Source: Amaurobius ferox
Lineage: Eukaryota; Arthropoda; Arachnida; Araneae; Amaurobiidae
Assembly: GCA_951213105.1 (NCBI GenBank)
Contig: OX578139.1
Span: forward strand, 67,844,634 to 67,908,633
DNA length: 64,000 bases
Direction of reading: 5' to 3'
The notes below the pieces were generated by a model. The model did not search any database. It saw only the letters and a program-made list of their open reading frames with translations, and was not told the origin of the DNA. Positions within the stretch are counted from its first letter, which is position 1. Every line of letters begins with the position of its first letter. Positions 1-64,000 of the stretch are shown in pieces. Made by a program: the position numbers and the translations under genes.

Positions 1-1130
1 TTTATCGGACAAACACCACGGATAATTCTTGTTAGCTTTTATCACATCTGAAGGACGATTTTTGCTGGTGGCCATATTCAACATCTGACAATTATTTTCA
101 TCTTCTCTTTTCTATATTGATCTTTTCTCACTTATTTATTAGGTAATGTAATCTTTTCCACGAGACATGCCTTCTTGAGAAACCTGGTTGGTTGTGCATG
201 GGGGTCCTACTGGGATATCATTTTCTTCGATTCGTTTGTCGAGTGAGGCTTGGAGTGTCAACCCTGGCCTCAAGACATACGGAGTCCAACTTGTTTATTT
301 CATCTGAAATTCGTAAATTTTTTTGGTTGTACACATAGCTAAATTAAAATGTCATATCTGGCGCCAGTGTGTCCGAAGCTTTGTTTAGCTTGCATCACTA
401 TCGCATACTTTCAACAGCCATTGCTGTAATTGGTCTCACAGTCTTCAATGTGAAAACTGAACGAAATTAAAAGATTTATAAAAAAATCTAATGAAATGCT
501 TGAGTAATTATTTGCTTGAAAAACAAATAATCACTCAGAAACTGCTGACATACTAACACGAATTATTAAAAGCAAAAATTAATAAAAACGAAACAACAAA
601 CAAACAAGCAAATAAAAATACATCCAAACAAAAGACGAACAAAGTTTCGATATTATAAAAATAGATTTTATAAAGGAATTATCTATATAAAAGTAATACA
701 AGTTAATTCAGCAAAAGTTATATGCCAGCCACATTAGTTTTTCTTATTATGTGGCAGAAAATTAATATGGTAGTGTCTGATGATACTCTATATTTGTCAC
801 TTTACAGAAAATTAAAAATCTACAACATATGTTTCCCTTAAATGATTTTTAGCTTTCAGAATTTCCATTTATAGATATACAGCTCATAAATGTGAACATA
901 ATATGGACGCCTCTGATGCTCTAAACATGTTACAAATGATAGGTGACGCAAAATTGCGGTCATCATGAGTAATGACTGAAAGAGAAGTTTTAAAGAAAAT
1001 AGAACAGTATATTGACAAGCCTCATGTTTCTTTTATATCCATACTTGAAACCTCAAGAACCCTCAGAGCATGTTACGTCATTAGAGCGATTGATAACGGC
1101 GGTTAGTACCTACTGATTATAGTCATGTTG
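1..1130. other. AT-rich sequence, no gene seen
   Basis: No open frame of protein-like character and no recognisable repeat end was found. A slightly GC-richer patch lies at about 165-290. It could be part of an interspersed repeat, but no second copy was found in the window. Confidence 0.4.
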
Positions 1131-1975
1131 GGAAGGAGAAAAAAATTAATTTGGCGAAAGTTTTGGCTGCCAAACATACTAAAAAATTTGACGTGGGCAG
1201 CACATGACTTTCCCCGCAGACTTATATCCACGTTCTCTTTATTTCAATTAAATGTAATTCACTTTTAATTCAATTTTCGTTCTCATATGATAACTGGACT
1301 TATTTCCAAAGGTGGCGTGGAGAAAATAAGAAAAAAAACTAATATATCTCGAGAACGACTAGTCCTAGTGTAATGGGGTTGGTCTTATTCTTTTCTTCGT
1401 TAAAAATTACGTATTAAACAAGCACTTAATGGATATATTTGAGTATACGTAGCTTTTTAGTTTAGATTTTGACAATTTTTGCGGGCCATTCTGCAAAAAA
1501 AGGCAGGTTATTTTTTTCTGAATCGTACCAAAATCTAATCAGCACCAGGGTGACCTATACGTGACTCATCTACCGAATTTTGTGAAATTCGGTCTATTAG
1601 TTTTTCAGCTAGAGTGGATACAAACTTTTGCGGGCCATTTCGCAAAAAAAGGCGGGTTCATTTATTCCGAATCATACCCAAAACTAATCAGCACCAGACT
1701 CGCCCACAAGTGACTTACCTACAAAATTTTGTGAAATTCGGTGTATTAGTTTTTTAGTTAGAGTGGATACAAAATCTGCACAGACAGACAGACAGACACA
1801 CAGACAGGCAGACACACAGACACACACACAGACGTCGCGCTAAAAATTGTTTTTTCGTATTCTAGAGGTCTTGAAACGTGTAGATCCATCGAAAACTCGA
1901 GTTGCGATTTTCGACATGATTTCAATACTTTCCCTATACATTATCATGTATTGCAGGGAAAGTAATATATATATA
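1131..1975 (+). repeat. CAGCACATG-family repeat, copy 1 (GCGGGCCAT subtype)
   Basis: It starts near GTGGGCAGCACATGACTTT (about 1,193-1,211) and ends with a palindrome, ACTTTCCCTATACAT followed by GGGAAAGT, at about 1,929-1,965. Inside are two ~165-bp direct repeats built on TTTTGCGGGCCATT (about 1,475 and 1,625) and a CAGA/CA microsatellite. The same modules recur at about 42,055-42,865 and 56,730-57,565. No coding capacity is seen, so it is a non-autonomous element. Confidence 0.7.
1780..1833. repeat. CAGA/CACA microsatellite
   Basis: An imperfect run of CAGA and CACA units inside repeat copy 1, directly seen. The position near the 3' third matches that in the other copies of the family. 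Confidence 0.85.
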
Positions 1976-2640
1976 TTGGGGAAAATGCAGGAGAAAATAT
2001 TCTTTTGATTTATGTTTGAGGGTTATAACCGTTTTATAAATATTTTGTTCGATAAAATTTGTGTTTGAAATTTATTTAGGCGTTGATGAAGTATTATTGC
2101 TTTTCTCTATTGCACAGGAAGTGAACACTTTTTTCGAAAGTCTTCAATTCGAGATCTGAAAGAAATCGAAAAATTAAAACTGCATTGAAACGTTTAGATG
2201 ATATGTGGATTTATGTCACATAGTGAATGTGTATAATTATGAATATTATTCAAAGGTGGCTTCGATAATCCATATAAGAGGACACCTATCCACGTAAAAT
2301 TGATGAAACCATAGCATTTCAATATTTTTTAAATGTTATTTTATTCTTGTGGTAACGTACATGGTTTGTGAGTATACATTTGCTAAAATTAGTGTGCTTT
2401 TAATTTTCTCTCAATATAATAAATTGTTCCAACGTTAGCAATATATGAGGTGGGCTCTTCGGAATAATGTTCATATATTATGAAAATATGCCCAAATTTA
2501 AGAAAATTCAATATTTTGGAAAATTAAGTTGATTTGAGACATTGCAACTGATTTAAAAGTGTTCTTTTAACCCTGTAGTCAAATATTAAGCAATCAACGA
2601 AACCTTATTCATTAAAGAAATATTTTGTAATTCATTTGAG
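1976..2640. other. AT-rich sequence, no gene seen
   Basis: No supported gene or repeat boundary. A short AT run follows the end of repeat copy 1. Confidence 0.4.
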
Positions 2641-2935
2641 ACCAGTGGTTATGACAGAAGAATTGCACAGCATATACCGGTGTCCCCTCCTCGACGCCAT
2701 CCCAAAAAAAAATCTTATGAAAACGCGAATTATAGACACGGAGTCCTAAAGTTCATTCGAGATGGGATAGGTTAGGAGAAGGATGGTACTTTCCCTGTGG
2801 CACCCACACCACTGGGCTAAGTTATAATTTAGGTAGTTAAAAGGTGTACTCTCATCCGCCACCTATGGCGCTGGTACACAGTGGTTCACGACAATATAAT
2901 TCACTTCCTGGCCACTTCGAAGGCGAATGGTTGAA
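2641..2935 (+). mobile_element. diverged SINE copy
   Basis: A GC-richer island whose reverse complement contains CCCAGTGG, a CCACAGGG block and GTACCATCC in the same order as the better SINE copy at 16,696-16,896. The ends are not clear and no target-site duplication was identified. The assignment is by shared motifs only. Confidence 0.45.
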
Positions 2936-4185
2936 TTTTCAAGTATTTTTTGGCCTTTGGAAAAAAATATTATTGTGCACTCTTAGAAGTTTAAAATTCG
3001 GTTAACTCATTCTAGTATACATTATGACACCACAAAGCTATTTTTTAATATTTGGTAACTTAGGGTGGGGATTTTGTCACAGATTTGGTCTGATATTCCC
3101 TAGTAGCTGTACAGCAACATTCGCCAATGTTCAATAACTTTATAAGGAACGGTTCATGAGTATAAACCTTAGTTCTATCTACAGTAAAGTGGGTTTGCTC
3201 CATCGACAGAAATTAATTGTAGCTCCCTTAGTAGATAAATAAAAAAAATTAGGAAAGGAACTCGTAAGGAAACGGGATAGACGAAAGATATTAATTGTAA
3301 AGTTGTAAAACAGAGGTTCTCAGCCTTTGCCTCGTGAGCCGAAAGTTAGTACTCTTTAGAGTACTGTAAAATGACGCTTAAGAGCACTCGTTGTTTTTAT
3401 TGACGTGAAATCGTTACATTGTTATGAACAGGAATTTTCGTCAAAGTACATATCGAATTGATTGCTTGGCGTTTTTTAGGGAAATTTTCGCTGAAAAGAA
3501 TCATTTGTTAAATACAGATGTACATATTTATCTTTGATTTTAATTTTACATTTTTTTTGTCTACAATGTAAAAAAAAATACTTTTTTTATGACGAACTAA
3601 TGGGCACCAGAGCAAATCACTAATTGTAAATTTTACGAGAATTTGATATTCCTTGAGTTATAGATGACACATACTTACATTACTTTTCTGTTCCTCGGAT
3701 ATGTATACCACACACGCATATACGAAAATAACCTTATCTTTGAAAATTGTTCAATCGTGTTCTAATATCCATAAAATGTGTAAATATAACAATTCGATTT
3801 TGAATTTTCGACTCAATTGCAATATTTTTTCTACGCATAGCATATTATGGATTGTAGGGAATGCAAAAATGCATTTTATATTGGGAAGTAAACTGCCTAA
3901 GGCCACAGTCTACTGAGCATAAAAGCTAATACGAAATATGGTGGGTAGGTGAAATAGATGCCTTAATAATTGGGAGCTTCTAGCACTTGAATGCTTTGTC
4001 TATGGTAAAAAGAAAGGGCCTATTGTGAATACGAACTTTCTTCTTTATGAGTTAGTTGAATGCCTATTTCTTGCACCCGTACAGAGGGAGGTATCTGTCA
4101 TTAACTATGGCTGTCAAAATGTCACCTCTTGAAAGTGGCAGATAAAAGAAATATCCGCTAATTGCAGTCATCTCAATATTATAGA
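2936..4185. other. AT-rich sequence, no gene seen
   Basis: No gene supported. The 71-codon frame at 3,701-3,916 has AT-driven composition and no recognisable motif, so it is not called. Confidence 0.4.
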
Positions 4186-4446
4186 ATAGCTCAGTAGTTG
4201 AGTTCGAAGGACACGAGTTTTTTCCGGCGTTACCCAAACTATACCTGTGTCAACGTGAAGTACGTGCACTTTAATCCTGTGGGTACGAACGTCCTTCCGA
4301 GAGGTTCTTGGCAAGGGGAAGAGGGTGCTGACCCTGTGAGTGTCGCCACCACTGGATTCCCGTCTAAATTGGGGGGAATTGTTCTGGTCGTCCAAATAGA
4401 TATCCAACACCTTCGGACAGGTCGGATGGGCTGGTTCTAAAAAAGA
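4186..4446 (+). mobile_element. tRNA-derived SINE
   Basis: The left end reads TAGCTCAGTAGTTG followed closely by GAGTTCGAAGG. These resemble the A and B boxes of a tRNA-type RNA polymerase III promoter, with the spacing between them shortened. The body matches, in reverse complement, the SINE at 16,696-16,896 (CTCTCGGAAG, CCAATTTAGAC and CCCAGTGG-like blocks). It ends in a short A-run. The two 80-codon open frames here, one per strand, are accidental frames in the SINE. Confidence 0.7.
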
Positions 4447-4467
4447 TAGACGGCAAATATTAAAGTA

Positions 4468-6099
4468 CTAGAAGAATACCCGTTGAATATCAACGGTCTC
4501 ACAATAAGCAACACCTGAATAATGTAAATGTTCGAATAATACGCGTTTCACATTTATTCAGCAAATGGAATATTTTGGAGTGCAGAATCCCTAGAGAAGA
4601 AAATATTGGCAAACTTAAATTGCGCGCTTCTTCCTTTAGAACTATCTACCTGTACACCAAATTAAAGTCTCTATCTCACCTCGAAGCATGCTAATTTATC
4701 ATTTCCCCTTTCGAATGTTTTTCTGTGGAGCAGACCCATAAATGGACATTTCTAAAAATCTCTGTTCATCTTGAGTTTTTTATCTGATGATTGGCTTATA
4801 TGCCAAATATCAAGCCTGTATCACATTTAAGAGGAAGAGTGTCTCATTATTCGGAAAATCGAACATATTGGTGTGCGGCACACCCTAAAGTAGCAAATAT
4901 TATAAATCTGAAAATGCACACATTCTTCCTTTCAAACTATCTCCCTGTACACCAAAATTGAAGTCTCTATCTTATCGCGAAGCATGTTTTTCTATCACTT
5001 CATCTTTTGAACGTTTTTCTGTGTTGCACCCTCTTAAATGTACATTTTTGAAAAAACGTATTCATCTTGGGTTTGTTTTTCAAATAATGAGCCCATATAC
5101 TAAATTTCAAGCCTCTATCACATTGTAAAGGAGGCGATTTCAGTTTGTTTGACAAATCGAATATTTTAGTGAGCGGCACTCCCTACAATAGCAAATGTTG
5201 GAAAACTGAAATTGCACACTTTCTAACTTTCCAACTATTTGCCCCTACGCCATATTTGAAATCTCTATCTCATTGCAAAGCATGCTTTTTCTATCAATTT
5301 ACCTTTCGAATGTTTTTGTGTACTGTACCCACCCCCTTAAATATGCATTTTTGAAAAAATTAATTTTCATTGGGTTTACTATCACATTATTCGCCCATAT
5401 ACCAAATATCAAACCTCTATCAAGTTTTAATGTAGTCAGTCGTTTCTCCTTTATTCGGTAAATCGAAAAATTCGGAGTGCAGCACCCCCTTAAGTAGAAA
5501 ATATTCAAAATCTGTAATTGTATACTTTCTTCCTTTCAAACGGTTTACCCATACACCAAATTTGAAGTCTCTATCTTATCGCAAAGCGTACTTTTCTATC
5601 ATTTCACTTTTTGAACGTTTTGGTGTGGAGAACCCGCTTAACGAACATTTTAGAAAACTATATTCGTTTTGGGTGTTTTCATCAAATGATTAGCCCATAT
5701 ACCAAATTTCAAGCCTGTATCAAATTTTAAAGTAGCCGTTTCTCATTCATTCGGTAAATCGAACATTTTAGTGTGCGGCACCCCCTTAAGTAGAAAATAT
5801 TCGAAATCTGAAATTGTACACTTTTTCCTTTTTAAACGGTTTACCCATACACCAAATTTGAAGTCTCTATCTCATCGCAAAGCATGCTTTCCCATCATTT
5901 CACTTTTCGAACGTTTTGATCTGGGGAACCCCCTCTATAGAATGTTTTCGAAAAATTCGATTTTTCCAGGGGGTTTTATCGAACGACCGAGCCGTGTACC
6001 AAATTGCAAGTCTCTATCTATTCGTCTCTATCTATTCTAAAAAAAGCGTGACAGACAGACAGACAGACAGACGGACACTTGGCAATTAGTATATATAGA
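4468..6099 (-). mobile_element. complete non-autonomous Helitron
   Basis: On the minus strand the element begins TCTATATATACTAATTGCC at 6,099, followed by a CTGT run. It ends with a hairpin, CCGTTGATATTCAACGG, then GTATTCTTCTAG at 4,468. The flanking bases are A on the 5' side and T on the 3' side. This is the canonical Helitron plan: TC start, hairpin about 10 bases before CTRR, A-T target. No Rep or helicase frame is present, so it would depend on an autonomous partner. Most of the interior is a tandem array of ~300-bp units. Confidence 0.85.
4590..6015. repeat. tandem array of ~300-bp units inside the Helitron
   Basis: The anchor (A)GTCTCTATCT recurs at about 4,667, 4,963, 5,261, 5,567 and 5,863, so the period is about 296-306 bp over about five units. 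A final partial unit lies at about 6,010. Each unit carries CACCAAATTTGAAG, a CATTTCNCNTTTTGAACG block and a GTGNGGCACCCC block. The open frames here (for example 5,145-5,354 and 5,771-6,040) are phases of the repeat and not genes. Confidence 0.85.
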
Positions 6100-7810
6100 T
6101 GTTTCAAATATGCATTAGAAGGAAAATTATATAAAATGTTAAAGTTTAAATACATTTTACGAATATTTTGGAAATGTGAATTACAATTTAATCATGCCAA
6201 CACTCCTCTGTTAAAAATCCACCTTAAATGTTGTTTCAAATGTTTTATTTTAAAGCTGTATTACAAAGGTATGGGGGGGAGGTCACGGGTTACAAAATTA
6301 TCATACTGTCAGGATGTAGCACGAGGTTCGGCACGCATCTGAACAGCCCTGAAGAAGTACAGGCCTATAACATATTCAGTATATATAATTTTAAAGGTCT
6401 TTACACAATAGAATAGTATTTTATTTTTGATTAAAATAAACATTGGCGTAATTTTTAAGCAACGCTTCACAGTGGGTTTTACATGCACGCAACGCCAATA
6501 TTAAAGTAAATTAACATTCTCAAACACATAGGGAACAATGGGTGCTTATACATGCTACACTATAAGATTATAGTGTTTACTAGTTGTGGATTAGTCGATT
6601 TGCTTATTTTAATTAGCTGCGGCCATTTTAGCGCAGGCTTCCCGGATCATACCGTGGTCTGACTTAATTTTTACTGAATAAACGAAATAAAATTTTATAT
6701 AAAATATACTTCTAAAATATTATCGAATTATATGAACAGTGCATAAAAAATATTTATTTTTAATTTTTTCCAATCTCAAACACTTTGGAGAAATAAAGTT
6801 ATCCATTTTGGGCCTGGCTAAGCACTGTCTAAAGGGTTGAGGTCACAAAGAAATGCCTATGACATGACGGACAATAAATAAAAAAATGAAATTTAGACTT
6901 AAAAAGGCAGAATTAATGACAATATGAAATCTACACCGGAAAGTTATTTCAATTTCCGTTTTTTTCTTGGATATTTAGCATCTGTGGAAATTGTGATTTG
7001 GAATGAGAACACTTGCTTAAAAAATACTCTCCAACGTTTGCATTTATTGCAAATAAACAGTATTTCCATGTCTCAAGAGTACTCAGAATGCTGCAATAGG
7101 GAGCTTAACATACGTGGGCGTGACCATATTCATAATATATGCATGTCCTGCGTATTTGCAATTAAAACATATGGATATATTTTTTCAAATAATGTTTATT
7201 TTTTAAAGTAGAACATAATTATCAGGATTTTCGATCTGTTTAATTTCTTATCAGGGCCGCCGTAGTCCGTGTCTAAGCTCTACGCAAAAGTAAATACTTC
7301 CTTTACAATTATTAAGTGGGTTATATACCCAGTCCTTCAATAGTTAAGCACTAAGTAGTAAATAAAGCAAAATTTATGAAATTATGTATAATTAATTAAA
7401 TCTCCACATTTCACAACAAAATACTCTTATGAGTTCGTTAGTCATTTAAATTTTAATGAGACAAAACATATATATACACAACATATATATACAGAAAACA
7501 TATATAGGGGCTTTGGATTTCTACAACAGAATGATGTATAGAGAGAAAAAAACGTTTTGAATGTTGCATAGAGGAACCAAGTGATTCTTAATATGGAATA
7601 TAGAGCAGTATAAGATCTGCATTAGAGCAGTGAGCAACTCTTGGAGGGCAATGGGAGTCCAGGCAATTTTCCCGATGGCACGCCAATTATTTTCGATAGG
7701 ATTACGATAAGGGGAATACGATGGTCATTCCATACGTTCAATACCCTCCACTAAAATTGCTCTATGTGAGCTCGTTTACTAAATAAAATTCGGACCGAAT
7801 GCAGCTTCTT
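6100..7810. other. AT-rich sequence, no gene seen
   Basis: No gene or repeat boundary supported. Short ATATATAC-rich direct repeats occur at about 7,465-7,508. The 87- and 95-codon frames at 6,079-6,342 and 6,924-7,211 have no recognisable motif. Confidence 0.4.
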
Positions 7811-8093
7811 CTTCTGCTTCTTCGATCCAAACAGTCCAACCTCCCGAAGGTGTAAGGTATCTGTTTGGACGGACGGGAAAAGCCCCATAATTTAGATCGG
7901 AACCTAGTGGGGGAGGCATCCACAGGAACCGTACCCTCTTTCCACCAACATCTCGGGAGGATTTACGGATCCACATATTTAAAGTGATTATACTCCGTGT
8001 GAACACGGCGAAAGTTTGGGAAGAGGCGAAAATCGAACTTCGGTTGTCCGAGTGCAACCCCCGCGCTAACCACTGAGTTGTCATGACCCGACT
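7811..8093 (-). mobile_element. full-length tRNA-headed SINE
   Basis: On the minus strand the 5' part contains ACTCAGTGGTTAGCGC (A-box-like, about 8,067-8,083) and GAAGTTCGATTTT (B-box-like, about 8,028-8,040). The body shared with the copies at 4,186 and 16,696 follows, then a GAA-rich 3' tail. Candidate target-site duplications are GCAGCTTCTT at 7,801-7,810 and GCAGCTGCTT at 8,094-8,103. The 171-codon frame on this strand is a by-product of the SINE. Confidence 0.75.
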
Positions 8094-8103
8094 GCAGCTG
8101 CTT

Positions 8104-9285
8104 GTATTCTGACAAAAATGAAGGACATCGTCGAGATATAAGTGCGCTGTTAAAATGCTTTCTGAAAAAAAAAAATAAAAAAGGATGGAGTGGTGCACAC
8201 AAAAGAAATCCGCAATATATGTATCTATGTATACAGGCATGTATGTATAGTATGTATGCATAGTAAGTATATTTACATGCAAGTAAGTATACATAATGTA
8301 TGCTTCGTTGAGTGCTCTCCAGAAAATCTTGATTGAAATTTTGATTGTAATGAAGAGTTACCGAGCTTTGTTATAGAGCATTATGTTATTAGTAGGAATT
8401 GAAATCAGGAAGGAAAGAAATGTGTATCAGGCAATGAATATTAAGCATACGTAATCGGTTGCTGTTAAACGTCGTCGAACGATTCATGGGTATATACAAA
8501 TAATGTCAGTGATGCAATAATCATTTGTGAAATAAAAGGCAACCGTCTCAGATCCGGATGTCTGAGTTGATATATTCGTCATGCCCCCTGATGGATTACA
8601 CTTCCAATCAGTGAAGTATGACAGATATTTATTGCGTATGTGGAAACTTATGTATTTGGTACTTCCCGGATGTCAATTTCTATTAACTGGAGAATTATTT
8701 GAAATTTTGTTTTGTAAAAGGTCTTATAGATCTATCTCGGTTTGCTGCGAAGTTTGTCATCCTAATTTTATAAATTCGGCTCTAGAAGAAATTTTTAATT
8801 CAGCACTTCACTCACTTTTGTTCGATACTGCATAGTAACTTTCCTGCATAGTCACTTTTCCTAGACCTAAAGTGTACACTCATGGATTTTTCCTTACAAA
8901 GTCATTGGTGTGCTTAACCACTTCTCTCGGAACTCTGTATTGCAATATTATGTCAAAGAAACTATAACATGAAATTGCAACTTCTATTTGTTCAAAAATT
9001 GTACTCCCATTCCAGATAACAGCAGCTATGAACCGGTTTTAGGCCTTTTATGTGAGAACTATAGAGGAGAGATTTGTGAAACATAGAGGAATGAATGGAT
9101 GAATTTATGAATTGTAGAGGTTTGAAAAGTTGAGGCTCATAGGAAGTTTTCTTGCTGGCATTGTTGGTATCGTCTATTCTATTCTGTCCATCAACAAAAA
9201 GCTGCTTATGGATGTTGTTATCGTATATGGTAGCTCCATCTTACCTTTTGGTTATCCTCCCCGTTTAGTAGGATTATGTCAGTAA
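8104..9285. other. unannotated sequence with a short repeat fragment
   Basis: No gene supported. At about 8,855-8,960 the pattern GACCTAA, GTGTAC, TTTTCCTTACAAAG and CTCGGAACTC resembles the repeat at about 19,990-20,060 and 32,580-32,665. Confidence 0.4.
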
Positions 9286-9307
9286 TCTATATAAATAAAA
9301 ATGAAAA

Positions 9308-9361
<54 letters not shown>

Positions 9362-10758
9362 CCATCATCACGGGAGAACGGCTGAACCGAATTTGATGAA
9401 ATTTTGTGGGTAGCCCAGAAATAGCCCCACTTAAATTATATCCGTGTTTTGAGTTTCTAAGACCAGTGGTTCTCGAGATATTAGTAAAAAACGAAATTTT
9501 CGTTTGTCTCATCGTCACGGAAAAACGGCTGAACCGAATTTAATGAAATTTGGTGAATAGCCTTGAAATATCCCCCCATAAATTTTGTCCAAGTTTCGAG
9601 TTTCTAAGACCTGGGGTTGTCGAGATATTAATGAAAAACGGAACTTTTTCCTAGGAGTTCTACTCCCTAACTCCGTGGTTTATCCAAACGAAAAGCTTGA
9701 AAATCGTTTGAAAGTGAATTAAAATTTAATCTCTGAGTTTGATGGGAGATTTTTTGCGTTAATTAGTCACTTTCTGAAGACATGAATTGTTGGAAACATG
9801 ATTTAAAGGGGAAATCTATCTCCATGGTTCATGGTTTATTTAAAACAAGCTTTTACGGAACAATGAGAAGTATAGAGAAATCAAAATCGTTATTTAATTT
9901 CGCAGTTTATGTTATAAGACATGACATATTTAACATGTTATAAGATTCTATCTTATATCATGTTACTCAGAAACGCAATTAAATTAAATCTGTCTGTTAA
10001 TTTTAATAATTATTTTTTCGATTTGAATAATAAATAAATGGATATAAAAATATATTTTAGAAAAGAACGATTTGATTTTTCTTATAGCATTTTCGACTGG
10101 ATAATATCAATTACGGTCTTCAGGTTTAAAAATTATTATTATTTATATTTTAGGGGATTATTGATTCAAGGATTATTGATATTTTCAAGTTATTATGCAA
10201 TTATTTTATTATGACAAAAATTGTTTAAACTCATATATTGTATGTTGTACGAATCTTCTACAAATACACGTGTATATCTTTTAATCTACGAGAATATAAG
10301 TAGTACAGGTATATTGACATATGTTTTGATATATATTGGCATATATTGGAATCAATTACGACCTTCTGGTATAAAGAGTACGGATATTATTGATGTTTTC
10401 AATTTATTACGTCATCTCTTTTATTTTGGCAAATATTTTTGAGACGCATATTGTAATACGGGTAATCTTCTACTAACACATTGGCATATTTTCTGATCTG
10501 CGACAATATAATTAGTACGGGGTTGCATATATTCATTCAATTCTTATTTTTTCTTCTGTAAATTTGCTTACAAAAGGGGGCAGGATGTTTTATTCTTCAG
10601 ATCTGATCGTGAAGATAATTTTGCATAGTGAGAACATATATTCTTAAACTTCTCTTTAGGAGCAATAAATTTAATATTTTAACAGAATTTGCACATGATT
10701 GCGAACTTTAAGTTTCTTTAAATTATACACTCCGTACGAATAACGGGTGTGCTGTTAG
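9286..10758 (+). mobile_element. non-autonomous Helitron, copy 1 of 3
   Basis: It starts TCTATATAAATAAAAATG, continues with a CTGT run and then GAGAACGGCTGAACCGAAT, a motif common in arthropod Helitrons. It ends with the hairpin CCGTACGAATAACGG and GTGTGCTGTTAG, where the expected CTAG reads TTAG. No long open frame. The interior is shared with the two following copies. Confidence 0.8.
9308..9357. repeat. CTGT microsatellite
   Basis: A near-perfect (CTGT)n run just inside the Helitron 5' end. The same position is used in the copy at 11,087, while the copy at 13,391 has only a short remnant. Confidence 0.9.
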
Positions 10759-11086
10759 TGGTTAATAAATTTTAACATTTTAGGAGGATATATCATGTTG
10801 CTCGGCATCGCAATTAAATTAAATGTGTTTGTTAATGTTTTTATTATTTTTTTTCGATTTAAGTAATAAATAAATGGATAAATGGATATAAAAGTATATC
10901 TTATGAATGGACGGTTTGATTTTTCTTTTAATTATATTAATTGCTGACTGCGTACATCAATTTCATTTATTTTGGCAAAGAGTTTTCAAGCTTATATCGT
11001 ATTTAGCTACTAAACTCATATATTGTGTTTAGCCAATAAATTCATATAGCCGATTGTTGAAACAGAAAAAGAGTAGAGCGGGTATA
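10759..11086 (+). mobile_element. Helitron fragment between two copies
   Basis: This segment is highly similar to about 13,976-14,310 inside the third copy: it starts GTTAATAAATTTTAACATTT and ends GAGTAGAGCGGGTATA. It has neither Helitron end, so it is an internal piece of an older copy interrupted by the insertion that starts at 11,087. Confidence 0.7.
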
Positions 11087-11108
11087 TCTATATAAATAAA
11101 ATTGAAAA

Positions 11109-11150
<42 letters not shown>

Positions 11151-13390
11151 CCATCATCACGGGAGAACGGCTGAACCGAATTTGATGAAATTTGGTGGGT
11201 AGCCTAGAAATAGCCCCACTTAAAATTTAGTCCATGTTTGGAGTTTCTACAACCAGTGGTTCTCGAGATATTAGTAAAAAACGAAATTTTCGTTTGTCTC
11301 ATCATCACAGAAAAACGGCTGAACCGAATTTAATGAAATTTTGTGGATAGCCTTGAAATAGCCCCCCATAAATTTTGTCCAAGTTTCGAGTTTCTAAGAC
11401 CAGGGGTTGTCGAGATATTAATGAAAAACGGAACTTTTTCCTATGAGTTATACTCTCCAACTCCGTGGTTTATTCAAACGGAAAGGATCAAAATCGTTTG
11501 TTTAAAACGTCGAAAGGAAATAAAACTTTATTTCCGAGTTTGGTGCAGGATTTTTGCATTAAATAGTCACTATCGGAAAACGCGAATTGTTTGAAACATG
11601 AATTTAAATGGAAAAATCTACCTCCATGGTTATCTTTCACAAGCTATTACTCAACGATGAAAAGTATAAAGAAATCAAAATGGCTATTTAATTTCGCATT
11701 TTATGAGGAAGATTCTATCTTATATCATGTTGCTCGGCAACGGAATGAAATTAAATGTGTTGTTAATATTTATTATTATTTTTTCTATTTGAATAATAAA
11801 TAAATGGATGAAAAAATATATTTTTTAAATGAAAGGTTTGGTTGTTCTTTTAATTATATAAATTGCGGACTGCGTACATCACTTTCATTTATTTTAGCAT
11901 AGAGGTTTCCAGCTCATATATTGTGTTTAGCTAATAAACTCATATATTGTGTTTAGCTAATAAACTCATATATTGTGTTTACCCAATAAATTCATTTAGC
12001 CGATTGTTGAAGCAGAAAAAGAGTAGAACGGCTTTATCTTATAATACAATTTTAGTGTTTTCATTTAGAATATACAAACGGGATTAGGACATTTTATTCT
12101 TCAGATCTGCAAATTTAGTGCTTCGAGTTTAGCGGAATATCTCTAAATAACTTGGTAACTTTTCTTAAACTTTACCAAATTAGCGGAAATGTTTCCAAAT
12201 TTATAAAAATGACGCAAATCAATGATTTGTTTTTTTAGAATAGAGTATTGAAATGGTGTTTCGGTAGCATTTGTCGGTCAGTTCATCCATCCTACTTAGT
12301 AACACCTTTAACGAATTTTTTTAATATCACCAAATTGATAAAAATATTTGTAAATCCATAAAAATATCATGGAATTGATAAAATTGCGCTTAATAAATTA
12401 AATTAATTTTGTTTTGTTAGGGGATAGTATTGTGATGATGTTCCGTCAATTTGTCGCAAAATGGGATTATCAGTTCCACAGCCCCACTTGGCGATAAATT
12501 TGGCGATTTTTTAAGTTATCGCTAAATTGACAAAAATGTCGCCAAACCTTCCATGGAGATAGCATTATTCAGACGATATGATTTCCATCAATTTATTTTA
12601 AGCAACTGATATCACGTCGCTTAGCAACGGATCCAATGCGTTATGTGCTATACGATTTTTATTAAATCTTTACCGATTTGAATAATAAAGATATGTGTAT
12701 AAGATAAATTTCATTGACATTGCATTTTTGACTGGATAATATCAATTACGGTCTTCAGGTTTAAACATTATTATCATTGATATTTTCAGGGACTGTTGAT
12801 TCAGGGATTATTCATATTGTCAAGTTATTATGCCATTGTTTATTTATGACGAAAATTGATGAAACTCATATATAGTACGTTGTACGAGTAATCTACAAAT
12901 GCACGAATATATCTTCTAATCTACGAAAATATAAGTAGTACAGGTATATTGGCATATATTTTGATATATATTGGCATATATTGGAATCAATTACGGCCTT
13001 CTGGTATAAAGATTACGGGGATTAGTGATATTTTCAATTTATTACGTCATCTCTTTTATTTTGGCAAATATTTTTGAGACTCATATTGTAATACGGGTAA
13101 TCTTCTACCAACACACTGGCATATTTTCTAATCTGCGACAATATAAGTAGTACGAGGTTACATATATTGATTCAATTCCTTTTTTTTTTGTAAATTTGCT
13201 TACAAAAGGGGCCAGGATGTTTTATTCTTCAGATCTGCCCGTGAATATAATTTTGCATAGTGAGAACAGATATTCTTAAACTTCTCTTTAGAAGCAATAA
13301 ATTTAATATTTTAACGGAATTTGCACATGATTGCGAATTATAAGTTTCTTTATATTATATATTCCGTACGAAGAACGGGTATGCTGCTAG
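11087..13390 (+). mobile_element. non-autonomous Helitron, copy 2 of 3
   Basis: It starts TCTATATAAATAAAATTG and ends with hairpin CCGTACGAAGAACGG then GTATGCTGCTAG. The CTAG is at 13,387-13,390, immediately followed by the TC of the next copy. It contains a CTGT run at 11,110-11,147 and a ~27-bp direct repeat (CTCATATATTGTGTTTAGC) at about 11,910-11,990. No Rep/helicase frame is present. Confidence 0.85.
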
Positions 13391-15898
13391 TCTATATAAA
13401 TAAAATTGAAAATCTCTCTGTATGTCTGTCTGTTTGTTTGTCCCATCATCACGGGAGAACGGCTGAACCGAATTTGATGAAATTTTGTGGGTAGCCTGGA
13501 AATAGCTCCACTTAAAATTTAGTTTATGTTTTGAGTTTTTACGACCAGTGGTTCTCGAGATATTAGTGAAAAACGTAACTTTAGTTTGTCTCATCATCAC
13601 GAGAGAACGGTTGAACCGAATTTAATGAAATTTTGTAGGTTGCCTTGAAATAGCCCCCCATAAATTTTGTCTACGTTTCAAGTTTCTCAGACCAGGGGTT
13701 ATTGAGATGTTGATGATAAACGAAACATTTCCTTAGGAGTTCTACTCTCTAACTCCATGGTTTATGCAAGCGGAAAGGATGAAAATCGTTTGTTTAAAGC
13801 AACAAAGAGATTTAAAACTTCATTTCTGAGTTTGGTGTAGGATTTTTGCACTAATTAGTCACTATCTGAAAGCATGAATTGTTTGAAACATGAATTTAAA
13901 TGGAAAATCTATCAGCAAGTGTTTTTTTTTTCACAAGCTTTTACGCAACGATGAAAAGTATTAAGAAATCAAAATGGTTAATAAATTTTAACATTTTATG
14001 AGGATACATCATGTTTCTCGGCAGCGCAATTAAATTAAATGTGTTTGTTAATGTTTTTATTATTTGTTTTCGATTTGAATAATAAATAAATGGATAAATG
14101 GATATAAAAGTATATATCTTATGAATGGACGGTTTAATTTTTCTTTTAATTATATTAATTGCTGACTGCGTACATCATTTTCATTCATTTGGGCAAAAAG
14201 TTTTCAAGCTAATATTGTGTTTAGCTACTAAACTCATATATTGTGTTTAGCCAATAAATTCATCAAGCCGATTGTTGAAACAGAAAAAGAGTAGAGCGGG
14301 TATATATATATATCTTCTAATACAATTGTAGTGTTTTCATTCAGTATATAGAAACGGGATCAGTATATTTCATTCAGATCTGCAAATTTAGAGCTACGAA
14401 TTTGGTGGGATATCGCTAATTTCGCAACTTTTCTTAAACTTAGCCAATTTGACGGAAATGTCACCGAATTGATAAAGACGACGTATATCAATGAAATTTA
14501 TTTTGTTTTGTTAGAAGAGAGTACTGAAATGATGTTTGGTTAGCATTTATCTGTCAGACTAACCGTCCTATTTAGTAATACATTTAGCGAATTTTTAAAA
14601 TGTCATCAAATTGATAAAAATGTTTTCAAATCCATAAAAATATCTTGAAATGGATACAATTGAGGTAAATAAATGAAATTAATTGTTATTTGTTAAGGGA
14701 TAGTATTGGGATGATATTTCGTCAAGTTATCGCCAAGTGGAACTGTCAGTTCTACAGTCCCGCTTGGCGATAAATTTGGCGAGTTTTTAAAATGTCGCTA
14801 ATTTGACGGACATGTCGCCAAAGGTTCCATAGAAATAGAATTATTTAGACGATATTTTTTCCACCAATTTATTTGAAGCAAATGATATCATGTCGCTTAG
14901 CAACGGATTTAAATCCAATGTGTTTATGCGAGAGACGATTTTTATTAAATCTTTTTCGAACTGAATAATGAAGATATGTATATAAAATAAATTTCTTTGC
15001 CATTTCAGTTTGGACTGGATAATATCAATTACGCTTTTCAGGTTTAAACATTATTATTATTGATATTTTCCGGAATTATTGATTCAGAGATTATCGATAT
15101 TTTTAAGTTATTACGCCATTGTTTTATTGCGGCAAAAATTGATGACACTCGCATATTGTACGTTGTGCGAGTAATCTTCTAGGAATGCACGGGTATATCT
15201 TCTAACCTACGAGAATATAAGTAGCACAGGTATATTGGCATATATTTTTTGACATATATTGGCATAAATATTGGAATCAAGTACGGCCTTCTGATATGAA
15301 GATTAAGGGGATTAATGATATTTTCAATTTATTACGTCGTGTGTTGTATTTTGCCAAAGACATTTAAGACTCATATTTTAATGCGAGTTTTAATTTTCTA
15401 CTAATAATCGAACATATCTTCTCATCTACGACATTATAAGTAGTACGGGTATATTTTCGCATATAATTTTAGCACTTTCATTTTGACATATATTGGAATA
15501 AATGACTGTCTTCAGATTTAAAGATTACGGGTTTATTGATATTTTCAATTTATACATGTAATTTACTAATACAGGTTATATTTTCTAATATTCACGTATG
15601 TAATTAGTATGGGTCCCATACAATTTTAATTTGCATATATTTATTCAATTCCATATTTTTTTATATTTGCTTATATAAGGGGTCCAGGATGTTTTATTCT
15701 TCAGATCTGTCCATGAAGATAATTTTATATAGCGAGAACAGTGATTCTTTAACTTTTTTAGGAGCATTATATTAAATATTTTAACAGAATATTTTCATTA
15801 AAAATGTCATTTAGTATACTATAAGAATTTGCACATGATTGTGAATTTCAAGTTTCTTTATATTATATACTCCGTACGAAGAACGGGTATGCTGCTAA
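13391..15898 (+). mobile_element. non-autonomous Helitron, copy 3 of 3
   Basis: It starts TCTATATAAATAAAATTG directly after the CTAG of copy 2. It ends with hairpin CCGTACGAAGAACGG and GTATGCTGCTAA, so the terminal CTAG is mutated to CTAA. It is the longest of the three and contains all blocks seen in the others. No supported gene: the 81-codon minus frame at 13,355-13,600 spans the repeat start. Confidence 0.8.
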
Positions 15899-16680
15899 TA
15901 ATTCAATAATAGACAGTATAATTAATTGTGAGATAATTATTCTTTAAATTTTAGGCCGACTCAATGGTTGGACTGAATTTGCTTGTCACCATAGAGGCTT
16001 GCAAAATTACGGCAACTTTCAAGATTTATTGTTTATGATGTAGTTATCGGATGCTGAATGTCGAAGGATGCTGTTATAGTTAGAACCAATCTATCAGTTC
16101 TATGGTGGATGCATCAGAAGAGTAATAACAAGTTATTCTTACTTTTAATGAATAATAGTAATCAATTTAAGATGAATAATATAGGACATATTGAAATTTC
16201 ACTGTATACAATTGAAGTATGAAGAATGATTTGTTTCTATACTTTCCTTTTATTTTTAGTTCAAAATAAGAAATTTTTTTTTCAAGTTGTTTGTGTTTAT
16301 ATAAAAATTCGCCTTTTATTACATTTACCTTGGAACATTTTTCTTAGACAAAGGTTTCATAAATTACAGTATATGTTGCTGACGCTTGTTTCTGCCATGG
16401 ATATTTTTTATTAATTTTTGCAAACTGATGGTTACATGCACTCTGTAACATTAAAATCAATAATGTACTGAAGTACGTGATTTACTTCTATGAACTTTCA
16501 AACGCAATGAGTATCTAAAAATAAAGAAATGGTTACATTTTCTTTCCAAAAATGTTTTTATTACAGAGCAGTGACAACACAACGGTCACGTTAATACATG
16601 GAATATCTTAATCTGGTAGCTATGCTAGCTTATATGCGATGTGGCATGGACACCAAGATTAGTTTCTTGCATGTACTGTC
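15899..16680. other. AT-rich sequence, no gene seen
   Basis: No supported feature. Confidence 0.4.
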
Positions 16681-16911
16681 GATACTATAAGTGTTGTTGT
16701 TGAAACCCAGACCGTCCGACCTACCAGAAAGGTGTAAGGTAACTGTTTGGACGGTCGGGAAGTACCACCCAATTTAGACCGGAACCCAGTGGGGGAGGCA
16801 TCCACAGGGACCGTACCCTCCTTCCCCTACCACCAACCTCTCGGAAGTACCTTCGGACCCGCATGTTTAACGTGATCGTACTCCGCATGAACACGGGATA
16901 CTATAAGTGTT
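16681..16911 (-). mobile_element. 5'-truncated SINE with 15-bp target-site duplication
   Basis: GATACTATAAGTGTT is present at 16,681-16,695 and again at 16,897-16,911, flanking a ~201-bp insert. On the minus strand the insert lacks the tRNA head but keeps the body and the 3' hairpin (GACCGTCC with GGACGGTC), then ends in a CAACAAC tail. This is the expected result of LINE-type retrotransposition with 5' truncation. The perfect duplication suggests a fairly recent insertion. Confidence 0.9.
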
Positions 16912-18880
16912 CAATTTTTCATCCTTCTAAAGCAACGGGGGGAATATGTCGTGTAGAATGTGTGTTGACTCCCATTTTGACCAGTCCCTGGAAAGAAATA
17001 AAAAATCAGGCTCTGATTTCTGTACCATAGTCATGTCTGTGGAGATTAAATTCTCTGGAACTGTGGAGAGCTTCAGAAGGGCATAGAATGGCTTTTTGAT
17101 AAATCCCATTTTTTTCGTTCCGACTAGAAGAATTAGAAAATTTAAATAGGTTCTCTCATTGGATTCATGCTATAAGTGTGCAAGGATTCATAGAGATTCT
17201 TTTAGGTTATCGATATGCATCTGGATGGTCTCTCCAGACCAACCGGAAGCAACGTTAGACCTTTATTATATATATTGTTTACTAAATATCACAATTTACC
17301 TGCATGTCGTATTCCCAAGCGGGTCTGCCAAGTACAGTTAAGGTATGTTGCTTATACATACGTTATTAACTGACAAAATTTGCAGACTGATTCTAGTAAT
17401 TGACTGACATGAGTTATAATCTGACGTAGCGTCTCAGTTATGTCTGGTAATAACTTATGCTAAAAAGAAGAAAATGCAAACACTTTAAAATATTTATTCT
17501 AAGGATGGTTATCGTATTTTTGCATTTCTAAAAATATTTGTATGAAAGTTAAAATAAATGACTGCATTTGGGATTTTGAAGCGTGTCTATACAAACACTT
17601 TAAAATATTCATTCTAAGAATGGTTATCGTAGTTTTATATTTATAAAAATATTTGGACAAAAGTTAAAATAGATAATTTTATTTTCCTCTCTCCAAAAGG
17701 ATTAATATCCCTCGTGTCTGCCTAGATAGAATACAATTAATATTCATGACATCTGGTTAAGGTAACTACAAAATTACCATGTAAATTGAAACGTTTCCCA
17801 TAATAACAAAATGTTAGTCCTATGAAAGTAATATTTTCTCTATCATTTTGCCGGAACAGGATATTCATTCCATTTACATGCAATTAGAGTAAAAAAAACT
17901 ATGTCGTATATAAATCCATCAGTGATGTATACCATATCAACAAACTGCGTATACTAATTGCCGTTATATTCCATTAAATGACTGTAAGTTCACTATTTTT
18001 ATCGCAACAGTAAATGATTTAAAGTGTAATATAATTCTCTGTAGGTAAGGATTAGTTTAGTTTGCATTTATCACCATAACCGAACATGTTAGATTAATAG
18101 GAAAATCACGATGTTATTTGTTCCAAAATAGGAAATTTATCAGTTAAGAATAGGGTGCTTTATCATTTTATGTATAAGTTTGAATATATACTTTTAATTA
18201 CAGTTTTAAACCGGGCCAGTGTTTTCAGAATTATCATATGAATGCTGACATTAATGCTCACAGATTCAAATCGATCCATGGCGGTGATTTTTAGTGGTTT
18301 GCGTCGGGTAAATAGGGGGATGTCATCGGCTTCTCCGCCATTAAGCGGGATCGAGACCAGGGGAACGAGGTCAGCAGACTCATTTAAAGGACAGAGTCCG
18401 AAGTTAATTCCGCCAAGAATCTGGACTCCAGTCGCCTACAGGTTCCGGAAGTGATGCATTGGTTAGAACTAAAAAATATATATTTAGTCAGTAATCAGTG
18501 TAAAAATTATAATTCACAAATAGGAAAGTATATTACGCTGAGAAAATGAGAAATATACTTTTTAATTTTACCTTTATTTACAGTACTTTAAGTGCATTGT
18601 GTTTTTGATACATTTTTTGCTTTTTTCTTTCCTTTTTACAGTCTCATTATAAGGAAGTTCTCATTTATTTTGCCAATATATGAAGAAGATATGTTTAGCT
18701 ACGTTTTTATGTATCAGTATTGCATCCTTGGGGCACTTTAGATTAATGATGAACTTTTGATTAAAATGACTAAAAAATATATTTATAAACGGTGTAAAAA
18801 ATAATGGTTATGCTACTTGTTGGTAAAATTGAATTTTTCCCTGTAAGATAATATTTCGGTATCATCTATTTGAAACTCGG
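16912..18880. other. unannotated region with a short duplication and a GC-richer patch
   Basis: A ~117-bp duplication is seen around AACACTTTAAAATATT (about 17,480 and 17,597). A GC-richer patch lies at about 18,260-18,455 with a 70-codon open frame. It has no recognisable motif and could be a repeat. The 60-codon minus frame at 16,927-17,109 is less AT-driven than its surroundings but was not recognised. Confidence 0.35.
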
Positions 18881-20130
18881 AGTATTATATAGAGCTCCTA
18901 AGAAAGTCCTTCCGCATACCAATAGCTTTTTAATAACAAGGCCATGTGTGGACGTGTTATGTCTATCTATATTAAAGTGTCATTCTCGATCAAATAAAAG
19001 AGACCGCGCATCTAGCGTAGAATTTGAAAGTTAGGAAAGGAAAGGCAAAACGAGATATAAAATTAAACTTTATTTACAAAGTTGTGGAAGATATCTAATT
19101 AGTGGGAACCGGCATAAGAAACGCAAGAAATGGGCACATAGAATGCAATAAATACCAGTCAAAAAGTTGCATCCGGAGGACCTGGAACGTATGCGGTAAT
19201 ACTTTTTCTCTAATTCAAATGTGCATCGTCGCTGACGCAGGACATTATTCACAGATTGTACATTAGACTCCTGTACATGCAAGCGCTGTTTATTTCAGCA
19301 GTACTAAATAGGATAGTTGTTCGCCAAAAACCATAATGGGTGACATGCTTTCTGTAACAGTTGTGTTGCCGATTTCTACTCAATAGACAATGATTTAAAA
19401 TTTTGTAGTTTGATTTTTTTTCGTGCACTTCGATTTAATGTAAATTCGCCATCCTAACTTTGCAGGCTCCACTTCGCTAATAAAATCGTGCAATTTACGG
19501 CGCCAATAAAATCTCGTAAGTGTCACTTGGCCAGCGCGAAGATCCGTGGTTCGATTGTTGGTTGGGGCAGCAAGGTTGTTTACTATGGCGTCCTAATAAA
19601 TCAACCCTGTAGGTTGGTGAAAAGGGATCAGTGGTATGGAACTGATCTTTGTACGACTAGCATGGATTCAGCGGACTCTGCTACATTGAGGGTCAATTTC
19701 AAGTCGCGAGGTCAAAAACCACGCAGGAAACTTTCGTGGAGGACAGAAATAACAGTAGGATGCTAACTTGAGGTAAAAGTAGCAGGACGTGGTCTGACAG
19801 ATTGTCAGTTGCACGTCAATCTGACATTATAGGGCGGAGTCCATTTCAAAGACTAGAACTTGCAATTCCGGTGCAGTAGCTCAACAGTAGAGCATCGGCT
19901 GACCAGTGCGAAGATCTCCTGCTGGGGCACAGGATTCCTTACAACTTTTTAAATTTTCCATAAGGGGTGGTACAACCTTTTTTATAAGATCGGGCATGTT
20001 CACTTTACGATAAATAGACCTAACGTGTGCACGCTTTGACTTTTCCTTACAACGTTATTGGAGGAGCTTGAACTCTATATAATTGAGATATGTTTTAAAA
20101 GATTGAGAAAGCTTGAGTAAATAAAATGTT
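18881..20130 (+). repeat. interspersed repeat (TCCTT-ATAGACCTAACGTG family) with SINE-like pieces
   Basis: Blocks in the order GAAAGTCCTT, CGATCAAATAAAAG, TTACAAAG, GCAATAAATA, TGTAACA, TAAATTTTCCA and AATAGACCTAACGTG recur at about 31,905-32,665. A fragment is at 8,855-8,960. tRNA-like motifs are embedded: GTGGTTCGATTGTTGG (about 19,546) and GTAGCTCAACAGTAGAGC (about 19,876). So at least one SINE-type piece sits in this copy. No reverse transcriptase frame was seen. The 92-codon frame at 19,488-19,766 is attributed to the SINE-like piece. Confidence 0.5.
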
Positions 20131-20560
20131 GCAATTATCCAACTCTTTTTCTGCAATAAATTTCTCACACTGGAACTAATTGTCACAGAGACGAGGCCCG
20201 ATATGTACAATTTCGATGACGCAATTATCAAAATATTACAAACTTGGCAACTTTAGGAAGGTTCGAGAATGTTGACCGGAAGGTGATAATTTTGCCAAAT
20301 ATTTTGGTTTATGTTATTTTGGCTTTGGATTTTGGTTTTTCGATAACAGTGTCTTGCAAGCAAGAACTGCCTTACAAGCAAGATGATTCTTGCTTGGCGT
20401 TTCTTAAGCAAAAATACTGTTTTGACCTGACGAAGAGGAGTCAAAACTCTCTCGGAACAATTGTTGTCATGTAATTAGCACATGTCTGCTTTCTTAAAGG
20501 AAGTACTAAACATGTTGTTCTCACAACCAGCATTTCTATATTTGCATGAGTTCAGTGCAC

Positions 20561-20562
<2 letters not shown>

Positions 20563-20601
<39 letters not shown>

Positions 20602-20624
20602 TATAATATATATATCCTATATAT
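20563..20624. repeat. AT microsatellite
   Basis: An (AT)n run with a few interruptions, directly seen. It lies about 140 bp outside the left edge of the Polinton-like block. Confidence 0.9.
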
Positions 20625-20763
20625 TTATTTAATAGTTTCCATAGTTAAAAGATTTGTACTATTTAACTCTTATACATTTGTGCAGCGCACTTAGTACACT
20701 ATTTAGAGGTGACACTCTAGTGCTTCACATAAAGCCATATTTGTATCAAAACGACACCTAATA

Positions 20764-20835
20764 GTAGTGTATGGGGGTGACTTTGGGACAAAATGACTAT
20801 GCCATTTGGTGTCCAGAGTCACCCCCATACACTAC
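20764..20835. repeat. 72-bp palindrome, candidate terminus of the Polinton-like element
   Basis: GTAGTGTATGGGGGTGACT at 20,764-20,782 is perfectly complementary to 20,817-20,835 (19 bp). A few further matched bases continue inward, leaving a loop of about 34 nt. It sits at the outer edge of the non-coding tail of the gene block, where an inverted terminal repeat would be expected. No second copy was found beyond the truncated right end, so terminal-repeat status is inference. Confidence 0.6.
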
Positions 20836-20880
20836 ACTTTCCTCCATTTTTTTTAAAAATCAGGACAACCTCTTAAGACC

Positions 20881-20925
20881 AAAAATGCATAAAATCATTC
20901 AAAAATGCATAAAATCATTCAAAAA
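20881..20925. repeat. 20-bp direct repeat, two copies and a partial third
   Basis: AAAAATGCATAAAATCATTC is at 20,881-20,900 and 20,901-20,920, followed by the first few bases of a third copy. It lies in the non-coding tail of the Polinton-like block. Confidence 0.9.
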
Positions 20926-21160
20926 TGTGTATTTAAAAAAATCAAAAATCAAGAGAGTTTTAGGACTCTAAAATTTAATACATTTTAACTTTTATTTAAG
21001 TCATATAAAACATTATTGAGACCATATCTATCAAAATCTTTGAATATATGAAAGAAAATAATATCAAATGTATTAGAGATGATATTAAGATAAATGCATG
21101 AAAAAAGAGGACCTCCAAATGAATGGAAGCCCTCTAATATATTAAAAATGCTCTGTTTTT

Positions 21161-21190
21161 AAAGGGTGGGGTTGAGACCCCCCCCCCTTT
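21161..21190 (-). terminator. GC hairpin in the non-coding tail
   Basis: AAAGGGTGGGG, a six-base loop, then a run of ten C and TTTTTT form a stable stem with one mismatch. It may be a 3'-end or replication structure. The function is inference. Confidence 0.4.
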
Positions 21191-21254
21191 TTTATAAAAT
21201 TAAAAAGAATTATTAAAATATGTCAAAATTAAAAAAAAGGCAAGTTTAGATAAC

Positions 21255-21275
21255 ACGATCCCAAAATAGGATCGT
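21255..21275. other. 7-bp perfect hairpin
   Basis: ACGATCC pairs with GGATCGT across a seven-base loop. One of a series of short hairpins between the palindrome at 20,764 and the last gene. Confidence 0.5.
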
Positions 21276-21402
21276 CTCAGATATATTTTTTAAAGACTAT
21301 GATAAATATAAAGAAGAATATAAAATCTAAAGATTATCAATTAAATTTAGGAAAGATAAAAAGAAATGACAAATAATATACTATATATAATAATAAATTT
21401 TC

Positions 21403-21427
21403 AGGTGGGGAAACATTACCCCCACCT
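21403..21427 (-). terminator. hairpin downstream of the last gene of the block
   Basis: AGGTGGGG pairs with CCCCACCT over a nine-base loop, about 32 bp past the stop of the OB-fold-like gene. On the minus strand it is followed by an AT-rich run. A transcript-end role is plausible but not shown. Confidence 0.45.
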
Positions 21428-21458
21428 AAATATGATACAATTAATCTTTAAAAAATGA

Positions 21459-21721
21459 TTAAGCTTTCTCTAATTCATACTCGTATTTATCATCTATCAT
21501 ACCCGTATACTTAAGTATATATCTACCTTTATTTATTGATTCATCAGAAAGTTTTCCATGCTTATTCGCAAGGTAAAACTCTTTTTCTTCATCATATAAC
21601 TTTACGATTACTGAATCTCCATATTTAGTATTAATTTTTCTCAATGATCATATTTCCCAGGATATAAATCTTTTAATGTAAACGTTTTGGGATAACCTCT
21701 AAGTCTATTGAATTCTTCCAT
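21459..21721 (-). pseudogene. small OB-fold-like protein, frameshifted
   Basis: The start ATG at 21,721 lies in the motif ACTAATAAATGG, the same context as two neighbouring genes. The first ~26 codons are open to a stop near codon 27. The rest continues in another frame from about 21,644 to the stop at 21,459. The C-terminal piece includes RKINTKYGDSVIVKLYD and a following KLSDE and GRYILKYTG. This 'TKYG..V.V.L' pattern recalls small OB-fold, possibly single-strand-binding, proteins encoded by arthropod Polinton-like elements. That is pattern recall and not an alignment. The 3' part has no ATG of its own (a TTG lies at its edge), which supports one broken gene over two genes. It is the last gene of the block. 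Confidence 0.55.
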
Positions 21722-21752
21722 TTATTAGTAAACATTTTTATAAATATAAATT
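21719..21752 (-). promoter_or_regulatory. shared upstream motif, copy 1 (TATA plus ACTAATAAATGG)
   Basis: Read on the minus strand: TTTATATTTATAAAAATG, then TTTACTAATAAATGG, ending at the start codon of the OB-fold-like gene. It is nearly identical to 22,009-22,042. A TATA-like box 15-20 bases from a TAAATG start suggests a viral-style promoter. That is inference. Confidence 0.6.
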
Positions 21753-21765
21753 CACCCTGAAGAAT

Positions 21766-22011
21766 CTAATCATAATAGAATAAGTTCTTTGAAATAACAT
21801 ATAAAACTCCTAATCCATTCAATTTAATATCTTCATTTTCTTCCTTTTCAATTAATACAGTCATCCTTTGTAAACTTTCTGATAATAGTTTTTTAGTATG
21901 ATCATATTTTATATACAAATCATACAATTCTTTACAAAGATAAGTCAAATAGTAAATTTCTTCAGAATTTGTAAAATTTAAAGCTCGAATATCACCTAAA
22001 CACTCATCCAT
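21766..22011 (-). CDS. unknown 81-aa acidic helical protein
   Basis: An intact frame from ATG at 22,011 (context ACTAATAAATGGATG) to the stop at 21,766. I do not recognise it. The sequence is rich in Glu, Leu, Lys and Tyr and looks helical throughout, with heptad-like stretches such as LCKELYDLYIKYDHTKKLL. There is no signal peptide, no transmembrane segment and no Cys/His cluster. The shared upstream motif and the tight spacing to the genes on both sides argue that it is a real gene of the Polinton-like block. It is one of the few members without an obvious lesion, though short genes survive by chance more often. Confidence 0.6.
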   Translation of the reverse strand: MDECLGDIRALNFTNSEEIYYLTYLCKELYDLYIKYDHTKKLLSESLQRMTVLIEKEENEDIKLNGLGVLYVISKNLFYYD

Positions 22012-22042
22012 TTATTAGTAAACATTTTTTATAAATATAAAT
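22009..22042 (-). promoter_or_regulatory. shared upstream motif, copy 2
   Basis: On the minus strand it reads TTTATATTTATAAAAAATG, then TTTACTAATAAATGG, differing from copy 1 by one extra A. It ends at the start codon of the 81-aa gene. It also contains the stop codon of the degraded gene upstream. Confidence 0.6.
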
Positions 22043-22190
22043 CCATCCATTCTTCATAATCTGTAAAACCTCTATCTTACATCTCTTTTTTAAGTTTTTC
22101 TCTGTATTCTTTATCAAACTTTGACTCTCTAAATATTTTTTCAGCTATACTATTTTTTGTTCAATATCAGAAATAGTAATAGAAACATTA
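22029..22190 (-). pseudogene. small degraded gene
   Basis: Protein-like sequence is split between two frames. A short stretch with ITISDIEQK runs from about 22,190. A second stretch with AEKIFRESKFDKEYREKLKK, then a TAA-type stop, then DRGFTDYEEWMDLYL runs to the stop at 22,029. So there is at least one frameshift and one nonsense codon in about 160 bp. The product is unknown, charged and probably helical. It lies between the LSxxFI-repeat gene and the 81-aa gene. Confidence 0.45.
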
Positions 22191-22220
22191 ATTATTAATA
22201 AAATACATTTTTATAAAATA
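22186..22220 (-). promoter_or_regulatory. shared upstream motif, degenerate copy
   Basis: On the minus strand: TATTTTATAAAAATGTATTT, then a TTAATAATTAATG start region. It keeps the TATA-like core and spacing but has a weaker start block. It begins directly after the stop of the LSxxFI-repeat gene. Confidence 0.4.
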
Positions 22221-22221
22221 T

Positions 22222-22854
22222 TTATTTTTCATCTTTTCTCAAAAGACATTCGTTCAAGATTTTTTTAACTTCACAAATCTCTTCAATAATTTTTTCTCTA
22301 TAAGATTCTTCTTCATAATGACCAAACTTTTTATTTAATTCACTCATCTGCATAGCTTGTATTTTTTTCCAATAAACATTAAAAAAGTGATCAGGTAATA
22401 GATCATATTTGTATTTAATCAAATAACAAAAATCTAATTTATCCATAAATTCTTCTATAAAATTTTCACAAAATGTTTGATATCTAGCTATATACAGTCA
22501 ATTTAAATCATCTTTTAATTCTCTCATGGTATGTTCTGTAAGATTTTGAAACATTGATACTTTATATAAATCTAAATAATCATAAAATTTTATGATAAAT
22601 TCGTTACTTAAAGTTTGATAATGAGAAATGTTTTCCCAAACTACTTTATCTTTACATTTTTCTATAAAATCTTCTGATAATTTTTGATATCTAGAAATCA
22701 TAGGCCAATCATCAGGTTGAGCAAATTCTTCAATAAAAGAATCAGACAGTGATGAATACTGAAATATTAAATCCATAATTACATGATCTTTAAGATTTCT
22801 AATTACATCTTCAGATAAATTATTTCTGGAAAATGCATTCCAATCGATATCCAT
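22222..22854 (-). pseudogene. LSxxFI-repeat protein with one in-frame stop
   Basis: The frame from ATG at 22,854 (context ACTAATAAATGG) runs to TGA at 22,498-22,500, then continues in the same frame to 22,222: about 210 codons in all. The protein is built of ~25-residue units with the pattern W..IS.YQ.LS..FI...KD. Clear examples are WPMISRYQKLSEDFIEK and WENISHYQTLSNEFIIK. The units continue after the TGA (ARYQTFCENFIEEF), so the stop is a lesion inside one gene. The C-terminal 40 residues are charged and end LRKDEK. Similar repeats are known to me from large DNA viruses of invertebrates and protists, where their role is unclear. I would not assign a function. No membrane segment. Confidence 0.7.
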
Positions 22855-22880
22855 TTATTAGTGAACATATTTTAGAAAGG
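22852..22880 (-). promoter_or_regulatory. shared upstream motif, copy 3
   Basis: On the minus strand it reads TTTCTAAAATATGTTCACTAA, then TAAATGG, at the start of the LSxxFI-repeat gene. The ACTAATAAATGG core is exact; the TATA-like part is weaker than in copies 1 and 2. Confidence 0.5.
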
Positions 22881-22965
22881 GATTTTTTCAATATGCATAT
22901 AAGATTTTAAAGTGTTTGAATTACCCTCAGGTTATATCAATAATGTAATAATATCGTCACGTTTT

Positions 22966-23700
22966 TCATAGGCAAAACAAATTACTTTTATGATATATAT
23001 ATCTTCTTCCTAGTGGATGATCTATATCCATATGTATTAAATATACGGAAATTTTCATATACATATCTGTAGTTAATCGCATCTCTTGATCCAGTAATTT
23101 AGAACTCATCATGTTGAAATTTACTTTTTTAAGTCCCCCATTTGTAAAAGTTTGAAAATCATCTTCTATGGTAACCCAGATATCTCTATTGTCTAAACAT
23201 ATTTTATTGACAGCATCATTATCATTTTCAGGTTCTGAAACATTCGTAATTATTTTATTTTTTGCATCAAATTTAAAATTCTGTAATATTAATGTTTTTT
23301 TTTCAAAATATCTTTTATTCACAACATTTTTTTCATCTTTAGGATCTGCTACATTTCCTATTCTTTTTCCTTTTGCATCGTAAGGTTTTCCTTCTAAAGA
23401 ATGTAAAGTTGTTTCATCTAATTCTTTTATTCTCTTACCTGTTTCTTCAGTAAAGGATAAAAAATCCTTATCATATTTAGTTTCTATACGATCTCTCAAT
23501 TCAAAATGATTATTCTCTATTTTATTCAAAACGAAACTTTTAGTGGTTAAATCTAAATCATCTATAGGATTTTCACAATTTTTTAAAATTCTATTATCCA
23601 TATCATAATTTCCATCATCCATTAATTAAAAGCCTATAACAGGAGGTCCAATAGGCCCTTCTTTCATTTGATCATCATAAGGTGGATAATAAGCACTCAT
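22966..23700 (-). pseudogene. fibre-like protein, interrupted near its start
   Basis: The likely original start is ATG at 23,700 (context ATAATAAATGAG). Its first 24 codons are proline-rich and end in a short collagen-like GPIGPPVIG. A TAA at 23,626-23,628 interrupts the frame. The same frame reopens at ATG 23,622 and runs 218 codons to 22,966. That part holds about three degenerate units of the type D...(K/N)(R/K)I.N...P.....(D/N)(A/V)VNK, for example DAKGKRIGNVADPKDEKNVV and DAKNKIITNVSEPENDNDAV. This pattern is common in trimeric spike and tail-fibre stalks. The position just after the major capsid gene fits a receptor-binding fibre. No signal or membrane segment. An alternative is that the 24-codon frame and the 218-codon frame are two genes. 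Confidence 0.6.
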
Positions 23701-23717
23701 TTATTATAGCATTAATT

Positions 23718-25062
23718 TTATGATTTAAAACTCTTAACCATTGTTATAGTTTTATTTTTCAAATTTATAAAACATTTCATTATTTCCTTAAAAATAAAAT
23801 AAAACTTATATTCCTTTTGAGTATTCATTAAGCTCTCCCAATTAAATTCAATATCTAAATTATTTAAATCGGTATAGTTTTCATGATTGGATAAGTTAAA
23901 ATAGAAAATGGTATACAATTTTCCAAAATTCTTCCTATTTATTAAACATCCCGTTTCTGTATTAATATCATTTAATCCTGCATGTAAAAGAGCTTCATAC
24001 ACTCTATTATAATCTTTATTGGTAAAATTCGCTTTGTAACGCATAAGAGGAATTTGTTTATTATTAATCATCAACCAGCATTCAGTCATATCTATATTAT
24101 CAAATATCATGTTATTTTTTTCATAATTACCATCTCTTTCAACGTACTGAGGAATAACATAGACACCTAAAACTTCATCAGAGGCTGTTGTTGCTGTGAC
24201 AGATCCGCTATCACTTTTATAGGGACCTACCATTTTAAATCTATATCGATCCCAATTTACCTCTATATCTTTATCAGATAAAAATGATTCCATAAACACG
24301 CTTTCTACAAAATTTTTAAATTCAGTATAAGGTAAATGCAAGATTAAACCTTCAACTACTACCTTATAATTAACATTTTCGACATCATTATATGTCATAT
24401 TCTTATTTTCATTTCTTTGAATTTCTATTTTCACTTCAAAACCAGAAATTACCTTTTCATATTCTCCAAAGAAATCGATTACATCTTTTAAAGGTGTCCA
24501 CATTTTAATGACATTGCTACCTTTCGTTAGTTCCCATCTCTGTGAATCCTTCGTTATAATCTTTATAAATTTTCAAATTATTAAAAAATTCAGTTATTTT
24601 AGTAGTATCTTCTAAAGTACCTTCATATTTCAACTCTTTTCTGTCAGATGAATCAGCTGTATCTAGATAAAAAAATTTATCTTGAGCTTGTGATGTTGTA
24701 TAATCAGGAGTATAATGAGTTAATCTTAAAGCATGATTCACGATTGAAAAATTGGACTGTGTATTTGATTCAATTTCGGTATCTCCTATATGCACTTTTA
24801 AAGTTTTGATAAAACATCCGCCATTTACCAGACTCACATTTTCGTTTCCAATGGATGATTTATTATTTTTTGTAAGTTTTAATTTTTGTTCAAGATATCC
24901 TCTAGAATATAAAATTTTTGCTTTAGTATCATTAATACGAAAAACATAGGTGGCATTCTCATCTGAACTATGTTCTTTTGGGTGAATTTCTCTTAATTCA
25001 TAACTTTTAATTTGATCATTATAATAATAATGAGTATCACTCAAATCATAAATCTTTTGCAT
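23718..25062 (-). pseudogene. major capsid protein (double-jelly-roll type), frameshifted
   Basis: Starts at ATG 25,062, immediately after the TAA of the preceding small gene. The first frame (181 codons) ends at 24,517. The second frame (261 codons) is open from before its ATG at 24,503 and ends at 23,718. The two overlap in protein sense around 24,520-24,560, so a single one-base shift explains the break. Total length, about 445 residues, is right for a Polinton-type hexon-like protein. Features I associate with this family are a surface block with IKTLKVHIGDTEIES and FFYLDT in the first part, then PLKDVIDFFGEYEKVISGF, and a C-terminal FGKLYTIFYFNLSNHE block. No slippery heptamer was noticed at the junction, so decay is preferred over programmed frameshifting. 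It would form the pseudo-hexagonal capsomers of the particle. Confidence 0.75.
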
Positions 25063-25218
25063 TTATTTAGGAAGAATTTTTAAACCGCCTCCTTTCTTTT
25101 TCATTGAAAATATTTCATTTAATTTATTCTGTGCTTTAATAATAGGTTCAGTTTTCAATAAAATCTTTCAAAATCCTTGTAATTTTTTACTTTTTCTATA
25201 TAATCTATGTTTATTCAT
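25063..25218 (-). pseudogene. small basic peptide gene with in-frame stop
   Basis: ATG at 25,218 directly follows the TAA of the penton-like gene, and its own TAA at 25,063 directly precedes the major capsid ATG. Of 51 codons, codon 17 is TGA (25,168-25,170). The N-terminal part is HRLYRKSKKLQ-rich and the C-terminus is KKKGGGLKILPK, giving a strongly basic peptide. Position between two capsid genes and charge suggest a DNA-condensing or minor virion peptide. That is inference: the family was not recognised. The exact fit between neighbours supports it as a real former gene. Confidence 0.55.
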
Positions 25219-25962
25219 TTATTTATGAAGAAAAACCTGGTCTAACAATTGATATACGTAGTTATCCTCAAAAATAGGTATAAAATTAAATTCTACAGCT
25301 CCTTTATTTAAATCAATTAATTCACCTTTTTGATTGCTAATCCTCAATTTTATTCTTTCAACAGGATCCGTTTTAGCAGGAAAATATATCCAATTATTAA
25401 ATTCTTTTGAAATTATACTACCTGGAGGATTTTTATTAATGAAAGAATAAATGACTTCTGAATTATATTGATTTATTAAAGATCCTTTTACAACATCACA
25501 GTGAATATAAATATTATCATTTCCATTGGATATATCAGATATATGTTCACCTTCAACATCTGTTTCTTCATTATAACTTCCGTATATCGGTTTTAAAAAA
25601 CCTATAATTTTATGAAAGTTCCTTTTTGTAAAATCAATTACCCAACCCTTTTTCAGTTTAATAGCTATTCTTTGTCTTGCTTCAATAATACCAAATTTCA
25701 CAGGTGGATCCTCACCAAATATTTTTATCATATATTAATTTAAACCTCTTATAGTATAATTACCATTTGAGATAACAATTGTTATATCTGTGTCTAATGT
25801 ACACATTCTAAATATGTTATTTCCATAATTCTCACTTATATTAAACCATGAAACTTCCATAGAAAATGACTGTAAAGCTAATTTTTTTAATTTTAGAGGT
25901 GTAATAAAATTTACAGTAAATTCCTCTGATTTCTCATGACCTTCAGATTTTAATATTATCAT
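25219..25962 (-). pseudogene. penton-like minor capsid protein with one in-frame stop
   Basis: Starts at ATG 25,962 (context TGTATAAATGA), overlapping the protease stop by ATGA. A TAA at 25,735-25,737 interrupts the frame after 75 codons. The same frame continues to 25,219. Total is about 247 codons. The N-terminal part has LKLKKLALQSFSMEVSW and NISENYGNN, and the C-terminal part has IYIHCDVVKGSLINQYNSEV, IYSFINKNPPGS and LRISNQKGELIDL. I associate this pattern with the single-jelly-roll minor capsid (penton) protein of arthropod Polinton-like elements. It would occupy the fivefold vertices with the major capsid protein. The family call is from motif recall and should be tested by profile search. 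Confidence 0.65.
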
Positions 25963-26463
25963 TTATACAGAACAAAATTTTCATTAGAGTCACTGGGATT
26001 TTGTGTAGGAAATGATTTGAGAACATTTTTAGGTGATTTACCTTTATTCCTTTCTCTTATATATTTCATACAAAATAAACCACATTTCACAGATGTAGGT
26101 TTCTGTAAAAAACTATCATTATAACCTATTTTTGGTTTTTTATTGGATGTAACAAGAAATTATTAAATATTTTTAGGAATATAGTCCTTCTTCATATTGT
26201 CATATTCACCAAACGGATCAAAATATTCCACATATTTATATTTAGGATCATTATAATAACAAACCCAATGAGTTCCAGGACCTGTTGATACATTTAAATT
26301 AATGATTCCATTTTCAAATTTTCCTATTGTTTTAGGTAATAAATCAGAGGTAAATACACCTCTAAATCCTTTTTCATTTTTCATATTTTCTTCAATCATT
26401 TTGTTACTAATTCCCATGGTTGATATATCCCCTTTCCACGTTTTTTTCCCCAGATCCTTTCAT
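25959..26463 (-). pseudogene. adenain-like maturation cysteine protease, broken
   Basis: The main frame begins at ATG 26,417 and runs in phase to a TGA at 25,959 that overlaps the penton-like start. Two consecutive TAA codons at about 26,160-26,165 interrupt it. Counting from that ATG and through the stops, the catalytic set is His50 (GPGTHWVCYYND), Asp67 (EYFDPFGE), Gln105 (FLQKPTS) and Cys112 (SVKCGLFCMKYI). The His-Asp gap of 17 and the Gln-Cys gap of 7 match the adenovirus-type (C5) protease. An earlier ATG at 26,463 overlaps the stop of the core-peptide gene as ATGA but opens another frame. Sequence upstream of 26,417 in the main frame (GKKTWKGDIS) also looks like protease N-terminus, so a second lesion near 26,450 is likely. 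In relatives this enzyme processes capsid and core proteins during maturation. Confidence 0.85.
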
Positions 26464-26666
26464 TTTTTTTGTACAGCTGAACTAGCTAATCCTGATAAAG
26501 CACCTGTTGCTAATGCTGGAACTGCAAATTTAGCAGCGGTTATTAAAGAGGGTATAAGTGCTGCTAGAAATGGTAAAAATCCTCCATTTTTATCTAATTG
26601 CGTTTTACTGATAGTAATTCTTTTTCCATCATTAATATGATTAATTTGAGTTTTATTTAAATACAT
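26460..26666 (-). CDS. small hydrophobic virion core peptide (pX/pVI-like)
   Basis: A 68-codon frame from ATG 26,666, intact. The N-terminal half is polar and basic (NKTQINHINDGKRITISKTQL). Then GGFLPFLAALIPSLITAAK begins a ~38-residue hydrophobic, Gly/Ala-rich stretch, and the end is VQKK. Small proteins with a basic start, a GGFL junction and a hydrophobic amphipathic tail sit beside the protease in adintovirus-like elements, where they are compared with adenovirus core or membrane-active peptides. The stop overlaps the likely protease start by ATGA. Directly upstream, in another frame, sequence with NWKPIDFSHQLTLQ ends in a stop. It may be the tail of a further gene lost to the truncation at 26,770. 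Confidence 0.65.
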   Translation of the reverse strand: MYLNKTQINHINDGKRITISKTQLDKNGGFLPFLAALIPSLITAAKFAVPALATGALSGLASSAVQKK

Positions 26667-26827
26667 CTCATGATTAGGAGTTTTAGATTTATCTATTTGT
26701 AATGTCAGTTATTTGTAATGTTAGTTGATGTGAAAAATCAATAGGTTTCCAGTTTTCAGCGAATGTATTATTTGTACCAAATTTTGTCTGAAATGAACCA
26801 TTGGTTTATGAGATATCGTTTCCACCC

Positions 26828-26829
<2 letters not shown>

Positions 26830-26872
<43 letters not shown>
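26830..26872. repeat. CA microsatellite
   Basis: A perfect (CA)n run of about 43 bp, directly seen, just beyond the truncated end of the Polinton-like relic. Confidence 0.95.
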
Positions 26873-26875
<3 letters not shown>

Positions 26876-26900
26876 CACCTCAAATACTATTGATTCGAGT

Positions 26901-26903
<3 letters not shown>

Positions 26904-26967
<64 letters not shown>

Positions 26968-27012
26968 GTATATATACATATACATGTATATGTATATATA
27001 TATATATATATA
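26904..27012. repeat. AT microsatellite
   Basis: A long (AT)n run with a few GTAC-containing interruptions near 26,967-26,990, directly seen. Confidence 0.95.
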
Positions 27013-27975
27013 ATTTGATGTGGGCAGCACATTACTTTCCTTATATAATGCAATGAATTTGCTACTTTTACAGCAAAAAAATAGCCTATTCATATAGTAG
27101 ATGCTTATTCTTATAGTAGATAAGGAAATAGGTTATTCTTGTAGCGGTTACTCGTTTTCCTTTCAAGATATTGACATTTTATTAGTCGTCATTTTCATTG
27201 CTTTAGTGTCATTTTCAACCATTTAGCAAGATTTTCGTTAATTTGGCAACACTTAAAAAAGTCGCCAAGTTGCCGGCATTCCGCCAAATTCGTCGCCAAA
27301 ATCTCGCAAGCGTTATGGAAGGAGAAATAAGTTATTCTTACAGTGAATAAATGAGTATTGGCGTTCAAATACAAAAGTATTACTCAAAGTATCTTTTCTC
27401 ATGAATGGAACGAGCTAGATCCACGAAAATGATGTCACCAAATTTATCGCATGATATTACATATGAAAAGTGAACATGTTTCTCAACAGTTATTATACTT
27501 TTTTTAATTTATGGGATTTTTGATAAATTTATTTGAAAAATGTGCAATATCTCGAGAACGGTTCATGCTAGCGCTCTTAAGTTTCTGTCAATAGGTTTCT
27601 AAGGAAATATTACATGAGAAATGTTGATTTGAGTAAATATATTGAAGGTTTGGATTTTTTGATGATTTTTTCAAAATTTCATTCAAAAATTTAGGGGGTT
27701 CTGAACATTCGATTACGTTTAAAAACAATAAGCTTCCAATATTCACGGATTGTGATTTTTGCACCAAATTTCATTCGAATCGCTCCATTCGTTCGTGAGA
27801 TATCGTCTCCACAGACTCACTGACACACACACACACACACACACAGATATCACCTCCAAAGTGTTTGATTCGTGATCAGGGATGCTTGAAATGTGCTCTC
27901 CCGTCGAAAACTTGAATTCGAAATTTCGACCCCGTCACAATACTTTCCTTATACATTATGTATATAAGGAAAGTA

Positions 27976-28854
27976 ATAATATATGAAAAATAATCTAAAA
28001 ATATGACAATATATATATGTATGATGCCTATATACATATATTATTCTAAGAACATTAAGAGAATAAAATGAAATGAGAAGTTTGAAATTAAATTTTATTA
28101 TGCAGTTTCATGAAAAAGTTGTCAAATCAATTTATCATTCCTATTGAAATGTCTCAGAGAAATATTAGTTTTTGAAAATATAGTACGTTTAAAAAATTTA
28201 CCTTCATATTTTCAGAAGTTATTTTTCCAGTATTCTCCTTGTGAATTAAATTTTCTTCTTTCTCCTTGTATATTCAATGTATATTCATTATTTTCCAGAA
28301 ATGCAATTTTCCTCTGATAATTAAGGAAGCAGAAAGAAGACAGTGTTATCGGCAATTTGATAATTAATTTTCTAAAGTTTCGCAATGGAGAGCTTTTTTT
28401 GTATTTTGAAGAATATACATTTTCTTCTCTTAAATTTCCGATTTTCATAATTTGTTTTCAAACTTTTATAAAGTTTTAATGTCGTGCTTTGAGGATCTCA
28501 CTATGATATTACATTAGATGAGTGATTTCCGTATAGAATTCCGTGAATCACTGGGTTTTCGTAGGTCAATATTCAGAGTTCCATGAGTAAACGCTTGCTC
28601 ATGAAAATCTGACAAAGTACTGCCATCTGTGATCGAGCAAAAAATGTAAAACTTTAAAGGTTTGATGTCACTTATTAATAAGAGAAATAAGCATTTTGAA
28701 AGTTTGACTTAGCTAGATATTATCGGGATAGTTAAAATTACGGCAGCTGGAATTTTACTTGGAAAGAGAAATTTTGTTGATGCGGAGGAAGCTAGGAATT
28801 CAATTAGCAGTAATAAATATAACTCCCGCTGACTGCGCATAGGATTTCCAGATA
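27976..28854. other. AT-rich sequence, no gene seen
   Basis: The 78-codon minus frame at 28,212-28,448 has no recognisable motif. No repeat boundary found. Confidence 0.4.
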
Positions 28855-30505
28855 AAATCTTTGAAAATAAAAGGTGATGTCTGTGTGCGAGTGAAAGTAT
28901 GTGTGTGTGTGTGTGTGTGTGTGTCAGTGAGTCTGTGGAGACGATATCTCACAACTGAATGGAGCGAATCGAACGAAATTTGGTACGAAAATTACAATCC
29001 ATGAATACTGGAAGCTTATGGTTTTTAAATGCAATAGTATAATCAGAACTACCTAAAGTTTTGAGTGAAATTTTGAAAAATCATCAAAAATCAAAACTTT
29101 TAATAAAGTTACTCAATTATTTCTTCTGTAATTTCTCCTTAGAAAACTATTGACATAAACTTTAGAAAGCTAGCAGAAACCGTTCTAGAAATATGCACAT
29201 TTTTCAAAATTTTCAAAATTTTCAATTTTTATTGCACATGTATCAAAAAATAACATAAAATTTTAACTATTGGTTTATAAAATATGTTCACATGTCATAT
29301 GTAATATCATGCGATAAATTTGGTGACATCATTCTCGTGGATCTAGCTTGTTCCATTCATAAGAAAATATACTTTGGATAATACTTTTATATTTGAACGT
29401 TAATTTCCATCCACCTAAGCCATTTATTTGCTGTAAGAATGACTTCTTTCACCATCCATAACGCTTGGCGAGATTTTGGCAACGAATTTGGTGAAATATC
29501 GCCTACATGGCGACTTTCTAAATGTTGCCAAATTAACGAAAATATCCCCAAATTAATACGAACGACGCTAAATCAATGAAAATTACGACTAACTGAAGAA
29601 AATTCAATATCTTGGAAAGACTATAAGTACGTGCTATAAGAATAACGCATTTTTCCATCCGTAACGTTTGGCAAACTTTTGGTGACGAATTTGTTGGAAT
29701 ATCTCCAACTCGCTGGCATTTTAAATGTTGTCAAATTGACGAAAATATCACTCAATTGATAAAAATTCGTCAAATTGATGAAACCGAACCCAAATCAATG
29801 AAATGACGATTTATGAGTTTAATATCTTGGAAAGAACATAAGAGTAGATTATAAGAATAACTCATTTCTCCGTCAGTCCGTCTGTCCGTAGCGCTTGGCG
29901 AGATATTTAGCGGGATTTCACCAACTTGGCGACTGTTTTAAATGTTGCCAAAGTGACAAAAATGTCGCCAAATTGATAAAATTGTCGCCAAATGGAAAGC
30001 AATATTCCGCGAACTCTGATTTCCGCCATATGATGGGCATATCTTCTGTTCTTGTATATCAGAAATGCTTTTTTTTCACTTTGTCTGTAACACTTTTTGA
30101 TGCATTTGGCAAACTTGGTGAATAATCTATGAAAATATCGCCAACTTGGCGATATTTAACCCAAGATTGACGGAAATATCGTCAAAATTGTAAAAATGAC
30201 GCTAAATTTATGAAATCGATGCCTAATTGATGAATTAATTATTAAAATATTTTAATATATGGACTATATCACTTATTAAGGATGCTATCAAAATTGTTAA
30301 TTGTTAATTTAGATTTACCGGAAATATAAATTATTTGGGCAATTTGAAAGAGTATTAGTATATGTTGTCATCTGGAAAATCACCAAATGTACAATTCAAC
30401 GTTAAAAACACATTACTGTGGATCTTATACATTTTTTTTACTGTTAAAAGAGTAAATACATTGCCTTAAGTAAAGAAAGTCATGTGCTGCCCACATCTGT
30501 TTTTT
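28855..30505 (-). repeat. CAGCACATG-family repeat, copy 3, long form
   Basis: On the minus strand the head (GTGGGCAGCACATGACTTTC) is at about 30,478-30,500. A GT run lies at 28,900-28,924. The usual terminal palindrome is missing at the left. The interior holds at least three copies of the cassette with GCTTGGCGAGATTT and GCCAAATT(G/A)A modules (about 29,460, 29,650 and 29,890), making this copy longer than the others. Confidence 0.7.
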
Positions 30506-31904
30506 AAATTTGTGGCAATGCATTTTTTACTTTAAGCAGCCTTGGCCGCTTAAATACCCTTAACGACGAGCATCAATAAAGTTGAGCAAGGGCGTCAAGA
30601 TATATGAGACAGAAGGACATATTATTAACGATTCTTGTGTTATATACACTGTTGGGTGAGATTGATATTAAAGTATAAAAAAAATCAGATGAAAAATTAA
30701 TGGCAATGGCTCCAGTTCTATGGAGCCACCTTATTTTTTGCGTGAATAACATATTTCATTTTACTTGGTTTGTCGTCTTTAAGCGTTTTTAAAATTATTC
30801 AATATATTAAAAATCGAAATTTTAACCAAAAATCGAAATTATATCGAAATTGTATCCGCTATAATTTCTGAAACTAAGAACCTGATCCAAAATCCTATTA
30901 AATATATTTAAAGGACTTTCAAATAACTTATAAAAGACTTTAAAGTGCTGCAAATCACTTCATGGTTTATAGCTGGCACTTTTAGTTTTCGAGATAGAAA
31001 TAATTACAAACTTGAAAAATATAAAATTTTTAATTTTCTTAAAATTGACAAGACAATTTCTCAAAAACTAAAACAGCTTTGTAAAAACAAATTATTAATC
31101 TAGAAACTGGAATATCTACTGAAATTTCTTGTCGTTTAGTGTTTATATCTATTTTTAAATTCGAACAATAAAATCTTTTATTTATTTATTTATTTTTTAA
31201 TACGTTCTATATATTAAAATATTGAAATTATTTTCATATATTCATAAATAGAAACCTATTTCCAACAAAATAAGTCCAAATTGTATATACTTTTTATCTA
31301 TTAAATTCGTAGATATAAGTGTCCAAATTGTTTACATTTTTCGTAACGGCCCGTTTTAACCGGACTAGAGATGTTATTCACATGAAATGCAAAACAGTGC
31401 AAACGCTGGCAAAAAGTTTTTATCATATATACCTCAGGATGTTCACAAGTCTTAGAATGCCTTATTTTATGATATTTGAAACTGCATTAGAACTATTTCT
31501 GCGGCATTGATGGATAATAAATAAATTATTTCAAACGTAGAAAATTCCACAAAAGAACTTGGAAGAAGATTTTTTTGATTATTTGCTTTATTTTAAAAGA
31601 AAGTTTTCAAAGAAAATGGGTGTAAAACTTTCCCAAGCAACTTCATCTTTGACAAGTTAGTCTATAATGAAACAGACTTTACAACTTCTACGGAAAATTG
31701 ATTTTCTATGAACTTTTTACTTTGAAAGGTTGTTTATATATCTTTATAAACAATGTCAACAAATAAGAGAACTCAACTTTATAATACTGTGTAAAAGAAA
31801 ATAAACTTTTGGCTTCAAACTAATCAATTTTCCTATTTATTTCAGTTGTATTTCATTGCGTTTTAAGAATGATCAATATTAATTTCGAATCACCCTGTAT
31901 GTAC
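30506..31904. other. AT-rich sequence, no gene seen
   Basis: No supported gene. The text at about 30,780-31,170 resembles about 34,960-35,300 and 46,190-46,900 (blocks with TATTGTTTATATTTAT and AGAGATGTC), so a further diffuse repeat family may be present. Confidence 0.4.
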
Positions 31905-32665
31905 AGGTTTACTAGGAAAGTCCTTTAGTACTGAAATAGCACTGTAAGGAAAGGTCCATGGGTGCATACGTTTGGTCTATATCTATAATAAATTTACCAT
32001 GTTTGATCGAATAAAAGTAGCATAGCATATAGAAATGGAATCCCTAGTGGTGACTTTAATAAGCTAAGATAAACGAACTCAGCAGCAAAGAGAGATAGAC
32101 TTAAAATGTCAATTACAAAGCTGTGCAGTGGTAGGAATCGATATCGGAAATGAAACGAGTATATAGAAAGGCAATAAATATCTGTTGAAAAGTCGTACCA
32201 TCAGGAACTGTTACGTGGTGGAACTTGCAGTGCTTGTTAAAGTACACCTTAATATTCTTTCTCGATATTAAATATCCATTGTTGCTAACTGAGGGAATTT
32301 GGAACAGGATGCATATTAGATGTACCTGAGCATGTAATTGTTGTTTAATTTAGCATTCCTGAATAAGAAATTTGTCAATAACCGTATTGTGTCAAATAAA
32401 TGTTTCCTGTAACACTTTTATTGTCGATTCCTACTCTAGATAATGTCCTGTAACTTTGTAATTGGCTTTTTGTCACCTGGCTATGCTTTATTGCTGATTT
32501 CATTATTCGAACTTTTTAAATTTTCCAATTAGGGCGCTGCAATCACTTTTGTTTTATCGGGCTGGGTTAGTTTACTATAAATAGACCTAACGTGTACTTT
32601 CATGGGCCTTTCCTTGTAAAGTTTTTGGATATGCTTAAGGAGTTTCCTAGGAACCCTTTATATCG
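31905..32665 (+). repeat. interspersed repeat, second copy of the 18,881-20,130 family
   Basis: The same order of blocks as in the first copy: GGAAAGTCCTT, GATCGAATAAAAG, TTACAAAGCTGTG, GGCAATAAATA, TGTAACAC, AAATTTTCCAA and ATAAATAGACCTAACGTG. It is shorter and lacks the tRNA-like pieces. No coding frame. Confidence 0.55.
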
Positions 32666-33189
32666 ATGTGCTTTGTTTCATATTAATCATTGTTCTGAAA
32701 TTAAACAAATCATAATTTCAAACACAGTTTCTTCTCTTACCTTTCCGTGGCGTTATTTCATAGATAGAACGCTTAAGCGTCCATTTATTTGTCATTTAGC
32801 GGAAAGTTGCAAAATTCAATTTAATAAACAAACGGAACAAGCGCAACTTGACATTAAAATCACAAAGTGGAACCGCTACAGCTGTCAGAAAAGTAAAGTT
32901 ATTTAATCCAGGATTAAGAGAAATTACTCGCGTCTCTTTCGAAGCAGATTTTCATAAATTCATGGTTAAAGTTATAATTAATGATCCAGAAAAGCGAATT
33001 GCTCGCTCGCTTTATTTTACCTAAAGACACATATGTTGTTTATATGCTGGATGGCAAGAGAAGTCATGGATCAGTAAAATTACTTGAGAATTATTACAAT
33101 TATTGTATATTTTTATGCATGTGAATAGGAAACCGCAATGGCATCCATGAGACAACTTTTGGGGAGCCATTATTATAGTTAACTATTGT
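32666..33189. other. AT-rich sequence, no gene seen
   Basis: No supported feature. The 104-codon frame at 32,592-32,906 starts in a repeat and has no recognisable motif. Confidence 0.4.
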
Positions 33190-33625
33190 GAAATATGTTC
33201 ACTTTGCATATGTAATATCATGCGATAATTTTGTTGACATCATTCTCGTGGATCTAGCTCGTTCCATTCATGAGAAAATATACTGTTGGGTAATAATTTT
33301 GTATTTGGACATAAATAGTCATTTATCTGCTATAAGAATAACTTATTTCTCTGTCCATAACGCTTGGCGAGATTTTGACGACGAATTTGGTGGAATATCG
33401 CCAATTTGGCGACTTTTTAAAATGTTGCCAAATTAAGGAAAATCTCGCCAAATGGATAAAAATGACGCTAAATAGATAAAAATAACCACTAATTAACGAA
33501 AAATCAATATCTTGGGAAGAATGTAAGTATCTGCTATAAGAATAACCTACTTTCTTTTGCTGTAAAAGTAATAAATTCATTGCATTATATAAGGAAAGTC
33601 ATATGCTGTTCACATCAGATTTTTT
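33190..33625 (-). repeat. CAGCACATG-family repeat, copy 4, partial
   Basis: It contains the TCGTGGATCTAGCTCGTTCC block, one GCCAAATTAA cassette and, at the right end, the reverse complement of the family head (GGAAAGTCATATGCTG at about 33,593). It lacks the microsatellite and the palindrome. Confidence 0.7.
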
Positions 33626-33659
33626 CGTATGTAAAACTGTAAAATGCCATTGGAAAACT

Positions 33660-33752
33660 GGGCGGCAGTTATGGCAGTGGCTGGAATAGAACCCGGGCCT
33701 ACCGAGTGCAAGTTCAGCGCGCTAACCACTGGGCTACTGCGCCCGAGTCTGA
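33660..33752 (-). mobile_element. tRNA-derived SINE head
   Basis: On the minus strand: GTAGCCCAGTGGTTAGCGC (A-box-like) and, about 25 bases on, GGGTTCTATTCC (B-box-like), giving a tRNA-like 5' region. Sequence around it does not fold into an acceptable tRNA with matching acceptor arms by eye, so it is called a SINE and not a tRNA gene. Confidence 0.65.
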
Positions 33753-33824
33753 CATATGTGTCCAAACTGTTTACATTTTAAAGCATTACAGTTATTAAAA
33801 ATAGAAAAAATTCCACCTTTTTAC

Positions 33825-34910
33825 TTTCCTTATATACATATAATGTATAAGGAGAGTATTGTGACGGGGTCGAAAATTCGAATTCGATTTTTTAACGGGA
33901 CAGCATGTTTGAAGCATCCCTGAACACGGATCAGACGTTTTTGAGATGATGTCTGTGTGTGTGGAGGGGGGATATGTGTGTGTGTGTGGCAATGAGTGTG
34001 ATTGGCAATGAGTGTGTGTGTGTGTGACAATGAGTGTGTGTGCGTGTGGCAATGAATGTGTGTGTGTGTGTGGCAATGAGTGTGTGTGTGTGTAGCAATG
34101 AGTATGTGTCTGTTTGCGGCAATGAGTCTGTGGAGACGATAACTGACGAACGAATGACCGATTCGAACGAAATTTGGTACAAAAATTACAATCCGTAAGT
34201 ACTGGAAGCTTATTGTTTTTAAATGCAATTGAATATTCATAACCCCCTAAATTTTCGAGTGAAATTTTGAAAAAATCATCAACAAGTTAAAACCTTTACT
34301 AAATTTACGCAAATAGACACTTCATATGTAATTTTTCCTGAAAAAACAATTAACATAACTTTAGAATGCTAGCACGAACCGTTCTCGAGATATTGTACAT
34401 TTTCCAAATAAATTTATCAAAGTATCCCATTAATTAAAAGAAATATTAACTAATGAGAATTATGTTCACTTTTGATATGTAATATCATTCGATATATTGA
34501 AAATGAGTGTGTGTTGGTGATATCATTCTACTGGATCTAGCTCGTTCCATTCATGAGACAAGATACTTTGAGTAATATTTTTGTATTTCAACGCCAATAA
34601 TCATTTATCTGCTAAGAATAACTTATTTCTCCATCTATAACGCTTGGTGATTTTGGCTTGGAGTTTGGCGGAATGTCGCCAACTTGGTGACTTTTTTAAA
34701 TGTTGCCAAATTAATGAAAAGCTCTCCCAATGGATAAAAATGAAGCTACATCAATGAAAATGACGACTAATTGAGGAAAATTTAATATCTTGGAAATAAT
34801 ATAAGTATCTACTATAAGAATAACCTATTTCTTCTATTGCAAAAGTAGTAACTTCGTTGCATTATATAAGGAAAGTCATGTGCTGCCCACATCAGATTTT
34901 CAACTGGACA
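33825..34910 (-). repeat. CAGCACATG-family repeat, copy 5, complete
   Basis: Left end: TACTTTCCTTATATACAT with TGTATAAGGAGAGTA, the terminal palindrome. Right end: AAAGTCATGTGCTGCCCACAT, the reverse complement of the head. A complex GT-rich run with GTGTGGCAATGAGTGTG units (about 33,950-34,112) produces three overlapping minus-strand frames rich in His/Thr, which are artefacts. Confidence 0.8.
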
Positions 34911-35941
34911 AGGTGGTTCCTCGAAAGCTGTAACAGGTTTGGAGAAAAAAAATATTTGCACAGAAACTGGACTGCCTACTGAACATTTCTATATCTTATT
35001 GTTTATATTTATGTTTTAAAGTTTAGAAGATATTTCGAGTGAAAGTATGCAAATGAAGCAAAAGCACAGTCAACAAAACTTTTTACTTTTTTCGGAATAA
35101 AAATGTTCAAATAATTAAAATATCGAAATCCTTTTTATACATTCATCAATATTATCCTATTTCCGATAAAACAGGAGGTAAATAATCTGATTATTTTTTC
35201 TATTTGATTCTGTGCAATAAGCTTCAAAACTGTTTGCATTTTTCTTAAAGCTTCGATTTCGACCAGAGATGTCCTGTCCATAAATGTTATCCACATCAAA
35301 AAACTAATTGCAGATATCAGTGCTCAGAAATCTCTGTCTTGCAATTTAAAGCTGATACCTACATTAGAAGAAGGAAAACTGGCTCTCTGCTGTAATTTTT
35401 CAGACCGCTATGGTGTCCGGCATATTCAATTTTACAACGTTAACTTGATTCAAGTTTAAAGGTTTAATTATAGGAAAAGTAAAAAAAATTGTGAACCTGT
35501 GCTCCCATTTGTTACCAACTGTGAACAAAACATTGCAATACTGAGTGAAACCTGTGAGCCAGGGTTGTGTGATATGGATGGATGTGGATTTCATTTTAAC
35601 AAATAATAACATCATAAAGTTGCGGTAAATTTAATTTTAAAAATTTTGAAATTTTCAAGATGGTTTTTTCTTAGAATGTCAACATATGTTAGCATCAAAT
35701 AGCAAAAAGAACTTTATTAGTGGTGAATTGTCTTATAACATTATCTTGTTGTTACTCATATTGCGTTATAATATTGCAACTAATATTGCGACTAATATTG
35801 CGTTTTAATTTAGTTTTTTCTTATTTTTACTTTAATCCGTATTTAAAATTGTCATAAGGTAAATTGTCCCTACCCAAATTTTACTCTACAAGGACTTACC
35901 TTTGATGCCTTCACTTAGGGTGGAGTATGAAAACTTTGGTT

Positions 35942-35994
<53 letters not shown>

Positions 35995-36510
35995 CTTGAT
36001 TAATTCATACAGTTTACTCATAAAATCATTAAATGACACATACGTCTATAACATATTGTTACTATTATATAGAAAATATATACAGTTTCTTTTTTTAAAC
36101 ACAAATGTTCTTTACTAAGATTTGAGTTCTTACTCAAATACTCCTGAATAATCGATATGTATTACGTGCCTTCGTGATCATTATTAACAGATGAAATTTG
36201 GATAAATACCTCATTTTTTTTTTTTGCACTTTGACATTTATTCGAGAACACACTTTGCTGGATGCCTGTGCATACGTGATACGCCACTTGTATTCACTAT
36301 GCATATACTCATCACATTGATGATCCACATTTTATTTGTGCGATCGCAGGAGATTTTTTGATACTCCTAAATTTTTGTGTTTTTAGGATGCTGTCGAGCA
36401 TTGAATCTGCCGACACTTCTCGAAATCTCTGGAACCACTTTTTTCCCCCCTGTGGTTTCATATCACCTCCTCTTATATTTGTTGTTGGTGATGGAGGGGA
36501 TGCACACTGT
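34911..36510. other. AT-rich sequence, no gene seen
   Basis: It holds an AT microsatellite at 35,945-35,993 and nothing else supported. Confidence 0.4.
35945..35993. repeat. AT microsatellite
   Basis: A perfect (AT)n run of about 49 bp, directly seen. Confidence 0.95.
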
Positions 36511-36726
36511 TTAACCTTTTCCTTACGGCGGTACAACAGTTGTACCACTGAAATTCTCTTGAAACTCTCAATCTTCTTCTGAAAACTTGAAGAATGCTTG
36601 CAGTCCTTCTTTCAAGTTTCTCCTAACTGAAGGGGGAACGAGTTACGAACAAAAGACAAGGTCATTGAAGGTGTTTATTTAGAAGGGTGGAATTTTCAGT
36701 TATTTTGCCGTTAAGGAGTTGAAAAA
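36511..36726. mobile_element. possible short inverted-repeat element (piggyBac-type MITE?)
   Basis: Left TTAACCTTTTCCTTACGGC and right GCCGTTAAGGAGTTGAAA are imperfect inverted repeats about 215 bp apart, and the left end begins with TTAA. This could be a piggyBac-like miniature element, but the match is imperfect and a TTAA on the right flank is not clear. Confidence 0.3.
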
Positions 36727-39029
36727 ATGGATTTTTGGAGCCGTGATGTAAAGGAACTATGTGTGAGTTCCAATTGGTTCTCGTGGATGCATTTAAAGTG
36801 CTATTTAGCTTGATCGACATTTGTATTCAAAATGTCAACATGTCGTGCGACAATAATCTATAACAATTTATAATTTATAATAATATATAATTTATAATAA
36901 TTTATAATCAATTTATAATATATTAAATCAATGAAATTGCATTTAATATTTAAGAATTTTCTAACATTTAGGGTCCGTATAAAATGTTGGATTTTGTATT
37001 TTTCCCATAAATAAATTTGTTGTTTTAAATATTTTAATAAGTTAAATTATGACAAAATTTGAAATTTTTTTATAATTGAAATTATATATCTATCACTAAC
37101 TGTTCAGGAAATATAGCTCTTTACAGGACTTTCTGGAACACCCTGTATAAACAAATGGAACAGTCAAAAGTTCCTTTCTGCAAACCTTACATTCCATTCT
37201 AATCCTGTGCTATATCTCCTACTTAGAAAATATGTTATTATATACAAAGAAAATTTTATGTGCTGAATTGCGGAATTGCAAATCTCTCCTCTTAATGTCC
37301 CTGGAGTATCTTTAGTGTTGCTTCTCTAATGCATTTTAATGATACTTGGGTATTCCGGAATTGCAAACGACTTTCTTATAGCAACACCTTAACATATTCG
37401 AAAGAAAATTCAAATTCTGTTTTTTCGTGTCGTATGAATATTAAAGTGTTAATGAAGAGTAAAATCTTAATTTTTAAGTTGGCATTTTTTATGTTGGCAC
37501 ATTTTTTATGTTATGTATAATGTATATCCGCGATTCTTAAACTTTTTGCTGTCACGCGTCCCTTGGAAAAAATCATACGACCTACGCCTTCCATGATGCC
37601 GGACTAAATCAACCAAAACATCATACTCACTGAAATGAATACAACCACGAGCAATGCAACAGCTTTGTGTGAAACAAAACCTGTATTTAAAATAATATTT
37701 AGACTGGTTCAATACACTTAAAGAACACAAGAAATATGCTTTGTGGAATATAGAATATAATTCCACGAAATATGAAACAAATACGTTATTAATAAGTAAA
37801 ATATACTTTGCGCAAAGGATAAGAAAAGCTGGTGCAACGTATATAAGCAGCATGTAGTTAGAAAGAAGGAGCTAAAACTCCTATGGATGGAATGCTTGAA
37901 AATGCCATAACGCTTTGAGAATTATACATATGCATCGATAGTGTTAGTAAAGTTTTTTTCATTTTGTTTCCATTTGCAATTCCTTTGTTTCCATTTGGTA
38001 CAATAGAGAGGCATAGTATTAAGTATATGTATTTTTGATTATTTTAAAATTAATATTCCCTAATTATCTGCATAGTTAATATAGTTAATCAGTATTTTTC
38101 ACAGTTGTAGGATAGAATTCATAAAATAGGGAGATAAAAAGTAAATTGAAAAGTAAAACACCTTTGAATATTCAGGAATATTCTTTATTGCTTCAGTTCT
38201 GCATTGCGCAAATAATTTATTTATATAAAATTAACAGTTTAAATAAATATTTTAAGACCTTCACCATAGAAATACATACAGTGCTAGGGCACTTATAATA
38301 CTGCAGCGCCACCTTAATTATTGTCTCAAATGATATTGGCATTTTCTCAGTAGGGTTTTAACTCTTACCTGCATGATAAACACAAATACAATGGCAATTT
38401 AGCATACGACTGTTTCGAAAATACGCTGTAGCTTCCTTTGCACCTATTTCTCTTTTGGGCTTCGGATTTATTGGTTCTTTTGCACTGACGAAAGTGATTC
38501 AATGTATCTCGAAACAGCTATATTCTGCCTTATCATTTTATTTGTGCTTAAATACATTATTCCTATTATTTCCTTATAATCAACAGACAAATTTTAATAT
38601 GTTCTGTGTTGAAAACCCATTCTCAAGTTTTATCATCCACAGTTAAGGTAATATGCACTATTGGCAATTGGACTAATTTACATTTCCCTTCATCATTTGC
38701 ATAACAGCGAAAAACAAGTTTGAAAAATTTGCCTAATTAGTTTATCAGATATATACAGTGTTTTAATGATTCTGACATGGAAGACATCTGTTGGAAAGTG
38801 GTTGAAACCGTCTGCAGCTTCTAGTAACATGTAGTAGCATTTTGTAGAACAATTTTGCCAAACTAATCTTCATCATCAAACGTCTCTGTATGAAATATCA
38901 GAGGAAATTTCCAGTCCTTGCTTATTCTCAAATTTTGTAAACGTACAATTTTTAGAAGGAATATAGATAAAACAATTCATAGGCTAGAGGCAGCTCATAC
39001 CTTCCCCAGATTCTGTATATACCTACTAT
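36727..39029. other. AT-rich sequence, no gene seen
   Basis: A short run of TTTATAAT units at about 36,855-36,925. No gene supported; the 115-codon minus frame at 37,506-37,853 has no recognisable motif. Confidence 0.4.
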
Positions 39030-39615
39030 GGGGAGACGTACCCCACAGCCTTGATGCATAGGGATTGTATTGTGATGGGGGGTCAAAAATTCTAATTCGA
39101 CTTTTCGAAGGAAGAACATAATTAAAACATCCTTGAACTCGAATCAAACATTTTTGAGAATATGTCTGTATTTGTATGTGAGTGCGTGTGTGAGAGAGAA
39201 AGCGATATCTTACGAACAAATGGAGCGTCTCGAATGGAATTTGGTACGTTTATTTCAATCAGTGAGTACCGGACCACTATTGATTTTAAACACTCAAATG
39301 TTCCCAAAACCACCAATTTTCGAAAGAATTTTTAAAAATTATAAAAAATCAGGACATACAATAATTATTTAATGCTTAATTATGTTATACTTGATTTTTC
39401 ATTTGGAAGCGAGTGACATGAATTTTAGAACGCTAGCTTGAAGCATTCTCGAGATATTGCATGTTTTTCATATAAATTTATCTAAAAAATTACATAAAAT
39501 TGAAAAGTAGTAAATCTTGTCAAATATGTAAAACTCGGTGACTAATTTGATGAAATATCGCCAACCTTTTCTAAATAGTCGAATTTACGAACATATCGTC
39601 AAATTGGCAAACATT
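39030..39615 (-). repeat. CAGCACATG-family repeat, copy 6, diverged and partial
   Basis: It keeps the order TTGTGATGGGG, GAACATAATTAAAACATCC, AATATGTCTGT, GATATCTTACGAACAAATGG and AATTTGGTACG, then a weak GCCAA cassette at about 39,545-39,610. The head and the palindrome are lost. Confidence 0.55.
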
Positions 39616-39639
39616 ATGTTAAAGTTTAAACAAGAAAGA

Positions 39640-40124
39640 TTAATCATGCATGAAACATTGATTATGGAAGAGTTTCCAACTGAAATGTAATTTTATTTAA
39701 ACATCTTTAAAATGCGATACATTCAGCGGCGATATATTTCAAATTATTACAGTACTACAATAATTTATTTTACTTGGAAACTTAAAACTTCTTAAAAAAA
39801 GACAATGCTATAAAAAAAATCAATGCTATGTAAAATCAATGACTATTCCATTCATATAACTAGATTATTCTAGATTCCATAGCTAAATAATTTTGCCATA
39901 AAAGAATTCAGTAATTCTTATACAACTCATCTTACAATCGCATGATTTGTTTACATTCTGCATACGCTAAACTTAGGCTTCTTTGTGGAAATAATAAAAA
40001 TGTAGTGATCATTTAAAATAAAAAATAGTGTAATTGCGTAGACACAGAATTTAATTTAGATGCACAGATAATATTACATCCGTCCTACAGCGCTTTTAGG
40101 ACGGATGTAACACTAAATGCAAAA
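39640..40124 (+). repeat. AACACTTT-family fragment
   Basis: It contains AATCATGCATGAAACATTGA, AAAATGCGATACATTCAGCGG and AGTACTACAATAATTTATTT, then TTAGGACGGATGTAACACT. These blocks recur at about 52,600-53,345, 53,810-55,130 and 57,600-58,010. It is interrupted by copy 7 of the other family. Confidence 0.55.
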
Positions 40125-41045
40125 AATCTGATGTGGGCAGCACATGAGTTTCCTCATATAATGCAATGAATTCGTAGTGAAAAAATATATTAATTTTATA
40201 TCAGATATTTATATTCTTTCCGAGATATTGAATTTTCTTCAATTAGTCGTTATTTTCATTGATTTCGCGTCATTTTTATCTATTTGGAGAATTTTTCGTT
40301 AATTTAGCAACATTTAAAAAAGTCGCCAAGTTGGCGACATTCCACCAAATTCGTCGCCAAAATCTCGAAATGCGTTGTGGACGGAGAAATAAGTTATTCT
40401 TACAGCAGATAAATGACTATTGACGTTCAAATATAAAAGTATTACTCAAAATATCTTTTTTCATGACAGGAACAAGCAAGATCCACGAGAATGCTGTTAC
40501 CAAATTTATCGCATGGTATTATATATGAAAAGTGAACATGTTTCTCAATAGGAAATATTTTTTATTTATTTTATATGACTTTTTGATAATTTTGTTGAAT
40601 AATATGCAATATCTCAGGAACGGTTCATGTTAGCGTTCCAGAATTTGTGTCAATCGTTTTTAATGAAAAATTACATAAGAAATGTCTATTTGCGTAACTT
40701 TATTAGAGGTTTTGATTATTTGACGATTTTTGCAAAATTTCACTCGGAAATTTAGGGGGGATATGAACATTCGATTGCGTATAAAAATAAGAGGCTTCCA
40801 GTGTTTACGGATTGTAATTTTTGTACCAAATTTCGCTCGATTCGGTCCATTCGTTCGTCAGTTATCGTGCATACACACACATACTTTCACACACACACAC
40901 ACACACACAGACAGACATCACCTCAAAAATGTTCGATTCGTGATCAGGGATGCTTGAAACGTGCTCTCCCGTCGAAAACTCGAATTCGAATTTTCAAACC
41001 CGTTACAACACTTTCCTTATACGTTATGTATATAAGGAAAGTTAT
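40125..41045 (+). repeat. CAGCACATG-family repeat, copy 7, complete
   Basis: Head GATGTGGGCAGCACATGAG at 40,130. GCCAAGTTGGCGACATTCC at about 40,323, CA run at about 40,871-40,910, then TCGAAAACTCGAATTCGA. Terminal palindrome ACTTTCCTTATACG with ATAAGGAAAGT ends at about 41,043. It lies between two parts of the AACACTTT family, so it inserted into, or beside, an existing copy. Confidence 0.8.
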
Positions 41046-41560
41046 ATAAGCGTTTCTTAAAAAATCACGATTTTCACTAAGCGACAAAAAAAAAATTGGA
41101 TGCCGTATCTTCTTTTGCAATGAGTCACGTGATCTTTTCATATAATATGGGTATAATATTTATTTCAATTTTTATTTATAAAAGTGCATAATATATTTTG
41201 ATGAAATTTTTTTTACACATTTTACGTCTGAATTTGAATATTTCGTAAAATTTTCAAAACAATTTGTGAATTTTAACTCCGCTTATAAAATGTTTGAAAA
41301 GTTTGGTACCATAGGGTTCAAAGTATTTCATTTTTCAACCCGGGTTCAATCCAAAACTAATTGGGTGATGTTATTCATTTACATTCCTATATGTCCCACA
41401 GACCGTCTCAACACTATACTAAAATTTTATTTTGGTAAAATATTTTTCAGGTAGTTATCATACGAACGGAGAGACAAACAGATAGACAGACAGCCAGACA
41501 GACAGAATAAATAAAGTTATAAACACTTTCAACTATGTTGTAAAGTGTGAAAAATGACGG
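41046..41560 (+). repeat. AACACTTT-family repeat, 3' part
   Basis: It has AATTTGTGAATTTTAACTCCG, GGTTCAAAGTATTTCATTTT, CAATCCAAAACTAATTGGGTG, a CAGA run (about 41,475-41,505) and the end CACTTTCAACTATGTTGTAAAGTGT. The same series is seen at 55,310-55,632 and 62,945-63,262, and reversed at 52,110-52,560 and 55,885-56,335. Confidence 0.75.
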
Positions 41561-42054
41561 CAAATTAATTAATTAATAATTTGCATTCTTTAATATATGG
41601 ACTAAGCATAACAGATGCTACCAATATTTCAAATTGTCAAGTTAGATTTGCTCGAAATAAAAGTTAATTGGGTAATTCGAAATGGTTTTACATGTTGTCA
41701 TCCAGAAAGGTGCCAAATGCTAGTGTATATATTAACGTTAAAAGAATTGTGCTGTGAATCTTGTTTTATCATTATTTTGAATTTAAAGAAGTGAAATTAT
41801 TACATTACGTACGGAAAGTCATATGGTTTGTTCACTTCAGATATTTTTATATCAATTTATTATTTACATTGGACAAATTGAATGAAGATCATCTGCTGTA
41901 TAAGTACAATTGAGTTAATACCGTTGCTAAACAATATTGAACAATTTTCTTTAAATAAAAGTTTCTAATTATAAAAGTTTCTTTAAATAAATGGAAAACT
42001 CGTTTGCGCAATGTAATTTCTATGGAGGGTTTAATTTTACGTGTTTACTTTTTC
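41561..42054. other. unannotated, with a repeat end
   Basis: GGAAAGTCATATGGTTTGTTC at about 41,815 resembles the reversed CAGCACATG head. Otherwise nothing is supported. Confidence 0.4.
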
Positions 42055-42865
42055 TACAATAATTGGTAATATATAGGAAATGTTTCGGAATCGTGTCGAA
42101 AATCGTAACTCGAGTTTTCGACGGATTTACACGTTTTGAGCAATCTAGAATTTGAAAGAACTATTTTTAGCGTGGCGCCCTCTAAAAATATGTGTCTGTG
42201 TCTCTTGCTGTTTGTGTGTCGGTCTGTGTAATGGATCTATACACTCTTGCTAAAAATCTAATTTGGCAAATTTCATAAAATTTCGTAGATAAGTCACTTG
42301 TTTACCTTGGTTCTGATTATATATTGGCACGATTCGAAATAAAAAATAACCTACTTTCCGGGAAAATATCCGGCAAAATGTATGTGTCCGCTCTAGCTAA
42401 GAAATTAATTGACCAGCTTTCACAAAATTTGGTAGATATATCACCTGTGGTGCTGAATAGAATTTTGTACGATTTAGAAAGAAAATAACCTACCTCTTTT
42501 GCGAAATGGCCCACAAAAATTACTGAAGTCTAAAATAAAGGACTATCTGTGTTCAAATGTATCAATTACATGCTTGTTTTATACATAATTTTTGACGACG
42601 AAAAGAATGACTCTAGAGGCAACAGTTCTGGAGATATTTTTGTTTTCGTATTTTTGCATGTCGTTTTTGAAAATATGCCCAGTCGCCAAATAAAATCGAA
42701 AATTTAAGTAAAACTACAAATTCAGCGTAGATTCACATAATTATTATTCGTGTTATTTTGTTCTATATATATTAAACTTAATTTAATAAATTATGAAAAA
42801 GGAAAGAGAAAATAAACTTGAGTCTGTAGGGAAAATTATGTGCTGCTCACATCAGATTTTTTATT
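42055..42865 (-). repeat. CAGCACATG-family repeat, copy 8 (GCGGGCCAT subtype)
   Basis: The reverse complement has the head GATGTGAGCAGCACATAATTT (about 42,838-42,860), then a diverged GTGGGCCATTTCGC block, and TCGAAAACTCGAGTTACGAT near the other end, matching copy 1 at 1,131-1,975. Confidence 0.65.
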
Positions 42866-42898
42866 AATGCGTCAATAACCTCCTTTCCTTAAAACTCT

Positions 42899-43300
42899 AA
42901 ACATAGATGGGGTTATTCACAATAAAGTAGAAAATAACCATTTCAGATTAAAAAAAAATATATCTGTTAAAATATACGGATTTGCATACTGAACAGGCAA
43001 ACATAGATGGGGGTTATTCACAATAAAGTAGAGAATAACTATATCAGATTTGAAAAAAAAAATATGTGTTAGAATGAACGGATTTGTACACGGAACAAGA
43101 AAACATAGATGGCGGGTTATTGGCAATAAAGTAGAGAATAACCATACCAGATTTGATAAATATATCTATTACAATGTATGGATTTGTACACTGAACAGAC
43201 AAACATATGGGGGGTTATTCACAATAAAGTAGAGAAAAACTATATTAGATTTGAAAAAAAATTACATCTGTTACAATGTACTGATTTGTACACGAAACAA
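42899..43300. repeat. 100-bp tandem array, four units
   Basis: AAACATAGATGG (or AAACATATGG) starts each unit at 42,899, 42,999, 43,100 and 43,200. Each unit contains GTTATTC...GAATAAC, an inverted repeat able to form a small hairpin, then an A-run and GGATTTG(T/C)A. Small frames on both strands here are repeat artefacts. Confidence 0.9.
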
Positions 43301-44828
43301 GAAAACAAACCGACAAATAAACTTTCTCTTGTTTTATAATATATAAAGATTTGCGTATTTTCAAAGCCTCGTCATATTATCTACTTACTCTCAGCAAACA
43401 AAAGTTCATTATTATTCCTGCTGTTTGTCTTTCTTGTTTATTTTTTCACATTTAGTTGTTTTAGTTTTTTTTCTTGTTGATTGGTTATTCAGTTTTCCGA
43501 AATTATTTGTCGTTTCATTTGTAAATACCTCTTTTTCCAAAGGTAGTTTTGTACTTTTTTCGATAAGCAGTTATTTCTTCTTCTTACTGTTCTGTGTTTC
43601 AATGTGAATCAATGTTTATGGTTTAAAATTAGCATTAGTATTTCTGTTTTCTTGAAGCAAACTCTGAATAAGGTCTAGGTTATACATTTTTCTATACCAA
43701 TCTATGAAGTTAATGGTGAAACGTGTAATATGAAACCTATCATCATTTCTTTTAATCAATTAAATTTCATTTGTAAGCACCTATTCAAAATCTAACATTT
43801 AAACAGAAATTCTTTTAAATTAATATCTGCATTTTAGCTTTCTAATGGCTTAGATAATTTATAAAATACAGTTCATTGAAATGTATATTAAGTTTATTAT
43901 ATGCTAGTTTAATAGTTTTGATGTTTTTTATGTACGTAAAACTGACTTGTGTCTGTTTTTGTTTTTTCTGTATTCTGAAAACAAATAATTTCTTCAGTTC
44001 CATTGCCAAAATTACTATAATATATATTTCATCGTTTCAAATTTTTAAATCATTACTTCCAAAACCCAATGTTTGACATCTACATATGATTCCTATTTGA
44101 AAGCTAATTTCTCTTAGGGCTTGTTATTTTATATGAAAACAATGTTTCAACAATCATTGGCGAATGGATTTGTTACAACGACTTTAACATCATCTTTTCT
44201 TTTAAAGTCTGATAACATTTTCATGATATTAAGTATGATTTGTTCTTACTGTTTCCCACGACGGCTATTTTCAGCATTATGATATTTAATACTGAGATAT
44301 TATTGGACTTTTTCTTTAATATCAGATAACAGTACAGTAAGACAGATAACAATAGAGTATAGCTACAGAAGTGACATTTATTGAGAAGACATTTTATGAC
44401 AAATAGTATATCGTTAAAACAGAACTCGTTTCAGTAAGAAATATTACATACAATTATCTGTAGTGCCGGATTTTATTTTTTTTTTGCAGGCACGACGTGT
44501 TTAGTAAAACAATTTGACAGGGTCTTATCAATAAAACTATACTTTTATATAAATATTAAAAAATGGTTGTGCAAAGTATAATTTCTATCTAGTAAATGTT
44601 TAAATACAGAGAACTTGCATAATAGTTTGGGAGCTAGCTAGCTCCACATGTACCCATACCAATATTTCGACAAAATTTTATATATACCTTAGTGGATACT
44701 GAAATTTTTGAAGGATGTCTCATAGAGAAAAAAAACAGTGGTTTCAATTTGAAGAATTCGAAATCGTTTTGCGTGAATAGCATCTTTCTTTGTGAGTGGT
44801 ATGTCTCTATTTTCAAAATAATTCATAA
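43301..44828. other. AT-rich sequence, no gene seen
   Basis: The 60- and 66-codon plus frames at 43,425-43,607 and 43,876-44,076 are Phe/Leu/Ser-rich because of T-runs. No gene supported. Confidence 0.4.
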
Positions 44829-44919
44829 TACACTATATGGTGAAAAGTATCTGGATACCTACCGTTGTGGAATCAGAGAGGCATATTGCACATATTAATA
44901 GAACGCTAGGGCCACCTTT

Positions 44920-46030
44920 TGCAGCAATCACAGCCTGCGCTTTTCTGGGGAGACTTTCCACCAGCTTTTAAAGTATTTCAGCAGGAATTGCCTCCCATAT
45001 GGCGATGAGAGCCGCAGTAAGTCCGGCAGTAAGATGGACGATTTGGCCTGGCGCGTAATTTCCAGTTTATCACAGAGGTGTTCAATTGGATTCAGATCGG
45101 GAGTATGTTGTTGTTTTTGAGACCCAGACCGTCCGACCTACCAGAAAGGTGTAGGGTAACCATTTGGACGGCCGGGGGCTGATCGGGACTATGTGAAGGC
45201 CAGTCTTATTTTTCAACACCCATCTCTGCAAACCACGTCTGTACTGCCTTCGCTGTATGGGTGGAACAGTTACCCTGTTGATACAGAGACAATCCTTCCC
45301 CGAACTGCTACAAGAGAGATCGAAGTGCATAGTTGTCAAGAATGTCAACATGTATTGCAGCATTCATGTTTACCGCCACAGGAACTAAGGGGTACAGGCC
45401 GAACCCTTAAAAGCAGCCATAAACCATGACGTCGCCTCCACAAAACTTCACAGATGGCGCAATACATTATACACTCGGGCAGGAAGCGTTCACCTGACAT
45501 CCATCAAACCCAGACAAATACGTCGGACTGCCTGCGAGTGCAGCGGGATTCATCACTCCAAAGTACTTGTTTCCACTGCTCCACAGTCCAATGGCATTGA
45601 GCTTTGCACCACTGCAACCAACGTTTCGCATTGACTGTACTAATGTTGGGCTTGCGAGCTGTTGCACGACTGTGGAAACCCATTTTTTCAACTCCAGACG
45701 AACAATCCTGGTACTGCAGATGACGCCAGATGCATTTTGGAACTCATCAGGGACAGCTGCGACCGGGGCCTTGCGATTCTTCCTCACCACCCTCTTCAGT
45801 GTTCGACAGCTGCTATCTGTGAATTTCTGCCGCCTACCACTTCGTTTTCCTGCAGTTGTAGATCGCAGACGTGTCCATTTTACAATGATATCACTTACCG
45901 TTGATCGAGGCACCTGCACCAATGCCGAAATGTCATGAACTGATTTGTTGCAACGGTGGCATTCAGTTATCATGCCACATACAAAATCACTCAGCTTTGC
46001 CGACTTACTCATTGTTTTTCTAACGCACAT
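44920..46030 (-). pseudogene. Tc1-like transposase pseudogene
   Basis: The longest frame starts at 46,030 with an upstream in-frame Met; the family-like start is MSKSAKLSDF seven codons later. It shows the paired-type helix-turn-helix (DISALVQVPRSTVSDIIVKW) and a GRKR/GRRQ-like linker. The sense then slips frame before the first catalytic Asp: QWKQVLWSDES lies in another frame near 45,575. Further on, the block that should carry the second Asp reads YQQGNCSTHTAK, with Gly in its place, and there are several stops. The third-acid region (SPD...NPIEH) is split by the SINE insertion. So the DDE enzyme is dead by frameshift, nonsense, active-site loss and insertion. No other host or element gene is nearby. 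Confidence 0.88.
45095..45193 (-). mobile_element. short SINE piece nested in the Tc1 element
   Basis: The insert 45,108-45,180 is flanked by GATCGGGAGTATG (45,095-45,107) and GATCGGGACTATG (45,181-45,193), a 13-bp target-site duplication with one mismatch. On the minus strand it is the last ~70 bp of the SINE seen at 16,696-16,896: the GGTCGGACGGTC 3' hairpin and an AACAACAA tail. It is severely 5'-truncated. Confidence 0.88.
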
Positions 46031-46139
46031 TTATGACCGCCTGAAGCAGTAGTGCTCACTATTCTCTCTTTCTATGACGTGCATAGACACATCCATTTCT
46101 CCGGAGGGGTGTCCGGATACTTTTGGCTATATAGTGTAT

Positions 46140-47519
46140 ATATCGAAATTATAGTCACAATATTTCGAAAACGAATAGTTCGACAATTAAGAACTCGATC
46201 TGAAATCCAATTATAAATTCTTATACGGCTTTTAAAAGGTTGTACATTACTTATTATTGTTCACATCACTTTTAGCTTTTGAAATATAAGCATTGTAGTC
46301 ATTAAAAAAGAGAAAATATTCTATACCTTTATTTCAAAAGCTCGATCTGAAATCTGATTATCTGCTGTTGTATTATCGTAGGGCTTTTAAAAGGCTATGC
46401 ATTACTATTTATTGTTCATATCCCTTTCAGGTTTTGAAATATAAGCATAACAATAATTGAAAACGGAAAATTTTCAACATTCTTCAACTTGACAAGGCGA
46501 TTTCTAAAAGTTGTATCAGTTTTGTTAAAAAAAATATTTATCTAGAAATTAGACTTCCTACTGAATACTTCTATTTCTTATTATTTTACTTCTATTTCTT
46601 ATTATTTATGTCTATCTTTTATAGTTTAGAATATATATCTATCGAAAGTAAGCAAAGTGGGGTAAAAAACAGGCTGAAACAAGTTCAAAATATAATTTTT
46701 TGAAACCGTTTTCATATATTCATAAAATCTTACTCTATTTCTGATGAAACAGGTAAATATTTTGTACAGTTTTATCTATTTGATTCTGGGAAATAAGCGT
46801 ATAAACTTTATACATTTTTATAACGCTTTGATTTCGGCCAGAGATGCCACGGCGTAAAAGTTATTCATGTGAAAGAACTAATTGTAGATACCAGTGCTCA
46901 TCAATCGCTGTCGTGCTTTTCAAGACCTTTAGGTCAAGAATAGCCGATACCTAGAAATTAAACTGGCCATAAGTGTTTCCTATAGCCGATGCCTACATTG
47001 GCAGAAACAAAACTGGCCATAAGTGTTTCCTATAGCTGATACCTATATTGGCAGAAATAAAACTGGCCATATGTGTTTCCTAAGCACCTGCATATAAAAA
47101 TATGTAATAACTCTAAATAAGTTTTCTTGTAAATTGCGAAACAAACTTGACAGACTGGTGATTTATGGCCTGGGAGTTTCCACTTTCACAGCTGAAATGT
47201 CCCCCTTTCCAGTTTTTGTTTCATTATATTTTATTCTAATTAGATGCTTTAGCTAATTGCTTTTTAAAAGGTTTTAAGACATACTTATTCTATGCCATAC
47301 GGATGCGGCAATTTAAAAATGGGACGTTCCTGAAGTATCTTCTAAAGTTTAAGTGAAACAAGGCATTGATGATGGAGCAATCATATGGTGGCAAATGGTG
47401 TGTAAACTTTATTTTAGATTGAAAAATTAAGCATTTTTATTCTCTACCCAACTAGCACACTTCCGTTTTTAATTCGTTGAAAAATCGGAACCCAGTTTCG
47501 TTTTTATTTCGTTACATAT
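46140..47519. other. unannotated, with two small duplications
   Basis: A ~180-bp duplication is built on CTCGATCTGAAATC and GGCTTTTAAAAGG (about 46,190 and 46,340). A ~60-bp unit, ACTGGCCATAAGTGTTTCC with a following GATACCTA(C/T)ATTGGCAGAAA, is repeated about 2.5 times at 46,940-47,085. No gene. Confidence 0.5.
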
Positions 47520-47965
47520 TCAACGAAATAAAAACGAAAAGATGTCTCGGCGCTTCCACTATTTTGCAACCAATTTTTAAAACGTTACTTTTTCGTTTTT
47601 CACACATTACTTTTGCATGGAGATTTATATGATAACGATATGTATCGCAAAAGAAACGAAAATGTAACGGAGCGGACGGAAAAGAAACGAAAATATAACG
47701 AAAGTTAACGCAAATAGAGCGAATATGTAACGAAATATAGAAACGGAAATGTAACGAAACGGACGGAAAACAAACGAAAATGTATCGGAACGGACGCAAA
47801 ACAAACGAAAATATAACGAAATGGACGCAAAATAAACGAAAATATAACGAAATGGACGCAAAACAAACGAAAATGTATCGAAAGTTTACGCAAAAAAAAC
47901 GAGTATGTAACGAATGCTAACGAAAATAAAGCGAATATGTAACGAAATATAACTCAAAAGAAACG
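47520..47965. repeat. minisatellite of AACGAAAATRTAACG units
   Basis: An irregular array of ~14-30-bp units on the pattern AACGAAAATATAACG and GGACGCAAAACAAACG. It is CpG-rich compared with its surroundings. Read on the minus strand in all three frames it gives YIFVCFRPFR-like frames, which are artefacts. Confidence 0.85.
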
Positions 47966-48779
47966 ATTATGAATCGTAACATAGAGAATGCATTAAAAGG
48001 ATATATTTCCTTCAATCTTTTGTTTCAGTTTTTCCATGCTAGAATATGGGGGGGGGGGATTAAACCTCGGGCTATGTCAGTTTTGGGGATTTTTCGCTGC
48101 TATTATTTGCAAGGACAGATGTTGAGAAATTCGATAAAGTAACTAGATGTATTTCTAATATTTCTGAGCATAGCATTAATTTTACAAAAATTTTAGAAAC
48201 ACTTCTCTAATTATTTTATCAATGTTTTAATAAAGCACAAATTTTTCTCTTTTTAGAATTTATGCCTTGCAAAAAACAACAGGACATATCCTAAAAACTA
48301 AATGATATTTAGTACTGTATTCCATATGTTACCATGGAAAAACTGAAACCAACAGTTGAAAGGAAACTATCTTCTTAATGTTAACGTAACGAATAAGCAA
48401 ATATTTTTATGCAAAACAAACCATTTTAAATAACTTTTATGCTCTGTTAAATAGCATTTCAAATTCTAGAAGAAAAATCCACTAAAAATTACATGTTAAA
48501 TGTTATTTACGAAAGACATCTTGTGTTTTTTCGTTGGAAAATATTTACATATTCTATTACATGTTTGTTACTGAATTCTGCACATTATTTTTCAGTTTCG
48601 TTGATTTGCTTCCTGGTGATTTCAAACTTTACCTTGTAGGAGCATATGTTCCAAGTTTCAAATTAAAACATTATTCACATGCAATTTAATTAATATACTA
48701 GTGTTAACACTGTTGACTTTTTCATATAAAGAAAAATTAACATATCTTTTTTTACCAAATTTAAGATTTTAGAAGTGTA

Positions 48780-49960
48780 TATTGCATGCTTCTTTCGTAA
48801 AGCCAAACGCATTTTTGGAAAAACCGGAAGTGGCATCTTCAGAAATGGAAATGGAAATCTTTAGTGGACACTTAGTCCCTCTGCAATGCAATACTGAATC
48901 CACATTAGTCATCATCTAACCTCTATCTAATGCCAATCCTGGGAAATATATGTTTCAATAAAAGTTGTGAGCTGGGGGTGAAAAATTGGAAAAACAGGAA
49001 GTGACATCTTCAGATATGGAAATGAAAACCCTTAGTGAAAACATAACCCCCTCTCCACAATGTAATACTGAATCCATATCAGTCATTATCTACTCTCTAT
49101 CTATAGCTATTCCTGAGAAATAAATGCTTCAATAAAAGTTTTGAGCTGGGAGTGAAAAAATATGAAGGCAGAAATATTTAGTGAGCCCCTACCTTCTTCT
49201 GATGCAATTGTTGAATTCATATTACCTCTAACCTATATCTAACCAATGTCTAATCTGTATTTAATACTCTAACCTACATCTAAATCCTCTAACCTATGTA
49301 TACAGTCCATCTCGAGATACAGATGTTTCAAGAATAATTTTTAACTGGAAGTGGGAAAGGAACCGGGAGTGTAAATCCTTAGTAAACCTCCAATCTTTTC
49401 CGGAATTTGATGTTCAATTCATATCAGTTATCATCCAAACTATATCTGTAACATATCAGGAGAAAAAGATATTTCAAGGAAAAGGAAACTTTTTGAATCG
49501 GAAGTGATATCTCCAGAAACGGAAGTGAAAACCCTTCGTGATTCCCTTGACTCGCTTTGAAAGTTTATGTAGAATCTCTATCTGTCGTTATCGAAGCTGA
49601 GCTCTATCTGTAGACAATTTTGAACAATAGATGTTTAAAGTAAAAATTTTGAAGCGGAAGTATAAGGAACCAGGAAGAAATTTTTTTAGTAAACTAACCT
49701 ACTTCCTCTATAAATCGATGCTGAAGCCATATTTGTCATCTAAGTTCTGAGTAATCTTAAAATAAGTATTTTAAATAAAATGAACAATTTTGAACCGGAA
49801 GCGGATAAAGAACTGGAATTATAATTTCAGGTGAATTCCCAATTCTCTTCCTGAATATGATTTTGAATACAAATCAGTCAGCAAGTGTGTTCCATCTATA
49901 TAGATCTTGAGAAAAATATATTTCAAGGCAAATTCTTTCGCAGAAACAATTGTATGGCAA
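48780..49960. repeat. degenerate tandem array, unit about 150-175 bp
   Basis: The anchor GGAAGTG(G/A)(C/T)ATCT(T/C)CAGA, followed by AAAACCCTTAGTGA-like and AATACTGAATCCATATCAG-like blocks, recurs at about 48,828, 49,001, 49,150, 49,363, 49,499, 49,655 and 49,795. About seven increasingly diverged units. No gene. Confidence 0.75.
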
Positions 49961-51054
49961 AAGTTTTACCACCAATTAGATGTTTGACTTTGCCGTAATT
50001 ATATAAATATAGAAATTCTTTGTGTGTCGCAGGTGAATAGCAAGAAGGAATATTTTCCTATAGTGTAAGTGATCTATTTCCAATAGTAATATATTTCCAA
50101 TAATAAAGTGATATATTTCCAATCCCGAGTGATAAAAATAATAAAAAATATTTAATCATTTATAAGCTGAACAGAAAGGAAGAGCATTTTATAGTCATAA
50201 TGCTTGTTTGTTATACATGTCAGATGTATCTTTTAACTTTCTGCGATGATGAATTTAAGTTGTTATTTTTTACTCAACTAACATGGAAGAGTAGAATTTA
50301 TGTTATTTAGTTTTATCAAAAAATTCGATTCGTGTGTATTAAGTAAATGCACGTGAGCCATATTTTGCTCGAACACCGCCATTGCAGATCATAAGCATAA
50401 CATCTTCAACTAATGAATACAAAGATCGATAATTCGATTCTTTATTTAGATATAATCAAAATTTAGAATGTTTATTGATATGAGAATATTTTCCTCCGCT
50501 GAATATAATACGTGCTTTTTGAAATTTAAATAGATAGCTTGATTGGTTAAGAGTTTGTGTAATTAAGATTCCCGCTTCCTAATTTAGAATGTGAAGTTTT
50601 CCGAATTCTTGATAGATGAAGAGAAAACTTTAATTTATAGCAAGAAAGTTATTGCACTTGACTCCAAAGTTATGCCGCGAAACATTTTTAATTGCTTTTC
50701 ACTTTTCATATCATCTCATTTTAACCATACTTTCCTTCTAATTTATCTGACCCGGAGTGTTTTAATTGGTAATAATTATAATTCGCCTTTGTTTGAAAGA
50801 AGCTCTTGAAATTCGAATACTAATGGAATAATTTTATAATTGCGTGTTAAGTGGCTGATTATTGAAGAACTGGGAAATTTTAATAAAGACTTGTTATCAA
50901 AACTTATAAAGGGAAAACATTCTTTCTTCAGTTCAAAATTTTAATACATTGCAGCACTATTGCCAACACTTTATGATCATCATGGCTAGAATGGTCAGAT
51001 TTCATAGATGCCCACTGTAATAGCTGCAAATTTCAAAATTTATGGCTGCATCTA
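49961..51054. other. AT-rich sequence, no gene seen
   Basis: No supported feature. The 72-codon frame at 50,591-50,809 has no recognisable motif. Confidence 0.4.
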
Positions 51055-51255
51055 ACAACTTTTGGACGCTAAACGTTCAAAAATATAGATGGATCTATCC
51101 ATAAAATGACCATGGCTATATTTAGCTACCTTTGGATGCTATACGTTCTAAAATGTAGCAGGATCTATATCTAAAATGATCGTGGCTAGATTTGGCTACT
51201 TTTGGATATTAAACGTTCCAAAATGTAGCCAGATCTAGACATAAAATTACCAAAT
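51055..51255. repeat. three-copy ~69-bp tandem repeat
   Basis: ACTTTTGGACGCTAAACGTTC and two close variants start units at about 51,059, 51,127 and 51,198. Each unit ends in TAAAAT(G/T)A(C/T)C(A/G). Confidence 0.85.
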
Positions 51256-51359
51256 TGGCAGAATTGCATCGTAGTTAATGTATTTAACTGCGAGATATAT
51301 ATAGAGAACTTTCAATATATACAGAAAACTTTTATTTAACTACTTAATTACAAGATATA

Positions 51360-51965
51360 TAGAAAATTTGGTGTGGGCAGCACATGACTTTTCTTACATA
51401 ATGCGACGGCATTACCTTTTTCAATGCGAAATAATGACGGATAAGATAAATGGTATAATGTTTTAAACGTTGAAAAGTAGACTGGTATTGGGCTCTATGA
51501 TATCATCTAAAACTACTTTAATGCACCAAATTAACTTATATTTCGCACAGATGTAGCTTGACAACAGGAAATATTGTTAAAATCTGCCAACCAATATGCT
51601 TCATTATACATATTATATTAAAATAAGTTAATTATCATTAATTCATCAATTTGGCGTTATTTTCCTAACTTTAGCGTCATTTCTTCCAGTTTGGTGACAG
51701 TTTCGTCTATTTAGCACTGCATTAAAAATTCGCCAAATAGGCGATATTTCACCAAATTAGTTGCCAAATATGTCCCCAAGTGTTACATATTTCATGATAC
51801 TACTATTTTGAAAAACGTGACATATTTTGAGAACAGTTTAGGTTAGCATTCCAAAGTTTGTTTCATTCGTTTTAGAATAATAAATTATGTATAAAATGAT
51901 TATATATGTAAATTTATTAAGTGCGTATGGTTCCCAAAAAATCCCGAAAGTCTCAATGATTTTTA
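51360..51965 (+). repeat. CAGCACATG-family repeat, copy 9, partial
   Basis: Head GGTGTGGGCAGCACATGACT at 51,370. Modules ATTTGGCGTTATTTTCC and CGCCAAATAGGCGATATTTC at about 51,650-51,760. The right part and the palindrome are missing. Confidence 0.65.
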
Positions 51966-52109
51966 TTGTTTAAAAAAAAAATTCATAATTTTCTGATTTC
52001 AATGACACCAATACGTTAAATGGAACCGATTATATTGCAATGTTGAAAATTGCACTACTGAAGTTGTCACCAGCCATGTTAAAATTTAATGCCTTTTTTC
52101 TCAAAGACG

Positions 52110-52174
52110 TGATTTTCGCCATTTTTAACACTTTACAATATAGTTGAAAAGTGTTTATGACATTGTTAATTCTA

Positions 52175-52212
<38 letters not shown>

Positions 52213-52615
52213 CGTTAGCAAGATAACTGCCGTAAAAATGACTTTATGAAAATGAAATCTTAATATTTTGTTCAGACTGTCTATGGGACCTATGGGAATA
52301 TAAATGAATAATTTCACCCAATTAATTTTGGATTGAACCCGGGTTGAAAAAATGAAATACATTGATCCCTGAGGGACCAAATTTTTCAAACATTTTTTAA
52401 GCGAATTTAAAATTCACAAATTGCTTCGAAAGTTTTAGGAAATATTCAAATTATCCCATAAAATATATAAAGAAAATTGCAGCAAAATATATTCAGTAGT
52501 TTTTTAAATAAAAATTAAAAAAATAAGTATGGCATCCATCTTGTGTCAAAATCATGATTTTTAAAGTTCTTTTTAATTCATATTTAGTGTTGCATCCGTC
52601 CTAAAACTCCTTTAT
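52110..52615 (-). repeat. AACACTTT-family repeat, reversed copy
   Basis: Starts AACACTTTACAATATAGTTG with GAAAAGTGTT, the terminal palindrome, then a CTGT run (52,176-52,209), CCGTAAAAATGACTTTATG and TTGGATTGAACCCGGGTTG. It ends near TTAGTGTTGCATCCGTCC. The 119-codon minus frame is a by-product of the repeat. Confidence 0.8.
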
Positions 52616-55132
52616 ATTTCCTTAAAGTCTGTGCATCTACATACTGAAACAACGCAATTACAATATATTTGAGTTTAAATGGTCATCCAACTTTGATTAT
52701 TTCTACAACGAAGCCTAATTTTCACTTATGGAGATTGTAAACACATCAAGCTGTAAGATGAGTTGTATAAGTATTGCTGAATATCTTTAACGTAAAATTA
52801 TTTAGCTCATGGAGTCTGCAATATAGATGATATGAATGAAACATTCATTGATTTTACACAGAGAAGCAGACGATTTTTTCGATGAAGTTTTAAGCATTGA
52901 GTTAAATTATTTGTACCTCCACGATTTTAAATAAAATATATTATTATAGTATTGTGATGAATGGAAGAAAAGTTTATTAATGAAATGCTGCTTTTATAGA
53001 GAGAGCCAGGTGATTTATATTTCGATGACGTCATTTAAAAAAAGTTCATTTGTTTTCGATGAAGTTTTCCAATATAACAAATTATTGTAGTATTATGATA
53101 ATTTTAAAAAATATTACCGAGGAATGTATCGCATTTTAGAGATGTTTAAACCAGGCAATTTATATTTCAATGCCGTTATTTGAATGAAGTTCATTTTTTT
53201 CGATGAAGTTTGAAGTTTTCAAATATAATAAATTAATGTAGTATTGTGTTAATTTTAAAAATATTACCGAAGTATGCATCGCATTTTAGAGATGTTTATA
53301 TAAAATTGCACTGAAGTTGGAAAGTGTTTCATAATCAATGCTTTATGCATGCTTGATCTTTTTTGTTTGTTTTTATTTTAATACCGATGTTATTAGTATT
53401 TATATATAATTCTATTTTATTCTTTTAATAATATAATTGGTGTTTATGTCATTTTGTAATCATTTGCAATTTTAGAGAAGTTTAATCAAATATTATTTAA
53501 ATTCTATTGATAAAGTAGCTCATGCAGCTTTCAGAAACAAATTGTTTTCTCCAGTTTTTGCAATATTCTCCTTAATCCTGCATTTTTTCACCAGAAATTT
53601 TTTAATACTTCTCTAATATATTATTTTTAATAATTTTAAATTAATACACAGCTTTCTGGAAATTCAGCACGCGATGCAAATTCTCAAATAGAGAACGCAT
53701 CCATGGATTTTATAGGGTGAAGCTTATTGTTGTCGTCGTTGAGGATATGCAAATACCAAATGATGTGTCCAATAGCGATTAATTTTTCTTAAATTTGCCA
53801 TATAAGATCAGTCTTGCATTGATTATGAAACACTTTCCAACTGCAACGCAATTTTATTTAAGCATCTCTAAAATGCGATACATTCAGCGGTACTATTTTT
53901 AAAATTATCACAATACTACAATAATATATTATATTTGGAAACTTCATAGAAAAAAAAATGAATTTTATTCAAATGACGTTATAGAAATATAACACGCCTG
54001 GATCAGTAGAAAAGAGCAGTGAAATTTTTATTCATAAACTTTTATTCTATTCCTTTCATTCATCACAATACTACAGTAATTTATTTTACTTAAAAACTTA
54101 AAACCATGGAGGTAAAAGTAATTTAACTCTGTGCTTAAAACTTCACCGAAAAAGTCTGCAACAAAAACGTCTGTTCTCTATGTAAAATCAATGAATGTTT
54201 CATTCATGTCACTATATTGCAGACTTCAGCGCTAAATAATTTTGCGTTAAAGAAATTCAGCAATTCTTAAGCAACTCATCTTACAGCTTGATGTGTTTAC
54301 ATTCTCCATAAGTGAAAATTAGGCTTCGTTGTAGAAATAATCAAAGTTGGATGATCATTTAAACATAAATATATTGTAATTGTATTGTTTCAGAAGATTG
54401 ATGCACAGAAATTAAGAAAAAAAAACGATTTTAGGACGGACATAATACTAAATATAAATTAAAAATAACTTTAAAAATTACGATTTTGAGATAATATGGA
54501 TGCCATGTTTTATTTTGAAGTGGGTCACCTGATCTTTTCATATAATGGTCACGTGATTTCTTCATATAATGAGTGTAATTATTATTTTAATTTTTATTTG
54601 AAAAACTACTGAATTATAATTTTTTGAATTTTTTTATGTATTTTATGGGATGATTTGAATATTTCTTAAAACTTTCGAAACAATTTGTGAATTTTAAATC
54701 CTTTTCATTCATAAATAATTTCCCATTCATGTCATTCGTCACAATACTATAATAATTTATTTTATTTAAAAATTAAGACCATGCAGCTACATGTAATTAA
54801 ACTCTATGCGTAAAACTTTATCGAAAAAAAAAATCGTCCTTCTCTTTGTAAAATCAATGAATATTTCATTCATATCAGCTATGCAGACTCCATGGGCTAA
54901 ATAATTTTGTGATAAAAAAATACAGCAATTCTAATACAACTCGTTCTACATATTTTGCTGTTTACATTTTACATAAATGAAAAATGGGCTTCGTTGTGGA
55001 AATAATCAAATTTGGATGATCATTTAAACTCAAATATATTGTAATTGCGTTGTTTCAGTATGTAGATGCACAGAATTTAAGTAAAAAATAAAGTGGTTTT
55101 AGGACGGATAAAACACTCAATATGAATTAAAA
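52616..55132. repeat. overlapping AACACTTT-family 5' segments
   Basis: Blocks TTGATTATGAAACACTTTCC, GATACATTCAGCGG, TACTACAATAATTTATTT, ATGAATGTTTCATTCAT and GTGTTTACATT recur in both orientations at about 52,640-53,345 (reversed), 53,820-54,420 and 54,690-55,100. Between them, about 53,345-53,810, nothing is recognised. No coding frame. Confidence 0.6.
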
Positions 55133-55640
55133 AGAACTTAAAAAATCACGATTTTGAGACAAGATGGATGCAATATATCATTTGGAAGTGGGTCATGTGA
55201 TGTTTTCATATCATGGTCATGTGATCGCTTCATATAAGAGGTGTAATTATTATTTTAATTTTTATTTAAAAAACTACTGAATATATTTCCCTGAATTTTT
55301 TTTATATATTTTATGGAACAATTTAAATATTACCTAAAAATTTCCGAAGCAATTTGTGAATTTTAAATCCGCCTAAAAAATGTTTGAAAAATGAGGTCCT
55401 ATAGGGCTCAATGTATTTCATTTTTTCAACCCGGTTTCAATCCAAAACTAATTGGGTGATATTATTCATTTATATTCCCATAAGTCCTACAGACCGTCTA
55501 AACAACATACTAAAAATTTCATTTTGATAAAGTCATTTTTACGGCAGTTATCGTGCTAATGGGCAAACAGACAGACAGACAGACAGAATGAACAAAGTCA
55601 TAAACACTTTTCAACTATGTTGTAAAGTGTTATTAGAAAC
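55133..55640 (+). repeat. AACACTTT-family repeat, 3' part
   Basis: ATCACGATTTTGAGACAAG, then AATTTGTGAATTTTAAATCCG, CAATCCAAAACTAATTGGGTG, a CAGA run (about 55,568-55,588) and the terminal palindrome CACTTTTCAACTATGTTG with TAAAGTGTTA. Confidence 0.78.
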
Positions 55641-55884
55641 ACGGTAATGTCTAGAAGTGGTAAAATATTCATTCAATTTAATAAAGTAAATGATTTTCTT
55701 ACATCATAACTTAATTTTCTCTCTTCATATATAACTTGCTCAAAAGTTTTATTGAATGGAGGAAGCACGAGAGCGTGCGCATTCTCTCTCAACATTCATC
55801 AATGGCTCGTCAGCCCACTATGAACCTTGGCCTTCCCACAAATTACTTCCAAGACGTCCGCTTTAGAGCAATGCGTTTCGATTT

Positions 55885-55972
55885 TTTAACACTTTACAAC
55901 AAAGTTGAAAAGTGTTTATGACTTTGTTAACACTTTACAACAAAGTTGAAAAGTGTTTATGACTTTGTTCAT

Positions 55973-56023
<51 letters not shown>

Positions 56024-56335
56024 GCCCGTTAGCACGATAACTGCCGTAAAAATGACTTTATCAAAATGAAATTTTAGTATGTTGTTCAGACGGTCTGTAG
56101 GACCTATGGGAATATAAATAAATAATATCACCCAATTAGTTTTTTATTGAACCCGGGTTGAAAAAATCAAATACATTGAACCCTATGGGACCTAATTTTT
56201 CAAACATTTTTTAAGTAAATTTAAAATTCACGAATTGCTTCGAAATTTTTAGGAAATATTCACATTATTCCATAGAATATATATAAAAAAATTCAGTATA
56301 ATATGCTAAGTAGTTTTTTAATTAAAAATTATTTT
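55885..56335 (-). repeat. AACACTTT-family repeat with duplicated terminal palindrome
   Basis: The end unit AACACTTTACAACAAAGTTG, plus AAAAGTGTTTATGACTTTGTT, occurs twice in tandem (about 55,887-55,928 and 55,929-55,969). Then come a CTGT run (55,974-56,022) and the usual body to about 56,335, reversed relative to the preceding copy. Confidence 0.82.
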
Positions 56336-56729
56336 AATATAGGAAAAAAACAAATTCAAATAAATTCTGACTTTGGGATAACTTCCAGAAAGAAAAGAGA
56401 GATATATTATATAATAAATATCTTCCCATTTGTTTAAACGTTTTGCATATGGGAGGGGCTTCACATTTAAAAATAAATTTGGTAGATAACAATTTTTCAT
56501 TTTTTTTTTAAATTTTATATAACTCTTCATGATAAATTTATTTGATGGCATTTTTAATGCACTTTCCTACGTCCTAGACAGTTAAAATTTGGTACACAGC
56601 TTAAATTTGTTGAACATTTTATTCGACAAAAATTTTATGGATCTTTAAATATAGATCATATATTTTTTTCGAAATGGCCTGAAAATAATCCCCGTTCACT
56701 TCTATAAATCATTGTTGTAATATTGTTAA
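56336..56729. other. AT-rich sequence, no gene seen
   Basis: No supported feature. Confidence 0.4.
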
Positions 56730-57565
56730 AAATTCTGATGTGGACAGCACATGTCTTTCCCTGCAGACTCATATTCGTTCTCTTTATTCAATAATAATTT
56801 GAGTTTATCTGCACAAAATAACAACCATAAGTATTTTAAATGACATTGAATTTACACGTTAAACTTAGATTTGGTTCTTATTTGATAGCTGGACTTATTG
56901 TCAAAGGTGGCGTAGCGAAAACGCGAAAAAACTAGAATATCTCAACGGCTAGTCCTAGAGTAATGGGGTTAGTCTTATTATTTTTTTTGTCAAAAATCAC
57001 GTACAAAATAGGAATTTAATTGATATAATTGAGCACACGTAGTCTTTTATTTTTATATATAACGATTTTTGCGGGCCATTTCGCAAAAATAGCCCGTTCC
57101 TTTTTCCCGAATCCTACTAGAATGACCTACAAATGATTTATATACAAAATTTTGTTAAATTTGGTATATAAATCACTTGTAGGTTATTGAAATATTATAC
57201 ACCAAATTTTGTTAAATTTGTTCCATTAGTTTTTAGCTAGAGTGTATAAAGGGAATTTCTGCCGGCCATTTCGCAAAGAAGGCAGATTCTTTTATTACGA
57301 ATCCTACTATAATCTAATGAACATCAGGATTTCCCTCAAAAAACATACCTTCCAAATTGTATGAAATTCGGTCCATTAGTTTTTCAATTAGAGTGGATGT
57401 AATATCCACACAGACACACAGAAACATACACACATACACCCTTACACACACAGACGTCTTCCTAAAAATAGATTTTTCGTGTTCTAGAAGTCCCAAAACG
57501 TGTAGATCCTTTGAAAATTCGTGTTCCGATCTTCGGCACGATTCCAATACTTTGAGTACATACAC
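56730..57565 (+). repeat. CAGCACATG-family repeat, copy 10 (GCGGGCCAT subtype)
   Basis: Head GATGTGGACAGCACATGTC at 56,737. GCGGGCCATTTCGCAAAAA at 57,071 and a related block at 57,264. A CA/CAGA-rich stretch lies at about 57,405-57,453. The tail, GTTCCGATCTTCGGCACGAT, is followed by a disrupted palindrome. It matches copy 1 and copy 8. Confidence 0.72.
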
Positions 57566-57599
57566 ATACACACATATATTATCTGTGTATTATCTGTGT

Positions 57600-58015
57600 A
57601 TCTAAATTCCATGACTATGCAATTACAATAGTTGTGATTTTAAATGATCCCTAAACTTTTATTATTTCTTCAACGAAGCCTAATTTTAACATACGCGGAA
57701 ATATCTCAAGCGATTGTAAGATGAATTACATAAGAATGGCTGAATTTTTTTCATACAAAATTATTTAGCTCTGGAGTCTGGAATACAAGTTATATGAATG
57801 AAATATTCATTGATTTTGCATAAAGAATCAGATGATTTATATTTCGATACAGTTTTAAATATTTAAGTATAATAAATTACTGTAGTACTGTGATAATGTA
57901 AAAGATATCACCACTGAATGTATCACATTTTAGAAATTTTTAAATGAAATTACATTTCAGTTGGAAAGTGTTTCATAATCAATGCTTATGCATGATTAAT
58001 CTTTCTTGTTTTTAT
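57600..58015 (-). repeat. AACACTTT-family 5' segment, reversed
   Basis: TTCAACGAAGCCTAATTTTAAC, ATGAATGAAATATTCATTGA, AGTACTGTGATAATG and GGAAAGTGTTTCATAATCAA in the same order as 52,660-53,345. Confidence 0.6.
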
Positions 58016-58059
58016 ATTTAACACCTCTAAGTTTTTCTAAACACAATCTATACGACTTT

Positions 58060-59215
58060 ACTCTATCCCATTTGGAAATTCTTTCATCTGGTACAGTTTT
58101 AAAGGAATTTTTTTTCATCTCATCTTCATGATTATTTTGTGAAAAATTATGCAGTTTGTTAAACTAAATGCCGTAATTTTGTTGCACAGATCGACTTTAC
58201 GTCTTGGCGATATATCTAAACACACATTTTTAAATTTTGATATCTCTTTGAACGTGCAATTTTCAATTCCAAACGTGTACCGACAATGTATTCATACATA
58301 TTCTTGGTGGTTAAAAAATCTACATTAAAATATAGATTGCAATCAGAGTAGCTCTTGTGTACAAAAAAGCAGTTGGTGATATGTTGATTGAATCCAGATC
58401 AATTCTAGAACGCTAAGCATTAGCAAAAAATGATTTCTTGTTAAATAGTTTTCTTTTCCTTATCTTATAGAATAGCAGAATTGCTTCATCGTGCATTGCA
58501 GTTGATCTACTTCATCGTGCATTATAGCTGAGTGTATAACTTCTGTACAACGACACTATAAATAAAAACGCATTAAATGCATCCCTACTCGCAACATAAA
58601 CGGTTGGGAATTCTCTGTCTTTCACATTTGAATATCTTTGAATTTTTCTATCATCTGGTGCAGTCTTAAAATGATGTTTTTTTCATCTCACCTTCATGAT
58701 TATTTTGTGAAAAATTATACAGTTTGTAAAACTAAATGCCATAACTTTGTTGCATAGATCAACTTTACTTCTTGGCAATATATCTAAACACAAATAATCA
58801 TATTTTGATTTCTCTTTGAAGGTACAATTTTCAATCCCGAATGTGTATCTACAATGCATTCATACACATTCTTGGTGGTTAAATATCTACATTAAATTAT
58901 AGATTGCAATCAGAATAGATCCTGTGTACACAAAACATCAGTTAGTGCTATGTTAATTGAATCCAGCTGAATCGGAGTTCGTTAAGCATTGGCAGAAAAT
59001 GCTTTCTTGCTAAATTATTGTCTTTTCTTTAGCTTATAGAATAGCTGAATTTCTTCTTCGAACATAGCAGCTGAACTACTCCATCGTGCATTACAGCTGA
59101 GTGACAGTTTGCTTGAAATAACTTAGGCTAAAACTGCTTCTGTGCAACGACAATATGAATAGAAACGCATAAATGCATCACTACTCGCAACATAAACATT
59201 TGGGAATCTTTTGTT
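58060..59215. repeat. tandem duplication of ~570 bp
   Basis: The segment starting near TCATCTGGTACAGTTTTAAA (58,085) is repeated at 58,649 (TCATCTGGTGCAGTCTTAAA). Shared blocks include GTGAAAAATTATGCAGTTTG, GGCGATATATCTAAACACA, CATTCTTGGTGGTTAAA and ACTCGCAACATAAAC. Divergence is moderate and there is no coding frame. Confidence 0.8.
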
Positions 59216-62200
59216 TTTAACATTTGGATATATTATGAATTTCCTTTAAACCATGCTATTTTATTCATGCATGTAGACATTCTGACTTACCCAATTATTC
59301 AATTATTAAATATTTATTTAATTTGCATACCATTTCTTTCCAAGGTTGCCATGTTGTACTGCATTTATCACGACCTTTGCATGCATGTGACGTTATGTAC
59401 ATGAAGAATATATAAATAATATAGGTTTGTACCGATAATCGGCTTGCTTGCTCACTCCTTTATGCAGGAATTCCATTAATATTTAAGCTGATATTATCCT
59501 TTACGTTCATGTTACTGTATCTCCACTCTTTTAACTTGTAGCATTTGAAACTAAATGTTAATTTTACTGGTTTGCAATGTTTGTTCTTCTCATTTACCAA
59601 GTAACAGCTTCAGGAAATAGTATCCCTGCTACAAACTTTTAATATTTTAATTCAAATATACGTCCCAATGGCATCAGATATGACTCATATAATTTCATCT
59701 CTTGCTATCTTGGAATATGAGATGGCAGATATTTTCTATTTGAAGTGGAGATAATGGATTATTTTAACCAATGGGAAATTATCGCCCTCCCTCACTAACG
59801 ATGCCACTGCTTTATATTACAAAAGTTTAAGGCAAACGTTAAAAATCTATAATAAATTATTTTCTTGCTTGACTGAATGCTAATAATCTACATATATGTT
59901 GAAAACAGACGCTAAATATTCAATTACATCTTGAAAATAAATGCTGTGATTAAATCTTAATTTAAAAGGATTTTGAACATAATTCTGTGATTTTTGCTAA
60001 ATTAATGTATTTTCAAATCGTTGAGAGTACTTGAAAACCATAATTGAAAGTTAATCAGAAATTATGGTTATTCATCTTTGAGTGATTTTCGTAATGGGAA
60101 GAAACTATTAATACGTACTACTTTAAGAGGACGAATAATGGGACTCATTAAATAATCTTCTCAAATAAGTTTTCCATTCTCTTATGCTGTTTGTAATGAA
60201 ATATTTGATATGTAATTGATAAACGAGTTTTCCAATTACGGCTGACTTGCTCAGAAACAAAAATTTAAGAGTTCTTGTTAAATATTTTCTAACAATAAAT
60301 TGTTTTATACATTGATATATTAAATTGGTTCCTTGGTTAATGAGTATTAAAATTGGAACTTTGTAACAAGGCTTTTATAAAATTTGCAAATATGTTAATA
60401 TTTATTTAGATATAGTGAAAATGTTTTGAAAATTAGGACGAATTATCAACTATATTAATTCACCTATTTACTATCACCTTATGCATGTTGAATTACTAGG
60501 TCTCAAACCATCCATGTATGAAGATTGATTACGGTTCTATGTGAGTGGAATTTTCTTGAACTTTTTTACTGTATTTGGAAATATTAGATATCTCGACTGT
60601 TGTCTATTAAACATAAGTTGAATTTAAAGTAACATTTGACCGGAGTCAGACACCTACCCCAAAATTCTTGAATTGCAACCAAACTTACCCACCATCCTAT
60701 ACCAGTACTTCCAGTTATGCATACCCTTTGAATTACAGTAAAAGCCATATAATGCTAATATTGTGTGAACAAGTGCACTTCCAAGAAATCTCAAAAGCAT
60801 CAAAATTTAGTCTTCAAGTCATCAATCCTCCATGGTGTCCACAAATTGTAGCTAACTCTTTTGCAAATCGTACTGAAAATTTTACTTGCTAATTCTATTG
60901 AGAATCATATTATTCAGATATTAAGTCTGAATTTTTATATGCATCCCGGTTATTTTCCTTAAAATTAGTCAAATATTACTACACCAATAAGAGCTTCTAG
61001 GTATTTAGAATATTTTGAAATTATAACAGAATAAAAATTTAATAAAAAGTATTAACCTATTTCGGAGGTAAAAACATTTTTTATTCAGGATAAAAGGACT
61101 GTGGGCCTGCAGCACTGTAGGCAAAAATGCATCTTCCGAATTTGTCTTGTCTGTCAAGAATTTGGTCCATTACTGCCGGTACTCGGTGTTCTATCCTGAA
61201 GAAAGAGGCTGTTCTTTGTCTCAAAAACAGAATTATATTCTTAATCGCCCTGGAGCGCCCAAATCCGAATTTGCTAGCAGAACTTAAGAAAGACTTAAAC
61301 CTTTAAATTACAAGCGAAAATAAGGAAATGGGGAGAAATTAGTGGGAAGAAGAAATAGCCGAACCGATGAAAAAAGAGTAAAATAGCAAAATTGCAAAAT
61401 TAGTAACTAAATATAAGTGAAATACGATGAAAGCATAAAAGTTGAAAGACTATATTTAAAAACCACGAATATATGTAGTATATAACTAATTAAATGAAAG
61501 AAGCTGTTTCGGACCTTTACAAAAATACGATACTCTAAAAAGAAATCTTTAAATAAAAAGATGACCAAACGCACAACAATAATTAAGGAATTAATCAAGA
61601 AAAAACAATCAGATTTAGAGTCCTATATTAGCCAAAATATTCAAATAGCGTAAAATAAAACTATTTTAAAAGTACTAATTATTAATACTTTAAATAAGAT
61701 TATGAACAAAAGATTAAGATGATAGACGGTTTTGGAAGATGTGTGAGTTAAATTTCAACTAACTTCAAATAACATACGATTCGATCGCTTTAAATGTAGA
61801 AGCGAATGAAATCGGATATAATTTTATACTAAAAATAATGGAAACAATCGGTTTCGGAAGCTATATCTGGTAACTTCATACAAAATAGCATTCGGTCACT
61901 TTTGTCCACAATTATTATGACAATTCATAACACAACCACTGTTATACTTTCATTGTGAGTGTCTGTAAAACTGGTCAAGTGTCATCAATTTATTCGAAAC
62001 AAAAGCAATATCCTTGTACTGAAAGATTCATATTAAACGGATTCATGAAATCAGAATTTTAAGAGTCTTTGCAATGCTACATCAAGCCAAAATGCATACC
62101 TTTTATCAATCAGTATTCTAAAAATTCAAAATAACTAATTAATGATCTTATCGATAACAATCAATCAGTAACATAGTCCTCAAAGACTCAAAATTTAATT

Positions 62201-62799
62201 ATAACTTCAAAACGAATGCCGAGATTTGATTATAACTTAAAAAGTGTATAAACAGGTCTTTGTAGGTTATCTAAATTCAAAGAGCTTCCTGTATGGTCTG
62301 AGTGTATTTGATAATTATATATGAAAGTTAATCAGGAATTGTAAGTATGCATTTCTGACTGAAATGCAGGAAGATATGACGTTAGTAATTATTCATTTCG
62401 GAGAGAGTGTATTGAAAATGGAAGAATTATTTAAGATAGGATGACCTCTTATCTTGTTAGCTGGGAATTATTTTAAATGTAATTTTATAGATAACTTGTT
62501 TTATTGCAGTTTCCTGCTGAAGGACTAAAACTTTGAAAGTAATACATAAATACATTATTGTAACTACTTGAATTGTTCGTACTTGTGTTGTTGAAAATAG
62601 CAAATAAAGACGCCAATATTTTCACTTTTGAGTTAGATCAAATTATTTGTATTCTGTCCGTCTGTTTTGCCAGACGAAAATTCCTCAAAAACTGAATCAT
62701 TTTATACGTATAAAATGTAAACAATGTAAATTACTGTTCTACGGACCGAGTTCTGTGATGCACGTGATCGGATAAAAATTACATGTACATCTTAATTCT
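59216..62799. other. AT-rich sequence, no gene seen
   Basis: No gene supported. A GC-richer patch at about 61,090-61,280 has an open minus-strand frame of about 70 codons without an ATG at its start. It contains RIEHRVPAVMDQILDRQDKF, which I do not recognise. Confidence 0.4.
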
Positions 62800-63265
62800 T
62801 CTCATGTAATGCCATATATCATTTTGAAGTGAATCACGTGATCTTTTCATATCATGGCCACGTGATCGCTTTATATAAGAGGTGTTATTATTATTTTAAT
62901 TTTTATTTAAAAAAATACTGAATATATTTCGCTGAATTTTTTTTATATATTTTATGGAACAATTTGAATATTACCTAAAATTTTCGAAGCAATTTGTGAA
63001 TTTTAAATCTGCTTAAAAAATGTTTGAAAAATTAGGTCCCATAGGGCTCGATGTATTTCATTTTTTCAACCCGAGTTCAATCCAAAACTAATTGGCGGAT
63101 ATTATATTCATTTATATTCCCATAGGTCCTACAGACTCTGAATAACATACTAAAATTTCATTTTGATTAAGTCATTTTTATGGCAGTTATCATGCTAACG
63201 GCCAGACAGACAGACAGAATGAACAAAGTCATAAACACTTTTCAACTTCGTTGTAAAGTGTTAAT
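62800..63265 (+). repeat. AACACTTT-family repeat, 3' part
   Basis: TGATCTTTTCATATCATGGC, then AATTTGTGAATTTTAAATCTG, CCAAAACTAATTGGCGG, a short CAGA run (about 63,203-63,217) and the terminal palindrome CACTTTTCAACTTCGTTG with TAAAGTGTTA. Confidence 0.78.
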
Positions 63266-63944
63266 AATAAGAATAAAATACATGGGTTGAACAAGCTGCG
63301 GTAAGTAAAATCTTTAGAGTAGTCAGTAATAATAACATACATTTGCCATTGCTACACAATGGACCCAATAACCCGCCGATTTAGCCAAGTTCGAGCCCAC
63401 TTTTCATATCTATAAATGAATATTCATTATTCATGAAATACCTATCTTTATAAATTAACAATCATTAAAATACAATTCATAAGCAGTAATAAAATCATTA
63501 AAATGGTTTCCTAAGATATTTACTACATAAGTGCTCAAAGAGAGCAATCCGTGTGAGGCTGATTTACTTAAACAGATCACGTACTTTACATGAGTTTTAT
63601 AAAATAGGCACATACCTTCCCATTGTTATACTGTTATAATCTGTAAGCACTTATGGACTTTATGTTATTCATTCATCGCTGTGCACTGCACTTTTGTTTT
63701 AACATCACAACTCCGAAATGAACTATACCTCATCTTGGTACTCAAGACACTATTTTGGCTAACATTGCCTCCAATTGGTTTACTTCTCTAGTGTGACGTT
63801 GCAATGGGCTGGATTGGATCCTCTTTATCGGATGAAACTCGTATAAGTCCTGGTCGGAAACATTGTTTATGCCCAAGTACTAATTTTGATGAAATGGATT
63901 TATTTGGGTCGTAAACTTTTTCAACCAACACTGTCGGCCGTTCA
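63266..63944. other. unannotated sequence
   Basis: No gene or clear repeat edge. The last part is GC-richer and may belong to the SINE that follows. Confidence 0.35.
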
Positions 63945-64000
63945 AATAGTTGCTCAAGTCCTTCGGATGAGTCGAATGGCCTGGGTTTTCAACCAATACT
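63945..64000 (+). mobile_element. possible SINE fragment cut by the window edge
   Basis: TCCTTCGGATGAGTCGAATGG followed by CCTGGGTTTTCAACCA resembles the 3' part of the SINE at 4,400-4,440 (ACCTTCGGACAGGTCGGATGG). Too short to be sure. Confidence 0.35.

Follow-up and report, generated by a model that had tools for sequence, protein, structure and literature searches.

A truncated Polinton/Maverick-type element in the genome of Amaurobius ferox and the palindromic tips of its family

The minus-strand gene block

The stretch of DNA analysed here (the window, 64,000 nucleotides) is part of contig C10 (67844634–67908633) of a 3.56 Gb genome in 276 contigs. As the first-pass annotation had observed, a block of minus-strand structural genes is present; it spans positions 20763 to about 26713 of the window, and its left edge is a Polinton-type terminus. 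Read along the minus strand, on which these genes all lie, the order is a core-peptide-like gene, a protease, a penton, the major capsid, a fibre-like gene and a gene for a repeat protein, then a pair of small genes to which we refer as s1 and s2, and last the terminus. G+C content is 0.24–0.28 over the block (2-kb windows) as against 0.26–0.40 in the rest of the window. Long diverged direct repeats with a spacing of about 2.3–2.6 kb occupy positions 10006–15910.

The major capsid gene (23718–25062) has homologues, and relatives of both capsid and penton are named from the spiders Trichonephila clavipes and Araneus ventricosus. Its frame is broken in the middle; the capsid of the sibling copy on contig C2 matches PF21738 above the cut-off. 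A structure model of the capsid relatives, of moderate confidence (pLDDT 62.7), has a double jelly-roll fold. The penton gene (25219–25962), encoding a minor capsid protein, likewise has homologues, and the model of its relatives has a penton fold, with large rmsd in the matches (about 11 over 220–237 residues); both models were compared to known structures with VIA. The window penton contains an in-frame stop, and in the C4 sibling the gene is a single open frame of 242 aa. Sequence searches of PDB with the capsid and penton alignments returned chance matches only, and IMG/VR yielded no relatives when searched with the capsid piece, with the capsid alignment or with a tip pattern. A reading of the block as host genes is ruled out by the capsid homologues, by PF21738 in the sibling and by the capsid and penton folds modelled for the relatives.

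The adenain-like cysteine protease (25959–26459) carries in-frame stops, and the window piece matches PF00770 weakly (E 0.0072, below the cut-off); in the C4 sibling the gene is uninterrupted, matches PF00770 and PF02902 above the cut-off and aligns with adenain. The core-peptide-like small gene (26460–26666) has an Adeno_PX match at E 0.041, below the cut-off, and occupies the same place in the gene order as in siblings. The fibre-like gene (22966–23625), with one relative, is of the phage T7 tail fibre N-terminal type (PF03906, E 2.5e-08). In these ways the capsid-like, penton-like, protease, fibre-like and core-peptide-like assignments made at first pass are all borne out. The gene for the repeat protein, which has WxxISxYQ-like repeats (22222–22854), contains an in-frame stop; in the C2 sibling it is open throughout, at 216 aa in one frame. 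The window protein matches PHROG 3532, a phage protein family, at E 2.5e-28. Four window genes are interrupted altogether, the protease, penton and repeat genes by stops and the capsid gene by its frame break, and open frames are found at these genes in siblings C2, C4 or C7.

The small genes at the 3' side had been left without assignment and considered perhaps lineage-specific. They are instead ordinary genes of the family: s2 (21459–21647) and s1 (21766–22011) have counterparts, at 67–76% and 82.5–91% amino acid identity respectively, adjoining PolB in 8 of 8 loci examined, these being the best-scoring eight of at least 85 matches to the PF03175 polymerase in the genome, some of which are two parts of one gene. 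Beyond s2 lies the left terminal inverted repeat, of which the part recognised in siblings spans 20763–21147, and which ends in the element tip (20763–20835), an AGTAGT terminus whose positions 20764–20835 form a 72-nt near-perfect, hairpin-forming palindrome. At the opposite side, comparison with siblings places a break at 26705–26716, where element sequence ends and host repeat sequence begins.

Sibling copies and the missing half

The capsid piece is found at no fewer than 136 other places in the 3.56-Gb genome with 87–92% amino acid identity to the window piece, a lower bound as 137 of 2775 first-look candidates were scored; in 31 of the 137 scored rows (hand count) the capsid frame stays open, with no stop, over 440 aa or more. 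The window copy itself is ordinary, one among at least 137 capsid-bearing copies of its genome. Siblings carry PolB, chromodomain integrase, A32-type ATPase and PLA2-like genes. Their layout on one strand is terminal repeat, s2, s1, PolB, chromodomain integrase, PLA2-like gene, a 129-aa gene and A32-type ATPase, and on the opposite strand a 252-aa gene, core peptide, protease, penton, capsid, fibre and repeat genes. The layout was read from stretches around polymerase loci, five in all (one each on C2, C4 and C7, two on C23), with not every gene covered in each; C2 is an exception to it. The C2 copy (C2:55058841–55075597; L041, L009, L010) differs from C7 in gene order, as an inversion of the penton-to-s2 segment would produce; it has an exact target duplication and carries a leucine-rich-repeat (LRR) gene at its structural end (L010:3322–4191; PF12799, E 2.4e-47). 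A sibling PolB has a Rho_N-type domain at its N-terminus (L015:4973–6772; PF07498, E 3.6e-08).

The first-pass annotation had proposed a search of the genome for other copies with PolB and integrase. Such copies exist. In two of them, C2 and C7, both ends are present; these form terminal inverted repeats and are flanked by exact 6-bp target duplications. The ends of C7 align over 548 nt and are 99.6% identical, and those of C2 over 305 nt at 97.7%, which indicates that some insertions of the family are recent. Among seven paired ends inspected by eye, three have an exact target duplication, two have one mismatch and two have inverted flanks instead. In the latter (G000:C7:8347922–8370192 and C22:44446426–44461814; L068/L103, L073/L076, L105–L108) one flanking sequence, of about 60 and 49 nt respectively, recurs in inverted orientation outside both tips; gene conversion between inverted repeats running past the tip would fit this arrangement. 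Two family ends on C17 (C17:71768331–71769944; L093, L085) lie 1.6 kb apart, with a 6-bp duplication bearing one mismatch, and probably delimit a short, non-autonomous element derived from the family. In the window copy the other end is lost, and hence no target duplication can be demonstrated for it.

When the sibling PolB, integrase, ATPase and PLA2-like genes were compared with the 64-kb window there was a single chance-level match (E 0.36), and the stretch upstream of the window (L019) gave matches to the genes of the missing half at E 0.36–0.92 only. As PolB, integrase and ATPase are absent from it, the window copy is a fragment of a Polinton rather than an intact one. The original interpretation, a Polinton/adintovirus-like relic that has lost its replication half, is thereby upheld, the sibling replication genes being present elsewhere in the genome.

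The loss sets this copy apart. Its resemblance to siblings ceases at 26705–26716, where the match to each of the 39 other scored copies breaks off (40 scored of 2215 candidates, the window copy included), and none of the 39 shares the break point. We also compared twelve close copies, namely rows 2–9, 11, 14, 15 and 29 of the list of capsid places, which are not strictly the best twelve. Genes that would belong beyond the break are present in all twelve, and in ten they lie in one stretch with the core-peptide gene. At the structural end s2 is found in 10 of the 12, s1 in 7 and an LRR gene in 7, where it follows the repeat gene; L048 gave no match. The window order, repeat gene, s1 and s2 without the LRR gene, recurs in 4 of the 12, which rules out a private rearrangement as its source. 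We therefore consider the layout normal for the subfamily and the truncation peculiar to the window copy.

Palindromic tips of the family

The window tip starts with AGTAGT and runs on as the 72-nt palindrome, with a predicted DNA fold of −26.9 kcal/mol (z −9.25) that none of 200 shuffles equalled. Further tips were collected with the repeat interior (20835–21147) as the query, which has at least 40 matches in the genome including itself, so that palindromes were not chosen. The sequence outside 38 of the 39 other matches was taken blind to palindromy, the 39th being already contained in L054; L052, L054 and the tips of the other subfamily were added once known to be palindromic. In nearly all tips read the outermost 52–72 nt of the terminal repeat form a near-perfect palindrome, and there are five core sequences, each mirrored in both arms. 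The canonical start is present in 35 tips (32 of the 38 sampled, the window, L052 and L054). In an ungapped comparison the arms reach 20 nt or more with no more than three mismatches in 28 of these and are shorter (6–14 nt) in six; the remaining tip has five mismatches over 34 nt. Six of the 38 with a damaged start were dropped (L072, L074, L079, L093, L097, L098); by eye, five of them keep most of both arms and L098 is rearranged.

Forty tips, 34 of them distinct, were aligned: 31 of the 38 sampled, the window, L052, L054 and six of the other subfamily, leaving out L082 and the C7 right tip. Three measures stand out from shuffles, none of 500 reaching any of them, although the relatedness of the tips inflates all three: complementary pair cells (96.5% versus 93.1% shuffled), cells changed on both sides (27 versus 4.7) and the covariation score (0.102 versus 0.040). 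Two others are unremarkable, namely pairs with a change on both sides (4 versus 2.7, reached by 91 of 500 shuffles) and further pair types (18 versus 15.4, reached by 38 of 500). One pair position shows all four Watson-Crick types. At the four variable pairs the arms match exactly in 35 of 40 tips and differ by one base in the other 5. The matched core types number five, one of which (AGCC) is a single tip, and as core types are inherited the independent events are few.

A plausible explanation, which we hold to be a serious contender while putting it below an even chance, is that the palindromes are passive: replication slippage would correct one arm to the other, a process known for quasi-palindromes in bacteria, and co-variation would then need no function. 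Few events would suffice for the five core types seen, and the two unremarkable measures are in keeping with this; against it, in both subfamilies the palindrome lies at the very terminus, and a difference of about 20 nt in the middle of the tips has not abolished it. More tentatively, and in our judgement rather unlikely, the palindromic tips would take part, in folded form, in replication, packaging or integration, their arms co-evolving. The tip may then serve replication or integration as a folded or dimer-bound end, for example by fold-back on displaced single strands, in contrast to the plain linear ends assumed for protein-primed elements, a suggestion that we advance with the same reserve. 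Flip-flop (rolling-hairpin) replication is not supported, as the loops keep one orientation within each core type (34 of 34 longer-loop tips and 6 of 6 short-loop tips), which speaks against it.

We know of no direct demonstration of how Polintons copy and protect their ends. The family offers a well-populated natural series within one genome, with two subfamilies whose ends can be read, and its co-varying terminal palindromes are a concrete, testable feature that bears on this question. For vertebrate Mavericks, jumping-back, protein-primed initiation is proposed in the available text of PMC8097293, and the AGTAGT end motif of the window family agrees with the Mavericks of that portion of the paper. 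No palindromic Polinton ends are described in the titles and abstract openings of the Polinton/Maverick literature searched, a scope outside which the original 2006–2007 papers fall, so that a prior description is possible; nor was a description found in the available portions of PMC8097293, PMC6431247, PMC11071296 and PMC9952930. The words 'hairpin' and 'palindrom' are absent from the main text of PMC8097293, and the hairpins in the accessible part of PMC6431247 are those of Helitrons.

Affinities and fate of the window copy

The window copy has a double jelly-roll capsid, a penton and an adenovirus-type protease; PolB, a retroviral-type integrase and an A32-type ATPase are found in sibling copies. 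Terminal inverted repeats with AGT-type ends are represented by one end in the window copy and by both in C2 and C7, and an (AGT)2 end motif together with 6-bp target duplications is described for Polintons/Mavericks in the available parts of PMC8097293 and PMC4028283. The block is almost certainly a fragment, truncated and decayed through mutation, of a high-copy Polinton/Maverick family, that is, of virus-like, capsid-coding, integrating DNA. We think it doubtful that the element is instead an adintovirus proper, in the sense of Adintoviridae, rather than a Polinton/Maverick transposon, notwithstanding that siblings have chromodomain integrase, PolB, capsid and protease genes. The available text of PMC11071296 names a chromodomain integrase, PolB and capsid as adintovirus features, the PolB having an N-terminal OTU-like domain. 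An rve integrase with a C-terminal chromodomain was seen in one sibling, the integrase gene being absent from the window copy; however, Pfam found no OTU family at E<=1 in the 600 N-terminal residues of the one sibling PolB tested, and the two names overlap heavily.

Domesticated particle-making clusters occur in some wasps, and the structural genes of the window copy are all recognisable and in order with the replication genes gone, but the idea that the host kept the block as such a cluster, the replication loss being adaptive, is highly improbable and is largely refuted by the interruptions in the protease, penton, capsid and repeat genes, at which open frames exist in siblings, with a break found in 0 of 39 other scored copies and at least 136 other capsid copies in the genome standing against it as well. 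Because those four genes are interrupted, the window copy is, to judge from its sequence, a dead fragment, a fossil and not a domesticated block. It retains one end together with the structural genes, and the other half is missing from about 26713 onward; the probable cause is a deletion or rearrangement private to this copy, and its genes have decayed. Insertion of the linear DNA of Polintons, with 6-bp target duplications, is the work of the integrase; a type B polymerase copies that DNA from its ends, and the ATPase, protease, capsid and penton proteins would form a particle; intact relatives of the window copy would work in the same way.

Compared with Polintons/Mavericks as characterised in the available text on vertebrate Mavericks (PMC8097293) and on capsids (PMC4028283), the window family has the same capsid, penton and protease, and siblings the same PolB, integrase and ATPase. 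It differs in having the additional s1 and s2, the repeat protein and a fibre gene of T7 type, to which 7 of 12 close copies add an LRR gene; the window copy is truncated, and the tips of the family are palindromes. The Trichonephila clavipes and Araneus ventricosus proteins, at 44–54% (capsid) and 50–54% (penton) identity, are more distant than the same-genome siblings; as the nearest named relatives, they make an arthropod host plausible. With adintoviruses, as far as the available portion of PMC11071296 describes them, siblings share the capsid, chromodomain integrase and PolB, although the window family is integrated at high copy and no OTU-like N-terminus was detected in the one sibling PolB tested.
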